Positions 1 to 64,000 of a stretch of DNA of 64,000 bases are shown piece by piece; the stretch's first letter is position 1, and each line of letters opens with the position of its first letter. The stretch covers positions 336,710 through 400,709 of the forward strand of contig JAACJM010000062.1 of assembly GCA_013368315.1 (NCBI GenBank), written 5' to 3'. Below the pieces are notes generated by a model. That model saw nothing but the letters and a program-made list of their open reading frames with translations. It was not told where the DNA came from and ran no database searches. The translations under genes were made by a program, and so were the position numbers. The DNA is from Tetrapyrgos nigripes (lineage: Eukaryota > Basidiomycota > Agaricomycetes > Agaricales > Campanellaceae).

Positions 1-2165
1 TTTCATAACAACATGTCACTTTTACTAGGATGTTTCCATGTAGAGGAGTCGGTCGATTACTCTTTTATGAACGCCACAGAATAGCCTATTTCGTGGCCTA
101 AAAACTGAGGAGCCGGACAGTGATGGCGGCCTTGGCCGTTATCTCTCTGTTTATTTTTCCCGGAAGGCTATCCATCCCAGTCCAATCCCATGCTCGTTTG
201 CCGGGTACCCTTCACGCCGAAAAGACAAAAATATCCGCTCGACGGATAGATCACATCACTACTACTGATATAAGATGTATCTGTAAAAAAGTGTGTTTCT
301 GTACGCCTTTCTGCCGAGCGGATATTTTTGTATTTTCGGCGTGCTTAGAAGACTGCCGTATACTCGTTGTCGCGCAAGCCTCTATTTGATGGCAAAAATA
401 TATACATGTACTCCAGTAATGTATGACAACAGTGACATCGATTTAGGAGAAATTTCAAGTGGCGCTTTGATACTGGTAGTGTGGCCTGCCAGTGCAAGCC
501 GTAAAATCCCATACACACTATCTTCCTGAAGAACTCCGAGACGAACGCTGTTTTATAGCCACTGTATCTTCAATAGGGGTCATTGCAATCTGTGAGAGAT
601 GCGAAGTACTATGAGATGTATTACTTCTACATACTCAGTGCTGAGCAGCAATAAAAAGATCAACCGTCCTGCAGCTGGTTTGGATTGACTATACCTTCTC
701 AATATCTAGCTCTACGTTAATTGCCTATTACTTGTCTTACCAGAGATGACCTTCTCTGCCCAAAGTAATGATTTGACTGTGTCCTCTTTGCAAAACGTCA
801 GCCGTTTTAAATCAAAGTCTGTCTAATGGGTCTCCGTGTCATCTCATTTTCAACTTCATACACAGGCAAACTCCGGTTGGCTATTACAGTACTTACGATG
901 TTCTCTCGACCCTTCTTTGGACGAGTGCCCGGTCCCCACCGCTGTACGTGGCCTTGGATTGTTTTCCTGTATTCAAAACGTCGCATTAATCAGTAAGTAA
1001 GTACTAGTCGTCTTTGGAATTTTGGAATCAGAGGAACATGTCACTTCCTTACCAGCTCGTAAATGTTGGCCTGGACCTCGCAAGGACCTCGACAAATTGA
1101 AAGACAGACGAATACAGTAAGATAAAATAGTACCGACCTCGTTGATTGAAGATAATTACATGTAATCAGTAGAGTTCCAACAGAGGAGTATAAGTGATAC
1201 TTACGACCCTTACAGACCTCCGAGCAGTCCCTTTGGTTGATTAAAAAGAACATCACCTCCTGTAGTAGACATAGTCGTGTGCTAGCACATCGATGCCTTC
1301 TTGTGCTAACTTGAGGAGTACTAGTATAATAGCTGAGCGCTCATCTACGAGCATTTTGGATTGACGGATTCACGTTCGTGTGCCCGTCTCTCAACACTGC
1401 AAAGAAGAAGAATCTCATTAATTCAACAACAGGCCAAACCAAAGCTTTTGAACGCACTCACAGGTTCACAGTAGAGCTTCTGAATCCTTGAGACATAAAC
1501 GTAGCATCACAGTAGACGTAGAGCTCTTGTATCCTTTCTAGGAGTCGTAACTGCAAGGCGAGCCTGAGAGTGAAGTCAACGTTTTAAGAAATACAGAGTT
1601 CCAAAGGGTACGCTTCTTCGGCTTGGCAGTGTATTCTGGAGCTGCATACCAGTAAGATCTAGTGTGAGAGAGACCGAAGGACGATAGTGGACCAGAAATG
1701 GCAGCACCAGAGTAACAGCTGGCGGCATAGCCTGTATTTTATTTCAACTTGGGTATAACCAAACTCGGGCGAGAAAAACGGGAGCACCGTAATCTGGAGT
1801 TTATCAGTCACAATCGTATAAGAATAATCGACAGTAGCCTCTTACATGTAACTTGAACTTCAGACGATAGAATTTAGTGTTCCTCGGAAGATTCGGGTTC
1901 GCAGTGCGAAACGTCGGAAAAATTTCGGCCGATACTTTGGCAAAGGACGCGTCGTCGTCTTGCACGTCGACGAATACCCTCTATCGCTCCTCTACACCAA
2001 GAACAGCTTTAGAATACCTTAGGGTTAAAGGCACGATATTATCAGGGGATTTGACTGGATATGATGAACTCGACAGCCAGTCGACAGCTAGTGGTTCGCT
2101 CTACACACTAGCTTCTTCTCTTTGCTTTTTTTCAACAAAAATTGCGTGTGGGGTGGTAGCAGCGA
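1..2165. other. Gene-poor stretch, no supported gene
   Basis: All open frames here are under 100 codons, lack family motifs and show no linked donor/acceptor pairs that would join them. I see no RNA gene or tandem repeat. It may be intergenic sequence or decayed mobile DNA. Confidence 0.5.
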
Positions 2166-2170
2166 CTGTC

Positions 2171-2502
2171 TGTTGAACTATGATCAAAGGACACCGTGAA
2201 TAGGGGTTGACGCGTTGACGCACCACGGTTACTTACGGTTACTTATTCCTTTGTCTCTTTCTTCTATTCATGTTACACGTGTACATTAGTATATATACCT
2301 GTAGAGACCTTTAGGACACCTCTGTCTTCGCTATTAGAGACAGAGGTGAGCTACTTACTTTACTATCAGACTCGGACAGTTACTCACATACCTAGATTTA
2401 TATTTCTCTTTATCTATCTAGGTACTTACTATTTACACTGTCTTCGCTATTATAGACAGAGATTTATATTTCTCTTTATCTATCTAGGTTCGAATTCTAA
2501 CA
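2171..2502 (+). mobile_element. Solo LTR, copy 1
   Basis: A 332-bp element starting TGTTGAA and ending TCTAACA, flanked by the perfect 5-bp target duplication CTGTC (2166-2170 and 2503-2507). This is the signature of an LTR retrotransposon reduced to one LTR by recombination. It resembles the LTR at 22769-23041. Inside, in order, are a TATA box (TATATATA, 2290-2297), a hairpin (2319-2346) and a GTGAG splice-donor-like site at the end of the hairpin. A second partial copy of the hairpin motif and of the ATTTATATTTCTCTTTATC motif follows at about 2440-2490, so this copy has an internal duplication. No internal coding region is linked to it. Confidence 0.85.
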
Positions 2503-5500
2503 CTGTCCACTATGATAGACGAGAGCGTTCCGGACAAGGAAGGACCGGATTCTCGGAGGCACAGGCGTGGGCTTGAGGATGATCCTGGGCATGGTGATGG
2601 AAGGTCGTCCGTCTTCCAAGGTACGTGACCTACATCCTTGACAATTCGTGTGCATTGACCGAGTCGAACACTTCAGAGCCATAAACGGTCCAATTATTGA
2701 GCCTTACGCTTTACAGCGATGAAAGAGCCGGAACCTGCGCAATTTTCAAAGCTCAAGATGACGCACGACTTGCATCCACTGTCCTGTCCCAGCCTGGTCC
2801 AGTATTACGATGGAAACAACGACTACGATGCTTGAACCGAGCACCTGGTCTCACCAGTCTTTCCGTCCAGGACGAGGTCCACCAATTTTCGAGCCATCAA
2901 CGAGGAGCCTCCTAACGTCGCAGCGACCACTCTTCCCGTCCAGTGTCTGCGAGAGGGTTGTATTCATAATCCAGATTTTTCGGCATTTCTGCTCATGATT
3001 CGCCGCTATGATGGCTGAAGCTGGCAGTTTGACCAACTTCTGGTACTCATCTCCGAAAACCCATTCCGATACCTATCGACAGCCTCTGGACCCAGCTCAA
3101 CCCCTCTGGTGCGGGGGGCTTGTCGCTGTAGACCCTTCTACACGCGCTTCTTCTTCCCTTTCGTCGATTTTCACATAATATGCGTACATATGCTGGTGGA
3201 GGAAGAGGAGAAGAGGGGAAGGACGATACACTCTCGCCGTCTCGTTGCTTGTCGAACCGCGGTTTCATCAAAGTCTCTCCTTCCTTTCGTTTTCAAACCG
3301 ACACCCCATTCTTCCAGCGTTCAATGTTGGTTCAATGTCACCACTGGTACAACCGTGATTCAAAATGGACCGAGCGCTCTTTCGGCGACCTCTGCATCCA
3401 TTGGCGGCTGCTCGGATACCCTTTGCAATGAGCTTGAAGCGTCACGCTTTCTTTCCTCCCTTACATCAATTTCTTCGCAAATATGCGCATCTATGCTGGT
3501 GGAAGAGCCAAACACGTCTCGTTGCTTCTCTTCCCCCTGTCTTCCCCTGTCTTTCGAAGTCTCTCCTTCTTTTCGACGCCGTCGTTATGTTGCCATCTCT
3601 TCGTCTTCAGGGGTATCCGCTGTCATCACAGGGCCAACCGTGTCCCGGAACGAGAGCACGCGCCATGACTGCTGTCCTTCGATTCCCCGGCCATTTTTGG
3701 TCTCTCAGTCAGCATTTGCCTCGGAGCCTGCTGCTGTTGTCGCTTCAAGCCTTTTGCTTACACCTTGGCCAATGACAGAAGCTCTTTTCACTGTGTCAGC
3801 ACCGTCACCGAGTGACCTACTTCTTGTAACTGTCTCGGACCAAAATTGATAAAACTGTATTTCGGTGGGCGCTACACTCGGATTTGCTGCCTGCCTTTCT
3901 AATCACCTATCTCCTAGCGCTTGATTTGCTCTCATGAAGCAGGAAGGAGACAATGTTCTAGTTTGACCGCCGTCAGAATGGACGTGAGGTCATGACTACT
4001 ATACCTCGACTTCGTGGCTCTTTGCACGTCCTGACGGCTGCTTAGCCGACCATAATAGTAGACGACGCAGTATCATATCGAAGAAGTCAGTGGAAAGCAG
4101 AGCCCAGCAGAGGTCAAGGTCAATACTCCTCGTCTATCTTTGTTGGGTCTTCTATCCGTGTTTGTCTCTCAGACATCATCTGCCTTGGAGCTTGCTACTG
4201 TTGCTTCAAGGTCGGTTACTTCCCAATGTCGTTTCTGTGTACCCTGGCTGCTTTCAGACAATGTCTTACACTGTCTTTCATTGTAACTCCGTCACGAGGC
4301 TTCACTTCTGGCCTTTGAGCTGGCTACAAGCCTTTGAAGTGCCTTGGTGCACCCAAGTTGAAATTTTTTTGGTGAGCGCTTGAATCTATGTACATGCTTT
4401 CAGCCTGTGCTTACCTATCCTATCCCCCAGACTCCACGAAACAGGAACGAGGAGATAATGCGGAGAAGGCGGTAAGACGGCCTTGGTGAGTGCTGCTCTA
4501 GATCTATATTTCGTTTCCAGTTCCTGATTGTCGGTTTCGGTTCCTATTCCCAGCGATATATATGGACGAGCGTTTTCGGTACCATTATCTAAATCGGTTT
4601 CTCTCATCGTTTCTACACCTTTCGTGGGTGTAATCAATGACAACCAATGGATTTTTGTTTAGAAGATGCATTGACCAGAAATGAAACTTATTCCGCCACT
4701 CAACAGACATCGTATCCGTCAATATCGCACGTCTCCCGAAGTCAGCCTCAAGTCAGCCTGGTTTCCCCAACTTGTCATTATGTCTGCATGTCACCGCACC
4801 CGTTAGCTCATGCACATGAACCCTGCCCTGGGGTTTGCCCGTCATTCCTCGGGGCTTGCAGTGGAATAAAAACAACCCCGTCCTACTGAGGTCACAGCCA
4901 AAACAGTCTTAACCTCGCCCAACACGGCGTATGTCTGGCTTGACCCTGAGTTTTAAATGGCTTTCTCCGACTAGCACCTTGTCGTATCCCTCATTGCCTA
5001 CTAGTGCCGCCTCTGTCAACTGTACTTCCAGAACGCCTAATTATGGCTTGGTTGCCTACCATACCGATTTGCGCTCTTCTCGTTCGGCTGTGGATTCAAG
5101 CCACAAACTAGGCTCCTCCAGTTCCCCAGAAAATCAGTCTGGATGGGACAGGCTTCAACTATCCCTGAAGATAGGGTCACAGACCATCGGCGTTTATGCC
5201 TAGTAACGGTCATGAAGAGCTTACTAGAAAACTGTTGCCTCATAATCTCGACTACAGAGACTGGATCAGGTTTCTGGTGCCGCTTGCACAGGCGAAAACA
5301 AGCGGTGACAAGCTCGCCAGCTCGCCAGCAACCAGCCACGTCAATTTTCCCGCAAGCTCAAAAGTTCGGCAAGCACAGCGCGTTGTACAGTCGATAAATC
5401 CGCTTCCCCTCTCTTCAAAACATGTTTTTATAGTATAAGGATACCTTTGAAACTACTAACTTGACATAGTGAGTGCGGGGGACGCATTGAGAAATATCAT

Positions 5501-5750
5501 TTTTAGCGCAAAATCATCGCGACAAGCGGAAAAGCCGTGAAAAGCCCGCCAGCACATGACCCTATTTGCTGATGTAGTTATCGTTCGTCAGTTGAGCTTT
5601 CTGACGGCTTCCTGCTCGCTGATAACTCTTTCTAGAAATCTTCATGTTTCCTGTATTTTCCAACCTCAACTTTAATCTACATTGGAAGAGCTTCCTAGTA
5701 AGGGTGGAACCATTGCCTGCTAACTGAACAAATAGGGACAAATTGAAAGG
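2503..5750. other. Gene-poor stretch with degenerate internal repeats
   Basis: One open frame of 246 codons occurs at 3109-3849. It is rich in Ser/Pro/Leu with no domain I recognise, and it overlaps two similar segments about 300 bp apart (GCTGGTGGAGGAAGAG near 3190, GCTGGTGGAAGAGCC near 3493). Further diverged copies of its 3' part recur near 4140-4220 (CTCAG then CCTTGGAGC...TTGCTACTGTTGCTTCAAG). This looks like decayed repetitive DNA rather than a gene, but a lineage-specific gene cannot be excluded. Confidence 0.4.
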
Positions 5751-5756
5751 CGCAGG

Positions 5757-5763
5757 TATATAT
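5757..5763 (+). promoter_or_regulatory. TATA box of the first DUF6534 gene
   Basis: TATATAT lies 107 bp upstream of the ATG at 5870, which leaves room for a leader of about 75-80 nt. It is the only TATA-like run in the 150 bp before that start. Confidence 0.45.
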
Positions 5764-5869
5764 CTAGCTCACGAGCAGACAGTTGGCTTTCAGACACTTG
5801 CAACTTAGTCACCAGTATCGTTGTCCACTCGCCATCGCTCAACTACTTTGTTCTTCTAGAACAATAACG

Positions 5870-7384
5870 ATGGAAGTGAATTTGAATGATAGAATTGGGT
5901 GAGTCACGCCGTCGGTGACATGAGGTATGTATGCTGCTGAGTGACATTCAGGTCAATTCTTGTAGGGACTTGGGTAAACAACATGTTATACATGTTGGAG
6001 ATTGTCCAGGTGAGACGCTGAAGTCTCACTAGTTAGTGCCAACGGACTGGATACGATGCAATGTTTTCCTTAGGCCTACAATTACTTTTCTCGGTATTCA
6101 GATACCCTCGTCCTCAAGATGACTGGTTGTAGTACTCATCTTGGACAGTGCCTGCACGATGTCAATCTGTGCAACTTCCTATCTCGTCAGTCATACACTT
6201 TCAGCTCTGATTTGGTACTATGGTGATGCTGATTTTTGAAACAGTATGGAGTATTGCATTGGGGTACTGTCGTTAAACATTTCATTTGCAAACTACTGAG
6301 AATTCCGCAGGCGACATTGGGTTTCTCCAGCGACAGATGGCGTGAGTAGCTTTTCCGTTACGAATTCTTGCTATAGCGCTGACCCGAAGGCATAGTACTA
6401 TACCAGTATATTTGGCTACATCTGGCGCCACTGCGATGATTGTACAAATGTTCATGCTAAGGAGGTATTGGAATCTGTACGCCTAATTTTCCTTTCTTTA
6501 AGTTGAAGCTTGGATTTTGATACTTGTTTTGTGTTCACCAGAACAAAGAACAGACGAATTTGTTATGTTATAACAGTGATGATAGTGCTTGCTGTGGGTA
6601 CTCAAGCTTCCCCCTACAAGTGCGAAAATCTGACTTCCATATACATTGCACGTCGGCAGTTCTTGGGGGCGATGACTTCCTGCCTGCTGATGGTTCTGTT
6701 CACTAGCTACACTGATCGAGGAAAGGCTGTATACAATTCCTAGTACGTCGTGTCTACTCAATGTCTGTCTTGACTGAATCTGAAACCGACGTAGTGTTTG
6801 GCTCGTGTCCAGTGCACTCGTGGACATCAGTATAGCTGTTGCGTTGTTCTTACGCCTTGCCTCAGCTGAAGTCCACTCCAATCGGTCGAGGAGGTGAGTC
6901 GGGAATAGTTCACTTTGGAAATATAAAGAATTGGAGCGGGAAAGTGAAGTCCTTCAGGTGATAGATATATTTAGACGGTGGCGTATATTTGTTATTCGCT
7001 TTACAAGCTTCATGTCATTAGCGACATACCTTTGCCGCTGACGATATCCTTTGCATTACTGACAAGGCGATTTCCAGATTAATTCGCCATCTTGGTGCAC
7101 TGTCCCTGAAGACAGGCTCACTCACGGCCTTCTATGCAGTGATCACGCTCATATCTTTTTGTGTCAATCCTCAAAGCAACAGTACGTCGATCTTCCTTGT
7201 TGCTGAATTCACGATGCTGATCTATATACACGTGGACGTACCACGAAGTCTCTGTCGGATTCGGCGCTTGTCTCGGACGAGTTTATACGACCACTTTTCT
7301 ATACAATCTCAATGTTCGCCGCGGGCTCCCCTCGAACAATGTTACACTTAGTGTGGAAAACCTTCACTTTCCAATTTCCACTTA
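5870..7384 (+). pseudogene. DUF6534-family membrane protein gene, probably frameshifted
   Basis: This is a multi-exon gene of the fungal DUF6534 family: seven-helix membrane proteins of unknown function that are expanded in Agaricomycetes. Exon pieces in order give MEVNLNDRIG, then SILVGTWVNNMLYMLEIVQ (helix 1), AYNYFSRYSD..LVLKMT, VVVLILDSACTMS (helix 2), YGVLHWG, a helix ending MFMLRRYWNL, TKNRRICYVITVMIVLA, VWLVSSALVDISIAVALFLR, RLIRHLGALSLKTGSLTA and the C-terminal LGRVYTTTFLYNLNVRRG. The last block matches the family signature of hydrophobic-Y-x-N-x-LL-x-x-LN-x-R. Introns are 50-150 bp with GTGAG/GTRCG donors. One extra base near 6122 puts LVLKMT and VVVLILDSA in different frames within one exon, so this copy looks broken unless the base is an error. 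The gene ends with TAA near 7384. A paralogue follows at 8044 in the same direction. Confidence 0.65.
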
Positions 7385-8043
7385 AACATCACAGAGGAAT
7401 CCCCCACCTCAGGATATGTACCTTCGCCGTAAGCTGATCCTTGTTTTCACGTAGCACAGGTTACGTACTAAGAATGTGGACTTGAACCCTTGGGAACAGC
7501 CAGTGATGTTAGTGCTAAACCGCATCTGTACTATACAAAGATAACGTCCTCCCTTTGCCAATATAATCCGCATTGTCCTCTTCATCTCTGCATACCCGTT
7601 CATAGGGCTTTGGTGGCCATATGTTGCCGATTGATGTCCCTTCCTTCAACTTGGTTGTCGTGACTTTAAGTTGCAGTTGGATCGCAGAACTTCCTCCGTG
7701 CTTTGTCATGGTTTTGGTGCGTCCCAGTACACTCTCAATCAGTGGCGCACTGAACTAATGGCGCGAGATCCCAGGTATCATATATTTGGGTATTCCTTCC
7801 GGTATTTGTCTTGTCACTTTTGGCACGGAAATTGACACATAATAACGACAGTTTTCCCTACTCAATTACCGTTTAACCTGGTCTGAAGGTCATCCACACT
7901 GGAATGTGTGAACCAAACGTCGATTTCTCATCTGTATAGCTGCCTCTGATAAAAGCTGGAGAACCCGGGCTCTATTTGATACCTTCCCTCCACTAACCCC
8001 TTCCTCGGCCTCAGCCTAATACCACCTCCTCCATTTCGTCGAG
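7385..8043. other. Intergenic between the two DUF6534 copies
   Basis: No open frame here is supported on either strand. It should hold the 3' end of the first copy and the promoter of the second. No clear TATA box is visible. Confidence 0.4.
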
Positions 8044-9651
8044 ATGGCGGATGCAAATGTAGACTTGAATGATGTACTTGGGTGCGTTGACAGATATCAC
8101 AAATTATTGGCTTTTACTGATTTCTCGACTCAAGGTCTATCCTCATTGGCACTTGGTTAAATGCTATGTTGTACATGCTAGAGATTACTCAGGTGTGCTT
8201 CGAGAATTTCTGCATTATACACTGACTTAGGATTTGCGCTGGATCGTATACTTCCTATAGGTGATTCATTATTTCCAGAATTACTCCAACGACCGGCCCA
8301 TCTTCAAAATTGCTGTCGCAACGGTCTTCATCCTCGATACTGTCTGCACCGTTGCAGCGTGCGCATCAGCCTATCTCGTAAGTTTCGTCACTTTAATGCT
8401 CTAGCCTCTTCTGATGGACTGCCGTAATCACAGTATTCAGTCGTACATTGGGGTAAGCTACTTTAGTGGCAGGAGGTATTGATAACCATTTCACCATGAT
8501 TCTACAGGAGATCGAGCATACCTTGCGCAGCAATACTGGTGTGTAGATCTTGAGCGAATCGCTCTACACTCTTGTCGTAATGAAACCTTTTTCTTTCTTG
8601 CTCAGGCCTATTCCGATGTACATCGTCACCACAGGAACTTGCGGAGCTATTGTACAGTTCTTCATGCTCAGTCGATATTGGATCCTGTACGATTTTTGGC
8701 TCTTTCCCTGGTACAAAATCCTGATATTTCTCTAGAACCAAGAGGAAAGCGGTAGCATCTGTTATCATCATCGGGATCATAGTTACTGTGAGTCGTAGGC
8801 ATTTGAGTTCTAAGAATGGTCTATTCTTTCTTACACGGCTTATAAACACAAGTGGGGTGGTTCAATATACTCTGCATCTAAATTGGCCACTTTCTCAGAT
8901 TATTCTCAACGGAAAACTGTATTTGTCAGCGCTACGTCAGTTCTCAAGCTTACTCTCGCCATTGTCTTTTGGATATTGACGCCTGGACTAGGATTTGGTT
9001 TCTAACAAGCGCAGTGACGGACCTGGCCATTGCAATAGCTCTGATCATCACGTTATCCTCGTCCCATGTAGAACATAAGTCAGCAAAGAGGTCAGCGCCT
9101 TTCAGAATTCAGAATTCTCAATTCACAGCGTTGATTGGGCTGATATTTGGGGCAATTATCAGGCTCGTACGTAGAATAAGTATCCTGTCCCTCAAGACAG
9201 GCACGCTATCAGCAGTTACAGCTGTAGCGGGTCTCATCGTCTACATGTGTAATCCCGAAGGAAACGGTACGTTTTGTTGTTCATACTTCCAAACTTGTAT
9301 GCCTGGCTGATGACATCCACCATACTCGTCTTTCCAGTTTGCCTTATATTCGGATATTGTATAGGTCGTGTCTACGCCTTAACATTATTATACAGCCTCA
9401 ACATACGCAAAAGTCTGAATTTCCATGATACAATGCTGGACGCAGAGAGTATAGTTCTGACGCGTTCTAATGGTGTTCACCAAAGAATAACGGTGGAAGT
9501 CATCTCAGTATCGTCGCAGAAGTCTATTCATTCTGCAGGCGAATGCATCTCATCGAATCCAAGTCCAACCCAACCCTGCATGGCAGCTGAGATCTCAAAA
9601 CCTCCGCTCGTGTTCGATTGGGCTGAAAATCACTGTGGCGATTGGAAGTGA
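8044..9651 (+). CDS. DUF6534-family membrane protein
   Basis: This is a second DUF6534-family multi-pass membrane protein, co-oriented with the copy at 5870 and sharing its exon pattern. ATG 8044 opens MADANVDLNDVLG. Exons then give SILIGTWLNAMLYMLEITQ, VIHYFQNYSNDRPIFKIAVATVFILDTVCT, YSVVHWG, MYIVTTGTCGAIVQFFMLSR, TKRKAVASVIIIGIIVT, VFVSATSVLKLTLAIVFW, IWFLTSAVTDLAIAIALI, LVRRISILSLKTG and IGRVYALTLLYSLNIRKS, followed by a hydrophilic tail of about 70 residues ending at 9651. Between FW (about 8975) and IWFLTS (about 8993) the natural reading changes frame without an obvious intron, so it may be inactive. The family function is unknown; membrane location is inferred from the helices. The 3' part was copied to 12821-13129. 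An epoxide hydrolase starts 350 bp downstream. Confidence 0.65.
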
Positions 9652-9954
9652 AGGAGTGTGGGACCAGTGGATTTTCTGGCGAGATTTGTCTCACAACCAA
9701 AAGGAGTTTGTACGGTACGCTATCCGTAGTATGAATACGACGACTTACCAAAGCTTAGTGATAGATGATTCCGATTCGGGTTTACATACAGCGACAAGAT
9801 ATTCAAAATTTGTCAGGTATAGCTACCCCTTTCTCAACTAACCCGGGGACAAATACTTGTACATCGGAAGACAACCGCTCAGCCGGGAGCTTCCATCGAT
9901 GATCAAGCCAGAAAGGTGCTTGCTATCCTTCTGGGTTGAGAGTCGAGCGGGTTG

Positions 9955-9960
9955 TATAAA
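9955..9960 (+). promoter_or_regulatory. TATA box of epoxide hydrolase 1
   Basis: TATAAA lies 47 bp before the ATG at 10002. It sits in a block (9915-9980) that is duplicated, with its own TATAAAA at 13413-13419, upstream of the large insertion that separates it from hydrolase 2. Confidence 0.6.
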
Positions 9961-10001
9961 ACGATGGATCACCGAACCAACGCTCATCATCTCTCTTCAC
10001 C

Positions 10002-11313
10002 ATGATCTTCCCTCTCTTACCTTTGGTATTCTTCACCTTGACTGTAAAGGCCTTCTCACTATCAACTTCCCCAGTTGACACTCCTCCATTCAATTCATCG
10101 CTCTTCAAGGACCTAAACGTTACTCGAGGTCTGAACTACCACTATTACGCAGTACCTGCTAATAGGGGGAAACCTACTCTTCTCTTCCTTCATGGATATC
10201 CCAGCAGTCGATACGACTGGCGTCACCAAGTTTCCTTTTTCCAAGATAAAGGATATGGTCTGATTGTCCCGGATATGTTGGGCTTTGGCGGTACTGCGAA
10301 GCCTTTAGACCCTCAGCTTTATGCTTCCAGTTTGATATCCAAGGACATTGTCGATATTCTGGATGCGGAAGGGACCAGCCAGGCCGTCCTAATCGGGCAT
10401 GACTGGTAAGTCTTCAGAAGAAAGTATCCTGTGAGTGTCACTGATTGCGTCTTGGCAGGGGTGCGAAGATTGCCAGCCGTCTCGCAAACTATTTCCCAGA
10501 ACGTTTCCACTCCTTCGCATTCCTGTCCGTGGGATATGTACCCCCCACTTTCTTTTCAACACCTTACACTCAGCTCAATGCTTTGGTGAGCGAGTTCTGA
10601 TGAATTTTGTCTTCCAAACTTATGACACCTTTTCACTAGACCAAAGCAGTACTGGGATATGAAAACTTTGGATATTGGGATTTCCTCTCTTCCGACCGCG
10701 CTAATCAGATCCTTCTGGATCATCTGGAGTCGTTTTTCGACCTTGCATTCACAAAAGATACTGTGAAGGCTATCACAGATTGGAGTCCACTGGGAGCCAT
10801 GGAGGCGTTCCTCACTAACGATACAAGAATCCCAACGGGAGATTATATTACGCCAGAGGTAAGTCGTATCCGTCATCTACTGAGGAATGACTACCTTACT
10901 AGTATGTTGTACCACAGGAACTAGCAATCCAAATCGAATTCTTCCGCCAAAGTGGTTTTGCCGCTGCTAACAACTGGTACAAAGTTCTGACCACTAGCAT
11001 TGAAGCAGACGACAATAAAGGTGCGCTTTGCAGGCCTCTAACAAGACAATTCGACTACATCTCTATTATTCCGTCGTCTCTCATAGGTATTCCGGAGGAA
11101 AGCACAATCATTCAGAAACCCGTATTCTTAGGTGCTGCTTTGCGAGACTACGTCTCCATTGCGCCTACCTTCATCCAATCTGCGCTTGCATTCACCAACA
11201 ATACGCTTACTATTCATGAGTATGATTCGAGTCATTGGATCATGCTAGAAGTTCGAGACCAGTTCAATAGTGATCTTCTTCAGTGGATTGAGGGGTTGGC
11301 TTTAGATGGTTGA
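10002..11313 (+). CDS. Epoxide hydrolase, alpha/beta-hydrolase fold (copy 1)
   Basis: This is predicted to hydrolyse epoxides to diols. Five exons (10002-10405, 10459-10585, 10640-10858, 10918-11020, 11087-11313) total 1080 nt and give 359 residues with no frame break. An N-terminal hydrophobic segment (MIFPLLPLVFFTLTVKAFS) suggests secretion or the ER lumen. The oxyanion motif HGYPSSRYDW lies at about residues 65-74. The nucleophile elbow LIGHDWGAKIA, with Asp as nucleophile, spans the first intron. The base histidine is in YDSSHWIMLEVRDQFN near the C-terminus. Asp in GHDW instead of Ser separates epoxide hydrolases (and haloalkane dehalogenases) from esterases. A near-identical copy lies at 21167-22478 with the same intron positions. 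An SDR fragment follows downstream, as in the ancestral order. The substrate is unknown. Confidence 0.88.
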
Positions 11314-11592
11314 ACAGCTTACCCGGAAGGAAGACTACATACATAGCATAAATTATTGTTAGACATACTTTGCTTCCTTTGCTTTCATATAAGTTCTCTA
11401 CTTCCGTTTCAATTCTTCTTTGGTAGTTATTATTTCATTCTACTTGTCCCTAGGTTTCTACTGAAATATCCAAACTGAGTATTCCAAACTCCTCCCGCTG
11501 CAGACACTCGATCGTGCGGAATGGGTTCTTCTATGCCCATCTATTAATTCCGCCAGAATGATTACAGTTTCCAGAAAAAGCTCACTGCCCAC
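11314..11592. other. Intergenic 3' of epoxide hydrolase 1
   Basis: AT-rich downstream sequence, probably 3' UTR and terminator. It is weakly similar to the region after epoxide hydrolase 2 (for example CCAAACTG.GTATTCC near 11473 and CCAAACTGGGCATTCC near 22640), as expected for the duplicated segment. Confidence 0.4.
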
Positions 11593-12820
11593 TTACGTCT
11601 CCTTCACCTTCGTAACCCTAGCAGTATCATGGAAGTGCCAATTGACGTACACGTCGACTGCGCTACATTAGTTTCTATCACAGGCTCCCTTCATATCGAA
11701 GACCGTTTATCCACTTCCTCAAGTACCTTCAGCAGTTAGCTACGCATATCGCGTGCACGAGCAAGATTGTCGTCCTACCTCATTCTATTCCATTCCGGCC
11801 ATCCTCATCTGTACCTCCTTTTATTGTTTTATTTTTCGTTTTCATTGCATCCATGTTATGAGGCCGAAGAATGAGACTGAGTTTTGACACACTGTTTCCT
11901 TGTGGCTATCACTTCACGGTCCCGATATTGGCATTGCCCACTGACCGTGTACTTATCTTAATTTGGCTCGGCTTCCTCGCCGGCAACATCGTTTGACTTT
12001 TCTTACCACGGCCCAAATAAAATAAGGTGTATTTTTTCTACGTCTGAGACCTCAGGCCTCAGGCTTCGTACTCGACACACCTCGCCGCTGGTAGGCTACA
12101 TTCCTTCCAGCATCAACCCGAAGTGACGGCGATCGCGAGTCCAACGCGATCCAAGTAACGGGTCCACTGTAGCACCATCCAGGATGTCTTGGTGCCACAA
12201 CACCGAGGTTGGTCCACCTCTCACTGTCGACGGTGTGGATTGCGTCTGGTTGTAACCCAGTACTCGGTGGGAAGATGATCCGAAACTAAAGATATCGAGT
12301 TCAGATAGGGGCTTTGTATTCTTATGTCGTTTGGGGCAAACAAACAAATTTACCTTCTTCTGGGTCAACCACCGCGTCTGTGTTACGAGCTTGGCGAGCT
12401 CTGTTTGTTCGTTTATGGCTATAGCGTAGAAGTTTGTCGCAAAACGCTGTTGCGAAACGCCAGCAAATTACGCGTTCTTTCGGTCTTGCCAAGGTCTTGC
12501 TTCATCACGCTCATTCCAGGCGTGACGGTATATTTTATTCTTTTCGTCTTATATTCTTTCTCTACGTACTTTGTGCTCACTGTGGAGAGCACGCCTTTCG
12601 TATAATACGCGTAGAGACATCCGGTAGTGCTCAACTGCCACCTACCTCAGTTCCTTGCAGGTCACTCCTTCCTTCCACAGTATGCTCCCAAATCCTCCTC
12701 TAAAGCTCACCTCTCTTTCCCTTTCTTTTTCATTTCCAAATCAAGATCCGCCTCGAGCTTACCGATTCTATATGTACCAGGAGTCTTCATTGTCTCCAAC
12801 ACGTCGTGAAGCCAATATTC
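11593..12820 (-). pseudogene. 3' fragment of the SDR gene, split by an insertion
   Basis: Two pieces, 11593-11627 and 12679-12820, match contiguous sequence at the 3' end of the SDR gene (23042-23230; for example TCTCCTTCACCTTCGTAACC, and the region after TATGCTCCC encoding the C-terminal end). They are the SDR end of the tandem duplication. The fragment stops at 12820, where it joins DUF6534 sequence. It lacks the catalytic part, so it cannot be functional. Confidence 0.75.
11628..12678. mobile_element. Unclassified 1.05-kb insertion with 5-bp duplication
   Basis: This sequence interrupts the duplicated SDR fragment. The pentamer AGTAT is present on both sides (11623-11627 and 12679-12683), consistent with a target-site duplication. 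Compared with the intact SDR copy at 23.06 kb, removing 11628-12683 restores collinearity. No open frame inside (largest about 90 codons) has a recognisable domain, and terminal repeats are weak (GGAAG near the left end, CTTCC near the right). It is probably a non-autonomous element or LTR remnant. Confidence 0.5.
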
Positions 12821-13129
12821 ATCTACCTGCGTAATCCGGAAGGAAATGCCAGTACGCTTTGTCCTTCATCATATTCTCAAGCTGTATGCCTGGCTGATCA
12901 TATCCACCATGCTCTTCTTTCCAGTTTGCCTTATATTCGGATGTTATGTAGGTCGTATCTATACCTTGACATTCTGACACATTCTAAAGGTGTTCACCAA
13001 AGACTAACGGTGCAAGTATCGTCCAAGCAGAACGAATCTATCCATTCTGCAAGCGAATGCACCTCGCCGAATCCAAGTTCAACGGAAGCCTACATAGAGT
13101 CTGTGTTTGATCGGCTTGAAAACAACTAA
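12821..13129 (+). pseudogene. 3' fragment of a DUF6534 gene
   Basis: This copies 9238-9651: NPEGN-like exon end, the same intron (GTACG...TTTCCAG), then VCLIFG, IGR-Y, and the tail with IHSA.EC.S.NPS. A stop codon and deletions interrupt the reading frame after TLTF. It is followed by a copy of the upstream region of epoxide hydrolase 1 including its TATA box (13413-13419). It is the left end of the second duplication unit. Confidence 0.75.
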
Positions 13130-13412
13130 TATGGAAGATGATTAGGGAGAGTGAGACCAGTGATCATACGGATCTTTCTGGCACAATTTTCCGCACAGAG
13201 CCCAAAGTGTCTGGTAGTGACTTCTTACAAAGCTTACTACCAGATGACTCTCCGGGTCCCATTCGGGTTACTACGCCGACAAGATTTGTCAGATATAGCT
13301 GCCACTCCAGGGACAAATACATCGAAAACAAATGCTCAGCCGGGAGCTTCCATCGGTGATCAAGCCAGAAAGGTGCTTGCTATCCTCCTCGGTCGAGAGT
13401 CGGGCAGGGGCG

Positions 13413-13419
13413 TATAAAA
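13413..13419 (+). promoter_or_regulatory. Stranded TATA box, formerly of epoxide hydrolase 2
   Basis: TATAAAA lies in the duplicated promoter block ending GATGGATCAC (13421-13430). The cognate coding region resumes only at 21137, after the 7.7-kb insertion, so this promoter no longer abuts a gene. Confidence 0.55.
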
Positions 13420-13545
13420 CGATGGATCACAGTGTTAAAATACAATACATTCGTATCTAATTCATACGTACTTGTTGCGCCATTCGCTTCCTTTCTTCAC
13501 GGACTCGTATTTAGTTCCCGGGTAGTGGCGCAGCCTTATTTAGAC

Positions 13546-13619
13546 GAGCTGTGAACCCGTGCCTTCGGCACGATGACTCGCTGTCGCTCGCACCTGCCTA
13601 CAGCACGGATTCACAGCTC
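13546..13619. repeat. GC-rich stem-loop near the element's left end
   Basis: GAGCTGTGAACCCGTGC at 13546 pairs with its reverse complement ending at 13619, with one mismatch in 17 bp. A nested hairpin CGTGCCTTCGGCACG sits in the left arm. Such structures are common at termini of tyrosine-recombinase retroelements and other fungal elements; the role here is unproven. Confidence 0.6.
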
Positions 13620-14306
13620 GCCGGGGCTGCGCCCCTGGACCCCGCTCACTCGGCTGGCGCCTCGTTCTCGATAATAGGGGTATATACAGGGTTACTTATT
13701 ATGAGGACTCACTTGGCACTGCACACCTCAAAAAAGGGTATGGCCATTAGTAATGTTGCAGCCCATCTTCTCATTCTAACTAACTCAGGCTATAATCCAC
13801 TCAGACCTTCAGCCCTCACTCTTTTTTATTATTAAGCTCTGGACTTCCCTCACTCAGCACTGCACACCTTGAAAAAGGGTATATACATGGTTATTATAAG
13901 CATTAGTTTTTGAGAACTTGGTTTCAAGTCTACATTGGTTTAGTTTCAGTCCGCTCAAAACACACAAAGTAAATATACTCTGTACTGTCCTTCATAGTCA
14001 TTAAAATTTGAAAAATTCTGTGCATTAGTGTTGAGGATGTTATGTGCCAAAGCCAGGCCAGACTTACTGAGATTATACTACCCCTGCCACTATTTCACAT
14101 TTTTATCATACATATACTGTACATTACATACTTACCATTGAGGATGTGCAAGGATACTATCAGCCACCCCCACCCCCATATCTACCCACATCCTCCCACT
14201 CACACCTCCAAATCTTCCTCCATCATTATTAGTTAACTATGATAACAAAATTCCAGACACCCTTCCTCATTCTCCTTCTCTTGCATACAGTCACCTGAGG
14301 AAAGTA

Positions 14307-14582
14307 CTGTACTATTTCAATCAATTCGCGAGTCACGCGTCACGGCCCCCAAAAATTCGCGAATTTTCCTGAGCTGTCCGTGGTCACAGAGGCCCATTCG
14401 CGAAAGGGACAACCGAAATGTCACTAAAAATCTACCAAAAACGGCTATAAACAGGTCAAAATTTCGCGAAATTCGCGAAAAATTTCCTCTGTCACAGGTC
14501 ACTCAGCTAGAATCGCGAAAAAAATATTCGCGAGACAGGGCCACAGTCACAACCCCGTCGCGAATTGATTGAGATAGTACAG
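14307..14582. mobile_element. Tc1/mariner-type MITE, family A
   Basis: A 276-bp non-autonomous element with inverted ends starting CTGTACTAT. The two ends match over about 24 bp with one mismatch, and TA dinucleotides flank it at 14305-14306 and 14583-14584. TA duplication and the CTGTACT terminus fit the Tc1/mariner superfamily. The interior carries many copies of the 8-bp palindrome TTCGCGAA or close variants. It has no coding capacity. It is related to the MITE at 52132-52281. Confidence 0.8.
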
Positions 14583-15175
14583 TATGCTTTCTTACAATTT
14601 ACTAATAGTTGACCTCAGTATGGTAGAATCTAAGGCTTTTTTGAGCTATTTACATCTTCATATATTTACAGGGACCTTTTTGCTATATTTATTGAGGTAT
14701 GTAGCATATATGCTGTGGAACATAGGTAGTGAAGTTTGCCTGGGAAAACAGACGGACAGGGGCTTATTACCGGCAGTAAGCGTGGCTGTCAGTGGTGGCA
14801 GTTGTTTCTGTCAGAAGGTTGTGCAGATCACGTGACTTTGTGCCTTACTCCGTGATAAGCCAGAAAGAGCGTGTGAAAGGACGAACCATACCGGGACACA
14901 CTTTGACGACACGTCCCTCTCATCTCTGCCTCGTCCACACACGCTCTCTCCTCATTCTCTCCTTTTTTGCTCCTTCTCTTTCCTTCCCTGGTCACAACCA
15001 GCACAGTGTCTTTACTCTCTAAGGCCATTCCTGAACCCTCTAGCCCACTTTTGGTCTAATTCATGACATCATTCAAGGGACCGATCTTCCTACAAGAATT
15101 GCTGCCGCTAAAACTACTCGCCATGCATGGCACTAGCCCCAAAAAATTTCCTGAACTCGTAACCACCACCTAGAC

Positions 15176-16522
15176 ATGTCTTCTTATCTCTTTTCCATCA
15201 CCATGCCTATTATCAACCGAGGCTCTTCGCTCAGACCCAACAGTTTTGACCCGTTGAAACGCAAGATGCACAAAAACACGGCGACGATTGAATTGTTGAA
15301 GAAACTCACCCTGGAAGAGAGGCTGAAGGCGAACTTGGAGATTGAGAAGAGGAATGGGTTGAAAAGACAGGCGAAGTTGAAGAAGGTGAGGGGAGAGGAT
15401 GCAGACGACATGTCAGATACAGCATCCCTCATCACAATTGTGGACAAGGAATATGAGGGTATCAGGAAGAACCCCGACCTTTATGATCATTTCAAGCCCT
15501 TCCTTCCCGTCCGAGTCATCGAGTGGATTAGCAGGAAGAATGCTGAGGAAAAAGCCATTGGGAAAAGTGTGTTGGGTAAGCATGCATATGCTCCTGAGGT
15601 TGAGACTATCAAACGCGATCCCACTAACTCGGTTGACCTCACCTTCCCATCCGAGCTCTTCCTCACTGCCAACCACAGTTACCTTCCCCTGGGCCTCTTC
15701 CATAGCACCCGCATCCAACGTCTCGCTACTGTTGGTGCCAGCCACAACACTCGCATCGTCTATTCTGACGGCAACAGCGCAAAGTTACGCATCTGGGACG
15801 TTAACGCGATGGTGAAAAGCTTCGGCTTCGAAAACGACGATTTCGAAGGCCTCCCCACATACATCCACTACACAGACGCTATGGCCATCTACATGGACTT
15901 CGTCACAGAATGGGAGAAGAACAAGGAAAATGGACCCCATTCCCAATTCATTTTTGTGCACAGTGGTTTTTGGTGCAAAGACTCGGAACTCATCGACTCA
16001 TACACTTACTGGAAACTGGCTGAAAAGGAACTTTGCATGGACTGGCACGATCAGCATCTTGGGTACGACTCCACGACATACCAGGGCAAGCTGCAGAGAT
16101 GCTGGACCAGATACACATTGGAGCAACTTGTACCTTCCTCCTCCCGGAGTTCCAGACACGACAACCGTTGTGAAGACTGCAGTGAATCTGGCTCCTGCAG
16201 TTCTTGTCACACCCCCTTTCCAAAAGGCAATGCGCAGGATGCCAACATGTGTTGCCTACTCTGTGGCGAGCGAGGTCACCGAGTCTCGCAACATCCAAAG
16301 GACAGGGCAACTCTCTGGGTGAAGAGCAACGGGAAGGGAATGCAACACCCTACCAATGGTAAAACCATTTGCATCCCTTTCAACGTCCTTGGACTTCGGG
16401 GTGGTCGAGGTCCAAACCAGCGAGCTTGCCTGGGAGACTGTGGTAACCTCCACGTCTGCTCCTTCTGTGGCAACACCGATCACCACGCCTTCTCTGGCAA
16501 GTGTGGTAGGTCCTCTTACTAA
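15176..16522 (+). CDS. Gag-like protein of a DIRS/Ngaro-type retroelement
   Basis: An uninterrupted frame of 448 codons precedes the reverse transcriptase. The N-terminal third is basic and charged, as expected for a coiled or nucleic-acid-binding segment. The C-terminal third is Cys/His-rich: CEDCSESGSC near residue 330, then CLLCGERGHRVSQH and CSFCGNTDHHAFSGKC, which are degenerate zinc-knuckle-like CX2CX4H patterns. Its 3' end overlaps the next frame by about 170 nt in a different phase, so pol expression would need frameshifting, internal initiation or splicing. The gag role is inferred from position and zinc motifs. The start may be the ATG at 15176 or the one ten codons later. Confidence 0.6.
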   Translation: MSSYLFSITMPIINRGSSLRPNSFDPLKRKMHKNTATIELLKKLTLEERLKANLEIEKRNGLKRQAKLKKVRGEDADDMSDTASLITIVDKEYEGIRKNPDLYDHFKPFLPVRVIEWISRKNAEEKAIGKSVLGKHAYAPEVETIKRDPTNSVDLTFPSELFLTANHSYLPLGLFHSTRIQRLATVGASHNTRIVYSDGNSAKLRIWDVNAMVKSFGFENDDFEGLPTYIHYTDAMAIYMDFVTEWEKNKENGPHSQFIFVHSGFWCKDSELIDSYTYWKLAEKELCMDWHDQHLGYDSTTYQGKLQRCWTRYTLEQLVPSSSRSSRHDNRCEDCSESGSCSSCHTPFPKGNAQDANMCCLLCGERGHRVSQHPKDRATLWVKSNGKGMQHPTNGKTICIPFNVLGLRGGRGPNQRACLGDCGNLHVCSFCGNTDHHAFSGKCGRSSY

Positions 16523-17776
16523 TCCTATCCTCGTGCCGTCCCAGGATATCGTTATGGGCAACGATACTCTCTCAAGGGACCGCCTTTCTGCCTATACCCT
16601 TGCCTCCTCACCACCAGATCCTCTCATATACACCGACCTCTACCCCTTCATCCATGAACACCATACCCATCCCAAAGCCAGTCCTACCCATACCGAAATC
16701 TATGATCATATTGTCTCCCCCTACAATGCCGATGCCTTCGAACAAGACCTTTCCACTCATGGACTCAACGACACCTTCCCCTACCTGGTACGAAACCTCC
16801 ATCAAGGTTTCGCCATTGGACGCTTACCAAAATTAACAACAACTGTCGTCATGCCTAACCACAACTCTTGCAACATTGGGGAAGGGCCCAGGGTGGTCAA
16901 GGATTATATCGATGGTGAAATCAAGGCAGGTCGTTTCTCCGGTCCTTTCCCCATGTCCACTATGAAGAAGATCATGAAGGGCCATTTCATCGCCTCTCCT
17001 CTGATTGTGGCTGAGTCGGAACAAGGACTGGGACTGCCGGTGAAGTACCGTGTCTGCCAAAATCTGTCTAAGGAGGTTAAAGGACAGCCGTCTGTCAACT
17101 CCTACATCAGTAAGGCAGACTTTCCTACCAGATTCGATACCCCAGTCACAGTGGCAGACTTGGTGAGTTTTCTTCTACCTTCTACGATGCAATGGCGTCT
17201 TCTCTTCTACGGTGCTATCACCATTCTACCTTTACGATGCAACGGCATCTTGTTTTATGGTGTGCAACACCATTCTACTTCTACAATGTGACGATGTCCT
17301 GTTCTATGGTGTGCAACACCATTCTACTTCTACGACGTGTTGACGTCCTGTTCTACGGTGTACTACACCATTCTACTTCTACGACGTGACGACGTCCTGG
17401 TCTACTGTGCCTTGCGCTATTCTACTTCTATGTTGTGTTGGCATCCCCTTCTATGGTGTTTACCACCATCTTACTTCTACGACACGACAGCGTCTTGTTC
17501 TACACTTCTACTTGTTCTATAATACCCTATGTATTGGTGGGACCGTTTACTTATGCATGCCTTTTTGCAGATTGCTTCTGCCCCTGAGGGTACACAAGCT
17601 TGTGCTCTCGATATCAAAAAATTCCACCGTACTTGTCCTGCTTTGCCCACTATAAACCATTCCTTGTTGTCCATGTTCAGGGCATGTTTTATGTTGATCA
17701 CTGTGTTCCATTCAGTTGTGCGTCAGCCAGTAGTAATGCTGGTATGATCGCCAATGCCGCCATCGCCATTTGGGCT
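16515..17776 (+). pseudogene. Reverse transcriptase, N-terminal half (interrupted)
   Basis: This shows the RT of a tyrosine-recombinase retrotransposon: GLNDTFPYLVRNLHQGFAIG, EIKAGRFSGPF, YRVCQNLS, SVNSYISKADFPTRF, then after a 408-bp intron ACALDIKKFHRTCPALP and FYVDHCVPFSCASASSNAG...IAIWAP. These correspond to RT blocks up to just before the catalytic YxDD. A one-base frame change near 17650 separates RTCPALP from the FYVDH block. At about 17776 the coding stops abruptly. The continuation, with the EDD block and RNase H, lies on the opposite strand at 19266-18226, which shows an inversion. The element is therefore dead at this copy. Confidence 0.75.
17163..17570 (+). repeat. ~50-bp minisatellite inside an RT intron
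   Basis: The intron begins GTGAGT at 17163 and ends TTTTTGCAG at 17570, in phase 0 between VADL and IASAPEG. It contains about seven diverged copies of a roughly 50-bp unit, each with TTCTACTTCTACGACGTG, GACGTCCTGTTCTA and GGTGTRCAACACCAT blocks. Introns are known in DIRS-like elements; one filled with a tandem repeat is unusual. Confidence 0.75.
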
Positions 17777-19271
17777 CCCAGTCTGCAATACGGTGCTTGG
17801 CTAGGACATGTGGTCGTAGGTCTGAGGGCTTGATCTCGTTTGCTTTCCAGGCAGGATGGGTAGAAAGATGTGAGGGATCGACAGGGGAACGAGTTGATGC
17901 GGCATCAGGTGCAGTAAGAAGGGTCGTAGAAGTGGAAGGAGATGAAGGTGGGGCTATTGAAGCCTCAGGTATAGAATTAGTATGGCGTATCCTTTTAAGA
18001 GGGTTGCAAAATAATTTCTGCAGAAGAAATAAATGAGAAAATTAACGACATGTTGACAGTTGAACCTCAATAAGACATACAATTTCAGGAGAAGACGGAG
18101 CTGTGCCAACATGCGGGCGTTTAGGAGCATTGCAAAAGGGGTTTTGGAATGGTGAGGTGCGCAGTTCCTCACCATCCTGGGCATCGTTCAAAGAAGGCAA
18201 TGACCGGTGAGGTTTAAATGGATTCTTAAACATATGACAAGAAAGGTTTCAACTCCTCGGGTAGGTCAAACGAGAGGAGGAGCTTTTTGAGGGGGTTTAC
18301 AGGGGGACCCAATTCTCTGTGCGAGATAGGGTCAGCAGGGTTTTCGGCAGATGCGACATATTGCAGGGTAATGGACATGTGTAAGGGAAGGATGATGTTG
18401 TAGATACGATGAATAGAATGGTTGATCCATATGTTAGGGCTGCGACCTTTCTTGACAGCTCCAATAGTGCCTTGGTTATCAGAATGTACAAGGAGGTTAA
18501 CATTCTGGTAGCCAAAGTCCTCGACAAAGTAGAGGAGGAGTTCGACAGCTATCATCTCCAGGTAACAAATGTCCCAGCCTGGGCACATCTCCTTCCACTC
18601 AGGGTGAAGCCGAAAGGCAGTCCATTGTTCACCAATGACAATACCAATACCCCAAGAGGTACTAGCATCAACATAAAGACATAAATCCTTGGCCTCAGTT
18701 CTTGGCAGCAGTACATGAGGTGAGCAGGGAGTCAAGAGCACTTTGAGCCACCACTCAATGTCTTTGACAACCCAGATGGGGGTGCTAAGGCGTCTGTAGT
18801 AGCTGCCCTTAAAAAGGGTAGCAAAGTTGGAGAGGGATGGTAGGCGAGAATGTCCATGGACATATATGAAAGCACAATGGCAGAGAATACCATGTACCTT
18901 CTTGATAGGTTTGAGATCACATAGGTTGCCTCTATATGTGAAAAGGAAACGATCAAGATGATAAACCTATTTCAATCATTTTGTTTCCGGTAGCCAGACA
19001 AGTCGTCGGGGTAGGTCCCACTGTAGGCCGATGAAGGTGGTAATGAAGACAAATTTGGCGTCACCTTTGTCCTCTGCTGAGTGCCAAGGGATACCGAGGT
19101 GCTCTATCAACTGGAGCATAAGCTCCTTGTCATAAGCATAGTTGAGGGAGCCTGGAAGACCACTGATGGGCATGTGCAGCAACTTGAAATCGTCTTCGCA
19201 GCGTTTGATGGGTTGAACCCCTTTAGCTGACCCCTTTTTCTCTGCAGCAGAAGGAAAAATATTCATCTACC
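17777..19271 (-). pseudogene. Inverted segment: RT C-terminal half and RNase H
   Basis: Read on the minus strand from about 19271, this gives GVQPIKRCEDDFKLLHMP (the catalytic YxDD position, here CEDD), LGIPWHSAEDK, FITTFIGLQWDLPRRLVWLPE, then KVHGILCHCAFIYVHGHSR and an RNase H domain (18741-18226) with YVDASTSWGIGIVI, CYLEMIAVELL, HSDNQGTIGAVKKG and ENPADPISH. After further exons the minus reading reaches SDLRPHVLAKHRIAD at about 17780, the linker that precedes the recombinase in such elements. Reversing this segment would place RT-RNase H-linker in order and in the same direction between WAP at 17774 and QRVISSAEKAIAG at 19272. Confidence 0.78.
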
Positions 19272-20372
19272 TTTCCCCAGAGGGTCATCTCGTCTGCAGA
19301 GAAGGCCATAGCTGGCTCTACCATTGACATCACCAAAGAAACCTATGCTGCAGGTTTAACCCATTTTACGCAGTACTGCGATGAACTCAATATCGACGAG
19401 AGTCAACGTATGCCAGCTGATAAAATGCTGATAGCTGGATTTGTGGGCGAGCATATTGGTAAGGTCTCTGGTTCGACGATCTCTAATTGGTTGTCGGGTT
19501 TGAAGGCTTGGCATGAGACGAAGGGTGCTCCTTGGTGTGGTGATGATCACTGGATCAGAATGGCTCGCAGGACTGCTCATCGCAAAGGTGTAATCCACAA
19601 ACGCAAACCACGCTCCCCTGTCACCCTCCATCATCTCATTGCACTTCAGAAAGCCCTCAATTTCTCTATTCCCTTCCACATAGCTATCTGGGCAGTCGCA
19701 GTCATAACATTCTGGGCTTGCAGACGCCTTGGCAAGACAACTATACCATCAGAGGCAAAGTTTAACCCAAATTTCCACGTCACTGGGGAAGCCACTTTCT
19801 GTCACTTTCAACAACCGGATGGTACCCGCGCTGTTTCTTTCCACTTACCCTGGACCAAAACAACGCATGGTAATTCAGCCGACATCATTATCTCTGGCCT
19901 CATTGACGATCTGGAAGACATTTGTGGACTCAAGGCTTTAGCTCTCCACCTCAACATTAACAAGGACGGACCGAAGTTTTACTCACTATTTGGATATATA
20001 GATGCGCAGGGTAACCCACAGCACATGGTCAAGGACAAGTTCCTTGAACTATGTTTTGATATATGGACCAGGGAATGTATTTGCAATGTCCTTGGTCACA
20101 GTTTCAGGATCGGCAGCGCAGTTCACCTTCTCTCCCTTGGACTTGCACCAGAGTATGTGGCAGCTGTCGGTGGTTGGACGTCGCTTGCATTCCTTCTGTA
20201 TTGGCGTCGTATTGTGGAGATTGTGCCTGTCGCCATTCACAAGGCCATGGAGTTGGAAAAGGTGAAGAAGGCCATTGAAGACTACCGAAAAAAACTGTCT
20301 ATCTCTAATGCTATGATTGAGAATGTGGCCTCTGGACTTTCTTGTACCCCGAATGACTTTTTAGATGATTGA
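19272..20372 (+). CDS. Tyrosine recombinase of the retroelement
   Basis: The open frame extends upstream of the first ATG (19410) to a possible acceptor CCCCAG at 19269-19274, reading QRVISSAEKAIAGSTIDITK and then a core-binding domain (YAAGLTHFTQYCDELNI, TISNWLSGLKAWHETKGAPW). The catalytic domain carries the first arginine in WACRRLGKTTI, then LPWTKTTHG and LGHSFRIGSA (the H-x-x-R box). The last box is VGGWTSLAFLLYWRR, where Tyr occupies the nucleophile position. Such enzymes integrate a circular DNA copy of DIRS/Ngaro elements. The frame is intact to TGA at 20372, unlike the RT. Alternative: a Crypton-type recombinase, unlikely given the adjoining RT/RNase H. Confidence 0.75.
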   Translation, partial: FPQRVISSAEKAIAGSTIDITKETYAAGLTHFTQYCDELNIDESQRMPADKMLIAGFVGEHIGKVSGSTISNWLSGLKAWHETKGAPWCGDDHWIRMARRTAHRKGVIHKRKPRSPVTLHHLIALQKALNFSIPFHIAIWAVAVITFWACRRLGKTTIPSEAKFNPNFHVTGEATFCHFQQPDGTRAVSFHLPWTKTTHGNSADIIISGLIDDLEDICGLKALALHLNINKDGPKFYSLFGYIDAQGNPQHMVKDKFLELCFDIWTRECICNVLGHSFRIGSAVHLLSLGLAPEYVAAVGGWTSLAFLLYWRRIVEIVPVAIHKAMELEKVKKAIEDYRKKLSISNAMIENVASGLSCTPNDFLDD

Positions 20373-20929
20373 ATTGCAATTGTTGTATCCACATTCTTTG
20401 TATTTCTTGACCAGTACTTTATTGTACTACATACATACCCACTTGTATCTTGATCAATGAATGATATGTTTACTTAATTTTGTTTGCCTGTTTTGCTCGC
20501 TACGCTCTTCTGGGGGTCCAGCCGCCTAATATCTTAGGCATCTGTGCGTTGGAGCTCCGCTCGTTTTGGGTGCTCCAGATGGCTTAAGATTTCGTCTTCT
20601 GGACCCTGGAAGCTCAGGCCTTGACCCAAGAGGTTCTTTCTTTGGGTTTCCTTTCTGGAAACCCTTTCGCGTCCTTATCCCGATCGCGACGCGTCTCGCA
20701 AGCAATCACGTTTCAAATCACGTGCTTTGCCGCTTGCGCCGAACCTCATCGGGCCAAGCCCTCAGGCAAACCCCAACAACTAGTATATAACCAGTTGTTG
20801 GTTCCTCGAGTACTCTACACTGAGTACTCATTTCTCCTTTCTAGCGGAAAACCTAGCTTATTCGGTTAATTAGCCGTCGAAATCCTCACACGGGTAGTCG
20901 CATTCTATATAGATTCTATATACATATAT

Positions 20930-21131
20930 AGATCCCGGATAGTGGCACACCTAGTTATTCGGGCTTGCGTACTGACACCTTGATTACAGACTGATACCTT
21001 ATATACTGTCTGTACACTTGTGACACCTCCGCGTTCGTCTTCATGCGCTGAGGTGAGTAGTACTCTTATTTACTATTTCTTATTTTTATTCTTACTGATA
21101 CTACTTACGTAGGCTCACTTATATTCTATTA
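20930..21131 (+). promoter_or_regulatory. LTR 3' part acting as probable new promoter of epoxide hydrolase 2
   Basis: It contains TATATA at 21000-21005, a hairpin at 21026-21053 and a donor-like GAG-GTGAGT at 21051-21056, in the same order as the two solo LTRs. The sequence just before the gene, TTCTATTACACAG (ending 21136), fits a 3' splice acceptor. If used, the LTR supplies TATA, a short non-coding exon and an intron, with splicing into the leader 30 nt before the ATG at 21167. Confidence 0.5.
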
Positions 21132-21166
21132 CACAGAACCAACCCTCATCATCTCTCTTCTTCACC

Positions 21167-22478
21167 ATGATCTTCCCTCTCTTACCTTTGGTATTCTTCA
21201 CCTTGACTGTAAAGGCCTTCTCACTATCAACTTCCCCAGTTGATACTCCTCCATTCAATTCATTGCTCTTCAAGGACCTAAACGTTACTCGAGGTCTGAA
21301 CTACCACTATTACGCAGTACCTGCTAATAGTGGGAAACCTACTCTTCTCTTCCTTCATGGATATCCCAGCAGTCGATACGACTGGCGCCACCAAGTTTCC
21401 TTTTTTCAAGATAGAGGATACGGTCTGATTGTTCCGGATATGTTGGGGTATGGCGGGACTGCGAAGCCTCTGGACCCTCAGTTTTACGCTTCCAGTCTGA
21501 TATCCAAGGATATTGTCGATATTCTGGATGCGGAAGGGACCAACCAGGCGGTCCTAATCGGGCATGATTGGTGAGTCTCCAAAAAAGGTATCTTGTGAGT
21601 ATCGCTGATTCATGATTGCGTCTTGGCAGGGGTGCAAAGATTGCCAGCCGTCTCGCAAACTATTTCCCAGAACGTTTCCACTCCTTCGCATTCCTGTCCG
21701 TGGGATATTTACCCCCCACTTTCTTTTCAACACCTTACACTCAGCTCAATGCTTTGGTGAGCGAGTTCTGATGAATTTTGTCTCCCAAACTTATGACACC
21801 TTTTCACTAGACCAAAGCAGTACTGGGATATGAAAACTTTGGATATTGGGATTTCCTCTCTTCCGATCGCGCCAATCAGATCCTTTTGGACCATCTGGAG
21901 TCGTTTTTCGACCTTGCATTCACAAAAGATACTGTGAAGGTTATTACAGACTGGAGTCCATTGGGAGCCATGGAGGCGTTCCTCGCTAACGATACAAGAA
22001 TCCCAACAGGAGATTATATTACGCCAGAGGTAAGGCATATCTGTCATCTACTAAGGAACGATTAGCTTACTAGTATGTTATACCACAGGAACTAGCAATC
22101 CAGATCGAATTCTTCCGCCAAAGTGGTTTTGCCGCTGCTAACAACTGGTACAAAGTTCTGACCACTAGCATTGAAGCAGACGACAATAAAGGTGCGCCTT
22201 GCAGGCCTCTAGCAAGACAATTCGACTAAATCTCTATTATTCCGTCATCTCTCATAGGTATTTCGGAGGAAAGCGCAATCATTCAGAAGCCCGTATTCCT
22301 AGGTGCTGCTTTGCGAGACTACGTCGCTGTTGCTCCTACCTTCATCCAATCTGCGCTTGCATTCACCAACAATACGCTTACTATTCACGAGTATGATTCG
22401 AGTCATTGGATTATGCTAGAGGTTCGAGATCAGTTCAATAGTGATCTTCTTCAGTGGATTGAGGGATTGGCTTTGTAG
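21167..22478 (+). CDS. Epoxide hydrolase, alpha/beta-hydrolase fold (copy 2)
   Basis: Duplicate of the gene at 10002, with identical intron positions: 21167-21570, 21630-21756, 21811-22029, 22089-22191, 22258-22478 (1074 nt, 357 residues). Signal-like N-terminus, HGYPSSRYDW, GHDW nucleophile and DSSHW histidine are all kept, and most differences are silent or conservative. The frame closes exactly, so the copy looks functional. It ends two residues earlier (GLAL instead of GLALDG). Its ancestral promoter is 7.7 kb away beyond the retroelement insertion; an LTR now lies 30 bp before the start. Presumed substrate as for copy 1. Constraint on the protein despite promoter loss suggests either recent insertion or continued expression. 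Confidence 0.87.
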
Positions 22479-22763
22479 CACACATTAGACCAAATTCGAG
22501 GAGGAGGAGGACGAGGAGTTTATCGACCTTTTCTCTAGACTCATTTGCTTCCATATACATTTTCTACTTACACTGCACTTGCGCCCTTCTTTAATGATTA
22601 TTATTTGTTCTATTCTGCCGCGCTTATTCGTATTTCTTACTCCAAACTGGGCATTCCGAGCCATGGATCATCATGCGGTGTTCAGGAACATGCGTTTCTC
22701 TAAGTCGATCTATCAACAATCTGCCATCATCGAGGTCAACTATCGCTCTTCAGTCACTACCTG
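22479..22763. other. Intergenic between epoxide hydrolase 2 and the solo LTR
   Basis: Probable 3' flank of epoxide hydrolase 2. A GAGGAGGAGGACGAGGAG run occurs near 22500. No supported coding region. Confidence 0.4.
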
Positions 22764-22768
22764 CTCAT

Positions 22769-23041
22769 TGTTGAAGTACGATGAAAGTACACCGTGAATA
22801 GGGGCTGACGTGTTAACGCGTCATGATACGGTTACTTACGGTTACTTTTCTTTCTTTGTTTTCCCTTCTCGTTGGTCCACGTGCATTCCACTATATATAC
22901 CTTTAGCTTACATTAGAGAACCTCTGTCTTCGCTCCTATGAGACAGAGGTGAGCCACAGATTTTCTTCTTTCATATTTCATTCTTACTTATATACCTAGA
23001 TTTATATTATCTGTCTTTCTATCTAGGACCGTATTCTAATA
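22769..23041 (+). mobile_element. Solo LTR, copy 2, inserted at the SDR stop codon
   Basis: A 273-bp element starting TGTTGAA and ending TCTAATA, with target duplication CTCAT on both sides (22764-22768 and 23042-23046). The right-hand CTCAT contains the stop codon (TGA on the minus strand, 23043-23045) of the SDR gene, so insertion fell on that codon and the duplication preserved it. It carries TATATATA (22892-22899), hairpin (22921-22949) and GTGAG donor-like site, in the same order as copy 1. Confidence 0.85.
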
Positions 23042-23042
23042 C

Positions 23043-24066
23043 TCATATCTCCTTCATCTTCGTAACCTCAACCGTATGCTCCCAGAGCGCCTTCCTGTCC
23101 TCCTCTAAAGCTCGCCATTCTTTTCCCTTCTTCTTCATTTCCAAATCAATATCCACCCCGACGTTACTGATTCTATATGCTCCAGGAGACTTCATCGTCT
23201 CCAACACGCCGTGAAGCAAGTATTCGCTGCAATCTTTTGGAGAAACCATGAACGGATAGATTATTCCAGTTGCTGCTTTGTATCCAATCTTCCACCATAG
23301 TGGTGAGTTTGCACTTACTCCGTAACCTGTACGAACGATTCCTGGGTAAGCGTGTCCGAAGGTTAAGGCCGGGTATCGTACAGCGAATTCCTAGACAGTG
23401 AAGAGAGCAGGGGAAAGGAAGGTTGAATGAGATTAGGCCTTTGAAGTAGAGATAGACAGCTACTCACCTCAATCATCAGATCATTGTACACTGGGCCTTG
23501 TATAAGCAGCTTGCCTTCCTGACAGAGTAAGTCTTCTTCAACCCAAAGTCGTCTCGATCAACACGGTCGCTCCGTCCAGAATAGTCAAAACCTTCGCATC
23601 CTCCCCATCTTCCTTTGCTTTAAGCAACTGCGGAAGCAACCCTTCAATAAACTTGAACCTCGAATAATAATGCACTGCCAACTTTTTATCCAACCCTTCT
23701 CCAGCATCTGTAAACCCATCCATCGACGAAAACCCCTGAGACATCACCAGAAAATTAACCTTCTCCACTCTGTGTTGACTAGCCAACTCCTTCGTTGCTC
23801 GTTGAACGTTTTCCATCAACGACGCATCGCACTCGATAAATTCGTATTTTACTTCGGAAGAAGTGGGTATGGGGAATGAAGAGATGATGGATTCGGCTGC
23901 TTGTTTATTTCGACCGAGAATGAAGATGCGGACTTTGCCTTTGGTGAGATGAGCCGATGGCTTGGCCGATACCGGCTGTGGCACCGATGAAGACCACGGT
24001 CGGGAGATAGGGAAGGGAGTTGAGGATGGCAGCATTGGAAGTACGTATGGGTGATAAGGAAGGCAT
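23043..24066 (-). pseudogene. Short-chain dehydrogenase/reductase (SDR), frameshifted
   Basis: Classical Rossmann-fold NAD(P)-dependent oxidoreductase. ATG at 24066 opens MPSLSPIRTSNAAILNS, then TVVFIGATAGIGQAI holds the cofactor motif GxxxGIG. A frame change near 23955 leads into AHLTKGKVRIFILGRN, then KVNFLVMSQGF, HYYSRFKFIEGLLPQLL and KVLTILD. Further frame changes separate this from DRDDFGLKKTYSV (active-site Tyr/Lys region damaged; the usual YxxxK is not intact), LIQGPVYNDLMIE, and, after an intron at about 23406-23468, EFAVRYPALTFGHAYPGIVRTG and the C-terminus ending KMKEI at 23043. Three or more frame changes indicate a pseudogene unless the assembly is faulty. A 3' fragment of it is present at 11593-12820. 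Confidence 0.7.
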
Positions 24067-25108
24067 CTTGGGCAGCAAAGTTGGCTGTAGAAGCGGTAAA
24101 TGTAGTTAGGTAAATGGAGACCACTGGCCAAGACGAGGAAGAAGTCCTCTGAGTATGTTGAGGTTGAGAGAGGAAATTGATGTGTTAGTTCAATGTTACT
24201 ATGTTAGTTGCAGTATTATAAGAGGCTACAGTTTTTTGACGTGTGTCTCTGGGATTGCTGATAGATTCTTGTCAACGATACATTGTGACTGAGTGGGATG
24301 GCTATCATGACATTCGAGCATGCTTCCACGCTTAGAATCGCTGAAGTTACCCTTCGCAGTGACGCTGATCTGCTGTCCGATTGTAAGCCGATTTGTAAGT
24401 GCCTCCTGAAAATCGTTCTCGTATATGTCCGTGCCACCACAACAGGCTGTCAAGACTGTTCGATATTGCGTCAAGTATTCACTTTGGAATGGGACTTCGA
24501 AGAGACTGCTTTTCAGAGACCGGTCAATCGCAATTCTATCCAGAAGAAGGCACGCTAAATCCATTACGCCAATTTAGATATAGCTTGGCGGGGGCTGTCA
24601 CAACTTCCCCGTCCTCCCACACTCGGCCATGGGCATTAGGTTTTGATACTATGGCTCGGGAAAAGTTAGGACCAAACCGGGAGTCCCGGTTTGGACCTCT
24701 CCTAGTGGACGGGCACGGTGAAGAACGGGGACTGAAGGACATGTTAGCAAGCTCGACTTGGCATGCGACCTGATTTGGATAAGGTATTCTTGCTTCATCT
24801 TCTAGCTTCCATGGAATGAGTAGCCAGTCAAGGTTTTTGCGCTTTACAATTCCAAACAAGTTCCCAGGGTAAGTCGTGCCGCAGAAAGAAAGAAAACGCG
24901 CTCCAACGCGTATATTCCGAAGCCCCCGGACTAAAAGTAACCCAGTAGCTCACTTTTGACGTCGTGCTTCCACTTTTTTGCAATGGACGGTCGATACGGA
25001 CGGGTATGACATCAATGCCTACGCCAGTCACGTGCGCCGGCCCGGGATGACTGAGCATTGAGCAACAAAAGTCCTCGCACTGCAGATCCATCTTCCTCTG
25101 TAACTACC
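24067..25108. other. Intergenic between SDR and transaldolase 1
   Basis: On the minus strand, 24226-24564 is open for 112 codons (start MDLACLLLDR), without a recognised domain; it may be a small gene or chance. A near-perfect inverted repeat lies at 24669-24697 (GGACCAAACCGGGA, reverse complement in the second arm with one mismatch). The last 150 bp before 25109 should hold the transaldolase promoter; no clear TATA box. Confidence 0.4.
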
Positions 25109-26781
25109 ATGACTACCTCTCTCGATCACCTCAAGCAAACTGGAACTGTCGTCGTCTCCGACTCTGGTGACTTCGAATGTGAGTTATCTGTCTTTTCTTT
25201 CATGAAAGGTAGTAAGACATACTGATCGCGATGATATAGCAATCGATGTCTACAAACCCCAGGTGAAGAGCTGTCTTTCTGAGTAGAGGCATGAAGGAGG
25301 TCAAACTCATACGGAACGGTACACATAGGACGCTACCACCAACCCTTCATTGATCTTAGCAGCTGCAAACAAACCTGGCTACAAGCGTCTCATCGATGCA
25401 GCCATCTCCCATGCAAAATCCAAGGGTGGAAGTCTGGACAACCAAGTCAACGCTGCCATGGACCGACTCGTGCGTTTTTCTTTCGTACTCTTGGTTATCG
25501 ATATAACGATGTGCATCTCTTTCCTCGACTACAGTTGATTGAGTTCGGCAAGGAGATCCTCGCTATCATTCCAGGCCGTGTTTCCACCGAGGTTGATGCA
25601 CGTTTGTCCTTTAACAAGGAGGCTACCAAGGCTAAGGTGTGCATGCGTATACTTGAAGCTATTTTACTCTCACTCATCCCCGTTCCCCAGGCCAAGGAAC
25701 TCATCGCCCTCTACGAGTCTGTCGGTATCAAAAAGGAACGTGTACTCATCAAGATCGCCTCAACATGGGAAGGTATCCAAGCTGCCCGGGAACTCGAACG
25801 TGACGACGGCATCCACTGCAATCTCACCCTCCTCTTCGGCTTTGGACAGGCTGTTGCTTGTGCCGAGGCCGGTGTTACTTTGATCTCACCTTTCGTCGGA
25901 CGTGTGAGTCGCTAATATTTCTTCACTATATCCGTTATATGCGTTGGATTCTTTGACCGGTGTTCCTGACTTTTGTTGACAGATTCTCGACTGGTACAAG
26001 AAGACCACAGGAAAGAACTACGAGGGTGACGAAGATCCTGGTGTGCAATCCGTCAAGAAGATTTTCAACTACTACAAGCAACATGGATACAAGACTATTG
26101 TGATGGGTGCTTCGTTCCGTAACGTATGTTGCCTTTTTCTTTCTTCCATCACAGTATTTAGTTCTCTTCGTCTTCGTCCTTCCCTGTCCCTCAAACCTTC
26201 CTGTCATTTCGACCACCTTTCATTCCTTCTCGCGTCCATGTCGTACCCTGTACCGCTATGTACCGCACTATGTCGCAAGTTGCGGCCGACGTCAACCATT
26301 TACGCATTTACACATTTGTGGATTTTACGAAATCTATGACGTTGTGCTAACTATCATCTCTATCCTTAACAGGTCGGCGAAATCAAAGCCCTTGCCGGAG
26401 TCGACTTCCTCACCATCTCTCCCTCTCTCCTCGAGGAGCTCAAGAAATCCACGGAGCCTGTCCCCAAGAAACTTGATGCTCAAGCAGGTATGATGTCTTC
26501 CTTTACGTCCTTTACCTCATGTATTCTTCTTCCTTCATCCTTTCTTCGCTTTAGCTGTTTTGCTATCTGACTGCTCGACTGTCTCACTAACCCCTACATT
26601 CATCACAGCCGCCAAAGCCGACCCTCTCCCCAAAGTCAGCTACATCGACGACGAGCCCGAGTTCCGCTGGGCTTTGCTCCAAGACCAAATGGCATTTGAC
26701 AAGCTCCACGAGGGTATTAAAAAGTTCGCTGAGGATGGAGAGGCGCTTAAGAAGGTGCTTAAGGAGAAGTTGGAAGCTTAA
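25109..26781 (+). CDS. TAL1: Transaldolase (copy 1)
   Basis: A cytosolic enzyme of the non-oxidative pentose phosphate pathway. It moves a dihydroxyacetone unit from sedoheptulose-7-phosphate to glyceraldehyde-3-phosphate. Eight exons (25109-25178, 25240-25262, 25329-25469, 25535-25636, 25691-25903, 25983-26123, 26373-26487, 26609-26781) total 978 nt and give 325 residues, the usual size. Exon 2 is only 23 nt (SIDVYKPQ). Motifs: [10 protein letters not shown] (signature with catalytic Asp), [16 protein letters not shown] with the Schiff-base Lys at about residue 133, [36 protein letters not shown] and [13 protein letters not shown]. It is directly followed by a tandem duplicate at 27663. Confidence 0.95.
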
Positions 26782-27662
26782 GCTAAAACAAAAACGTTGC
26801 TCGAGTTGAAAGCGAAAGCGACGACTCTTTGAAGTGACTACTTGTTTGATGCTTGCCTTAGATGTTACTTACCTCAAACAGATTTAAGTACTTACTATGT
26901 AGGAAGGATTCAGAAGGAGAAGGAAGAAGTTTATGTTGTAGTTTTACTTACCTACTTTGTTATAGAACTTTTAAAGAGTAGGATGTCAGTACTCGGGGCC
27001 TCAGGCCACAGACCTCAGGGCGGAAGTTTGGAACGGGTTACGGGATTTCGGACTTTCGGTACCGGTTTCGGCATCCAGTGATGCGTCCGGTCTTGCTTTT
27101 CTCCAGCTACTTGTATCATCATCCCTTTCGCTTTCTCTCCGTTCCCTTGAGCTTCGGTTTCTTCTCAATCTCAACTTCAGCCTTTAATTGCAAGCAACAA
27201 CTTTCTTAAGACTCTGTACAGAAGACTCGGACGTCACTTTTCTGAATCAATGACAATGGCAAACGCTTACTAGTCGCTGCGTTGCAATGCCTACCCTACT
27301 ACACAGTGACTAAGGCATCAACATCTTGCACTGACTGGCACTTATTTTGCACAAGTACTGACAGTCGATATCCTTGGACAGCCCTGCTGAAGCTTGAAGT
27401 AAGAGCTTGAAGAAGAGTATTCAACCACCGTCCCGCCCGGAGCCTCGTTTGGTAACCCGACCTTTTGATTTCCTTCAACTTCCGACCACGGTTGCCGTTG
27501 TTCACGGTAATTGCCAGGGTGTTATACATAGTATCAAACTTTCCTCGCCCTTGCCCGCGGTCAACGGTGGGGTACCTGTTTCTGTACAGAACTATGTCTG
27601 ATGACTCATTAGAATCCTACAGTCTCTTTTAGGTGGACAGCTTACTGTTGAGTGCCTTGGCC
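26782..27662. other. Spacer between transaldolase copies
   Basis: It resembles the region downstream of copy 2 (29559-30320) in several blocks, for example AAGTACTTACTATGTAGGAA and CCTTTTGATTTCCTTCAACT. It is therefore part of the duplicated unit. No supported coding region. Confidence 0.5.
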
Positions 27663-29558
27663 ATGACCACCTCTCTCGATCACCTCAAGCAAACTGGAAC
27701 TGCCGTCGTCTCCGACTCTGGTGACTTCGAAAGTGAGTTGTCTGTCTTTTCTTTCATGAAAGGACTGACCGTGATGATGTCGTTTCATATAGTCATCGAT
27801 GTCTACAAACCACAGGTGAAGAGCTGTTTTTTTGAGTAGAGGCATGGAGGAAGTCAAACTCATACGGAACGGTACATAGGACGCTACCACCAACCCCTCA
27901 TTAATCTTAGCAGCTGCAGGCAAACCCGGCTACACGCGTCTCATCGAGGCCGCCGTCTCCTATGCAAAATCCAAGGGTGGAAGTCTGGACAACCAAGCAA
28001 ACGCTGCTCTAGACCGACTTGTGCGTTTTTCTTTCGTATTCTTGGTTAACGATACGACGATGTGCATCTCTTTCCTCGACTACAGTTGATTGAGTTCGGC
28101 AAGGAGATCCTCGCTATCATTCCAGGCCGTGTTTCTACCGAGGTTGATGCACGATTGTCCTTTAACAAGGAGGCTACCAAGGCTAAGGTGTGTATGCCTA
28201 TGCTTGAAGCTATTTTACTCACTCATCCTCGTTCCCCAGGCCAAGGAACTCATCGCCCTCTACGAGTCTGTCGGTATCAAAAAGGAACGTGTGCTTATTA
28301 AGATCGCCTCAACATGGGAAGGTATCCAAGCTGCCCGGGAACTCGAACGTGACGACGGCATCCACTGCAATCTCACCCTCCTCTTCGGATTTGGACAGGG
28401 TGTTGCTTGTGCCGAGGCCGGTGTTACTTTGATCTCACCTTTCGTCGGACGTGTGAGTCACTAATATTTCTTCACTATATCCGCTATATGCGTTGGATTC
28501 TTTGACCTGTGTTCCTGACTTAAGCTTCTATTGACGTTCCTGACTTCTACTATTGACAGATTCTCGACTGGTACAAGAAGACAACAGGAAAGAACTACGA
28601 GGGTGACGAAGACCCTGGTGTCCAATCCGTCAAGAGGATTTACAGCTACTACAAGCAACATGGGTACAAGACTATTGTGATGGGTGCTTCGTTCCGTAAC
28701 GTATGTTTGCTGCCTTTTTTCTTTCTTCCTTCCATCATGTTCTGTTCTGTTCTGTTCGTCTTCGTCCTTCCTTGACCCTCAAACCTTTCTGTCGTTTCGA
28801 CTACCTTTCTTTCCTTCTCGTGACCGACATGTTGTACTCTGGACTTGGACCGCTACCGCACACGTCGCCTGTCGCTCCTTTGTAGCCCGATGACCAAGCG
28901 ACCTGTTGGTGGTCCTTACAGGACTACCACCAACAGGACGCGCGGATTCCAGGCTAGCTCCTTCGCAGGTTGCAGATTGCGGGTTGCGGGTTGCGGTCGG
29001 TCGGCCGACGTCATGTATTTACGCATTACACATTTGACGAAAATACCGCAGAGCTATGACATGTGCTAACATCTGCTAACATATACCCCTTTCCTTTTTC
29101 CTTCCAAACATCCCTTTACATCGAATTTTCCTACAGGTCGGTGAAATCAAAGCCCTCGCTGGAATCGACTTCCTCACCATCTCTCCCTCTCTCCTCGAGG
29201 AGCTCAAGAAATCCACGGAACCTGTGCCCAAGAAACTTGATGCTCAAGCTGGTATGTCGTCTTTCTTTCTTTCAAGTTACCTCCTTTACCTCCTCGTGTA
29301 TTTATCCTTCTTCCCTCATCCTTTCTTTTTTCGCTTTGACTGTTTTACTATCTGACTGCTAATCCCTACATCACATCCATCACAGCCGCCAAAGCCGACC
29401 CTGTCTCCAAAGTCAGCTTCATCGACAACGAGCCCGAGTTCCGCTGGACTCTGCTCCAAGACCAAATGGCGTTTGATAAGCTCCATGAGGGTATTAAAAA
29501 GTTTGCTGAGGATGGAGAGGCACTTAGGAAGGTGCTTAAGGAGAAGTTGGGTGCTTGA
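27663..29558 (+). CDS. TAL1: Transaldolase (copy 2)
   Basis: Tandem paralogue of the gene at 25109 with the same eight-exon structure (27663-27732, 27793-27815, 27880-28020, 28086-28187, 28240-28452, 28560-28700, 29137-29251, 29386-29558; 978 nt, 325 residues). The 23-nt exon 2 is kept. Catalytic Asp and Lys motifs are unchanged. Differences are few and spread out (for example [18 protein letters not shown] for [28 protein letters not shown] for [10 protein letters not shown]; a C-terminal LGA for LEA). Intron 6 is much longer here (436 bp against 249 bp) and contains a GC-rich segment around 28900-29000. The frame closes exactly, so both copies are probably active. Confidence 0.94.
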
Positions 29559-31101
29559 GCGAGAGCGAAACCAAAACCAAAACGTTGCTTGAGTTGAGTT
29601 GAAAGCGAAGGCTTTAAGCGACGACTCTTTGACTCTTTGAAGCGACTGCTTTGTTTGATGCTTGCCTTATCAATAGACGTTATGTACAAGATTCAAGTAC
29701 TTACTATGTAGGAAGGATTCAGAAGGAGAAGGAGGAAGTTTGTTATAGAACTTTACTTTGCCTCAGACCCCAAGGCGACTGGGTTGGAACGGGATTTCGG
29801 ACCTCGTTGACGCGTCCGGACGCGTCTTGCTGTTCTCCAGCTCCGTGCCTCTGCATCGTCCCCCTCGCCTTCTCTCAGTTCTTTCAAGCTTCGGTTTCTT
29901 CTCAATCTCAGCTTCAGGCCTTCAAGCAACAACTTTCTCTTGAAGACTCTGTACACATGACAATGGCAATCCCTCAGTCACTGTGTAGGCAGCGGCCACT
30001 GGCCCATCAACGTCTTGCACTGGCTGGCATTTGTTTCACACGAGTAGCCCTGCTGAAATGAGAACTTGAAGAGTCTATTCAACGTATTCAAACCCCGTCC
30101 CGAGCCAAGTCTCGTTTGCTAGCGCGACCTTTTGATTTCCTTCAACTTCCAACCACGATTCCCGTTTTTCACCGTGACTGTCAGAATGCTATAGTATTGT
30201 ATCAAACTTACCTCGCCCTTTCCCGCGGCCAACGATGGAAGTATCTGTTTTCGTACAGATTCACAGAATTGTGTCTGATGACTCTTTAGAACCCTAAGTC
30301 TCTTCTAGGTGGACAGCGCACTATTGAGGGTGTGACCTGTGGTGGTGTTGCATTAAACTGTCCTCGAACTTCGATGAGACGCTCTATTCCCCGACCTATA
30401 TACAGTACATAGGCTGGAGGTTTTGGCCGAGGGTGAGATCTCAGCGGGACAGGATCGACGTTTTCATTGGCAGCTACCCTTACGATTTCGGAAATACGGC
30501 AAATCATTCCAACTATGGGTTCTGCTTTCTTACTAGTTTAGGTGAGCAATATGTCCTTGCTTTTGTCTTATTTTTTGCAGCTTGCTGACTTTGGCGGGAT
30601 GTGTCCTATACCATGATATCATACCGACGTCAACCAGGTCCGAACCGAAGACACCAATGAAGAACAGTGTTTGCTCATCTTAATCTCGTAAATGCGGAAG
30701 GAAGACATGGAGTGGAGTTGACATGTCTAATTTCTGAGTGTTGTAGTTGTATCCTCGCGTAGTATATAACAAGCAAGAAGAGTTTGAAATGGAGGCTTTT
30801 TCTCCGAATCGCCCTCGGTTCAAGCCATTTACCGGTGCTTCACAATCCGTCTCTAAAACACCAAGCTACCTTTGGACCCATATCTATCCATCTATCTACT
30901 CATTCTTCTTGGTAGCTGGTTGAAAGAGCGGGGTCCAAAACTTGGAAACGTTTTGTGTGAGTAAAGCTTGATACAATTCTAACTCGGCTAACGTCTTTGG
31001 CTCACTTCAAACATCATGCATGATGGACAGGCACCGTCTTATCATTCTCCGACTACCTCAAAAGGAAGAGGTCATCCTGACCGTTCTGCTCTGTGACCCA
31101 G
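29559..31101. other. Intergenic between transaldolase 2 and the ArAE_2 transporter
   Basis: To about 30320 it repeats the spacer downstream of copy 1. From 30320 to 31101 I see no supported coding region on either strand. The 288-codon minus-strand frame at 31053-31919 is antisense to the transporter exons and is not credible. Confidence 0.5.
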
Positions 31102-34100
31102 ATGGCGACCCTCGAGAAGACTTCGTCCAGAGATAAGACATCTCTCGAGACGGATAACAACAAAGTCGAACACGATAAGGCTACACCCTCCCTAGGCTCT
31201 TCCAAGGACTCCCAGACACCCAAAGGAGCCTCAGCAACGAAGGAAACCACTTCCAGCTCATCTCCTAACGCCACTGCCAATGGTTCTACGTCCCAAAACG
31301 ACCCATCCAAATCCCTTTTCACGAAATTGACATCCGCCCTTCCTCCATGGGTAACAACAAACCTCCAAAATCCTCGCTCACTCAAAACGTGGTTGAGATG
31401 TTGGTTAGCTGCTTGGGTTGGGATCGTTATCTTTCTACCACACAAATCGTTGAATACGTTGGGTGCTTCGTGCGTGTCATTGTTTTCAACTTTTCTCCGA
31501 GTATATGCGCGCATATACTGACCTTTTTGCTCTTGTTGCAATATTGCTTTACAGTGCATTCTTCTCAATGCTTTCTGCCTTCTTCCTACCTCCCAATATA
31601 CCAGTTCAATTATTTGTATTCGTGAGTCGGCCGGTTCATCCATCGATTTTTTTTGTTCTCTCAAGCTAATCATACGCATATATGCGCCTTCTAACAGATG
31701 ATATCCACCATGCTCATCGGTATTCTCTTGGGTTGGGGAGTCGGAGCTGCAGCTATGCGTGCGGCTAGTGCAGTTCGTAGTCAAGCTTTGCTTCAAGCTG
31801 CCACTTTGCAACTTCAACAAAGGTGCGTATATATGCGCTTCTTTTCGTCCGTTTTTGCGAATTAGTTGGCTCATGCAAGTAAAATAAAGCATCCAATCCA
31901 ATCCCGCGTTACAAGCCAACCCGTCTTTCGCTCAGACAGATGCAGTTTTTCATGGGCTGTTTCTTGATACTCGGTGCGTCTCATCTCGTCTCTCCACGAC
32001 GCGTTCTCACTCCGCTGTCGCTTCTCTTTCTCCGGCTGCTTCTCTAGGTCTTCTGTCATGTTCGGTGCATTCCTAGGAGTCGGTGTCTTCTTTTTCGGAC
32101 TTATCAGAGCGTATGCCCCAAAGTTGACGATTCTGAGTATTTTCGGTACCATTGCTGTTGATATCTTCTGCGTAAGCCTTCCGTCTTCCTCACTTTCCAC
32201 TCTTCTCTCTTCTCACCCTCATTCCTTCCCATCCCATCTATATCATACAGTCAATCGGCCCACTCTTCCCAGCCCCCCAATACAACCTCCTCCGTTCTCT
32301 CCTCATCTCCTCCACATGCTACTGCGCTGTCGGTCTCATCCTCACCATCTTCGTCTTTCCCGAATCGATGTCTCATTCCGCGTTAAGGACGTTCTCGGAT
32401 CAACTGAGGAGAGCAAAAGCGTTGATTGAGATCCAGGATGAGGTTCTTAAGAGTAAGCCGGAGGAGTTGGGGAGAGGGACGGTGTTGGGGATGAAGATAG
32501 AGGGGATGAGGGCGGGGTTGGTTGGGGTGCAGACGCAGTGTGGGTTTTTCTTCTTTTCTTTTCGCTTTCTTTTCGCTTTTTGGTGCATATGGGATGAAAG
32601 AAAGATGGCTGAATTGTTTGTTCGTTTTTATTTTCTACGCATACACAGTATCGACTACGGCAGGATTTATGTCTCTGGAGTTTAGCTGGGGAAAATGGAA
32701 TAGCGATGATGTCAAAGACTTGTTGGATCCCATGTCTTCTTTGATTGCTCGAGTTGGTGCGTTTGTTTCATTTTCTCTCTTGGCCAACTTTTTGCCTGAC
32801 ATTTTACATTCTCTGACCAGCCGGCCTCCAAAGCTTCAGCAGACTTGTCGGTCAAACACCCGTCATTCAAGGCAAGCAACCTGACTCCGTGGACACCAAC
32901 ACCAGCACCAACACCAACACCAACACCAATGCCGACGCCAACCCCGCCAACGCATCCTCTCCCTCACAAGGAGCTCAAGGCGGTCTCAAAAAAGCTCTCA
33001 AAAACGATACCTACCTCGTCGACCAAGTCAACAAAATCAACGCTACCCTCGAATCCACCTACAACTGCCGCATCATCGACCTCCTCCCCATCATCTCCAA
33101 AGCCTCTCTCCACCTCCGCGAAGCCTGCGTCTACGGTTGCAACTGTACAATCAAAAAACTCGAAAACATCAATAAACACCGATGGACTAAAAACCCAGAT
33201 CAAGATGGTTCTTTAGTAAGAGAAATGGATGGGTCGATTGAAAAGTTGAGAGGCGTATTAAACGAGTTTAGAGAGACGCATAGGTTGTTGGTGTTGGAGC
33301 CTTTTATGCCTATGTTGCAAAGGACCTTTTCATCAGAGGATGAGGAAGAACAGGAGGAGTTGGCGATTTCGTTACCGTTAAGGTCTCTGTATATTTCGTA
33401 CGTCTTTTGTACGAATTTGGTTGCGGTGACGGAAGCGTTGTTGAGGTTGATGGAGTTGATGAGGGCGACGGTGGCGAAGAGAAGGGTGAATAGGTTGTGG
33501 GCGCCCAAGGGATTGAGAGCGTTGTGGAAGTTGTTCACGGTGAGGGGGGATGAGAATGATAGGGCGGCGTTGGGAGATGAGACGTTGCCCAAGGGTGACG
33601 AGACTGGGGAGCTTGAGGATAGGTTGTATCGTGAGTGCCTTTCTATGTGTTTGGATTGGGTTGGAGGAAGACGATGCTGATTGGTAACTGGTTGGTTTGT
33701 TCAGGAAGAGACCCAGATAGTAGAGCCCCAACCAACTTTATGCAAAAGGTCATGAATAGTACGCATGGGTTGTATCATTGGACGAAAACTGCTGAAGCAA
33801 AAGTATGGTGTTTTTCTCGTTTTTGATGCGGTACTCATAGATTGCCTTGTGTTCTAGTTCACCCTCAAGTTTACTGTGGCTAGCGTTGCGCTATGGGTTC
33901 CTGCAGTCGTCCATCGGACAGCACATTTCTACTACGTGGAGCGAGGCTTTTGGTGGGTCTCTAGTTATCTCTCCCTTTCTAGCCTTGAACACGTATCATC
34001 TCAGGGCGCTAATCATGCTTCAAACAACGATGAACATCTACGCCGCTGATCAAATTTACAATCTCGTCACCCGTTTGGTGGGTACATTCGTTGGGCTGTG

Positions 34101-35619
34101 TTTTGGTCTTGTTGCTTGGTATATGGGTGGGTATGAGCACCTTGAGTGCTATGGTCCTTTCCTTCCCTGAAGATGTATCTGACGTGTGCGTCTCTATAGG
34201 TAATGGGCTTGGTAATGGAAACCCCTATGGCGCAGCTGCAGCAACGGGTTTTGTCATGGTTCCTATGACTTTCATCCGTATTTTTGCACCCATTCAGTAT
34301 TTGCCAGGTGTAATCTTGACATGTGTACGTTCTTAGGCCTTCGTCGCGTAGTGACGTCATCACTGACTATTTGCTGTCTAGGTCACAACTGCCCTCATTG
34401 TTGGATATTCCTGGGTAGACGGCAACTTGCCTCAGTATTCTTCACCTGGTGAGCAGGCTCTCCTGTCAAGCAACTTTCTGGTTGTCTGAAATGTTTGCCT
34501 TTGTCAGGTATCGGTTGGAATATCGCGTGGAAGCGATTTACCCTTGTTGTCATCGGTATGACCTTTTCGCCATTCATCTAATTTCCACTACTCATGCAAG
34601 AGTCCTACAGGCTCAGCTGCTTCCTTCATCATGATGATGCTACCACCAACGTCTGGTCGCAAAGCCGTCCGATTACGCAACGCATCCATCATCTCCCAGC
34701 TTGCAGACCTTTACGGTTTCCTCATTTCGACTTGGATCTCCACGGATTCTCTTAAGGAAGGCGATTCCTCATCTGACGAGGATTTACCAGCGGCAGACAC
34801 TCATGTAAACTCGAGGTGGTTGGCAGAATTCCGAAAGAGGCTGCTCGACATTGCAGGCGCTGTTACTGCGACCAGGTCATTAACTGCTATCGCCACATGG
34901 GAAGGTAGCATCAGAGGCAAATGGCCAGTGAAAGAGTACATGGCTTTACTCGATGTGGAGGCTGAAATGATAACTGCTCTGGCGCAGGTATGTAGTTGAC
35001 CCTTCCTCTAACTAGGCTAACTGCGCTAATACATCTTACTTCATGATCAGCTTGGCGGAGCACTAACCCATATGGATGACGAGTGGAGGGTACAATTCCT
35101 GCATAGCACTCGAGCGCTTAATCCGAATTTTGTGCGTTTCTCCCCACCTTAAAGCCTATTTCGCTGTGCTGGCAACTGATCAAGTTGAAATACAGATAAC
35201 CGACGTGATGGCAGTCTTCTCTTTGATTTCGCAGTCGCTTCGCACTGCTGAACCGCTACACGCTGTCCTTCCACAAAGCCTCGTTGGTCGGCTCATGTAC
35301 CATAGCCATAGCCATCATCATATGCATGCCCGTTCCCATTCGGAAGGTACAGACTCAAAGCACAGTTCTGTATCTTTAGATCATGTAGCCTCTATCGACT
35401 ACATGTTTTATGCAGCCGGAGTTGTGGCCATGTTTCAGTTGCTTCAGGTATGTTCAGTGCTAGCCAGGAAAGCATAGAGTAATTTGACTAATGTACCCTT
35501 TTTTCCTCTAGTCTTTGGACGAGCTTCATCGGCTGACGAAAGAGCTGTGCGGTGAGGTACCTTTGAGGGGATTCACAGATTGGAGAGATCAGTTTGAGCG
35601 TTCGCATACCCGGGTATGA
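31102..35619 (+). CDS. ArAE_2 / DUF2421 membrane transporter
   Basis: A large fungal membrane protein with the putative 6-TM ER transporter N-terminal domain (ArAE_2_N) and the C-terminal DUF2421 domain, related to aromatic acid exporters; the cargo is unknown. I assign 18 exons: 31102-31469, 31555-31621, 31698-31822, 31890-31973, 32048-32171, 32251-32538, 32681-32756, 32821-33630, 33705-33802, 33858-33952, 34005-34126, 34200-34324, 34382-34448, 34508-34555, 34611-34987, 35051-35131, 35196-35447, 35512-35619. They total 3315 nt, 1104 residues. Helices include AFFSMLSAFFLPPNIPV, TMLIGILLGWGVGAAAM, MFGAFLGVGVFFFGLIRA, LIVGYSWVDG, and FTLKFTVASVALWVPAVV with YVERGFWALIMLQTTMN at the start of the second membrane unit. 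A low-complexity TNTNTNTNADANPANA stretch lies near 32.9 kb, and a His-rich HSHSHHHMHARSH near 35.3 kb. It converges on the next gene with 97 bp between stop codons. Confidence 0.88.
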
Positions 35620-35716
35620 GGCCAGAATCGTGGTTTTAGGTAGCGAGAGTAAAATGTTACGGTGTTATACGCTAATCTATGACCGTCTTGTAACGATATA
35701 GGATATAACATGGCTA

Positions 35717-38700
35717 CTACTTGTATTCTTCTATGACCGAGCGCGGGGTCAAATATTCACCAATGGACACGTAGGGTTCATTGATTCTGGAAACATGAGT
35801 TAACAGTGCTCTCAATGACGTGGTATAACTCACCCAAAGGCCGACGGCCCACCAGTCTTCAGCCCTACCTCAGTCGTCCACAACGGCGAGCCTGCAAGGG
35901 CAATGACGGTTACTCGAAGACCGTAAGAGTCTGATGAAGATATAGCACATTAGAGGTCGGAAACAGCATCGGACTGGCCAAGAGTACGTACACATCTGGG
36001 TACCTAGATGAGATCCACTTTGCGAATCAAGGACGGTGATCAGATCCGGTACAATTGCTGCGACTCGTCGTGATCCATCAGGCTTCTCTATATAGGCGAC
36101 AAGGTTCTCGTTCTGGAATGGGATAACCATTATGTCGGCTGCATCTTCTTCGGATACAGCACTAGATGAAACGTCTTCGAGCTCGTCATCGAACAACCGG
36201 GCAATGCGGACCTCGCCCCAGGTGAAGCCAGCGCGGACTTCCTAGAAGCAGAGAGAAAGATCTCAGTTGGGCATGCATATACATCACCATAGTAAGACGA
36301 CCAAACCCGATTAACGTTGGTAATTTTCCCGATGAACAGGCAAGCACCTGTTTGCAACTTGAGGATTTCCGCGGGAATGGCTTTAAAGTCACTAATAGTC
36401 TGTTGAATCTCGGGACCGACGGAGAAATAATCATATCCTCTCACTTCTTTTGACGACACATGGCAACAGCCCTCCCTATCCTCCACGCTTGACTATGACA
36501 TCGCGGAACCCCATAATCCCGAGCATCTCGTAGATGAAGAGGTGGTCCACATAATGAAGCAGAGGAGCCCATTTCGGTTGTGACCGTCCTCATCAAGGAC
36601 TCTACATAGAAATCGTTCTTGGCCTTGGATAGAATCTGGCAAAATAACGTCAGCACAGGTATTGCAAGTTTGTGACGATTAAGCTGACTCACAACTATGT
36701 TTCCGTCTCCATCATGTAGAGAGCAGGGGCTTAGACTTGAGTGGCTGTCAGATTACTACTAGTCATGAACACGCAAGACCCTTACGCGTTGGGGCGATTG
36801 TACACGGCTATTGATAGTTCAGCGTTAATGAGAATGGGTACTCGGCTATACAGACAACATACCAGGTATGATCTGGTGCAGAAGGGGGTACGCTACAATT
36901 TGGTTCAATGAATGAACTGAGTCATTGCGAATACGTGTGCTTACCTCGTCCCATCAAGTCGCCGTCCAGGGCAGGTATACCATACACTCTGTGGAGCAAA
37001 GGCATTCGATTTCCGGAATTTTGATAGCCTGAATACTATGACTCACGGAGCAGTCAACAGAGATTTCATTCCATTACCGCCTCCAATTTCGTCGCTGCAT
37101 AGAATCATCAATCATCACACATCACGATGCACCCAGCATTCATTCTAGTGACAAACATACCAAACTGTCGCCCACAACTTCTTAGCGCCGAGGAAACCAG
37201 CTAATTCTTTGCCCGCAGCCATGATAGGCGCGCCTCCCATGATGCGCTCAGAACTGACTGAAGGGGATCCCATTTCTAACCCCCGAACGACATATCCGTC
37301 ATCAGGTATCGAAGTATGGTCAATAATCCGTATAGACCCGCCGTTGCGCAGCACTTGTCGACACATTAAGAAAGTCGGATAGGGGGAACCTCCGCCTCCC
37401 TGACAGACAGACAGTTTCCATCAGCATCGACACCGGAAAAAATGACGTTGACAACGACTCTCGAGACACTCACAGTACCCAAAATACCACAGCCTTCCAT
37501 GATGAAGACTAGAATATGGGGATAAAGCTAGGAATTAGTAGTGCTGGAGTCAAATTCGGATATGGGACTTACACAAATCCGTCTCGCTCAGATGCCATTC
37601 ATCACCAACAATCTTTGGGCGGTAGGTCTCGTAATCAATTCTGTTGTCGTCACCATCTGCGCCATCCTCCAGCACTTCCTGGGCGTCTTCGGACTCTTCC
37701 TCCATTTCTTGCTGGCTTCGTTTGAATGTTCCAGCCGTCGAACGAGATTTCGGGATCCCAATCTCTCCTACAGCACGAACAATAATTCTAGTTGCTTGAT
37801 TGGTGACATACTGCACAATGTATCCGGTTCAGCGTCGCCTAGTCTGTCTGACATAGCTCTCAGTCTCAGCAACAGTAGTATTGGCTCACCTGGACAGGCA
37901 ATACGTTGATTTCGGCTATTCGAACTGTAGCTGGATCGGCACCTCCTTCAACAGCCTTGGCGATAGCTTCCATTTTGATACGGGCCAGAGTATCGTCAAG
38001 ACTCTTTCCCTGAAGGATCTCTATGGTGTCTATTTCTCCCGAAACATTCGCTATGGCAGCACCGACAGCGTTGGCAACACTGTGAAATGGTGGAATGCTG
38101 TAGAGAGAGAAGGTCAGCACAGCTGGAAGACTCTACAGTTAATTAGGACGTACATGATCTCTTTGACACCGTCTAGCTGAGGTGGAACAATGATAGAGCC
38201 ACCTCCAACCAGTAGGAGGCTACAGTCTTCCGGACTGGTCTTCATCTGATCGACGACGTTCTGTTTTTCCGGAAGTTTATCGGTTCCTTACATCTTGGGG
38301 CTACGAAATAAACGGACGAACCTCTACAAGTCTCTTCATCACTCTCTTGGCCTTCTGTAACACTTCTTCACTGACATCAGCCACACAGGAGCGGTCTCCA
38401 ACATTAGCCACACCGCCTCGGACAGAAATATCCGTTGCAGTCAGGATATCTCCGCCAAAGACCTTTCCGTCGCGGGTAAGCTGCAAACCGAGGGTTGTCA
38501 GTGAGGAATGGACAGCCAAGCTAACGAAGCACGGGCATACATAGTGTCCAACGGAATCTGGTCCGACGGTAACCTTGGGTCCTTCAATGCGCACTCTAGA
38601 ACCACCACCGAGACCAATAGAGTTGATGTCTGGCATAGCAAAACTAGACGAAAGCCACATAAGGAAATTATATAACCTAATCGAGATATCCGAGAGAACT

Positions 38701-40199
38701 CACTTGGTCCTTACACCACCAACTGAAACGAAACGAGGACGGGACGGCAAGTGAGTGATAGTGAGATTAACCGAAATTATCCTTCAAAGACGGAGAAACA
38801 CCTGCTTACCTTCAATGAAAGCAGCGGCCTGCCTAGGAAACCCACTTGGCAGCAATACACCGACATCGGTGGTAGTTCCACCCACATCAGCAACTAGCAT
38901 ACTCTTTCCTGTGCCATCCTTCCTTTTGAGGTCCATTCCGGCTAAATAGGATCCACCCCGCATAGAGTTAGTAGCTCCAGAAGAAAAAGTCTTGATGGGT
39001 AATCGAGCCGCTTCCGCAGCAGACGTCAGTGTACCATCGTTCTAAACATGTACAATGAGTTAGTTAGGTTAGTCGGAACGCGGGTAAATGACAGGTCAGG
39101 CCGGTAGAGATGCGCATACACACCTGAGTGATATACAAGGGACATGTAAGACCTAGACGTGCCATAGCGTTCTCAAAACCACGGATAGTCCTTTGTGCGA
39201 AAGAGGTAATAGATGCATTGAGGATAGATGCGTTTTCACGCTCCAGGAGACCGAGTTGACCGACTGTATGCGCATACATTAAAGTAAAAATCTAGAGTTT
39301 TACGAGTAAAAGGCGTACCATCTCGCGAACAGACGATGTTTACATGAGGTCCCAGCTCTCGGCGTAGAATGACCCGAGCATCATATTCAGCAGCACCGGA
39401 AAGGTCGAGGGGAGAGACTATGCAGATGATTTAGCCGTGAAAATAGGCGATACCCTACCACTTACAGACACCAACAAGAACAACATCTTTTAACCCTTTG
39501 GCACGGATTTGCGTAGCTTGTTCCACGAGCTCTGCTTCAACAATCTTATTGATATGACGACCGTCACTACGAGACTTGTGTCAGCAGAGAAAACTGGCTG
39601 GGGGGACAGAACACACATCTGATGACCACCAGAAATAATTGCTGTATGCCCATCCATAATCCTCTTGAGGTTTGGCGGAAAATCGATAAACTGACGACTA
39701 TATCAATAACCTGGACAGATAGGACAAATCTGGAGCTCACAGAGGGACATTCTACCGTATAAGGTGCAGCAAGACGAATGATTGCGACTTTAGACAATCT
39801 TCGCGCGTCAGACTGGAGGACGGCGTTGATGAAATGCTATCCAGACGTACCCAGCATTAGACAACCGATAGGAACAGCTATGCCAAAAGAAAGAAGGTTT
39901 ACTCACCGTCGTCCCAATAGTCAAACTCAAAACCTGACCACTCTTCGGGTCAACCCCGGCCTGGTCCAAGACATTCTTCACTGCAGCCTCTATACCATCC
40001 GTCACATCCACTGTTGTCGCGTGCTTGTAAAACGCGACAATTCCTCGTGTCTCGGGGTCAGAGCTCTTTGCGATATCTAAAATGACTCCGTCGGTGTTAG
40101 TACCTAAAGATAGACATGGACGTTGTTAGAACTCTCAGACCAGTCAAAACTACTCTTAGGGTATAACTCACCTCCTACGTCGACACCGATGCGATACAT
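35717..40199 (-). CDS. Hydantoinase/oxoprolinase with C-terminal DUF917 domain
   Basis: Enzymes of the HyuA/5-oxoprolinase family hydrolyse cyclic amides, most with ATP. ATG at 40199 gives MYRIGVDVGGTNTDGVILD over a 28-nt first exon and a second exon; this is the ATP-binding fold start. Then come VLSLTIGTT, DGRHINKIVEAELVEQATQ, SPLDLSGAAEYDARVIL, GLLERENASILNAS, QNDGTLTSAAEAARLPI, FSSGATNSMRGGSYL, MLVADVGGTTTDVG, VRTNFAMPDINSIGLGGGS and GPDSVGHYV. The C-terminal part (from about 37.5 kb down) is DUF917: CGILGTGGGGSPYPTFLM, LEMGSPSVSSERI, DEIGGGNGM, VPDLITVLDS and, in a late exon, YGLRVTVIALAGSPLWTTE. The last exon ends EYK and TAG at 35717. There are many short exons; I have not resolved each one. 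Two-domain fusions like this are known in fungi. The substrate is not evident. Confidence 0.85.
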
Positions 40200-40497
40200 G
40201 AGTGAAAGTGAAAGTAAAAGTAAAAGTGAAGAATGAGACACAAGATGATTTCATTATCAGCAGCAGCGATTGGCCACGGCCAATTATAAATGACACGTGA
40301 CATACGCGTACTCGAAAGGTCAAAAAGTTTCGACCTTTCCGAAGGGTATAAAGGATGGAAGTTTGTTAGAGAATTCTATATACTACGTGCTACTACGTAC
40401 AGAAATATCAAGAAATTGTCTGGGACACAGGCGACTGAAAGTGGAGATGAGGTATACTACGCGCCGGTACGCGGGCCAAAAAAAAAACATCCGTGAC

Positions 40498-42255
40498 TCA
40501 GTGGTGCCTAGATATAGCTATCGCGGACGAAGGAGAGACAGGAATATGGGTCAGCGCATGATCCAGCTGATTCTGATAGAATCCACATACAAGAGAAAAG
40601 AACCAACCACCTGGCTCTAAAAAACGCTTAACCAATCCAGCCTTGCCCAACTTTCCGGCCAACTCGCGATGGCGATGTGGGATAAATGATTTCCACCCAT
40701 CTTCAAGGTGATCACGGCGCCATTCGAAAATCGAACAATCCATGAGTGCAAAACGTGTAAGGCAAGGGAATTGTTCAGCAGAGAAGGCATCGGTGATGGT
40801 CTTGCACCAGGCGTCCAGGTTCCAGGAATGAACGACATCGTAACACGTTTGGGAAGCTGGGGTAATGATTTGGGACAGCGGAGGTGGAAGTAGGAACATG
40901 GCGATGAAGAGATCGCAGAGATGAGGGTATTTGTATAGGGGTTTGGAAATCTTGGTCTGTGTCTAACTGTCAATTGCTATTCTCTATAGGAAGGACTTCA
41001 GAAGACTTACGAGGTCAACGGCAGGTTTCCTGGGATTCTGAGTGTTAAGGACTTGGACTTCAGCTTGGACACCGAAGAGGGTCAGAGTGTGTAGGTGAGG
41101 GAAACATTTCTGATCGTCGGGGTGGATAAAATATGTCCATGGCACGGACAAAATCGTCAAAGACTGGCCAGAAATCACGGAGAGGAGCTGAGTGGGTAGT
41201 GATTCAAGCATCCTAGCGGCCCAGTCCAATTGCACCAAAGAAGGTCGCGAAAGTAATGGCCAGATAAGGTTTATGGGAGCTTGCACTCGCCTCAGGTTAG
41301 GCAGCGCAGAAGAAGAAAGGCTTCCTTCAAGCCAAATGTACGTGAGAAGCCTGAGCTCCACGATGGACGACGCGGTTTCCAGATATTGATGCAAGGTGAT
41401 CTGCCCCACCCTAGTGATGTCCATCGGTCCAAGCGCCAATACACGGAGAGGAATCTGTTTGGATCCGGAAACGGATATCAGCAGTTCCACTAACAACCAG
41501 CTGTCCGTATGGAATTCCTCTAGGTGATCCAGTAAGCAGTCGAGGGCAAGATGAAGATCCAACGGGAGTCGGCCATCCATGGAAAGGACCTCGAGCTTCT
41601 TTAACCTCAACGACCTGAGCTTTTTGACATGCTCCACGGTAACCCCTGCCCCAAAAGGACACGCATTGATAGAAAGAGACTGTAAGTTCGCCATATCTCT
41701 GATACTCCCAAACAACAGCCGAATGAGGGGAGCGCGTACGATGGATAGAGCGGTGATATTCTTCATCTTCCTAACAGCCTTCCCGTAGAGTTCACGCCAA
41801 AAAGACTCCAAAAAGACCTCGCCAACCCAGTCTTGGATGATACACTCTTGCACATCAGAAGTGAAACTGGACAAGACCAGCTTGCCATCGACGACTTGTT
41901 TGCAAAACTCATAATAGCAGGGTTGGTCCTGATCCTTCGGAGTCTCGCCGCCAGAGACGATGACAGACTCGAAGACGCGTCGTATCCCCATTGCGCAGAA
42001 GAACCAGCAGACTTTTCCCAACGCAAACCAAATCCTTTTACAGTCATCAAGGCTCAGCTCGTCCTCTGGCTGAATATGCGAGAATATCTCGTTATAGATC
42101 TCGCATGGAATGGGCGTCAAAGTCTTCTCGCCAATGCGTCTTTCCGGAGCTGCAGCACAAAAAGGATAGTACAACGGATACACCGCGTCAGCGCGTCCAC
42201 TTCGCGATGTGTAAGGAAGCCTGATGAACATACTGGACCATTGGAAACCCGTCAT
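40498..42255 (-). CDS. F-box-like LRR protein
   Basis: Two exons (42255-41011 and 40950-40498; 1698 nt, 565 residues), with a GTAAGT donor and CAAG acceptor, so the frame closes exactly. The segment at about residues 45-100 (LTPIPCEIYNEIFSHI...WFALGKVCWFFCAMGIRRVFESVIV) has the pattern of fungal F-box-like domains: P-x-E-I-x-x-x-I, then W and a cysteine/valine-rich second helix. The remainder has irregular leucine-rich repeats (MKNITALSIV, MANLQSLSINACPF, VKKLRSLRLKKLEVLSMDG, ASSIVELRLLTYIWL, LPNLRRVQAP). By family it could be a substrate adaptor of an SCF ubiquitin ligase, but such genes are numerous and divergent in basidiomycetes and no target can be inferred. Confidence 0.72.
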
Positions 42256-43527
42256 TTCGAGTTGTTCTCGGAGGGAGGCTAATAAAGGTTATAGTGTATT
42301 GCGGAGGCCGAGCCTCAGGGCAGCGAGTAATATGGTCCGCAGTCGACTCGATGCTGAGTGTAGCAGAGCAGGGCGTGACAGTGACCGTGACCGACATGTG
42401 ACCGGGGTATCCCGACATCAGCGATCTGTCAGCGTCAGGTTCTGTCACGTCCGGACACTTGATGCGAGGCTCTTTCCCCCACCACGACATCGAGTCTATC
42501 CTCTTCTTCATATGCAGCTGCTGCGCATGTCGGTGACACTGACGGCTGTTTCAACATATCCCGCCGAGGTCCGCTGCTGCCAAACTACAGCAGCCAGTTC
42601 AACGAGGGTCAGTTTGAAGGTTCTATGAACTGCAGCGCTGTACGTCGTCGACCCGAACATCTTCCGACTCACCGACAGAGATCTGTTGGTGTGAGATTGC
42701 AAGATCAACTGTGGCCCCTCTCTTCGCGTCTTGATTCACGACTTTTGCAGACAAGCATCACATCAAGCAGTGTGAGGCACTGCTTAATTGTGATTGATGT
42801 GTTCTGCCTCTCGCTTCCATGTTTTGACGACGTCGAATAACACCATGGTCCCCCTATAGAGGCTTGTACTCTTTCACTTCCAGTGCGACGTGTTCTATCA
42901 ATCCGGATCTATGGTCTCCACTGCGCAGGTGCTATCAATCCACACATATCCTGGTCTGGTAAATCCACCGAGTCTCGCTCATCCCGGATGACTTCATTCT
43001 ATGTGTTTCTGCAATGCTTCACTGCTCTATACGGTGCTGTTGAACCGGCTGACGGCTTCTTAACAATCGTACTATCCGACGGCCTCAAACGCTCTTACGG
43101 GACCTCGCAAGTTTTCTTTGAATAGGCATCAGCCAGTAAACAAGCTTTCTAATGACTCCTCCTCCGCCTAAATCTCTATTTGGTCCCTTGAGGTGGCTAT
43201 TCGGCAAAGGATCCCGCTATTTCCGTTGATCTCAGATCATTCATCGACGCAATTGTTGATGATTCGTTTCAGTACCGCTTAATCTGTGGTTGCGAATGAC
43301 CAGCGGGTATGTGGTTGTGCCTTCTTGTAGACTGAACTTGGCCACCACTGTGAACATCTAGGAATGTCGAGTTTGTTTGTTGAGTTCGCCAGTGCATTCA
43401 AATCATCGACGTCTGGCTGAGATTTGTACCACGGGCTTGCGCACATTGCTCCGCTTCCGTTGGGGACCCAGATGTTTTTAAACCCAAGGTCAACTCAGTG
43501 TCCATTCCATCGTCCATCGTCACCAAC
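42256..43527. other. Intergenic, no gene supported
   Basis: Open frames up to 134 codons occur but overlap the F-box gene or lack motifs. It separates divergent promoters of the F-box gene (minus) and GST 1 (plus). Confidence 0.45.
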
Positions 43528-44382
43528 ATGTCTCGTCCGTCAGGTCGCTCGTCTACCACCATCATCCTCTATGACCTCAAGGGCAGTTATGGGAGCCAGC
43601 CTTGGGCACCTAATATCTGGCGCATTCGGTACGTCATTTCCATTCCCAACTACATATAGCCCTGCATTCCTGACGCGCTTTCCACCAGATTTATTCTCAA
43701 TTACAAGCGCCTTCGCTACAGAACTGCTTGGGTCGAACTTCCCGACGTCGAATCAACGCTGTACGCGTTGGGAGCGCCTCCAAGCTCCTACAGAAGTGAC
43801 GGCAAACCCGTCTACACGCTACCAGTGATCGTAGATCCTTCCAAAAATCCCGGCAAACCGCTAATCTTATCCAACACCGCCAACATATCCGAGTATCTGG
43901 AGGCGACTTACGACTCGCGACCCGTGTTTCCCGAGGGTTCTCGTGCACTTCAATCCCTATATGCACACTATATCCAGGAGGTCTTCGCAAAGCCCCTATT
44001 ACCCCTTCTCGTACCTCTCTCCCATCAACAACTAGACCACCGTTCACAGACCTATTTCCGTGCTCCTACCGGTCTGACCGGTCCTCCCAGTTCAGCTACC
44101 AACCAACCCCTTCCCCCAGGCCCAGAACGAGAACGGCAGTGGCTCGCAGCCAAGGAGCAGTTTGATTTCCTTGACACCATTCTTGCTAAAAATGTCGGAG
44201 ACGGCAATGGCATAGTCGCAATGGGGCATGAGGTTTCTTACGCCGACTTTGTGCTATGCTCTGTCTTGATGTGGATTAAGCAAGTGGCACCCCATGATGG
44301 TTGGTCACGGATACGTCATTGGAACGCTGGGAGGTGGGAGAGGTTGTGGGAGAAGTGTTCACCGTACATGGATAATCACTAG
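43528..44382 (+). CDS. Glutathione S-transferase, UstS-like (copy 1)
   Basis: Two exons (43528-43628, 43689-44382; 795 nt, 264 residues). The N-terminal thioredoxin-like domain starts TTIILYDLKG..QPWAPNIWRIRFILNYKRLRYRTAWVELPDVE. The cis-proline motif is YTLPVIVDPSKNP. The glutathione-contact Glu/Ser box occurs as ILSNTANISEYLE. The helical C-terminal domain contains FPEGSRALQSLYAHYIQEVF and MGHEVSYADFVLCSVLMWI. This group in wood- and litter-degrading fungi includes beta-etherase-like and detoxifying transferases; the substrate here is not known. A paralogue lies 1.5 kb downstream on the same strand. Confidence 0.88.
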
Positions 44383-45860
44383 CGGAGGTATAGGACGGGC
44401 AGGGCTTACAGCATCGATGGCCACGACTTTTGCTCAGATGATGATTGCATAGACTCCTGCTCGACTCTGTGACATAAGCTCACGACTCATAGAAGACGTA
44501 TAGGCTGCGTGTGCTAAGGACGGGACTTTTCTATTTATTCTGTATCATTGTCGATACTGTTGTACTGCACATTCGGACTCTTTATTCGGACTCTTTCTAG
44601 ACATCTTGATGCATTGCTTTCGAAATCGTAGGTAGTTTTAGAAATACAGCTTTTGTAATTACTCGTACACCTCTGCGCACTGCTTTATCTAACGTACATA
44701 TATAGAACTTATTTCTGGAATTCCTTTGGCAATAAGAAGATGTACCAATACTGCCAGCGCTGTCCTCGTTCCTTCCTTAACTCCTTTCCTCAATGAGGAC
44801 CCGCAACTTTGTATCCAACAGCAGTCATGGACTGTGTACCTGTTCGAGGGTTATCGCGCTGCCGAGCCGTGATACTTACTAGCTTCTAGAAAGGACGGTG
44901 ACTTGACTAGTTAACAATCTTGTCCGGAGTGGGTACTAAATCTTTAGGGGGCTTTCGCGTTTTATCTCGCCGCTGGGCCATGAATATCTTCTTCAGATTG
45001 TAACCGGTACCGGTGGCGACGTCAACTAGTAAGTCTACGATATCATCTATAGATTCTTGTACCGAGTCATGGGTTCGGGCCTGTAAAGCCTGAGTGGATC
45101 CAGCTACTCCGGGAAGGACTCGGAGGTGACGCTTTCCGACCACTGTGCTCTGGATGGGATTAGAGAGTAGTAGTAGTGATTCACGTACAAGTTGGATTGT
45201 ATCGCGCAGTGAGCAAAAGATGATATCTCTATTCCGAGTTTTCTCAGCTTCAAAAGTCGATTCAGATGCACATTGCCCGTCTTCGAGTCATGCTACGGTT
45301 ACTGGAGTTCGGGACGGACGATCTTTCTAGTACTACGAGGGTTTAATGCCTATTTTGGATTGCGACGCCTTCAGGTACCACGGTCTAAACTCGAGCGCTC
45401 TTCTCAGCGCCATCAATGACTAAATATCGGTCATGTACCAACCGAAAGCTGTATGTGGATCCTTGTCCACTCCCGTCAAGCTGAGGTATCTTGGTGCACC
45501 GGCTTCCGACTTGCTCACTGTCGTTATCCACAATGAGTGACGTCTTCTGTCAACATTTCAATTGCGCGTACCGAAGGAAGTATTGGTGCGCACCGTCGTT
45601 TTTTGACGCGGATTGACCGCGGCCATTCAATATTCGACCTCTTCACGGCGTCAATCATTCCAAGAAAGCTTCGAGTCGCTGGTAGAGGCTCTCCCGGTAC
45701 ATACTTGGCCAAACGGATTTTCGGAAATACAAAGTCATCTTAGATAGACGCAGAGGCATCTATAAAACCTGGCTGAGACTTCAAGTTTCACTCAGAACAA
45801 AGTCACAAAGTTCACTCTCTGTGAAGTCTCCCATCCAAGAAGTGATCCTGGAATCAAAAA
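44383..45860. other. Intergenic between the two GST genes
   Basis: The minus strand has an open stretch, 45292-44907, ending VPTPDKIVN, with natural-looking composition (LEDGQCASESTFEAEKTRN, DSVQESIDDIVDLLVDVA). Its first ATG is at 45143. A further minus frame lies at 45712-45524 (MAKYVPGEPLPATRSFLG). They might be exons of one small unrecognised gene, but I could not join them with certainty. Confidence 0.35.
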
Positions 45861-46686
45861 ATGTCGCGTAGCAGCGCGTATTCGACGTCAGGCCCTCCTA
45901 TCATAACCTTGTATGATATTCGTGGACCAAGTCCTCAACCTTGGGCACCTAGTATTTGGCGTATCAGGTACTTATTCCTACAGGTTCTAAGATACTTATT
46001 GCTGACTTCCTCGCTAAAGATTCATTCTGAACTACAAACGTCTCCGCTACCGTACTGTTTGGGTTGATTTCCCCGACATCGAAACTACACTTCGCTCTAT
46101 CAGAGCCCCTGCCAGTTCCATTCGCAGTGACGGAAGACCAGTGTACACCCTTCCCGTCATCGTCGATCCCACACGCAATCCTCGAGCCCCAGAAATCCTT
46201 TCCAATCCCAACAACATCGCTGAATACCTCGAGACCTTATACCCCGCACGTCCTGTATTTCCCGAAGGCTCACGGGCATTACAAACCCTATTCGTGCATT
46301 ATATCCAAGAAGTCTTTGCCAAACCACTGTTACCTATTATGATACCCCTAAGCCACCAACGGCTCCCATCTCGAAGTCAACCCCAGCTTTCACCAGGCCC
46401 GAGTATGCACCCTCTTCCTCCTGGCCCAGAACGCGAACGGGCATGGGCCTTGGTAAAAGAGCAGTTTGATTTCCTTGCTTCGGTTCTTGATAAAAATGTA
46501 GGTGATGGAGATGGGGTTTGCGCGATGGGACATCATCTTTCTTATGCGGACTTTGCTTTGTGCTCGGTGTTGATTTGGATAGAGAATATGGCTACACTCG
46601 ATGGCTGGGCTAGGATCAAGCAATGGAATGGAGGGAGATGGGAGAGGTTGCGAGAGAGATGTAAAGACTATATGGATGTTTTTTAG
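45861..46686 (+). CDS. Glutathione S-transferase, UstS-like (copy 2)
   Basis: Two exons (45861-45967, 46020-46686; 774 nt, 257 residues), with the single intron at the same codon as copy 1 (within the Arg before FILNYKRLRYRT). Conserved: ITLYDIRG, WAPSIWRIRFILNYKRLRYRTVW, YTLPVIVDPTRNP, ILSNPNNIAEYLE, FPEGSRALQTLFVHYIQEVFAKPLLP, KEQFDFLASVLDKNVGDGDG and LSYADFALCSVLIW. It is shorter than copy 1 in the variable loop before PLPPGPERER. The strong match over both domains indicates a tandem duplication older than that of the transaldolases. Confidence 0.88.
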
Positions 46687-48938
46687 TGGAGGGTATAATC
46701 ACTAAGTTCAACTCGAACGGCGGTTGATCCATCAACTTGAAATTCCACTTATCCACTACACACCCATTTTAGAATAATCAGTAGTTTGTGCATCCTATTT
46801 TTTCGTGCACCAAAAAAGCTGCACAAATCTCTCCTTACGAAATCTGAGTCCAAATAACAAAGCTCTTCAGCAATATGACGAATATTCGTAAAGCATGTCA
46901 GAGACACATATTCGTCTACACTCATTTTCCGCAGCAAGTTCACACAGATGTGATTGGTGGTTAGTACTGGGAAGAAATGGATGGATTTGAAGCTCTTTGG
47001 AAACGCTCAAAACGAAAGACTTCAAGTTGGCACAGCCCCCAGCCTGGCAGATATCTCGTCTCGAATAAATGGAATATTTATATTGTGTAATTACGGGTAA
47101 AAGGCCTGCGTTTTTGAGTTTTCGACAGTGATATGTACATGGTAACAAATGAAAATTCTTCAGACAAGTTTTGGACAAGTCGCACAGAGCCAGTCACTCA
47201 GTGGGAGACCGCCAACGTGACACAGTGCCACACTACCGGGTTGCTGGAGTCCGGGTGTTTTTTGATCTCAATAGCTCGGGATGAGGTCAATTTCCTATCT
47301 ATCTCTGTAAAGCAAGCTGTTTGACGTGCTGGGAGATCCTACATCACTTGCTGTCAGGGTTAGAAGCCAAGTAACAGTGTGGCGTGTCAACAATATTGCA
47401 GCGAGAAATATATCAGTGATGTCATTTGTTAATACGTTGTGGTGATGCGTTGTGATCACCATAGGTTGGTCAAACGGCTTCAGTGTCCGCCCTTCGTTCA
47501 TTGATGAGAAAAATCACGCCCATGTCATTATGATCAACTTCAACTTGATGATTTAGCTCTGGTCCTCAAAAAATCCTGCAATCGATGTCAGACCGAGGTC
47601 GTAGTTGTTCCTAGTTGTCCACGGAAAACGCACTCATTAAGGTGTCTTCCGGCACTATTTACCTGAGGCTAAATATCATCGTTGAGAGACTTGGAGGCAT
47701 ACTTACTTACCTCCATATAAGTAAATGAAACAACGGCGATCTTTTGAACTGACTCTGATAAGCTTGCGTCATGTTAGGGAGGAACTGAATTTTGGCCTTT
47801 AGACTTGGAGGATAACGATCGCGCATAAGTACCTGTGAAGTACGCGACAATAATAAAAGTCCCGATCTGCCAACGCTTAGCCTTGTGCCAGCATAAATGA
47901 TCTTGATGGCGGGGTTAGGGTACTAATCATTCGTCGGCGGCCGATCATCAGGAGCGGAGTCGAGACAAAGCTGAGATGAAAGTCAAGCAAGATTTCAGGT
48001 CCCACGGAAAGGTTGATCATTAACAAAAAGTACATAAATACGTTTGACCCTAGTTTGATTTCTCTACAAGATCTCACTGTCAATCTAGGCTTGTACTCTG
48101 GTCATTAATCAACACAGATGTATCCTACTGAATTTGATTTCGAGCTTGGACTGGGAGAACTAGGGCGAACTGTGAATGAGCCTCAAAAGATAACGACCAA
48201 GTCAAGATGCCATTGGCCCAACTCGAAGTTGGCAGGGCCGATCCAAAAGAAGATAGTTATCGAAAAGGGAGATCCTCATTGTCAAGCTTGTCAGATGGAC
48301 CATCTAACCAGGGATGTAACTACAGGTGAGAAGCTTAGAGTCTAGACCGGCAATTCACAGTGTTACTGATTCCCAGCATGAAATTCGTATTCATGTGTGG
48401 CGATCGACCTTTTGACGGCTGCACCCGGTAAGTATCGTATGTAGGATTCGAATGATACGTCAGGTTCTAACAATTTTCAGACCTAACACAGGAAGATTTG
48501 TAAGAGTTGACCGAAATCTCAGCATATTCACGGGGACCTCAGGTTTGAACTCCGAGCCGATATTGGTATACATACGATGGTGGGTCTCGACGGCGCATCA
48601 TGATATTGCTCAGTAATGACAAAAGGAAATAATGACTAAATCCTGGCCAGTCATTTCATAAGGGAAGAAGACTAAATAGAATTGAAAATCCGAGAAAGGC
48701 ACTTAAGCGAGTAAATGTAAGGAATCAATGGCAGAGACAGGTAAAGAATCAACGGCATAGACACAGAGAGAGCATAGAGAGAGGTAAGGAATTAATGGCA
48801 TAGAGGGGGGCAGAGAGAGAGAGAGAGAAATCATGGAAAAAGCGATGAAGAATCTGAATTTCTTCCAGAAAGACAGCTCGCATCAGCCTCTAGATGAAGA
48901 GATAGTAGTATAACAAGCACTTACGATGAATGAAGCAT
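46687..48938. other. Intergenic, no gene supported
   Basis: No recognised coding region. A short purine-rich tandem repeat lies at about 48715-48835, with three diverged copies of AAGGAATCAATGGCAKAGA and a GAGAGAGAGA run. This is the transition from the gene-dense part to the transposon island. Confidence 0.45.
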
Positions 48939-49218
48939 TCAAGCAAATGGACAATTCGTTGCGTGTTCTCCGTTTGTCCATCCACACGCGCTGCATGTAG
49001 GACCTGATTGAGGGGTGTCATCGGGACTAGTACTTGCGCAGCCAGAATTGGTGTAGGAGGCAAGTCCGAATTGGATACACTGCGATTCGTCCTGAGTGGC
49101 GCAGGCAGAAGACTCGCATTCTGAGTCATAGTGCTGTGCCACCACGGCATCGGTAAGGACGTCGACGATAGATGGAAACGAGAACGCATCGATATCAGGC
49201 AAAATGATTCGGAGGTAT
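48939..49218 (-). CDS. Small hypothetical protein
   Basis: On the minus strand a natural-looking frame reads MPYLRIILPDIDAFSFPSIV from an ATG near 49221, then an Asp/Ser/Cys-rich tail with SGPTCSACGWTNGEHATNC, ending at 48939. A TATAAAAG lies upstream at about 49324-49317. The four cysteines in the tail (CSAC...C) could bind metal. I do not recognise the family. It could be a single exon of a longer gene or chance. Confidence 0.3.
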
Positions 49219-49688
49219 GGCATGGCTCTTCGGGATATTTCGTACAAGGCTTGGCTGGAGAGCGAGTCGAAATTTGAAAGTGGAGATGATGATTCCAGAG
49301 AGTCGAAGTAGGCCAGCTTTTATACGCACACCTATGTTGCTCGATATATCGAAGAAAAAAGCAAACCAAAGAAGGGTAAGTGCCAGTGGAAGTGCGACCA
49401 TTAAAATTTTTTCTTCAAGTTTCAAAAGTTCTGACTCGGAGGACGAGTGGCGGTCAACATAGGAGGAGGTGATATTGTCCTACGCGCTAAATCTAGAAGA
49501 TGTTGAGCTTTCCGTTCTAGAACCAGTGTGCTATCGCGATAAGTGATGGTGGCAAGAAATTTGTGACCCAAAAAATGATTACACAGACTTGCTAGTAGTG
49601 GTCTTATTTGCGTACATAGTAGTTCGACGCTTAGCAGTTCTTTTGATTTTTCTCTCTTCTGGACGAAGTCATCCTGTGGGCGCAAGTA

Positions 49689-50037
49689 CTGTATTGTTTC
49701 GATCGTAGGTTCAGGGGTGTGACACTGTGACCGCTGAACGTCGCCTGAGGTGAGGTTCAGAGCAAATTTTTGAGTGTGACACCCCAAGTTCAAAGTCAGA
49801 TTTGACCCCAAGATGCTGCATTATGAGCTCAAATTGGGCAAAGCTCAGAGGAAATTACATAAATAAGACGAAAGAAGTGCTAAAAGTTGGAAGGCGGAGG
49901 GAAAATTTGCCTTTTTTATGTTTCAGCCTTACCCAGTCACACGTTCAGTGGCCAATGTGACCTGTGACAGATTTCAAAAAAACTCAGTTCAGCAAGGCCT
50001 GTGACGTGTGACTGAACCTACGATCGAAACAGTACAG
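49689..50037. mobile_element. Tc1/mariner-type MITE, family B
   Basis: A 349-bp element with inverted ends CTGTAYTGTTTCGATCGTAG continuing to TTCA (one mismatch over 25 bp), flanked by TA at 49687-49688 and 50038-50039. Same CTGTA terminus and TA target as the MITE at 14307, but with unrelated interior and distinct inner TIR. Non-coding. Confidence 0.8.
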
Positions 50038-50950
50038 TATCTTAGTATCTGAATTGGATGACTGAAGATGGAATGTTCATTTTAGAATCAGTATGCTACC
50101 GTCACGGTCGGCAATTCAACAATGATCATACAAGTCTGATTGTAGGCGCCCGTGACATATTTACATACCTTGAGGCTCAACAGCATCTTTTTAATTTTTT
50201 GTTTCTTGAGCAAGAACAAGGAAGTTCTCTTATCCGGCACGTATCTTATTTGATTTGAACGGTTTGAAGTGAGTATTATTAATAACGAACCTTGCAATCA
50301 GCTGGCCCACTGGCAGCCAGCTGCGGGTCCATATCAGAAGTTGTGTACTTAGCTAGTAGCTTCACAGCTTTTGTGATTTTTTCTTTGTTTCTTTTGGACG
50401 AGCCTCGAGGCCCTACTGTGGGCGTAAGAGGTCCAGCTGGCGCTTATCAGTACTATGTAGTTATTCCTGTCATGGGAAATATCAACTCCATTTGTCCAAT
50501 GTTGAAGCAATTGTGTGCCAGTGCGACAGTATGTACTCAGTCATTTTACCATCGATGTACCGTCGATATGGTGCGTCCGCAGCTAGTCAAAGATAGAAGG
50601 GCTCGAGTTTTCATGTAATAGATCTGATTAATTAATTCAAGAGATTCAGGAATACAGGAGTAGAAATGATTCAAATGAACCAAAAGTACTTAGTTGCGTT
50701 AGCGCTCCGACACGAAGTGAAGGTAAGAGACAGAAAGACAGCAACTCGGATGACGTCACCAGACTGACCCAGACGATCGACGATCCCCGGCAACAAAAAA
50801 TGACTCCGCGGAACCTTTTTTTACTTCCTTCCTACCCTTTCAGAAATGCGTTCCGTATTTGTATACCGCTCTTTCTCTCGTTTTCAGCCATCAACAAACC
50901 TTGTTTGAGATTTCATAAACTGCAGGCTTTGTACACTATGTATTGACAGT
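50038..50950. other. Stretch without a supported gene, before the tRNA
   Basis: A frame at 50292-50618 (108 codons, MQSAGPLAASCGS) is open but without a recognised domain. It sits between a MITE and a tRNA in transposon-rich DNA. Confidence 0.35.
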
Positions 50951-51048
50951 GGCCGCCTGGCGAAATGGCATCGCGTCTGACTACGATGTGTCAGCTGAAT
51001 CAAAATCATGTAATCAGGAGATTGCAGGTTCGACCCCTGCGGTGGTCA
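50951..51048 (+). tRNA. tRNA-Arg(ACG): tRNA-Arg (anticodon ACG), intron-containing
   Basis: The cloverleaf can be drawn fully. The acceptor GGCCGCC pairs with GGTGGTC (two G-U pairs). The D arm is GCG...CGC. Anticodon stem TCTGA pairs with TCAGG, and the loop is CT-ACG-A-A. The T arm is GCAGG-TTCGACC-CCTGC, and the discriminator is A (51048). A 26-nt intron (TGTGTCAGCTGAATCAAAAT then CATGTA) follows A37, the canonical eukaryotic position. A T-rich tract (CTTCTTTTCC) starts at 51052 and could end Pol III transcription. ACG, edited to ICG, reads CGN arginine codons. It stands alone inside the transposon island. Confidence 0.92.
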
Positions 51049-51299
51049 TGATCTTCTTTTCCAAGGCTTTTGCTCTTGTCTCTTTTTTCTTTGGAATTTT
51101 TGTCGTTTGGTGTCGCCATGTAAGTATACGTTTGATATTTGATTTTCGAAATGATTCAGTGGGTCAGTGGAACTAGCTTGTGTACATGTGCAGCTATAGA
51201 CTGTAACTATAATGTAAGTGTGTAGTACTATGTAGTACTATCAAAAGCTTGACAGAAGCAAATACATACCACCCAGCAGAATCAAAGTCAAGGCAATCC

Positions 51300-51967
51300 A
51301 CAGTCCTCCCCATTTAACATGGATCACTTGCATGAACAGAATACTCATGCACAAAACTGACCTTGTAACTCTCCTGCCTCCATCTTCCGATCCTAAATGA
51401 GGAGATTACTGAAACTGACATTGATATTCTAAAATCCTACCTCTCTGCCCACCCCCATGCAGCATGTTAACACTTCCAGCATTGACAACACCACCTACTC
51501 CCTCATCCTCAATGTCAACAATGACATCCTCTGCCATCTCTATCATGAATGCTTTTGCACAGGTGAAGTGCCTTCTGCCTGGCTAATCACTCTGCTCTCT
51601 GCTCTCTGCCTTACCTAAATGGAGCAAAGATCTTTCTGACCCCAACAACTACTGTGCTATAGCCCTCAAAAGTTGTTTTTTGAAGTTTGGCACCTTGTCC
51701 TCCAAAAACTGACCACTGTTTCTGAGCATGGTAACCTCATTCCTCCCTCCCAGAACAGTTTCCACTCTGGTCACCGTACTAATAACAATGCATTTATCTT
51801 GCATTCACTTATCAAATACTTTCACAGTCACAATGAAACCCTGTTTGTTGCCTTCATTGATATATCCAACACATTCCCCACCACTAACCACAATGCTCTC
51901 TGGAACTGTCTTGATGATCTTGGCCTCACCAGCATTTATTATGACTGACTGTGAAACCTCTACACAA
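51300..51967 (+). pseudogene. LINE-type reverse transcriptase, left part
   Basis: Degenerate non-LTR retrotransposon RT with stops and frame changes: CFCTGEVPSAWLITLLSA, DPNNYCAIALKSC, then the best-preserved frame 51673-51948 reading LIPPSQNSFHSGHRTNNNAF and LFVAFIDISNTFPTTNHNALW. The F-x-D block is the RT catalytic A motif. The sequence is cut at 51967 by the 3.35-kb element and continues at 55323. Confidence 0.7.
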
Positions 51968-52131
51968 ACACACTGGAAGCAAATCCCTATAAATACGCCG
52001 CCATACAGGGGTATTACAGCAGCCTTACTACAAGTCATTCAATAAGTAACACACCTTACATTACAGAAGTATTACAAACACATATATTTTTCAGAACAAT
52101 GCTGTAAGACTGCTATAAAGCAGGGGGATTA

Positions 52132-52281
52132 CTGTACTATTCCAATCAATTCATGAGTCATGCGTCACACCCAATTTTGGGTGACCCCGCCAATAAATTT
52201 TTCTCGATTTTTCCGATTTTCTGAGATTTTTTGAAAAAATTAAAAAGTCACGTGCATTGTGAATTGAACGAAAAAGTACAG
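52132..52281. mobile_element. MITE inserted in the left arm of the fold-back element
   Basis: 150 bp, with CTGTACTATTCCAATCAATT at the left end and ...AAAAAGTACAG at the right, flanked by TA (52130-52131, 52282-52283). The opposite arm has the unoccupied site GGGGGATTACAGCAACA (minus strand, TA at 55162-55163). This proves insertion after the arms formed and TA as the target duplication. It is related to the MITE at 14307 by its terminal 20 bp. Confidence 0.85.
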
Positions 52282-53002
52282 TACAGCAACATTTCAGTGT
52301 GACATAGTGTCACAGTAATACATTCTGTAATACTGCCAAGAAATACAGAGGTATTTCAGAGTGACACTGGAAGAAATTCCTGTAATTAGCCTGCCATACA
52401 GGGGTATTATGATGTCCTTACAACAAGGAATTCAATAAGTAATACACCTTACATTACAGGAGTATTACAAACACATATATTTTTCAGAACAATATTGTAA
52501 GACTGCTGTAAAGCAGGGTGGATTACAGGAACATTTCAGTGTGACATGCTGTCACAGTAATACATTCTCTAATACTGCTGAGAAATACAGAGGTATTTCA
52601 GAGTGGCACACAGTCACAGTAAATCTCACAGTAAGTCAAGACAGTATTACAGGGGATTTACAACATTGGATTATGTAGTAAATCTTCAGTCCTGACAAAG
52701 GTATTTACAAGAGACTTACTGTGACATTTGAGTCACAGTAATACATTGGTAAGACAGTGTGGATTACAGAGAGAATACAAGAATCAGAAAGTAAAATTTG
52801 AATGTGGTAATTCACCTGAAAAATTCTGGTGCTGTGACAGAGGATAAACAATGTGACAATTAAGTCACAGTAATACTGCAATAAGAAACAAAGTATTACA
52901 GAGGTTTTACATGGATGCTGAGATTTTGGAATGTATGCTGTAAGGCATCAGGACTTACAGGAGACTTATCAAAAACAAAGATGGAGGACAAATGATATGA
53001 AA

Positions 53003-53372
53003 GGATTCAGGGTGTATTCATGGAAAATTCACAGGACATATTCAGGGTGTATTCATGGACAATTCACAGGATGTATTCAGGGTGTATTCAGGGTGTATTC
53101 AGGGTGTATTCAAGGCGTATTCAGGGTGTATTCAGGGTGTATCCAGGGTGGACATATTCAGGGTGTATTCAGGGTGTATTCAAGACATATTCAGGATGTA
53201 TTCAGGATGTATTCAGGCTGTATTCAGGACGTATTCAAGGCATATTCAGGACATATTCAAGGTGTACTCAGGGTGTATTCAGGGTGTATTCAGGACATAT
53301 TCAGGGCATATTCAGGACATATTCAAGGTGTATTCAGGGTGTATTCAGGATGTATTCACAAGACATAGTCAG
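53003..53372 (+). repeat. 11-bp tandem array, forward orientation
   Basis: About 33 copies of ATTCAGGGTGT and variants (ATTCAGGACAT, ATTCAAGGTGT, ATTCAGGATGT). Some units are replaced by longer spacers (CATGGAAAATTCACAGGAC). The repeat has no stops in any frame, so the long frames it yields are artefacts of an 11-nt unit. Confidence 0.9.
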
Positions 53373-53375
53373 GGT

Positions 53376-54420
53376 GGAATACACCCTGAATACGTCCTGA
53401 ATGTCCTGAATACATCTTGAATATGTCCTGAATATGTCCTGAGTACGCCCTGAGTACGCCCTGAATATGCCCTGAATATGCCCTGAATATGTCCTGAATA
53501 TGTCCTGAATACTCCTGAATACACCCTGAATACACCCTGAATACGCCTTGAATATGTGCTGAATACGTCCTGAATACACCCTGACTACACCCTGAATACA
53601 TTCTGAATATGTCCGGAATACATCCTGAATACACCCTGAATATGCCCTGAATATGCCCTGAATACGTCCTGTGAATTCTCCATGAATACACCCTGAATAT
53701 GCCTTGAATATGTCCTGAATACATCCTGAATACTCCCTGAATATGCCTTGAATACACCCTGAATACACCTTGAATATGTCCTGAATATGTGCTGAATACA
53801 CCCTGAATATGCCCTGAATATGCCCTGAATACGTCCTGTGAATTCTCCATGAATATGCCCTGAATATGCCTTGAATATGTCCTGAATATGTCCTGAATAC
53901 TCCCTGAATATGCCTTGAATCCACCCTGAATCCACCCTGAATACGTACTGAATATGTCCTGAATACACCCTGAATACATCCTGAATACGTCCTGAATACA
54001 CCTTGAATATGTGCTGAATACGTCCTGAATACACCCTGAATACACCCTGAATATGTCCTGAATATGTCCTGAATACGCACTGAATATGCACCGAATATGT
54101 GCCAAATATGCCCTGAATACGCCCTGAATATGTCCTGTGAATACACCCTGAATACGCCTTGAATACGTCCTGAATACAGCCTGAATATGTCCTGAATATG
54201 TCCTGAATACACCTTGAATGAATACATACTGAATACATCCTGAATATGTCCTGAATACATCCTGAATACATCCTGAATATGTCCTGAATATGTCCTGAAT
54301 ATGCCTTAAATACATCCTGAATACGTCCTGAATACGTCCTGAATACGTCCTGAATACGCCCTGAATACGCCTTGAATATGCCCTGAATATGTCCTGTGAA
54401 TTGTCCATGAATACACCCTG
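53376..54420 (-). repeat. 11-bp tandem array, reverse orientation
   Basis: About 95 copies of the same unit in reverse complement (TGAATACACCC, TGAATATGTCC, TGAATACGTCC). The direction switches once, at about 53373-53380, the palindrome centre. This array is nearly three times longer than the forward one, so one arm has expanded or the other contracted. Spacers TGTGAATTCTCCATGAATA recur at about 53660, 53830 and 54390. Confidence 0.9.
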
Positions 54421-55325
54421 AATCCTTTCATATCATTTGTCCTCAATTGTTCCTTTTTTACCCATCTTTGTTTTTGATAAGTTTCCTGTAAGTCCTGATG
54501 CCTTACAGCATACATTCCAAAATCTCAGCATCCATGTAAAACCTCTGTAATACTTTGTTTCTTACTGCAGTATTACTGTGACTTAACTGTCACATTGTTT
54601 ATCCTCTGTCATGACACTGGAATTTTCAGGTGAATTACCACATTCAAATTTTACTTTCTGATTCTTGTATTCTCTCTGTAATCCACACTGTCTTACCAAT
54701 GTATTACTGTGACTCAAATGTCACAGTAAGTCTCTTGTAAATACCTTTGTCAGGACTGAAGATTTACTACATAATCCAATGTTGTAAATCCCCTGTAATA
54801 CTGTCTTGACTTACTGAGAGATTTACTGTGACTGTGTGTCACTCTGAAATACCTCTGTATTTCTCAGTGGTATTACAGAATGTATTACTGGGACAGCATG
54901 TCACACTGAAATGTTCCTGTAATCCACCCTGCTTTACAGCAGTCTTACAATATTGTTCTGAAAAATATATGTGTTTGTAATACTCCTGTAATGTAAGGTG
55001 TATTACTTATTGAATTCCTTGTTGTAAGGACATCATAATACCCCTGTATGGCAGGCTAATTACAGGAATTTCTTCCAGTGTCACTCTGAAATACCTCTGT
55101 ATTTCTTGGCAGTATTACAGAATGTATTACTGTGACACTATGTCACACTGAAATGTTGCTGTAATCCCCCCTGCTTTACAGCAGTCTTACAACATTGTTC
55201 TGAAAATCTATGTGTTTGTAATACTCCTGTAATGTAAGGTGTATTACTTATTGAATGACTTGTAGTAAGGCTGCTGTAATACCCCTGTATGGCAGCGTAT
55301 TTACAGGGATTTGCTTCTAGTGACA

Positions 55326-55576
55326 TGTGATACTGTTTGGTTTTGACTGATGAAGCTGGCTCTGGTGTCCTGATGGGTGAACCTGCTTCCCCTATGCTCT
55401 GGAACCTATACCTCTCCACCTTCTCATTACCTCCCCATTGTGATGACCTGACTTTAGATGGCATAACATTTTCACATTTGGAACATGCTGACAACATGGT
55501 TATCATCTCTCATTCAGCTATTAGCCTTCAACACCACTGGTGCTATGACAATGAAGTGGTTGTGGGCCAGCACTGA
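55326..55576 (+). pseudogene. LINE-type reverse transcriptase, right part
   Basis: Continues the RT cut at 51967: GVLMGEPASPMLWNLYLSTF (motif B region, G-x-P-x-SP-x-LWNLYL), DDLTLDGITFSHLEHADNMV, where HADNM stands at the catalytic ADD position (second Asp replaced by Asn), then IISHSAISLQHHW. The loss of Asp and upstream stops show it was already decaying. Confidence 0.7.
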
Positions 55577-55579
55577 AGC

Positions 55580-58340
55580 ATGGTGAATACGAGGCCAGCA
55601 CGGTCCCAGATTTAAAGTACACATTATTTGAAGGTTTAAGCTGAGCACACTCTGCGTATCCATCTTCCTCTACTTGAGATGGTGAAAAATCAGCACATCA
55701 GTCCTGCACAATTCTCTTAATCAAGGAATTTTACAAAATGTCAGTTTGAATTTGTAGGAATTACAATTAGTAATTCATAGTAGAATTATAGACCACATAA
55801 TGGAGTTGATGGATTGTATTGCGCTTGCAGCTTTGAATGAGTTACTTGCTGCAATCACATGATGTTGTATCTACTTTTACAAGCTTTTATACTATGTACT
55901 ACTGTGGCTGAGCAAATCTGTAAATAGAGCAAAGTGGTGCTAAGCGGATACTACAATGTAATGTCTGAGATCAGTCTGGAGTAATGATATAAGTAAAGTG
56001 GAAAGTGAGTGGTGCGTATGTGGCTAATTATATAGAATTCCAACAGAATTTGCACACAGTCAACAGGTTCAAAAATTGTAATTGGCTCTACACAATACCA
56101 GTCACATTTATGTGTCTCAAATAGACTCAGAAAATGAGATTTGGCAGCATTTTTAGAAGAAATATTATGATACTTAGCCAGCTGTTTCAGTGACTTTACC
56201 AGCAGAGATGAATATAATTCAGACAAAGGTATTGATGTGTATACAAGCAGCTGATTGGCTGTTGAGCGCAAAACAGAATCTGAAAAGCTATAAAACTAAT
56301 AAAGGCTGGAAGAGGGCTTGTATATCAGGCAAGGAAAAAGTAGATAATTCACTAAATATGGGAACAAATATGTTTTGATTGGCGAATTGCCGCCTTCAAA
56401 AAGAGGATGATATACTGATCCATCAGACTCAAAATGGACAGCTGTATCTGTAAAACTTTTTAAAAAGTTCCCCTTTTCTTAACATCTTGGCAATTGCAAA
56501 AGTCGATGTTAACTTTTGGCAGGGTCCGAAGGGTGGCGAAGAGCTTTCCTAAATGGGACAAAAGCTCTGGAAATCTATAACATATGTCACAAAAGTGTGA
56601 CAAATACTCGAAAATGTGTAACAGGCTGTCACTACTCCTTTTTAGAATAGTGTGGCGGGTTGGGCCAGTTTTTTCCCATGCCCCTTTGTCCTATAATGGT
56701 TTTAGCAGCCATTATGTGGCAAAAAAATCTCAAAAAATCTCAACAAATACTGAAAATATTCATACCTTTATTGTGATGATGTAATAGGGGTATAACTAAT
56801 GGAGGTCACTTTTACAAAAGTATAGCATATCTTTTTTACACAACCACTTTTGCAAAAGTATGGCAGATATATGGAAAAAGTGCCAGCAATTAAAATTGAA
56901 TTGGCACATCAGAGAGTGCATCCTGGGTGGCTAAATTATAATATCAAATTAGATTTGCAATATATGGAGCAGTGATACGCCGTACAAAATCGCCATATAC
57001 ATACTTAGATTTTGGTCCATAATATCAGTTTTGATGTTCTTTTAAGGGAATAAGAGGACTAGGGTGAGCCTTGAACTGCTAGTTAAGACCTAGCAGGACT
57101 AGAAAACAACGGTACAATAATATTAAGTGCTTATGGATGGAGAAACAACTCATTCTAAGTACTATATAGATATGTATGAGTTGGAGTTATGATAGCAGAC
57201 CCACCAAATAATAAAGATAGCCTACAAAGGCTTTCAAATCCTATTATAACAACTAGTACCACTAGTGAAGTGCGAGATAGCCCCTATTTGCAGGCATAGG
57301 AATGCATAGGCAGCACAATCCTCAGCTGAAAGGTCAATCAGAGAAGACAGCGCAAAGATTGGACATGCAGACAAGCACGCTAGGTCTAGATCTATGTATC
57401 AGCAAATCCCATAGTACTAAGATGGCTTCAAAGGAGTCTTAAGTATCTGTAAAAGGTACATGTGGATAAAAGTAGGACAAAGTATATATGTACAGGATCC
57501 CAGAGAGTTCAGCTATCCATTGGTACAGAGGGGATAGTGAATGGACGCCTCTACACAGAGATATAAGGGACAGAAGCGCTAAGTTGCAGTACATCCAAAC
57601 AATCAGAATACAACCCAAACGGGTAACAGTATTTCCAGATAAGGATAAATCTGTCAGTAAGCGTCTAGCTAGGTGTTGAAAGCATTGAAGGATGAATAAG
57701 TATGCAAATGGGACTGCAGAAGAGCTGGACTCGTATGTAGGACTAAGTAGTAGACTGTTGGCAATGCATAGAACACATATAAAGCAAGTTCAGAGAAAAG
57801 GGAAAGGAAAACTGAACGGAACAAAGAAACTACGAGAAAACCCTATGCCCCTAGCATAAGGACATGTATGAGGGACCTAGCGGTCATAAGTGGAGTGTTC
57901 TGAGTCATAGATGCGATGCTCGCTAACCAGGACAGTATACAAAACACCAGATGGCTTACAAAGAGGACTGAAGAAAGTTCCTACCAATATTTCTGTATAC
58001 CCTAATAAGCAAGTCTTTACTTACAAGGAAATAGGTAGAACTCGCTAACGGACTTTTCAATTTGTTTTGTATTTTCTCTACATACCTTTTAGCGGACATC
58101 AAAAAGAAATAAGTAACTGTATAGTTGTACAATACCATTGTCTGACCCATTACTAAATGAGCTACCTGCTGTAGTTCTGAAGTCAATTGCTAACCTGCAC
58201 ACCATATTTTTAGCAGTTCGAAGTGGAAAGTTTAATGTGGTAGATGTTCAAACTGTCTGTCTGTTGTGGTCCTTTTTGAACCATTCATTGTGAAGTCTGC
58301 AGCTGAAAGAAAGAAGCAATAATATTCAAACTTAGACAGT
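55580..58340. other. AT-rich stretch between LINE and Helitron
   Basis: Frames of up to 106 codons with AT-rich composition and no recognised domain (for example 56271-55951 minus). It probably contains the left flank of the Helitron, but I found no certain TC-type 5' end. Confidence 0.4.
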
Positions 58341-61300
58341 ACTGCTAAACATGATATTGTTGTTGAAAATAAGACTGCCCGTCATGCAGCCAAAAAGTGC
58401 AGCACATTCCCACTGAAGCCACCTACCAATAGCAAAATTTTGGATATAATTTGGGGCTTTTGTCAAGATACTGATCCCTCTATGTTCCAAGAAACAGGCT
58501 GTGCTGTATGTGGTCAGTTGCATCCATTGAAGTCTAGTCAACCTTTTCATCATGACCAACTCAATTTGGATATATTGAAAGTGCCTAATGTAACCAGGAA
58601 GGAACAAACATCCTTAACAGATCCCATTATTGAATTGGAAGGCCCTGTTTTGGCCAGTGGATGTGACCACATATGCAATGATTGTTTCACCAGCCTAGGC
58701 AAAAACAAAATGCCTTCCAAAGCTTTAGCTCAAGGCCTTTGGATTGGAGACATTCCAGATGTACTTAAAGACCTTAGATTTGCAGAAAAGTTGTTGATTG
58801 CAAGAGTTAGACATAGTCAATGTTTAGTGAAAGTTGCCTCTGGACAATATAAGATGAAGGCTAATATTATGTGCTTTTCAAATCCAGTAGATAAGATATA
58901 CAATATTTTACCACCTGGAAGGGATGAACTAGATGAGATGATTGCATTCATGTTTACTGGACCCTCAAAGCCTACTCCAGAACAATTGAGAGATACACCA
59001 TTATTGGTCAGGAGAGCTGTAATTAAAAAGGCTTTAGAGTGGCTGAAGTTAAACCACAAAGATTATCAAGATATTGTCATATCTGAAACCAACCTCAACT
59101 CTTATGCTGATGAAAGTGTACCTGTCCCATATGAATATTATCAGCAAGATTGTAATAAAGATGCATTGACAACAACTATAAATGAAGAGATTGAAGATGA
59201 AGGTACAGAAAGTGGTCCTTGTCCTGTTAGTGTGCATGGTCTTACAGGATATGACTTTGGAGAGATGACTTCACACCAAATGCGAGCAGCAGCATTGAAG
59301 CATTTGAAAGAAAACAAGAACATATTATTTGTTGCACACAATGAAGAACCTGTTCACTTTTTCCAATGATGTATCCCTATTTGTTTCCTTACGGCCTTGG
59401 TGGCATAAACAATTCTATGCAGACATCTAAGATGGGTCGGACTGCTCATAAAAGATTCTATCTCATGTATTATGATAAATGTTTCCAACTGGAGCCCAGT
59501 TTCTCTATTATTGCTTTCAATATTGAACAAATGAGACAGAGCAACAATGGTGGGTTCATTATAACCCATCGCAAAAACATTGACAATATAGCAGAACACA
59601 TTCGTAAATTGGACACTAAAGTCCTCGATGATATGTATAATTGATTCAAGAACAAAGAGTGTGTTGTACCAAAAACTGAACAAGAAACAGCATGTCTGCA
59701 ACTAATACATGATGTTGATGCTGTTGGTTCTCGTGTACAAGGATCTGTGACCTCTAAGAAACACATGAGAAATGAAGTATGGTCTCTGATAAATAAAATT
59801 GGATCACCATCTTGGTTTATAACTATATCACCTGCTGATGTCAATCACCCAATATGCTTGTATTTTGCAGACACTGATCAGGAATTTAAACCAGAAATAT
59901 GAGACAAGAAGTTGTGAGAACAGTTGATCAAGCAAAATCCAGTGGCTGCAGCAAGATTCTTTGATTTCATGATCAATGCATTCATAAAACATGTACTGGG
60001 AGTTGATGCTGATCATGATGGTTTGTATGGCAAGACTAAAGCTTATTATGGAACAGTAGAACAACAAGGACATCTGACATTGCATCTACATCTCTTACTG
60101 TGGATTGCGTCAAGTTTAAGTCCTCAGCAGATACAAGACCAGATACTTAAACATGATTCTGAATTCATCCAATCACTGGTATCATATCTAGAATCTTGCC
60201 ATGTTGGGCAGTTTGAAACTGGTTCCAGTATCAGTATAAATGAGCAAATAATATTAAACAAAACAAAACATGGATATAAGAACCTACACTTACAATGGCT
60301 AAGGCACCACCTACTGATAACTGTTATTGTAAAGGGGAACGAGCTTGTAGATCTTGTATAAGATTAGAAGAATGGACTGACAATTATAAATAGGAATGTG
60401 ATGACCTGGCCTTCTGATCTAATATGCACACCTGTCGTAATGCCAACAAGACAAAGGGTGGAGATAAATCAGGTGCAATTCATACAAGACCAGCATGTCT
60501 TGTTGATGGTGTATGTAAAGCCCAGTTTCCAAGAGAAGTTCATCCTCAAACTTTGATTGATCCTGCCACTGGATATATAGAGATGAAAAAAGGGGAAGCA
60601 TAGTAGAATACATGGACACCAGCTATCACATACCTATTCAGATGTAATACAGATGTTACATCTCTGTTGTCTGGTACAGCAGTCAAAGCTTGTGTGGCCT
60701 ATATTACTGATTATGTCACAAAACCAGGACTCAAAACATATACCTTCTTTGAAGCGATTAAGAGTGTATATGTCCAGAATAGCAGATTTATAACCAGTAC
60801 AGGTGATAACAGAAAACTAGCCAGGACAATGTTAGTAAAAATGGTGAACAGCCTCACAGGAAGAATCAAAATTGGAAGTCCAATGGCTTCCATGTATCTG
60901 TTGGGTATCCCAGATCACTATACCAATTTTGATTTTATCCCATTTTTTTTGGACTCAGTATGTGGACAGAGTGAGAACACAATGGAATGACCATGATAAT
61001 ATATTGAAGTCTCAGTCAGATATACATGATAAAGAAGGTCAATCAATTCTAGATGAGAAGGTGTGGCTGAACAAATGTAACAATGATAAATTTGTGGGGA
61101 TATCAAAAGTTGATGATTATAGTTTGCGAGGTGAAGAAATTCAGGAGATGAATCTGTACGATTTCATGCTGACCTATCGTAAACAATCAATTAGAATGAA
61201 GAAGTCAAAGATCAGTGAAGACAAAGACCTTATAGAATACAATGATATGAGTGACACAATGGAGAAACTGAAGATAACTCAATGCACATTGATGAAGAAT

Positions 61301-64000
61301 ATCCACCATCACTTGCACGTTTCATGTCAGTGCACCCTCAGCATGACACACATGGTCTATTGAGGCATAAGAAACTGGAGAATGTGGCTTTGAATTTTGT
61401 AGGCAGGACATTACCCAGAAAAGATAAGGGTGATCGTGAATATTATTGCTGTGTTATGTTGTCATTGTTCAAACCTTGGAGGGATGGATCTGAACTGAGG
61501 GAAGTAGGTAAAACTTGGGAGGAGGCTTTCAATGCACACAATTTCTCTGATACAGAGCTAGAGCTTACGGTGAACTTCAATCTGAGATATGAATGCAATG
61601 ACGCCAGAGATGATTACTCTGCATTGAGACAGCGAGGTAAAGCAGTTCCAATAACAGGGCCAAACTTCAGTGTTGATGATAAGGATAATCAAGCAATGCA
61701 TGAATTCCTCCACAAAGTAAATGAAACCTATAATCAAGATGTGGATGAAGAAATCATAGACTTTAACACAGAAGACCTGCTGCCAAACAACAGCACTGTC
61801 AAGAATAACCTTCTGAATAACCAAATTTCTAGAACACTTGAAACATTAGGTATAATGGATCCTCACAGTGAAAGATACATATTGGATGAAAAAACTAAGA
61901 GTTTTGTTCCTGATATAACAATTAATGGGTCTTCTTGGAAACAAAAAGTGGCAGATGAAAAAAACAGGGTGTCATTGGCCATGAAATACAGCACACCCCC
62001 CAGTCAAAATCATGACAAGTCTGATTCTAAAAACCAATTCACAAGATGGAATGAGGTTGTCTTTGATGATGCCTCTTACATAGATCAAAACTTTAAGAGT
62101 CAGATGGTTGAAGGACAATGCTTGTCTAATGATATAGTAAAAAATGAAGATTTAAATGAGGAACAGGTGGTATGGGTGGTACAGGTAAAAGCAGAGTGAT
62201 CCATTCTCTACGCAAGTTTTTTAATGATAAAGGTGAAGGTCATACTATGGTAGTGTGTGCACCAACAGGTACTGCTGCTGCATTGGTACATGGTTTAACT
62301 TATCATTCCCTGCTCAGATTTTCAAGACCAGCATCTGAAGATGTATCTGTAAACAAGGATACGGGTATAAAGAAAGCCAGAGATAATCTGGATGGTGTTG
62401 GATATGTATTTATTGATGAGGTCAGTATGTTAAGTATGCAGGACATGACCCGTATAAATCAGAGACTTGGACAGATATCTGGAAACTATGACGCAGGGTT
62501 CGGTGGATTTAGTGTCATATTTGCTAGTGATTTTGCACAATTACCATCTGTGGGAGGTACTTCTTTATACACAAAAAAATGCCCTCACATGGACCGAGCA
62601 CACTCTTTTTATACGCAGGTTGAGGAACTGGGTAAAGCTCTCTGGCATCAAGTAACACATGTTGTGATTTTATGTAAGAATATGAGACAGCAGGCACAGA
62701 GTGAAAATGATACCAAGCTGAGAACAGCATTGGAGAATATGCAATTTGCTTCATGTACAGCTGAAGATGTTGAATACTTGAGATCTAGAGTGGCTGGTCA
62801 ATTGTCAGGTCAACCAAAAATCAATGACCTGGACTTTAGATATGTGTCTATCATAACAAGTAGAAACACTCAGAGAGACTGTATAAATAATTTACAGTCT
62901 CGTAAATTTGCAGATGAAGTGAACCAGCCTCTTCATGCTTTCTATTCATGGGATATTATTGGGCATGGGAAGGATCCTGCTAACACCTGCCATAAGAAAT
63001 ACAGAAGCACAATGCCACCAAAGATAATGTCAGAAATGCTGAGACAAGCCCTGTGTATTACATTTGTGTATAGGGATGCCAGTGATGATAAAAAATAATG
63101 AGGCAACAGAGTTGTGTATAACAAATGGTCAGGAGGCACATGTATATGGTTGGAAGTCAGCCAGTGATACAAATGGAAAAGAATATCTTGATGTGTTGTA
63201 TGTTAAATTACATAAACCTGCCAAAGACATTACAATTCCTGGACTTCCTGAGAATATTGTGCCATTGTCTCAAAATAATGTACCTATAACAGCTAGGATG
63301 CCCAGTGGTGAAACTTACAGTATAACACGTAGTCAAGTCCAAGTAATTCAAAACTTTGCAATGACAGACTTCAATTCACAAGGAAGGACAAGAGATCACA
63401 ATGTATGCAGTTTGTCACAGGCAAGAAACCACCAGAGCATATATACTGCAATTTCTAGAAGCTCAACTCACAAAGGAACAGTCATAATGGAACCACTCAC
63501 ACATTTGACAATTGAAAAAATAACTAGTGGGTTAAATGGATTTTTGCGCCAGGAATTCCATGAATTGGAGATCCTAGATGAGATTACATGTTTGAAATAT
63601 GAACGACAGTTACCAGACAATGTTAATGGTGTGACCAGAGTTGATTTAATTACCCAATATTTATTGTGGAAGGGCAGACAGTATGTCCCCCCAAATGTGC
63701 CTATCCAAATTTGTTGGTCTGAGGAAGATCATTTTGAGGATGTTGAAAATTTCAATGAAGTGTTTGAAACCCATAAACAGTCCACCAAAACAAAGAAGAA
63801 ACAGCTCTTCAGTGTATAAGATTGCAGATACAGACAGATATGTTGCAGCTCCAGGCTCTCAACCTTTGCCAAATGTGACCAATAAACCCAAAATTCTACA
63901 TGAGACTGGACATGAAGAGACCTATACTTCAACAAAAAGACGTAAAGTACAACTGCGAAATGAACAAATTGGTCCAATTGGTATAAATTGGATGAGCAAA
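58340..64000 (+). mobile_element. Helitron RepHel gene, decayed, runs off the window
   Basis: The coding remnants of one Helitron transposase, on the plus strand. 58340-59369: N-terminal part (ETGCAVCGQL, then a C-x-x-C segment DHICNDC). 59366-59644: FPYGLGGINNSM...HKRFYLMYYDKCFQ. 59650-60360: Rep nuclease with FITISPADVNHPI and GHLTLHLHLLLW (HUH-type His pair). 60667-60990: CVAYITDYVTK, the two-tyrosine motif. 61282-62199: linker with NLRYECNDARDDYSA. 62172-63098 and 63064-63819: PIF1-like helicase with Walker A GGTGKSRVI, Walker B FIDEVSML, DFAQLPSVGG, and a C-terminal SQGRTRD motif. In-frame stops at about 59642, 59901 and 59916, frame changes at about 59365 and 63070, so it is inactive. 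Coding continues past 63820 to the edge (frame open to 64000), so the 3' hairpin and CTRR end lie outside. Confidence 0.88.

Follow-up and report, generated by a model that had tools for sequence, protein, structure and literature searches.

Probable CACTA-type foldback transposons with tandem terminal units and a satellite core form two sister families in Tetrapyrgos nigripes

A 3,352-bp insertion in the window (the whole 64,000-nucleotide stretch of DNA that was analysed, on contig C62 of Tetrapyrgos nigripes) is, with a probability that we put at about 0.76, a non-autonomous foldback transposon of the CACTA/EnSpm type that belongs to family A of a pair of families, A and B, and is moved in trans. 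The insertion occupies 51971-55322, starts with CACTGG and ends with CTAGTG, and has the trinucleotide ACA on its left and on its right, as read directly and by script. Its parts and flanks are as follows.

51700..51970, + strand: left part of an interrupted dispersed repeat, LINE-like by reading only
51968..51970, no strand: target-site duplication ACA, left (direct reading and script; a single ACA in the empty-site copy C222)
51971..52364, + strand: left outer terminal unit (O), tip CACTGGAAGCAAATCC, with nested insert
52128..52278, no strand: nested insert of ~151 bp in the left outer unit, boundaries from alignment to the right unit
52365..52609, + strand: left inner terminal unit (I), tip CACTGGAAGAAATTCC, with the outer-unit end just before it
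52610..53004, + strand: inner left arm, more degenerate repeats
53005..53374, + strand: 11-bp satellite TGTATTCAGGG, first polarity
53377..54423, - strand: 11-bp satellite, opposite polarity, GAATACGCCCT
54424..54835, - strand: inner right arm
54836..55080, - strand: right inner terminal unit (I)
55081..55322, - strand: right outer terminal unit (O), tip CACTAGAAGCAAATCC, CTAGTG on the + strand
55323..55325, no strand: target-site duplication ACA, right (direct reading and script)
55326..55600, + strand: continuation of that dispersed repeat on the right

The arms, aligned without the nested insert, are 883 nt (left) and 899 nt (right) long and share 857 identities, with 24 mismatches and 20 gaps. 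Two tandem terminal units open each arm, with the inner tips at 52365 and 55080; the left outer unit has 394 bp, or 243 once the insert is taken out, and the right one 242 bp. The core is an 11-bp satellite, traced in its first polarity over 53005-53358 and, on a further reading, to about 53374, with the reverse polarity from 53377. The long open reading frames of the element are read-through of this satellite, and the longest has a single Pfam match, Spore_GerQ at 25.2 bits against a cut-off of 25, to which no stretch contributes a passing score by itself and which is taken as chance. Long inverted arms with tandem repeats around a core with little or no coding capacity are the architecture of a foldback element. 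A preliminary description, made from the sequence, had claimed CACTA-type ends, long inverted arms, arms that consist of complete terminal units on either side of an 11-bp satellite, and a core with no gene, and all four claims hold. The insert at 52128-52278 ends in CTGTAC/GTACAG, adjoins TA and looks like a small TA-target MITE.

The two flanks, joined and used as a query, gave 40 listed matches (40 of the 68 candidates scored), two of them the window's own flanks. The joint is crossed by 15 of the 40, of which 13 cover at least 410 bp of the query at 66-75% identity. The empty-site copy C222 reads ACACCAACATGTG, with one ACA at the joint; it also has 18 additional bases, spread over several small gaps, the first of them a few bases right of the joint and all within about 50 bases. 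The matches across the joint and the single ACA in C222 mean that the window element inserted itself into a dispersed repeat and duplicated 3 bp there, as had been claimed. The further label of this host repeat as a LINE, a reading by eye of a LINE reverse transcriptase, is made plausible by reverse transcriptase-like peptides, but a Pfam search of the two short flank peptides called no domain.

We searched the genome of T. nigripes (Agaricales; 98.5 Mb in 587 contigs) for the tip pattern and counted 280 places at no more than three mismatches, 100 of which were listed; the reversed pattern, as a control, gave 0, so the repeat is not due to chance. Two related families with many copies emerged from this search for the same ends, which the preliminary description had put forward as a check. 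Family A, that of the window element, has the outer tip CACTGGAAGCAAATCCCTGTAAATAC at 85 places at no more than one mismatch, and comprises long forms and MITEs of ~569 bp. The latter consist of the outer unit and the first ~41 bp of the inner unit, inverted; they are MITEs in being short, lacking a gene and sharing their ends with a longer element. The sister family B has the same architecture and the tip CACTGGAGGCAAATCCCTGTAAATCA, found exactly at 115 places. Among the 100 of these 115 tips that were listed, neighbours less than 20 kb apart are convergent in 36 cases, divergent in one and oriented the same way in two, and the 36 convergent pairs span 1.5-17.3 kb (median 4.6 kb).

An exact 3-bp duplication flanks each of the seven long copies in which both ends were read (window ACA, L037 TGG, L040 ATA, L041 TAT, L042 AGA, L045 TGA, C34 TAT); the remaining long loci have one end or none within the stretches read. 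From 19 short loci, three without an outer tip (L050, L053, L062) were dropped, and 11 of the 16 left have a matching 3-bp duplication (L047, L048, L049, L051, L052, L056, L058, L059, L061, L063, L064). The other five (L054, L055, L057, L060, L065) have none, L065 agreeing at two of three positions. Since L051 and L052 share their flanks, the independent count for short copies is 10 of 15. Flanking trinucleotides of other copies had been named as a check on the claim, and together with the one ACA of the empty site they give the 3-bp target-site duplication of CACTA/EnSpm. The duplicated trinucleotides vary, with ACA, TGG, ATA, TAT, AGA, TGA, GTA, CTG, TAG and CCA among others.

Some short copies deserve a remark of their own. 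L051 and L052 (G000:C475 and C429) represent one insertion found on two contigs, with identical flanks over the 30 bases seen per side, and are likely haplotype or segmental duplicates. The host flanks of L055 (G000:C115:207238-208806) are inverted copies of each other, exact over 92 bp, which is either an extension of the palindrome into host DNA or a fold-back in the assembly; the left flank of L047 (C574) is close to that of L055 (98 bp, no more than five mismatches), but its right flank is different. Two short copies 26 kb apart, G000:C99:228882-229450 and 255210-255778, carry mirrored tip variants, which suggests an inverted duplication of the stretch.

The inner units raise the question of which tips serve as ends. 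Because CACTGG/CCAGTG recurs at 52365 and 55080, the preliminary description read 52365-55080 as a shorter element with ends of its own, nested in the longer one; on that reading the inner borders are working ends and the shorter element is, or was, separately mobile. The A inner-tip pattern has 87 matches in the genome at no more than three mismatches, and the end of an outer unit lies directly upstream in 85. The other two are C65:366114, whose letters make it an outer tip, and C73:324132, which is 224 bp inward of an outer tip. With 85 behind an outer unit and the last one internal, none of the 86 A inner tips is the end of an element, and none was found bordering host DNA, within a reach of three mismatches that a more diverged free inner end would escape. 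Moreover, inner and outer tips are unlike in all long A arms read, the inner one being shorter by at least one base and having AAATTCC or similar in place of the AAATCCC of A and B outer tips, and CACTG is absent from the second unit in 13 of 13 B arms. The nested shorter element is contradicted by these counts, and we regard it as very improbable; the outermost tips are taken below as the ends of a single element.

Two units are present in all 13 B arms and in 10 of the 11 long A arms that retain the outer tip, the exception being the right arm of L037, with one. We compared 10 outer and nine inner A units (excluding the partly deleted L035), 16 outer units from those eight of the 19 short copies whose geometry is equal, and, from family B, 13 units of each position, first and second. 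Within A, identity is 96.1% between outer units, 93.0% between inner units and 89.1% between outer and inner; within B, it is 96.5% between first units, 95.6% between second units and 83.3% between first and second. Group means between A and B units are 74.6-80.9%. An unrooted tree unites all B units, first and second, in one clade (support 0.999) and places the A inner units, as a clade of their own (0.975), among the A outer units. Going by these sequences, each family appears to have duplicated its unit separately: either a tandem duplication occurred once in each, or conversion may have erased an older one. Signs of homogenisation of the arms within an element are mixed: the arms of L045 are 100% identical and the inner units of the window element 98.0% (best other 95.1%), but in several elements the arms resemble each other no more than they resemble those of other copies.

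A short motif recurs in the arms. GTAATAC, counted on both strands, occurs 13 times in the 895 bp of the A arm, where the top 7-mer count in 200 shuffles was six, and eight times in the B arm (highest shuffle six), counts that are partly built in because the arms hold tandem units. The GTAATAC/TTACAG motif was picked from the arms themselves; over four unit consensuses, with the A outer unit as reference, 50 of 55 motif columns are invariant, compared with 70 of the 115 remaining ones, and in 169 circular shifts the count never came up to 50. In the tip, the first 30 columns of the unit alignment, just 16 of 29 are invariant, which a change of the inner tips would explain. With GTAATAC/TTACAG in both orientations, the arms have the subterminal repeats of CACTA/EnSpm, and by analogy with those these repeats are putative protein-binding sites.

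The core has a period of 11 in family A and of 22 (two 11-mers) in family B. Array length runs from less than 0.1 kb in L034, which may be truncated, to 5.4 kb in L033, behind an A arm, and the switch of polarity is not universal, L033, L035 and L039 having a single orientation in the part read. Samples of 800 bases were taken at the midpoints of four B pairs of 9.9-14.5 kb, and in three (C71, C138, C80) the satellite fills about 740-800 bases; the fourth, from C170, holds an rva_4 integrase-core gene. The 11-mers of A, TGTATTCAGGG, and B, TGCGTCCAGAG, differ at four positions, all by transitions, which hints that the two satellites may share descent. The CG position in the 11-mer of A (eight loci, n=1,401) reads CA 535 times, TG 444, CG 317 and TA only 16 times, and that in the 11-mer of B (six loci, n=297) reads CG 152 times, TG 74 and CA 65 times. 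The arms have observed/expected CpG ratios of 0.24 and 0.03 and the core one of 0.38, while the remainder of the window stands at 0.78. This is the pattern that decay of methylated CpG would leave.

Both families are most likely non-autonomous; we infer that a CACTA-type transposase encoded elsewhere drives them. There are 117 Transposase_21 matches in the genome, and no transposase with matching ends (CACTGGARGCAAATCCCTGTAA) was found for A or B among the genome elements examined. The preliminary description had proposed looking for a CMC transposase gene with matching terminal inverted repeats; the one Transposase_21 gene placed inside a listed B pair sits in another CACTA element. That gene is in C34, the single case, compared by eye, in which one of the 117 matches falls inside one of the 36 listed B pairs. 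The pair (C34:14467-29856, 15.4 kb, TAT/TAT, arms 95% identical over 875 bp) was a candidate autonomous B element and was rejected, the gene lying in a nested element. C34 and C139 are shared up to GGGCGCACAGTG and then diverge, and matches to C2 and C151 stop within one base of it; from this common end, coinciding with the ends of the C2 and C151 matches, we place the gene in a nested CACTA element, whose right end, CACTGTGCGCCCGGG, is a CACTG-type end of another family. The nested element makes up about 1-7472 of L076 (G000:C34:21500-29990), carries Transposase_21 and a DUF4218 match slightly below cut-off, has B-family satellite as its host, and has relatives in C139, C2, C11, C32, C405 and C88. 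Elsewhere, the far-apart B tips at 396692 and 419948 of C22 would span a Transposase_21 match at 405072-405521. An integrase-core gene, rva_4 (PF24764; L083, G000:C170:43100-43899), lies at the midpoint of the 11.7-kb B pair C170:37643-49318.

Other transposase groups were tried as drivers and rejected. One KDZ (Kyakuja/Dileera/Zisupton) match, among the matches listed, falls inside the tip pair C37:383130-400388; those near copies at C227, C48 and C10 are outside the tips, and one at C20 is beyond a tipless arm. No A or B tip was found at the Plavaka loci L066-L075 at up to seven substitutions, a search in which three of the 10 loci (L068-L070) align full length with their ends not reached and the others did not align.

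Two alternatives to the main reading concern the source of the transposase. In one, family B (or A) encodes its own transposase in rare long copies, for example rva_4 in C170, Transposase_21 in C34 and KDZ in C37. The tip pairs of all three enclose such genes, yet the element around the C34 gene has its own CACTG end, common to C139 and within one base in C2 and C151, C34 alone among the 36 listed B pairs holds one of the 117 Transposase_21 matches, and three of the four sampled midpoints of long pairs are satellite; we give this possibility little credence. The other, which is unlikely though less so, is that a different lineage of DNA transposons with 2-3-bp duplications (PlavakaB, PIF/Harbinger or an unknown CMC) is at work instead of CACTA/EnSpm. 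Since no transposase with matching ends was found, the superfamily is assigned solely by the termini and the duplication length, and the lack of such a gene leaves room for another lineage. The outer ends CACTGG/CCAGTG have the CACTR..YAGTG form of CACTA/EnSpm. The target duplication of Harbinger is TWA, whereas the duplications here vary. The Mutator-type foldback Tetris has 8-10-bp duplications and KDZ elements 7-8-bp ones, against 3 bp here. Plavaka genes are abundant in this genome (at least 163 matches) and, according to the part of the source available, Plavaka can give 2-3-bp duplications; its termini are TGT..ACA or CATCA..TGATG and not the CACTGG..CCAGTG found here, and the duplications of Kyakuja (7 bp) and Zisupton (8 bp) differ in length from those here (PMC12730594). 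The same part gives CAC..GTG termini with 3-bp duplications as the signature of fungal EnSpm (PMC12730594).

Under the CACTA/EnSpm reading, a CACTA-type transposase made elsewhere would cut the outermost tips only. The arms would be arrays of transposase binding sites (GTAATAC/TTACAG, conserved between the four unit lineages), whose number the tandem duplication of the terminal unit would have raised. The inner copy would go unused as an end because its tip is altered, in A by being one base shorter with AAATTCC for AAATCCC, and in B by the absence of CACTG. The satellite core would grow and shrink via unequal exchange or slippage, and may be, or may have been, CpG-methylated. More tentatively, and at odds that we put short of even, two CACTA lineages may have independently doubled their terminal unit with a disarmed inner end, around a self-expanding, CpG-methylated and largely palindromic satellite of 11/22 bp, and may act as mobile carriers seeding methylated blocks of many kb. 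The seeding of satellite over many kb is drawn from the midpoints of three B pairs (9.9-14.5 kb) and the 5.4-kb array behind an A arm being satellite.

In A and B, inverted arms of ~0.9 kb enclose an 11- or 22-bp satellite that is often polarity-switched, whereas the terminal inverted repeats of CACTA elements tend to be short. The nearest architecture is that of Tetris and Galileo of Drosophila, although the ends of Galileo differ from those of A and B. As far as the available parts of the source go, Tetris of Drosophila virilis is likewise an ORF-less foldback element with long inverted arms for which a complete driver was not found; its arms hold internal tandem units of ~220 bp that have part of their sequence in common with the terminal domain, it has an end-sharing MITE (DAIBAM), as A has, and its repeats feed satellite arrays (PMC4079207). 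Tetris differs in its 8-10-bp duplications, for which its authors suggested Mutator, in a variable number of units and in its other ends, and those parts of the source do not mention an 11-bp satellite core (PMC4079207). Galileo, by the same account, is foldback-like and has extra transposase binding sites in its arm tandem repeats, as is proposed for A and B, but belongs to the P superfamily (PMC4079207). Fungal EnSpm elements and the CACTA element Jozin of Chenopodium, in the parts of the sources available, resemble A and B in CAC..GTG ends, 3-bp duplications and subterminal direct and inverted repeats, and unlike A and B carry a transposase gene (PMC12730594, PMC8978399). Jozin copies can also hold a satellite array, with a 171-bp monomer (PMC8978399).

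In the available parts of the literature searched, with subscription papers and Repbase outside its scope, no fungal CACTA foldback element was found. The remark in the preliminary description that such arms fit no described family is uncontradicted by that literature, with the qualification that the architecture has precedents, Tetris and Galileo, in other superfamilies. What is new is the combination of CACTA-type termini with foldback architecture, in two sister families. A and B are a CACTA-type counterpart to the foldback elements of other superfamilies. Two families side by side make it testable whether duplication of a terminal block is favoured by the added transposase sites, provided that the inner end is disabled. 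They also offer a specific path along which a DNA transposon would spread a short-period, CpG-bearing satellite that is then apparently methylated by the host.

Elsewhere in the window, a 49-bp minisatellite (17173-17503) lies inside an ORF-rich stretch at 15176-20369, of which three ORFs were tried and had no Pfam match. At 58440-63816, Pfam matches identify a DUF6570 protein (58440-59366) and a PIF1 helicase (62172-63095), genes that we label Helitron-like by reading.
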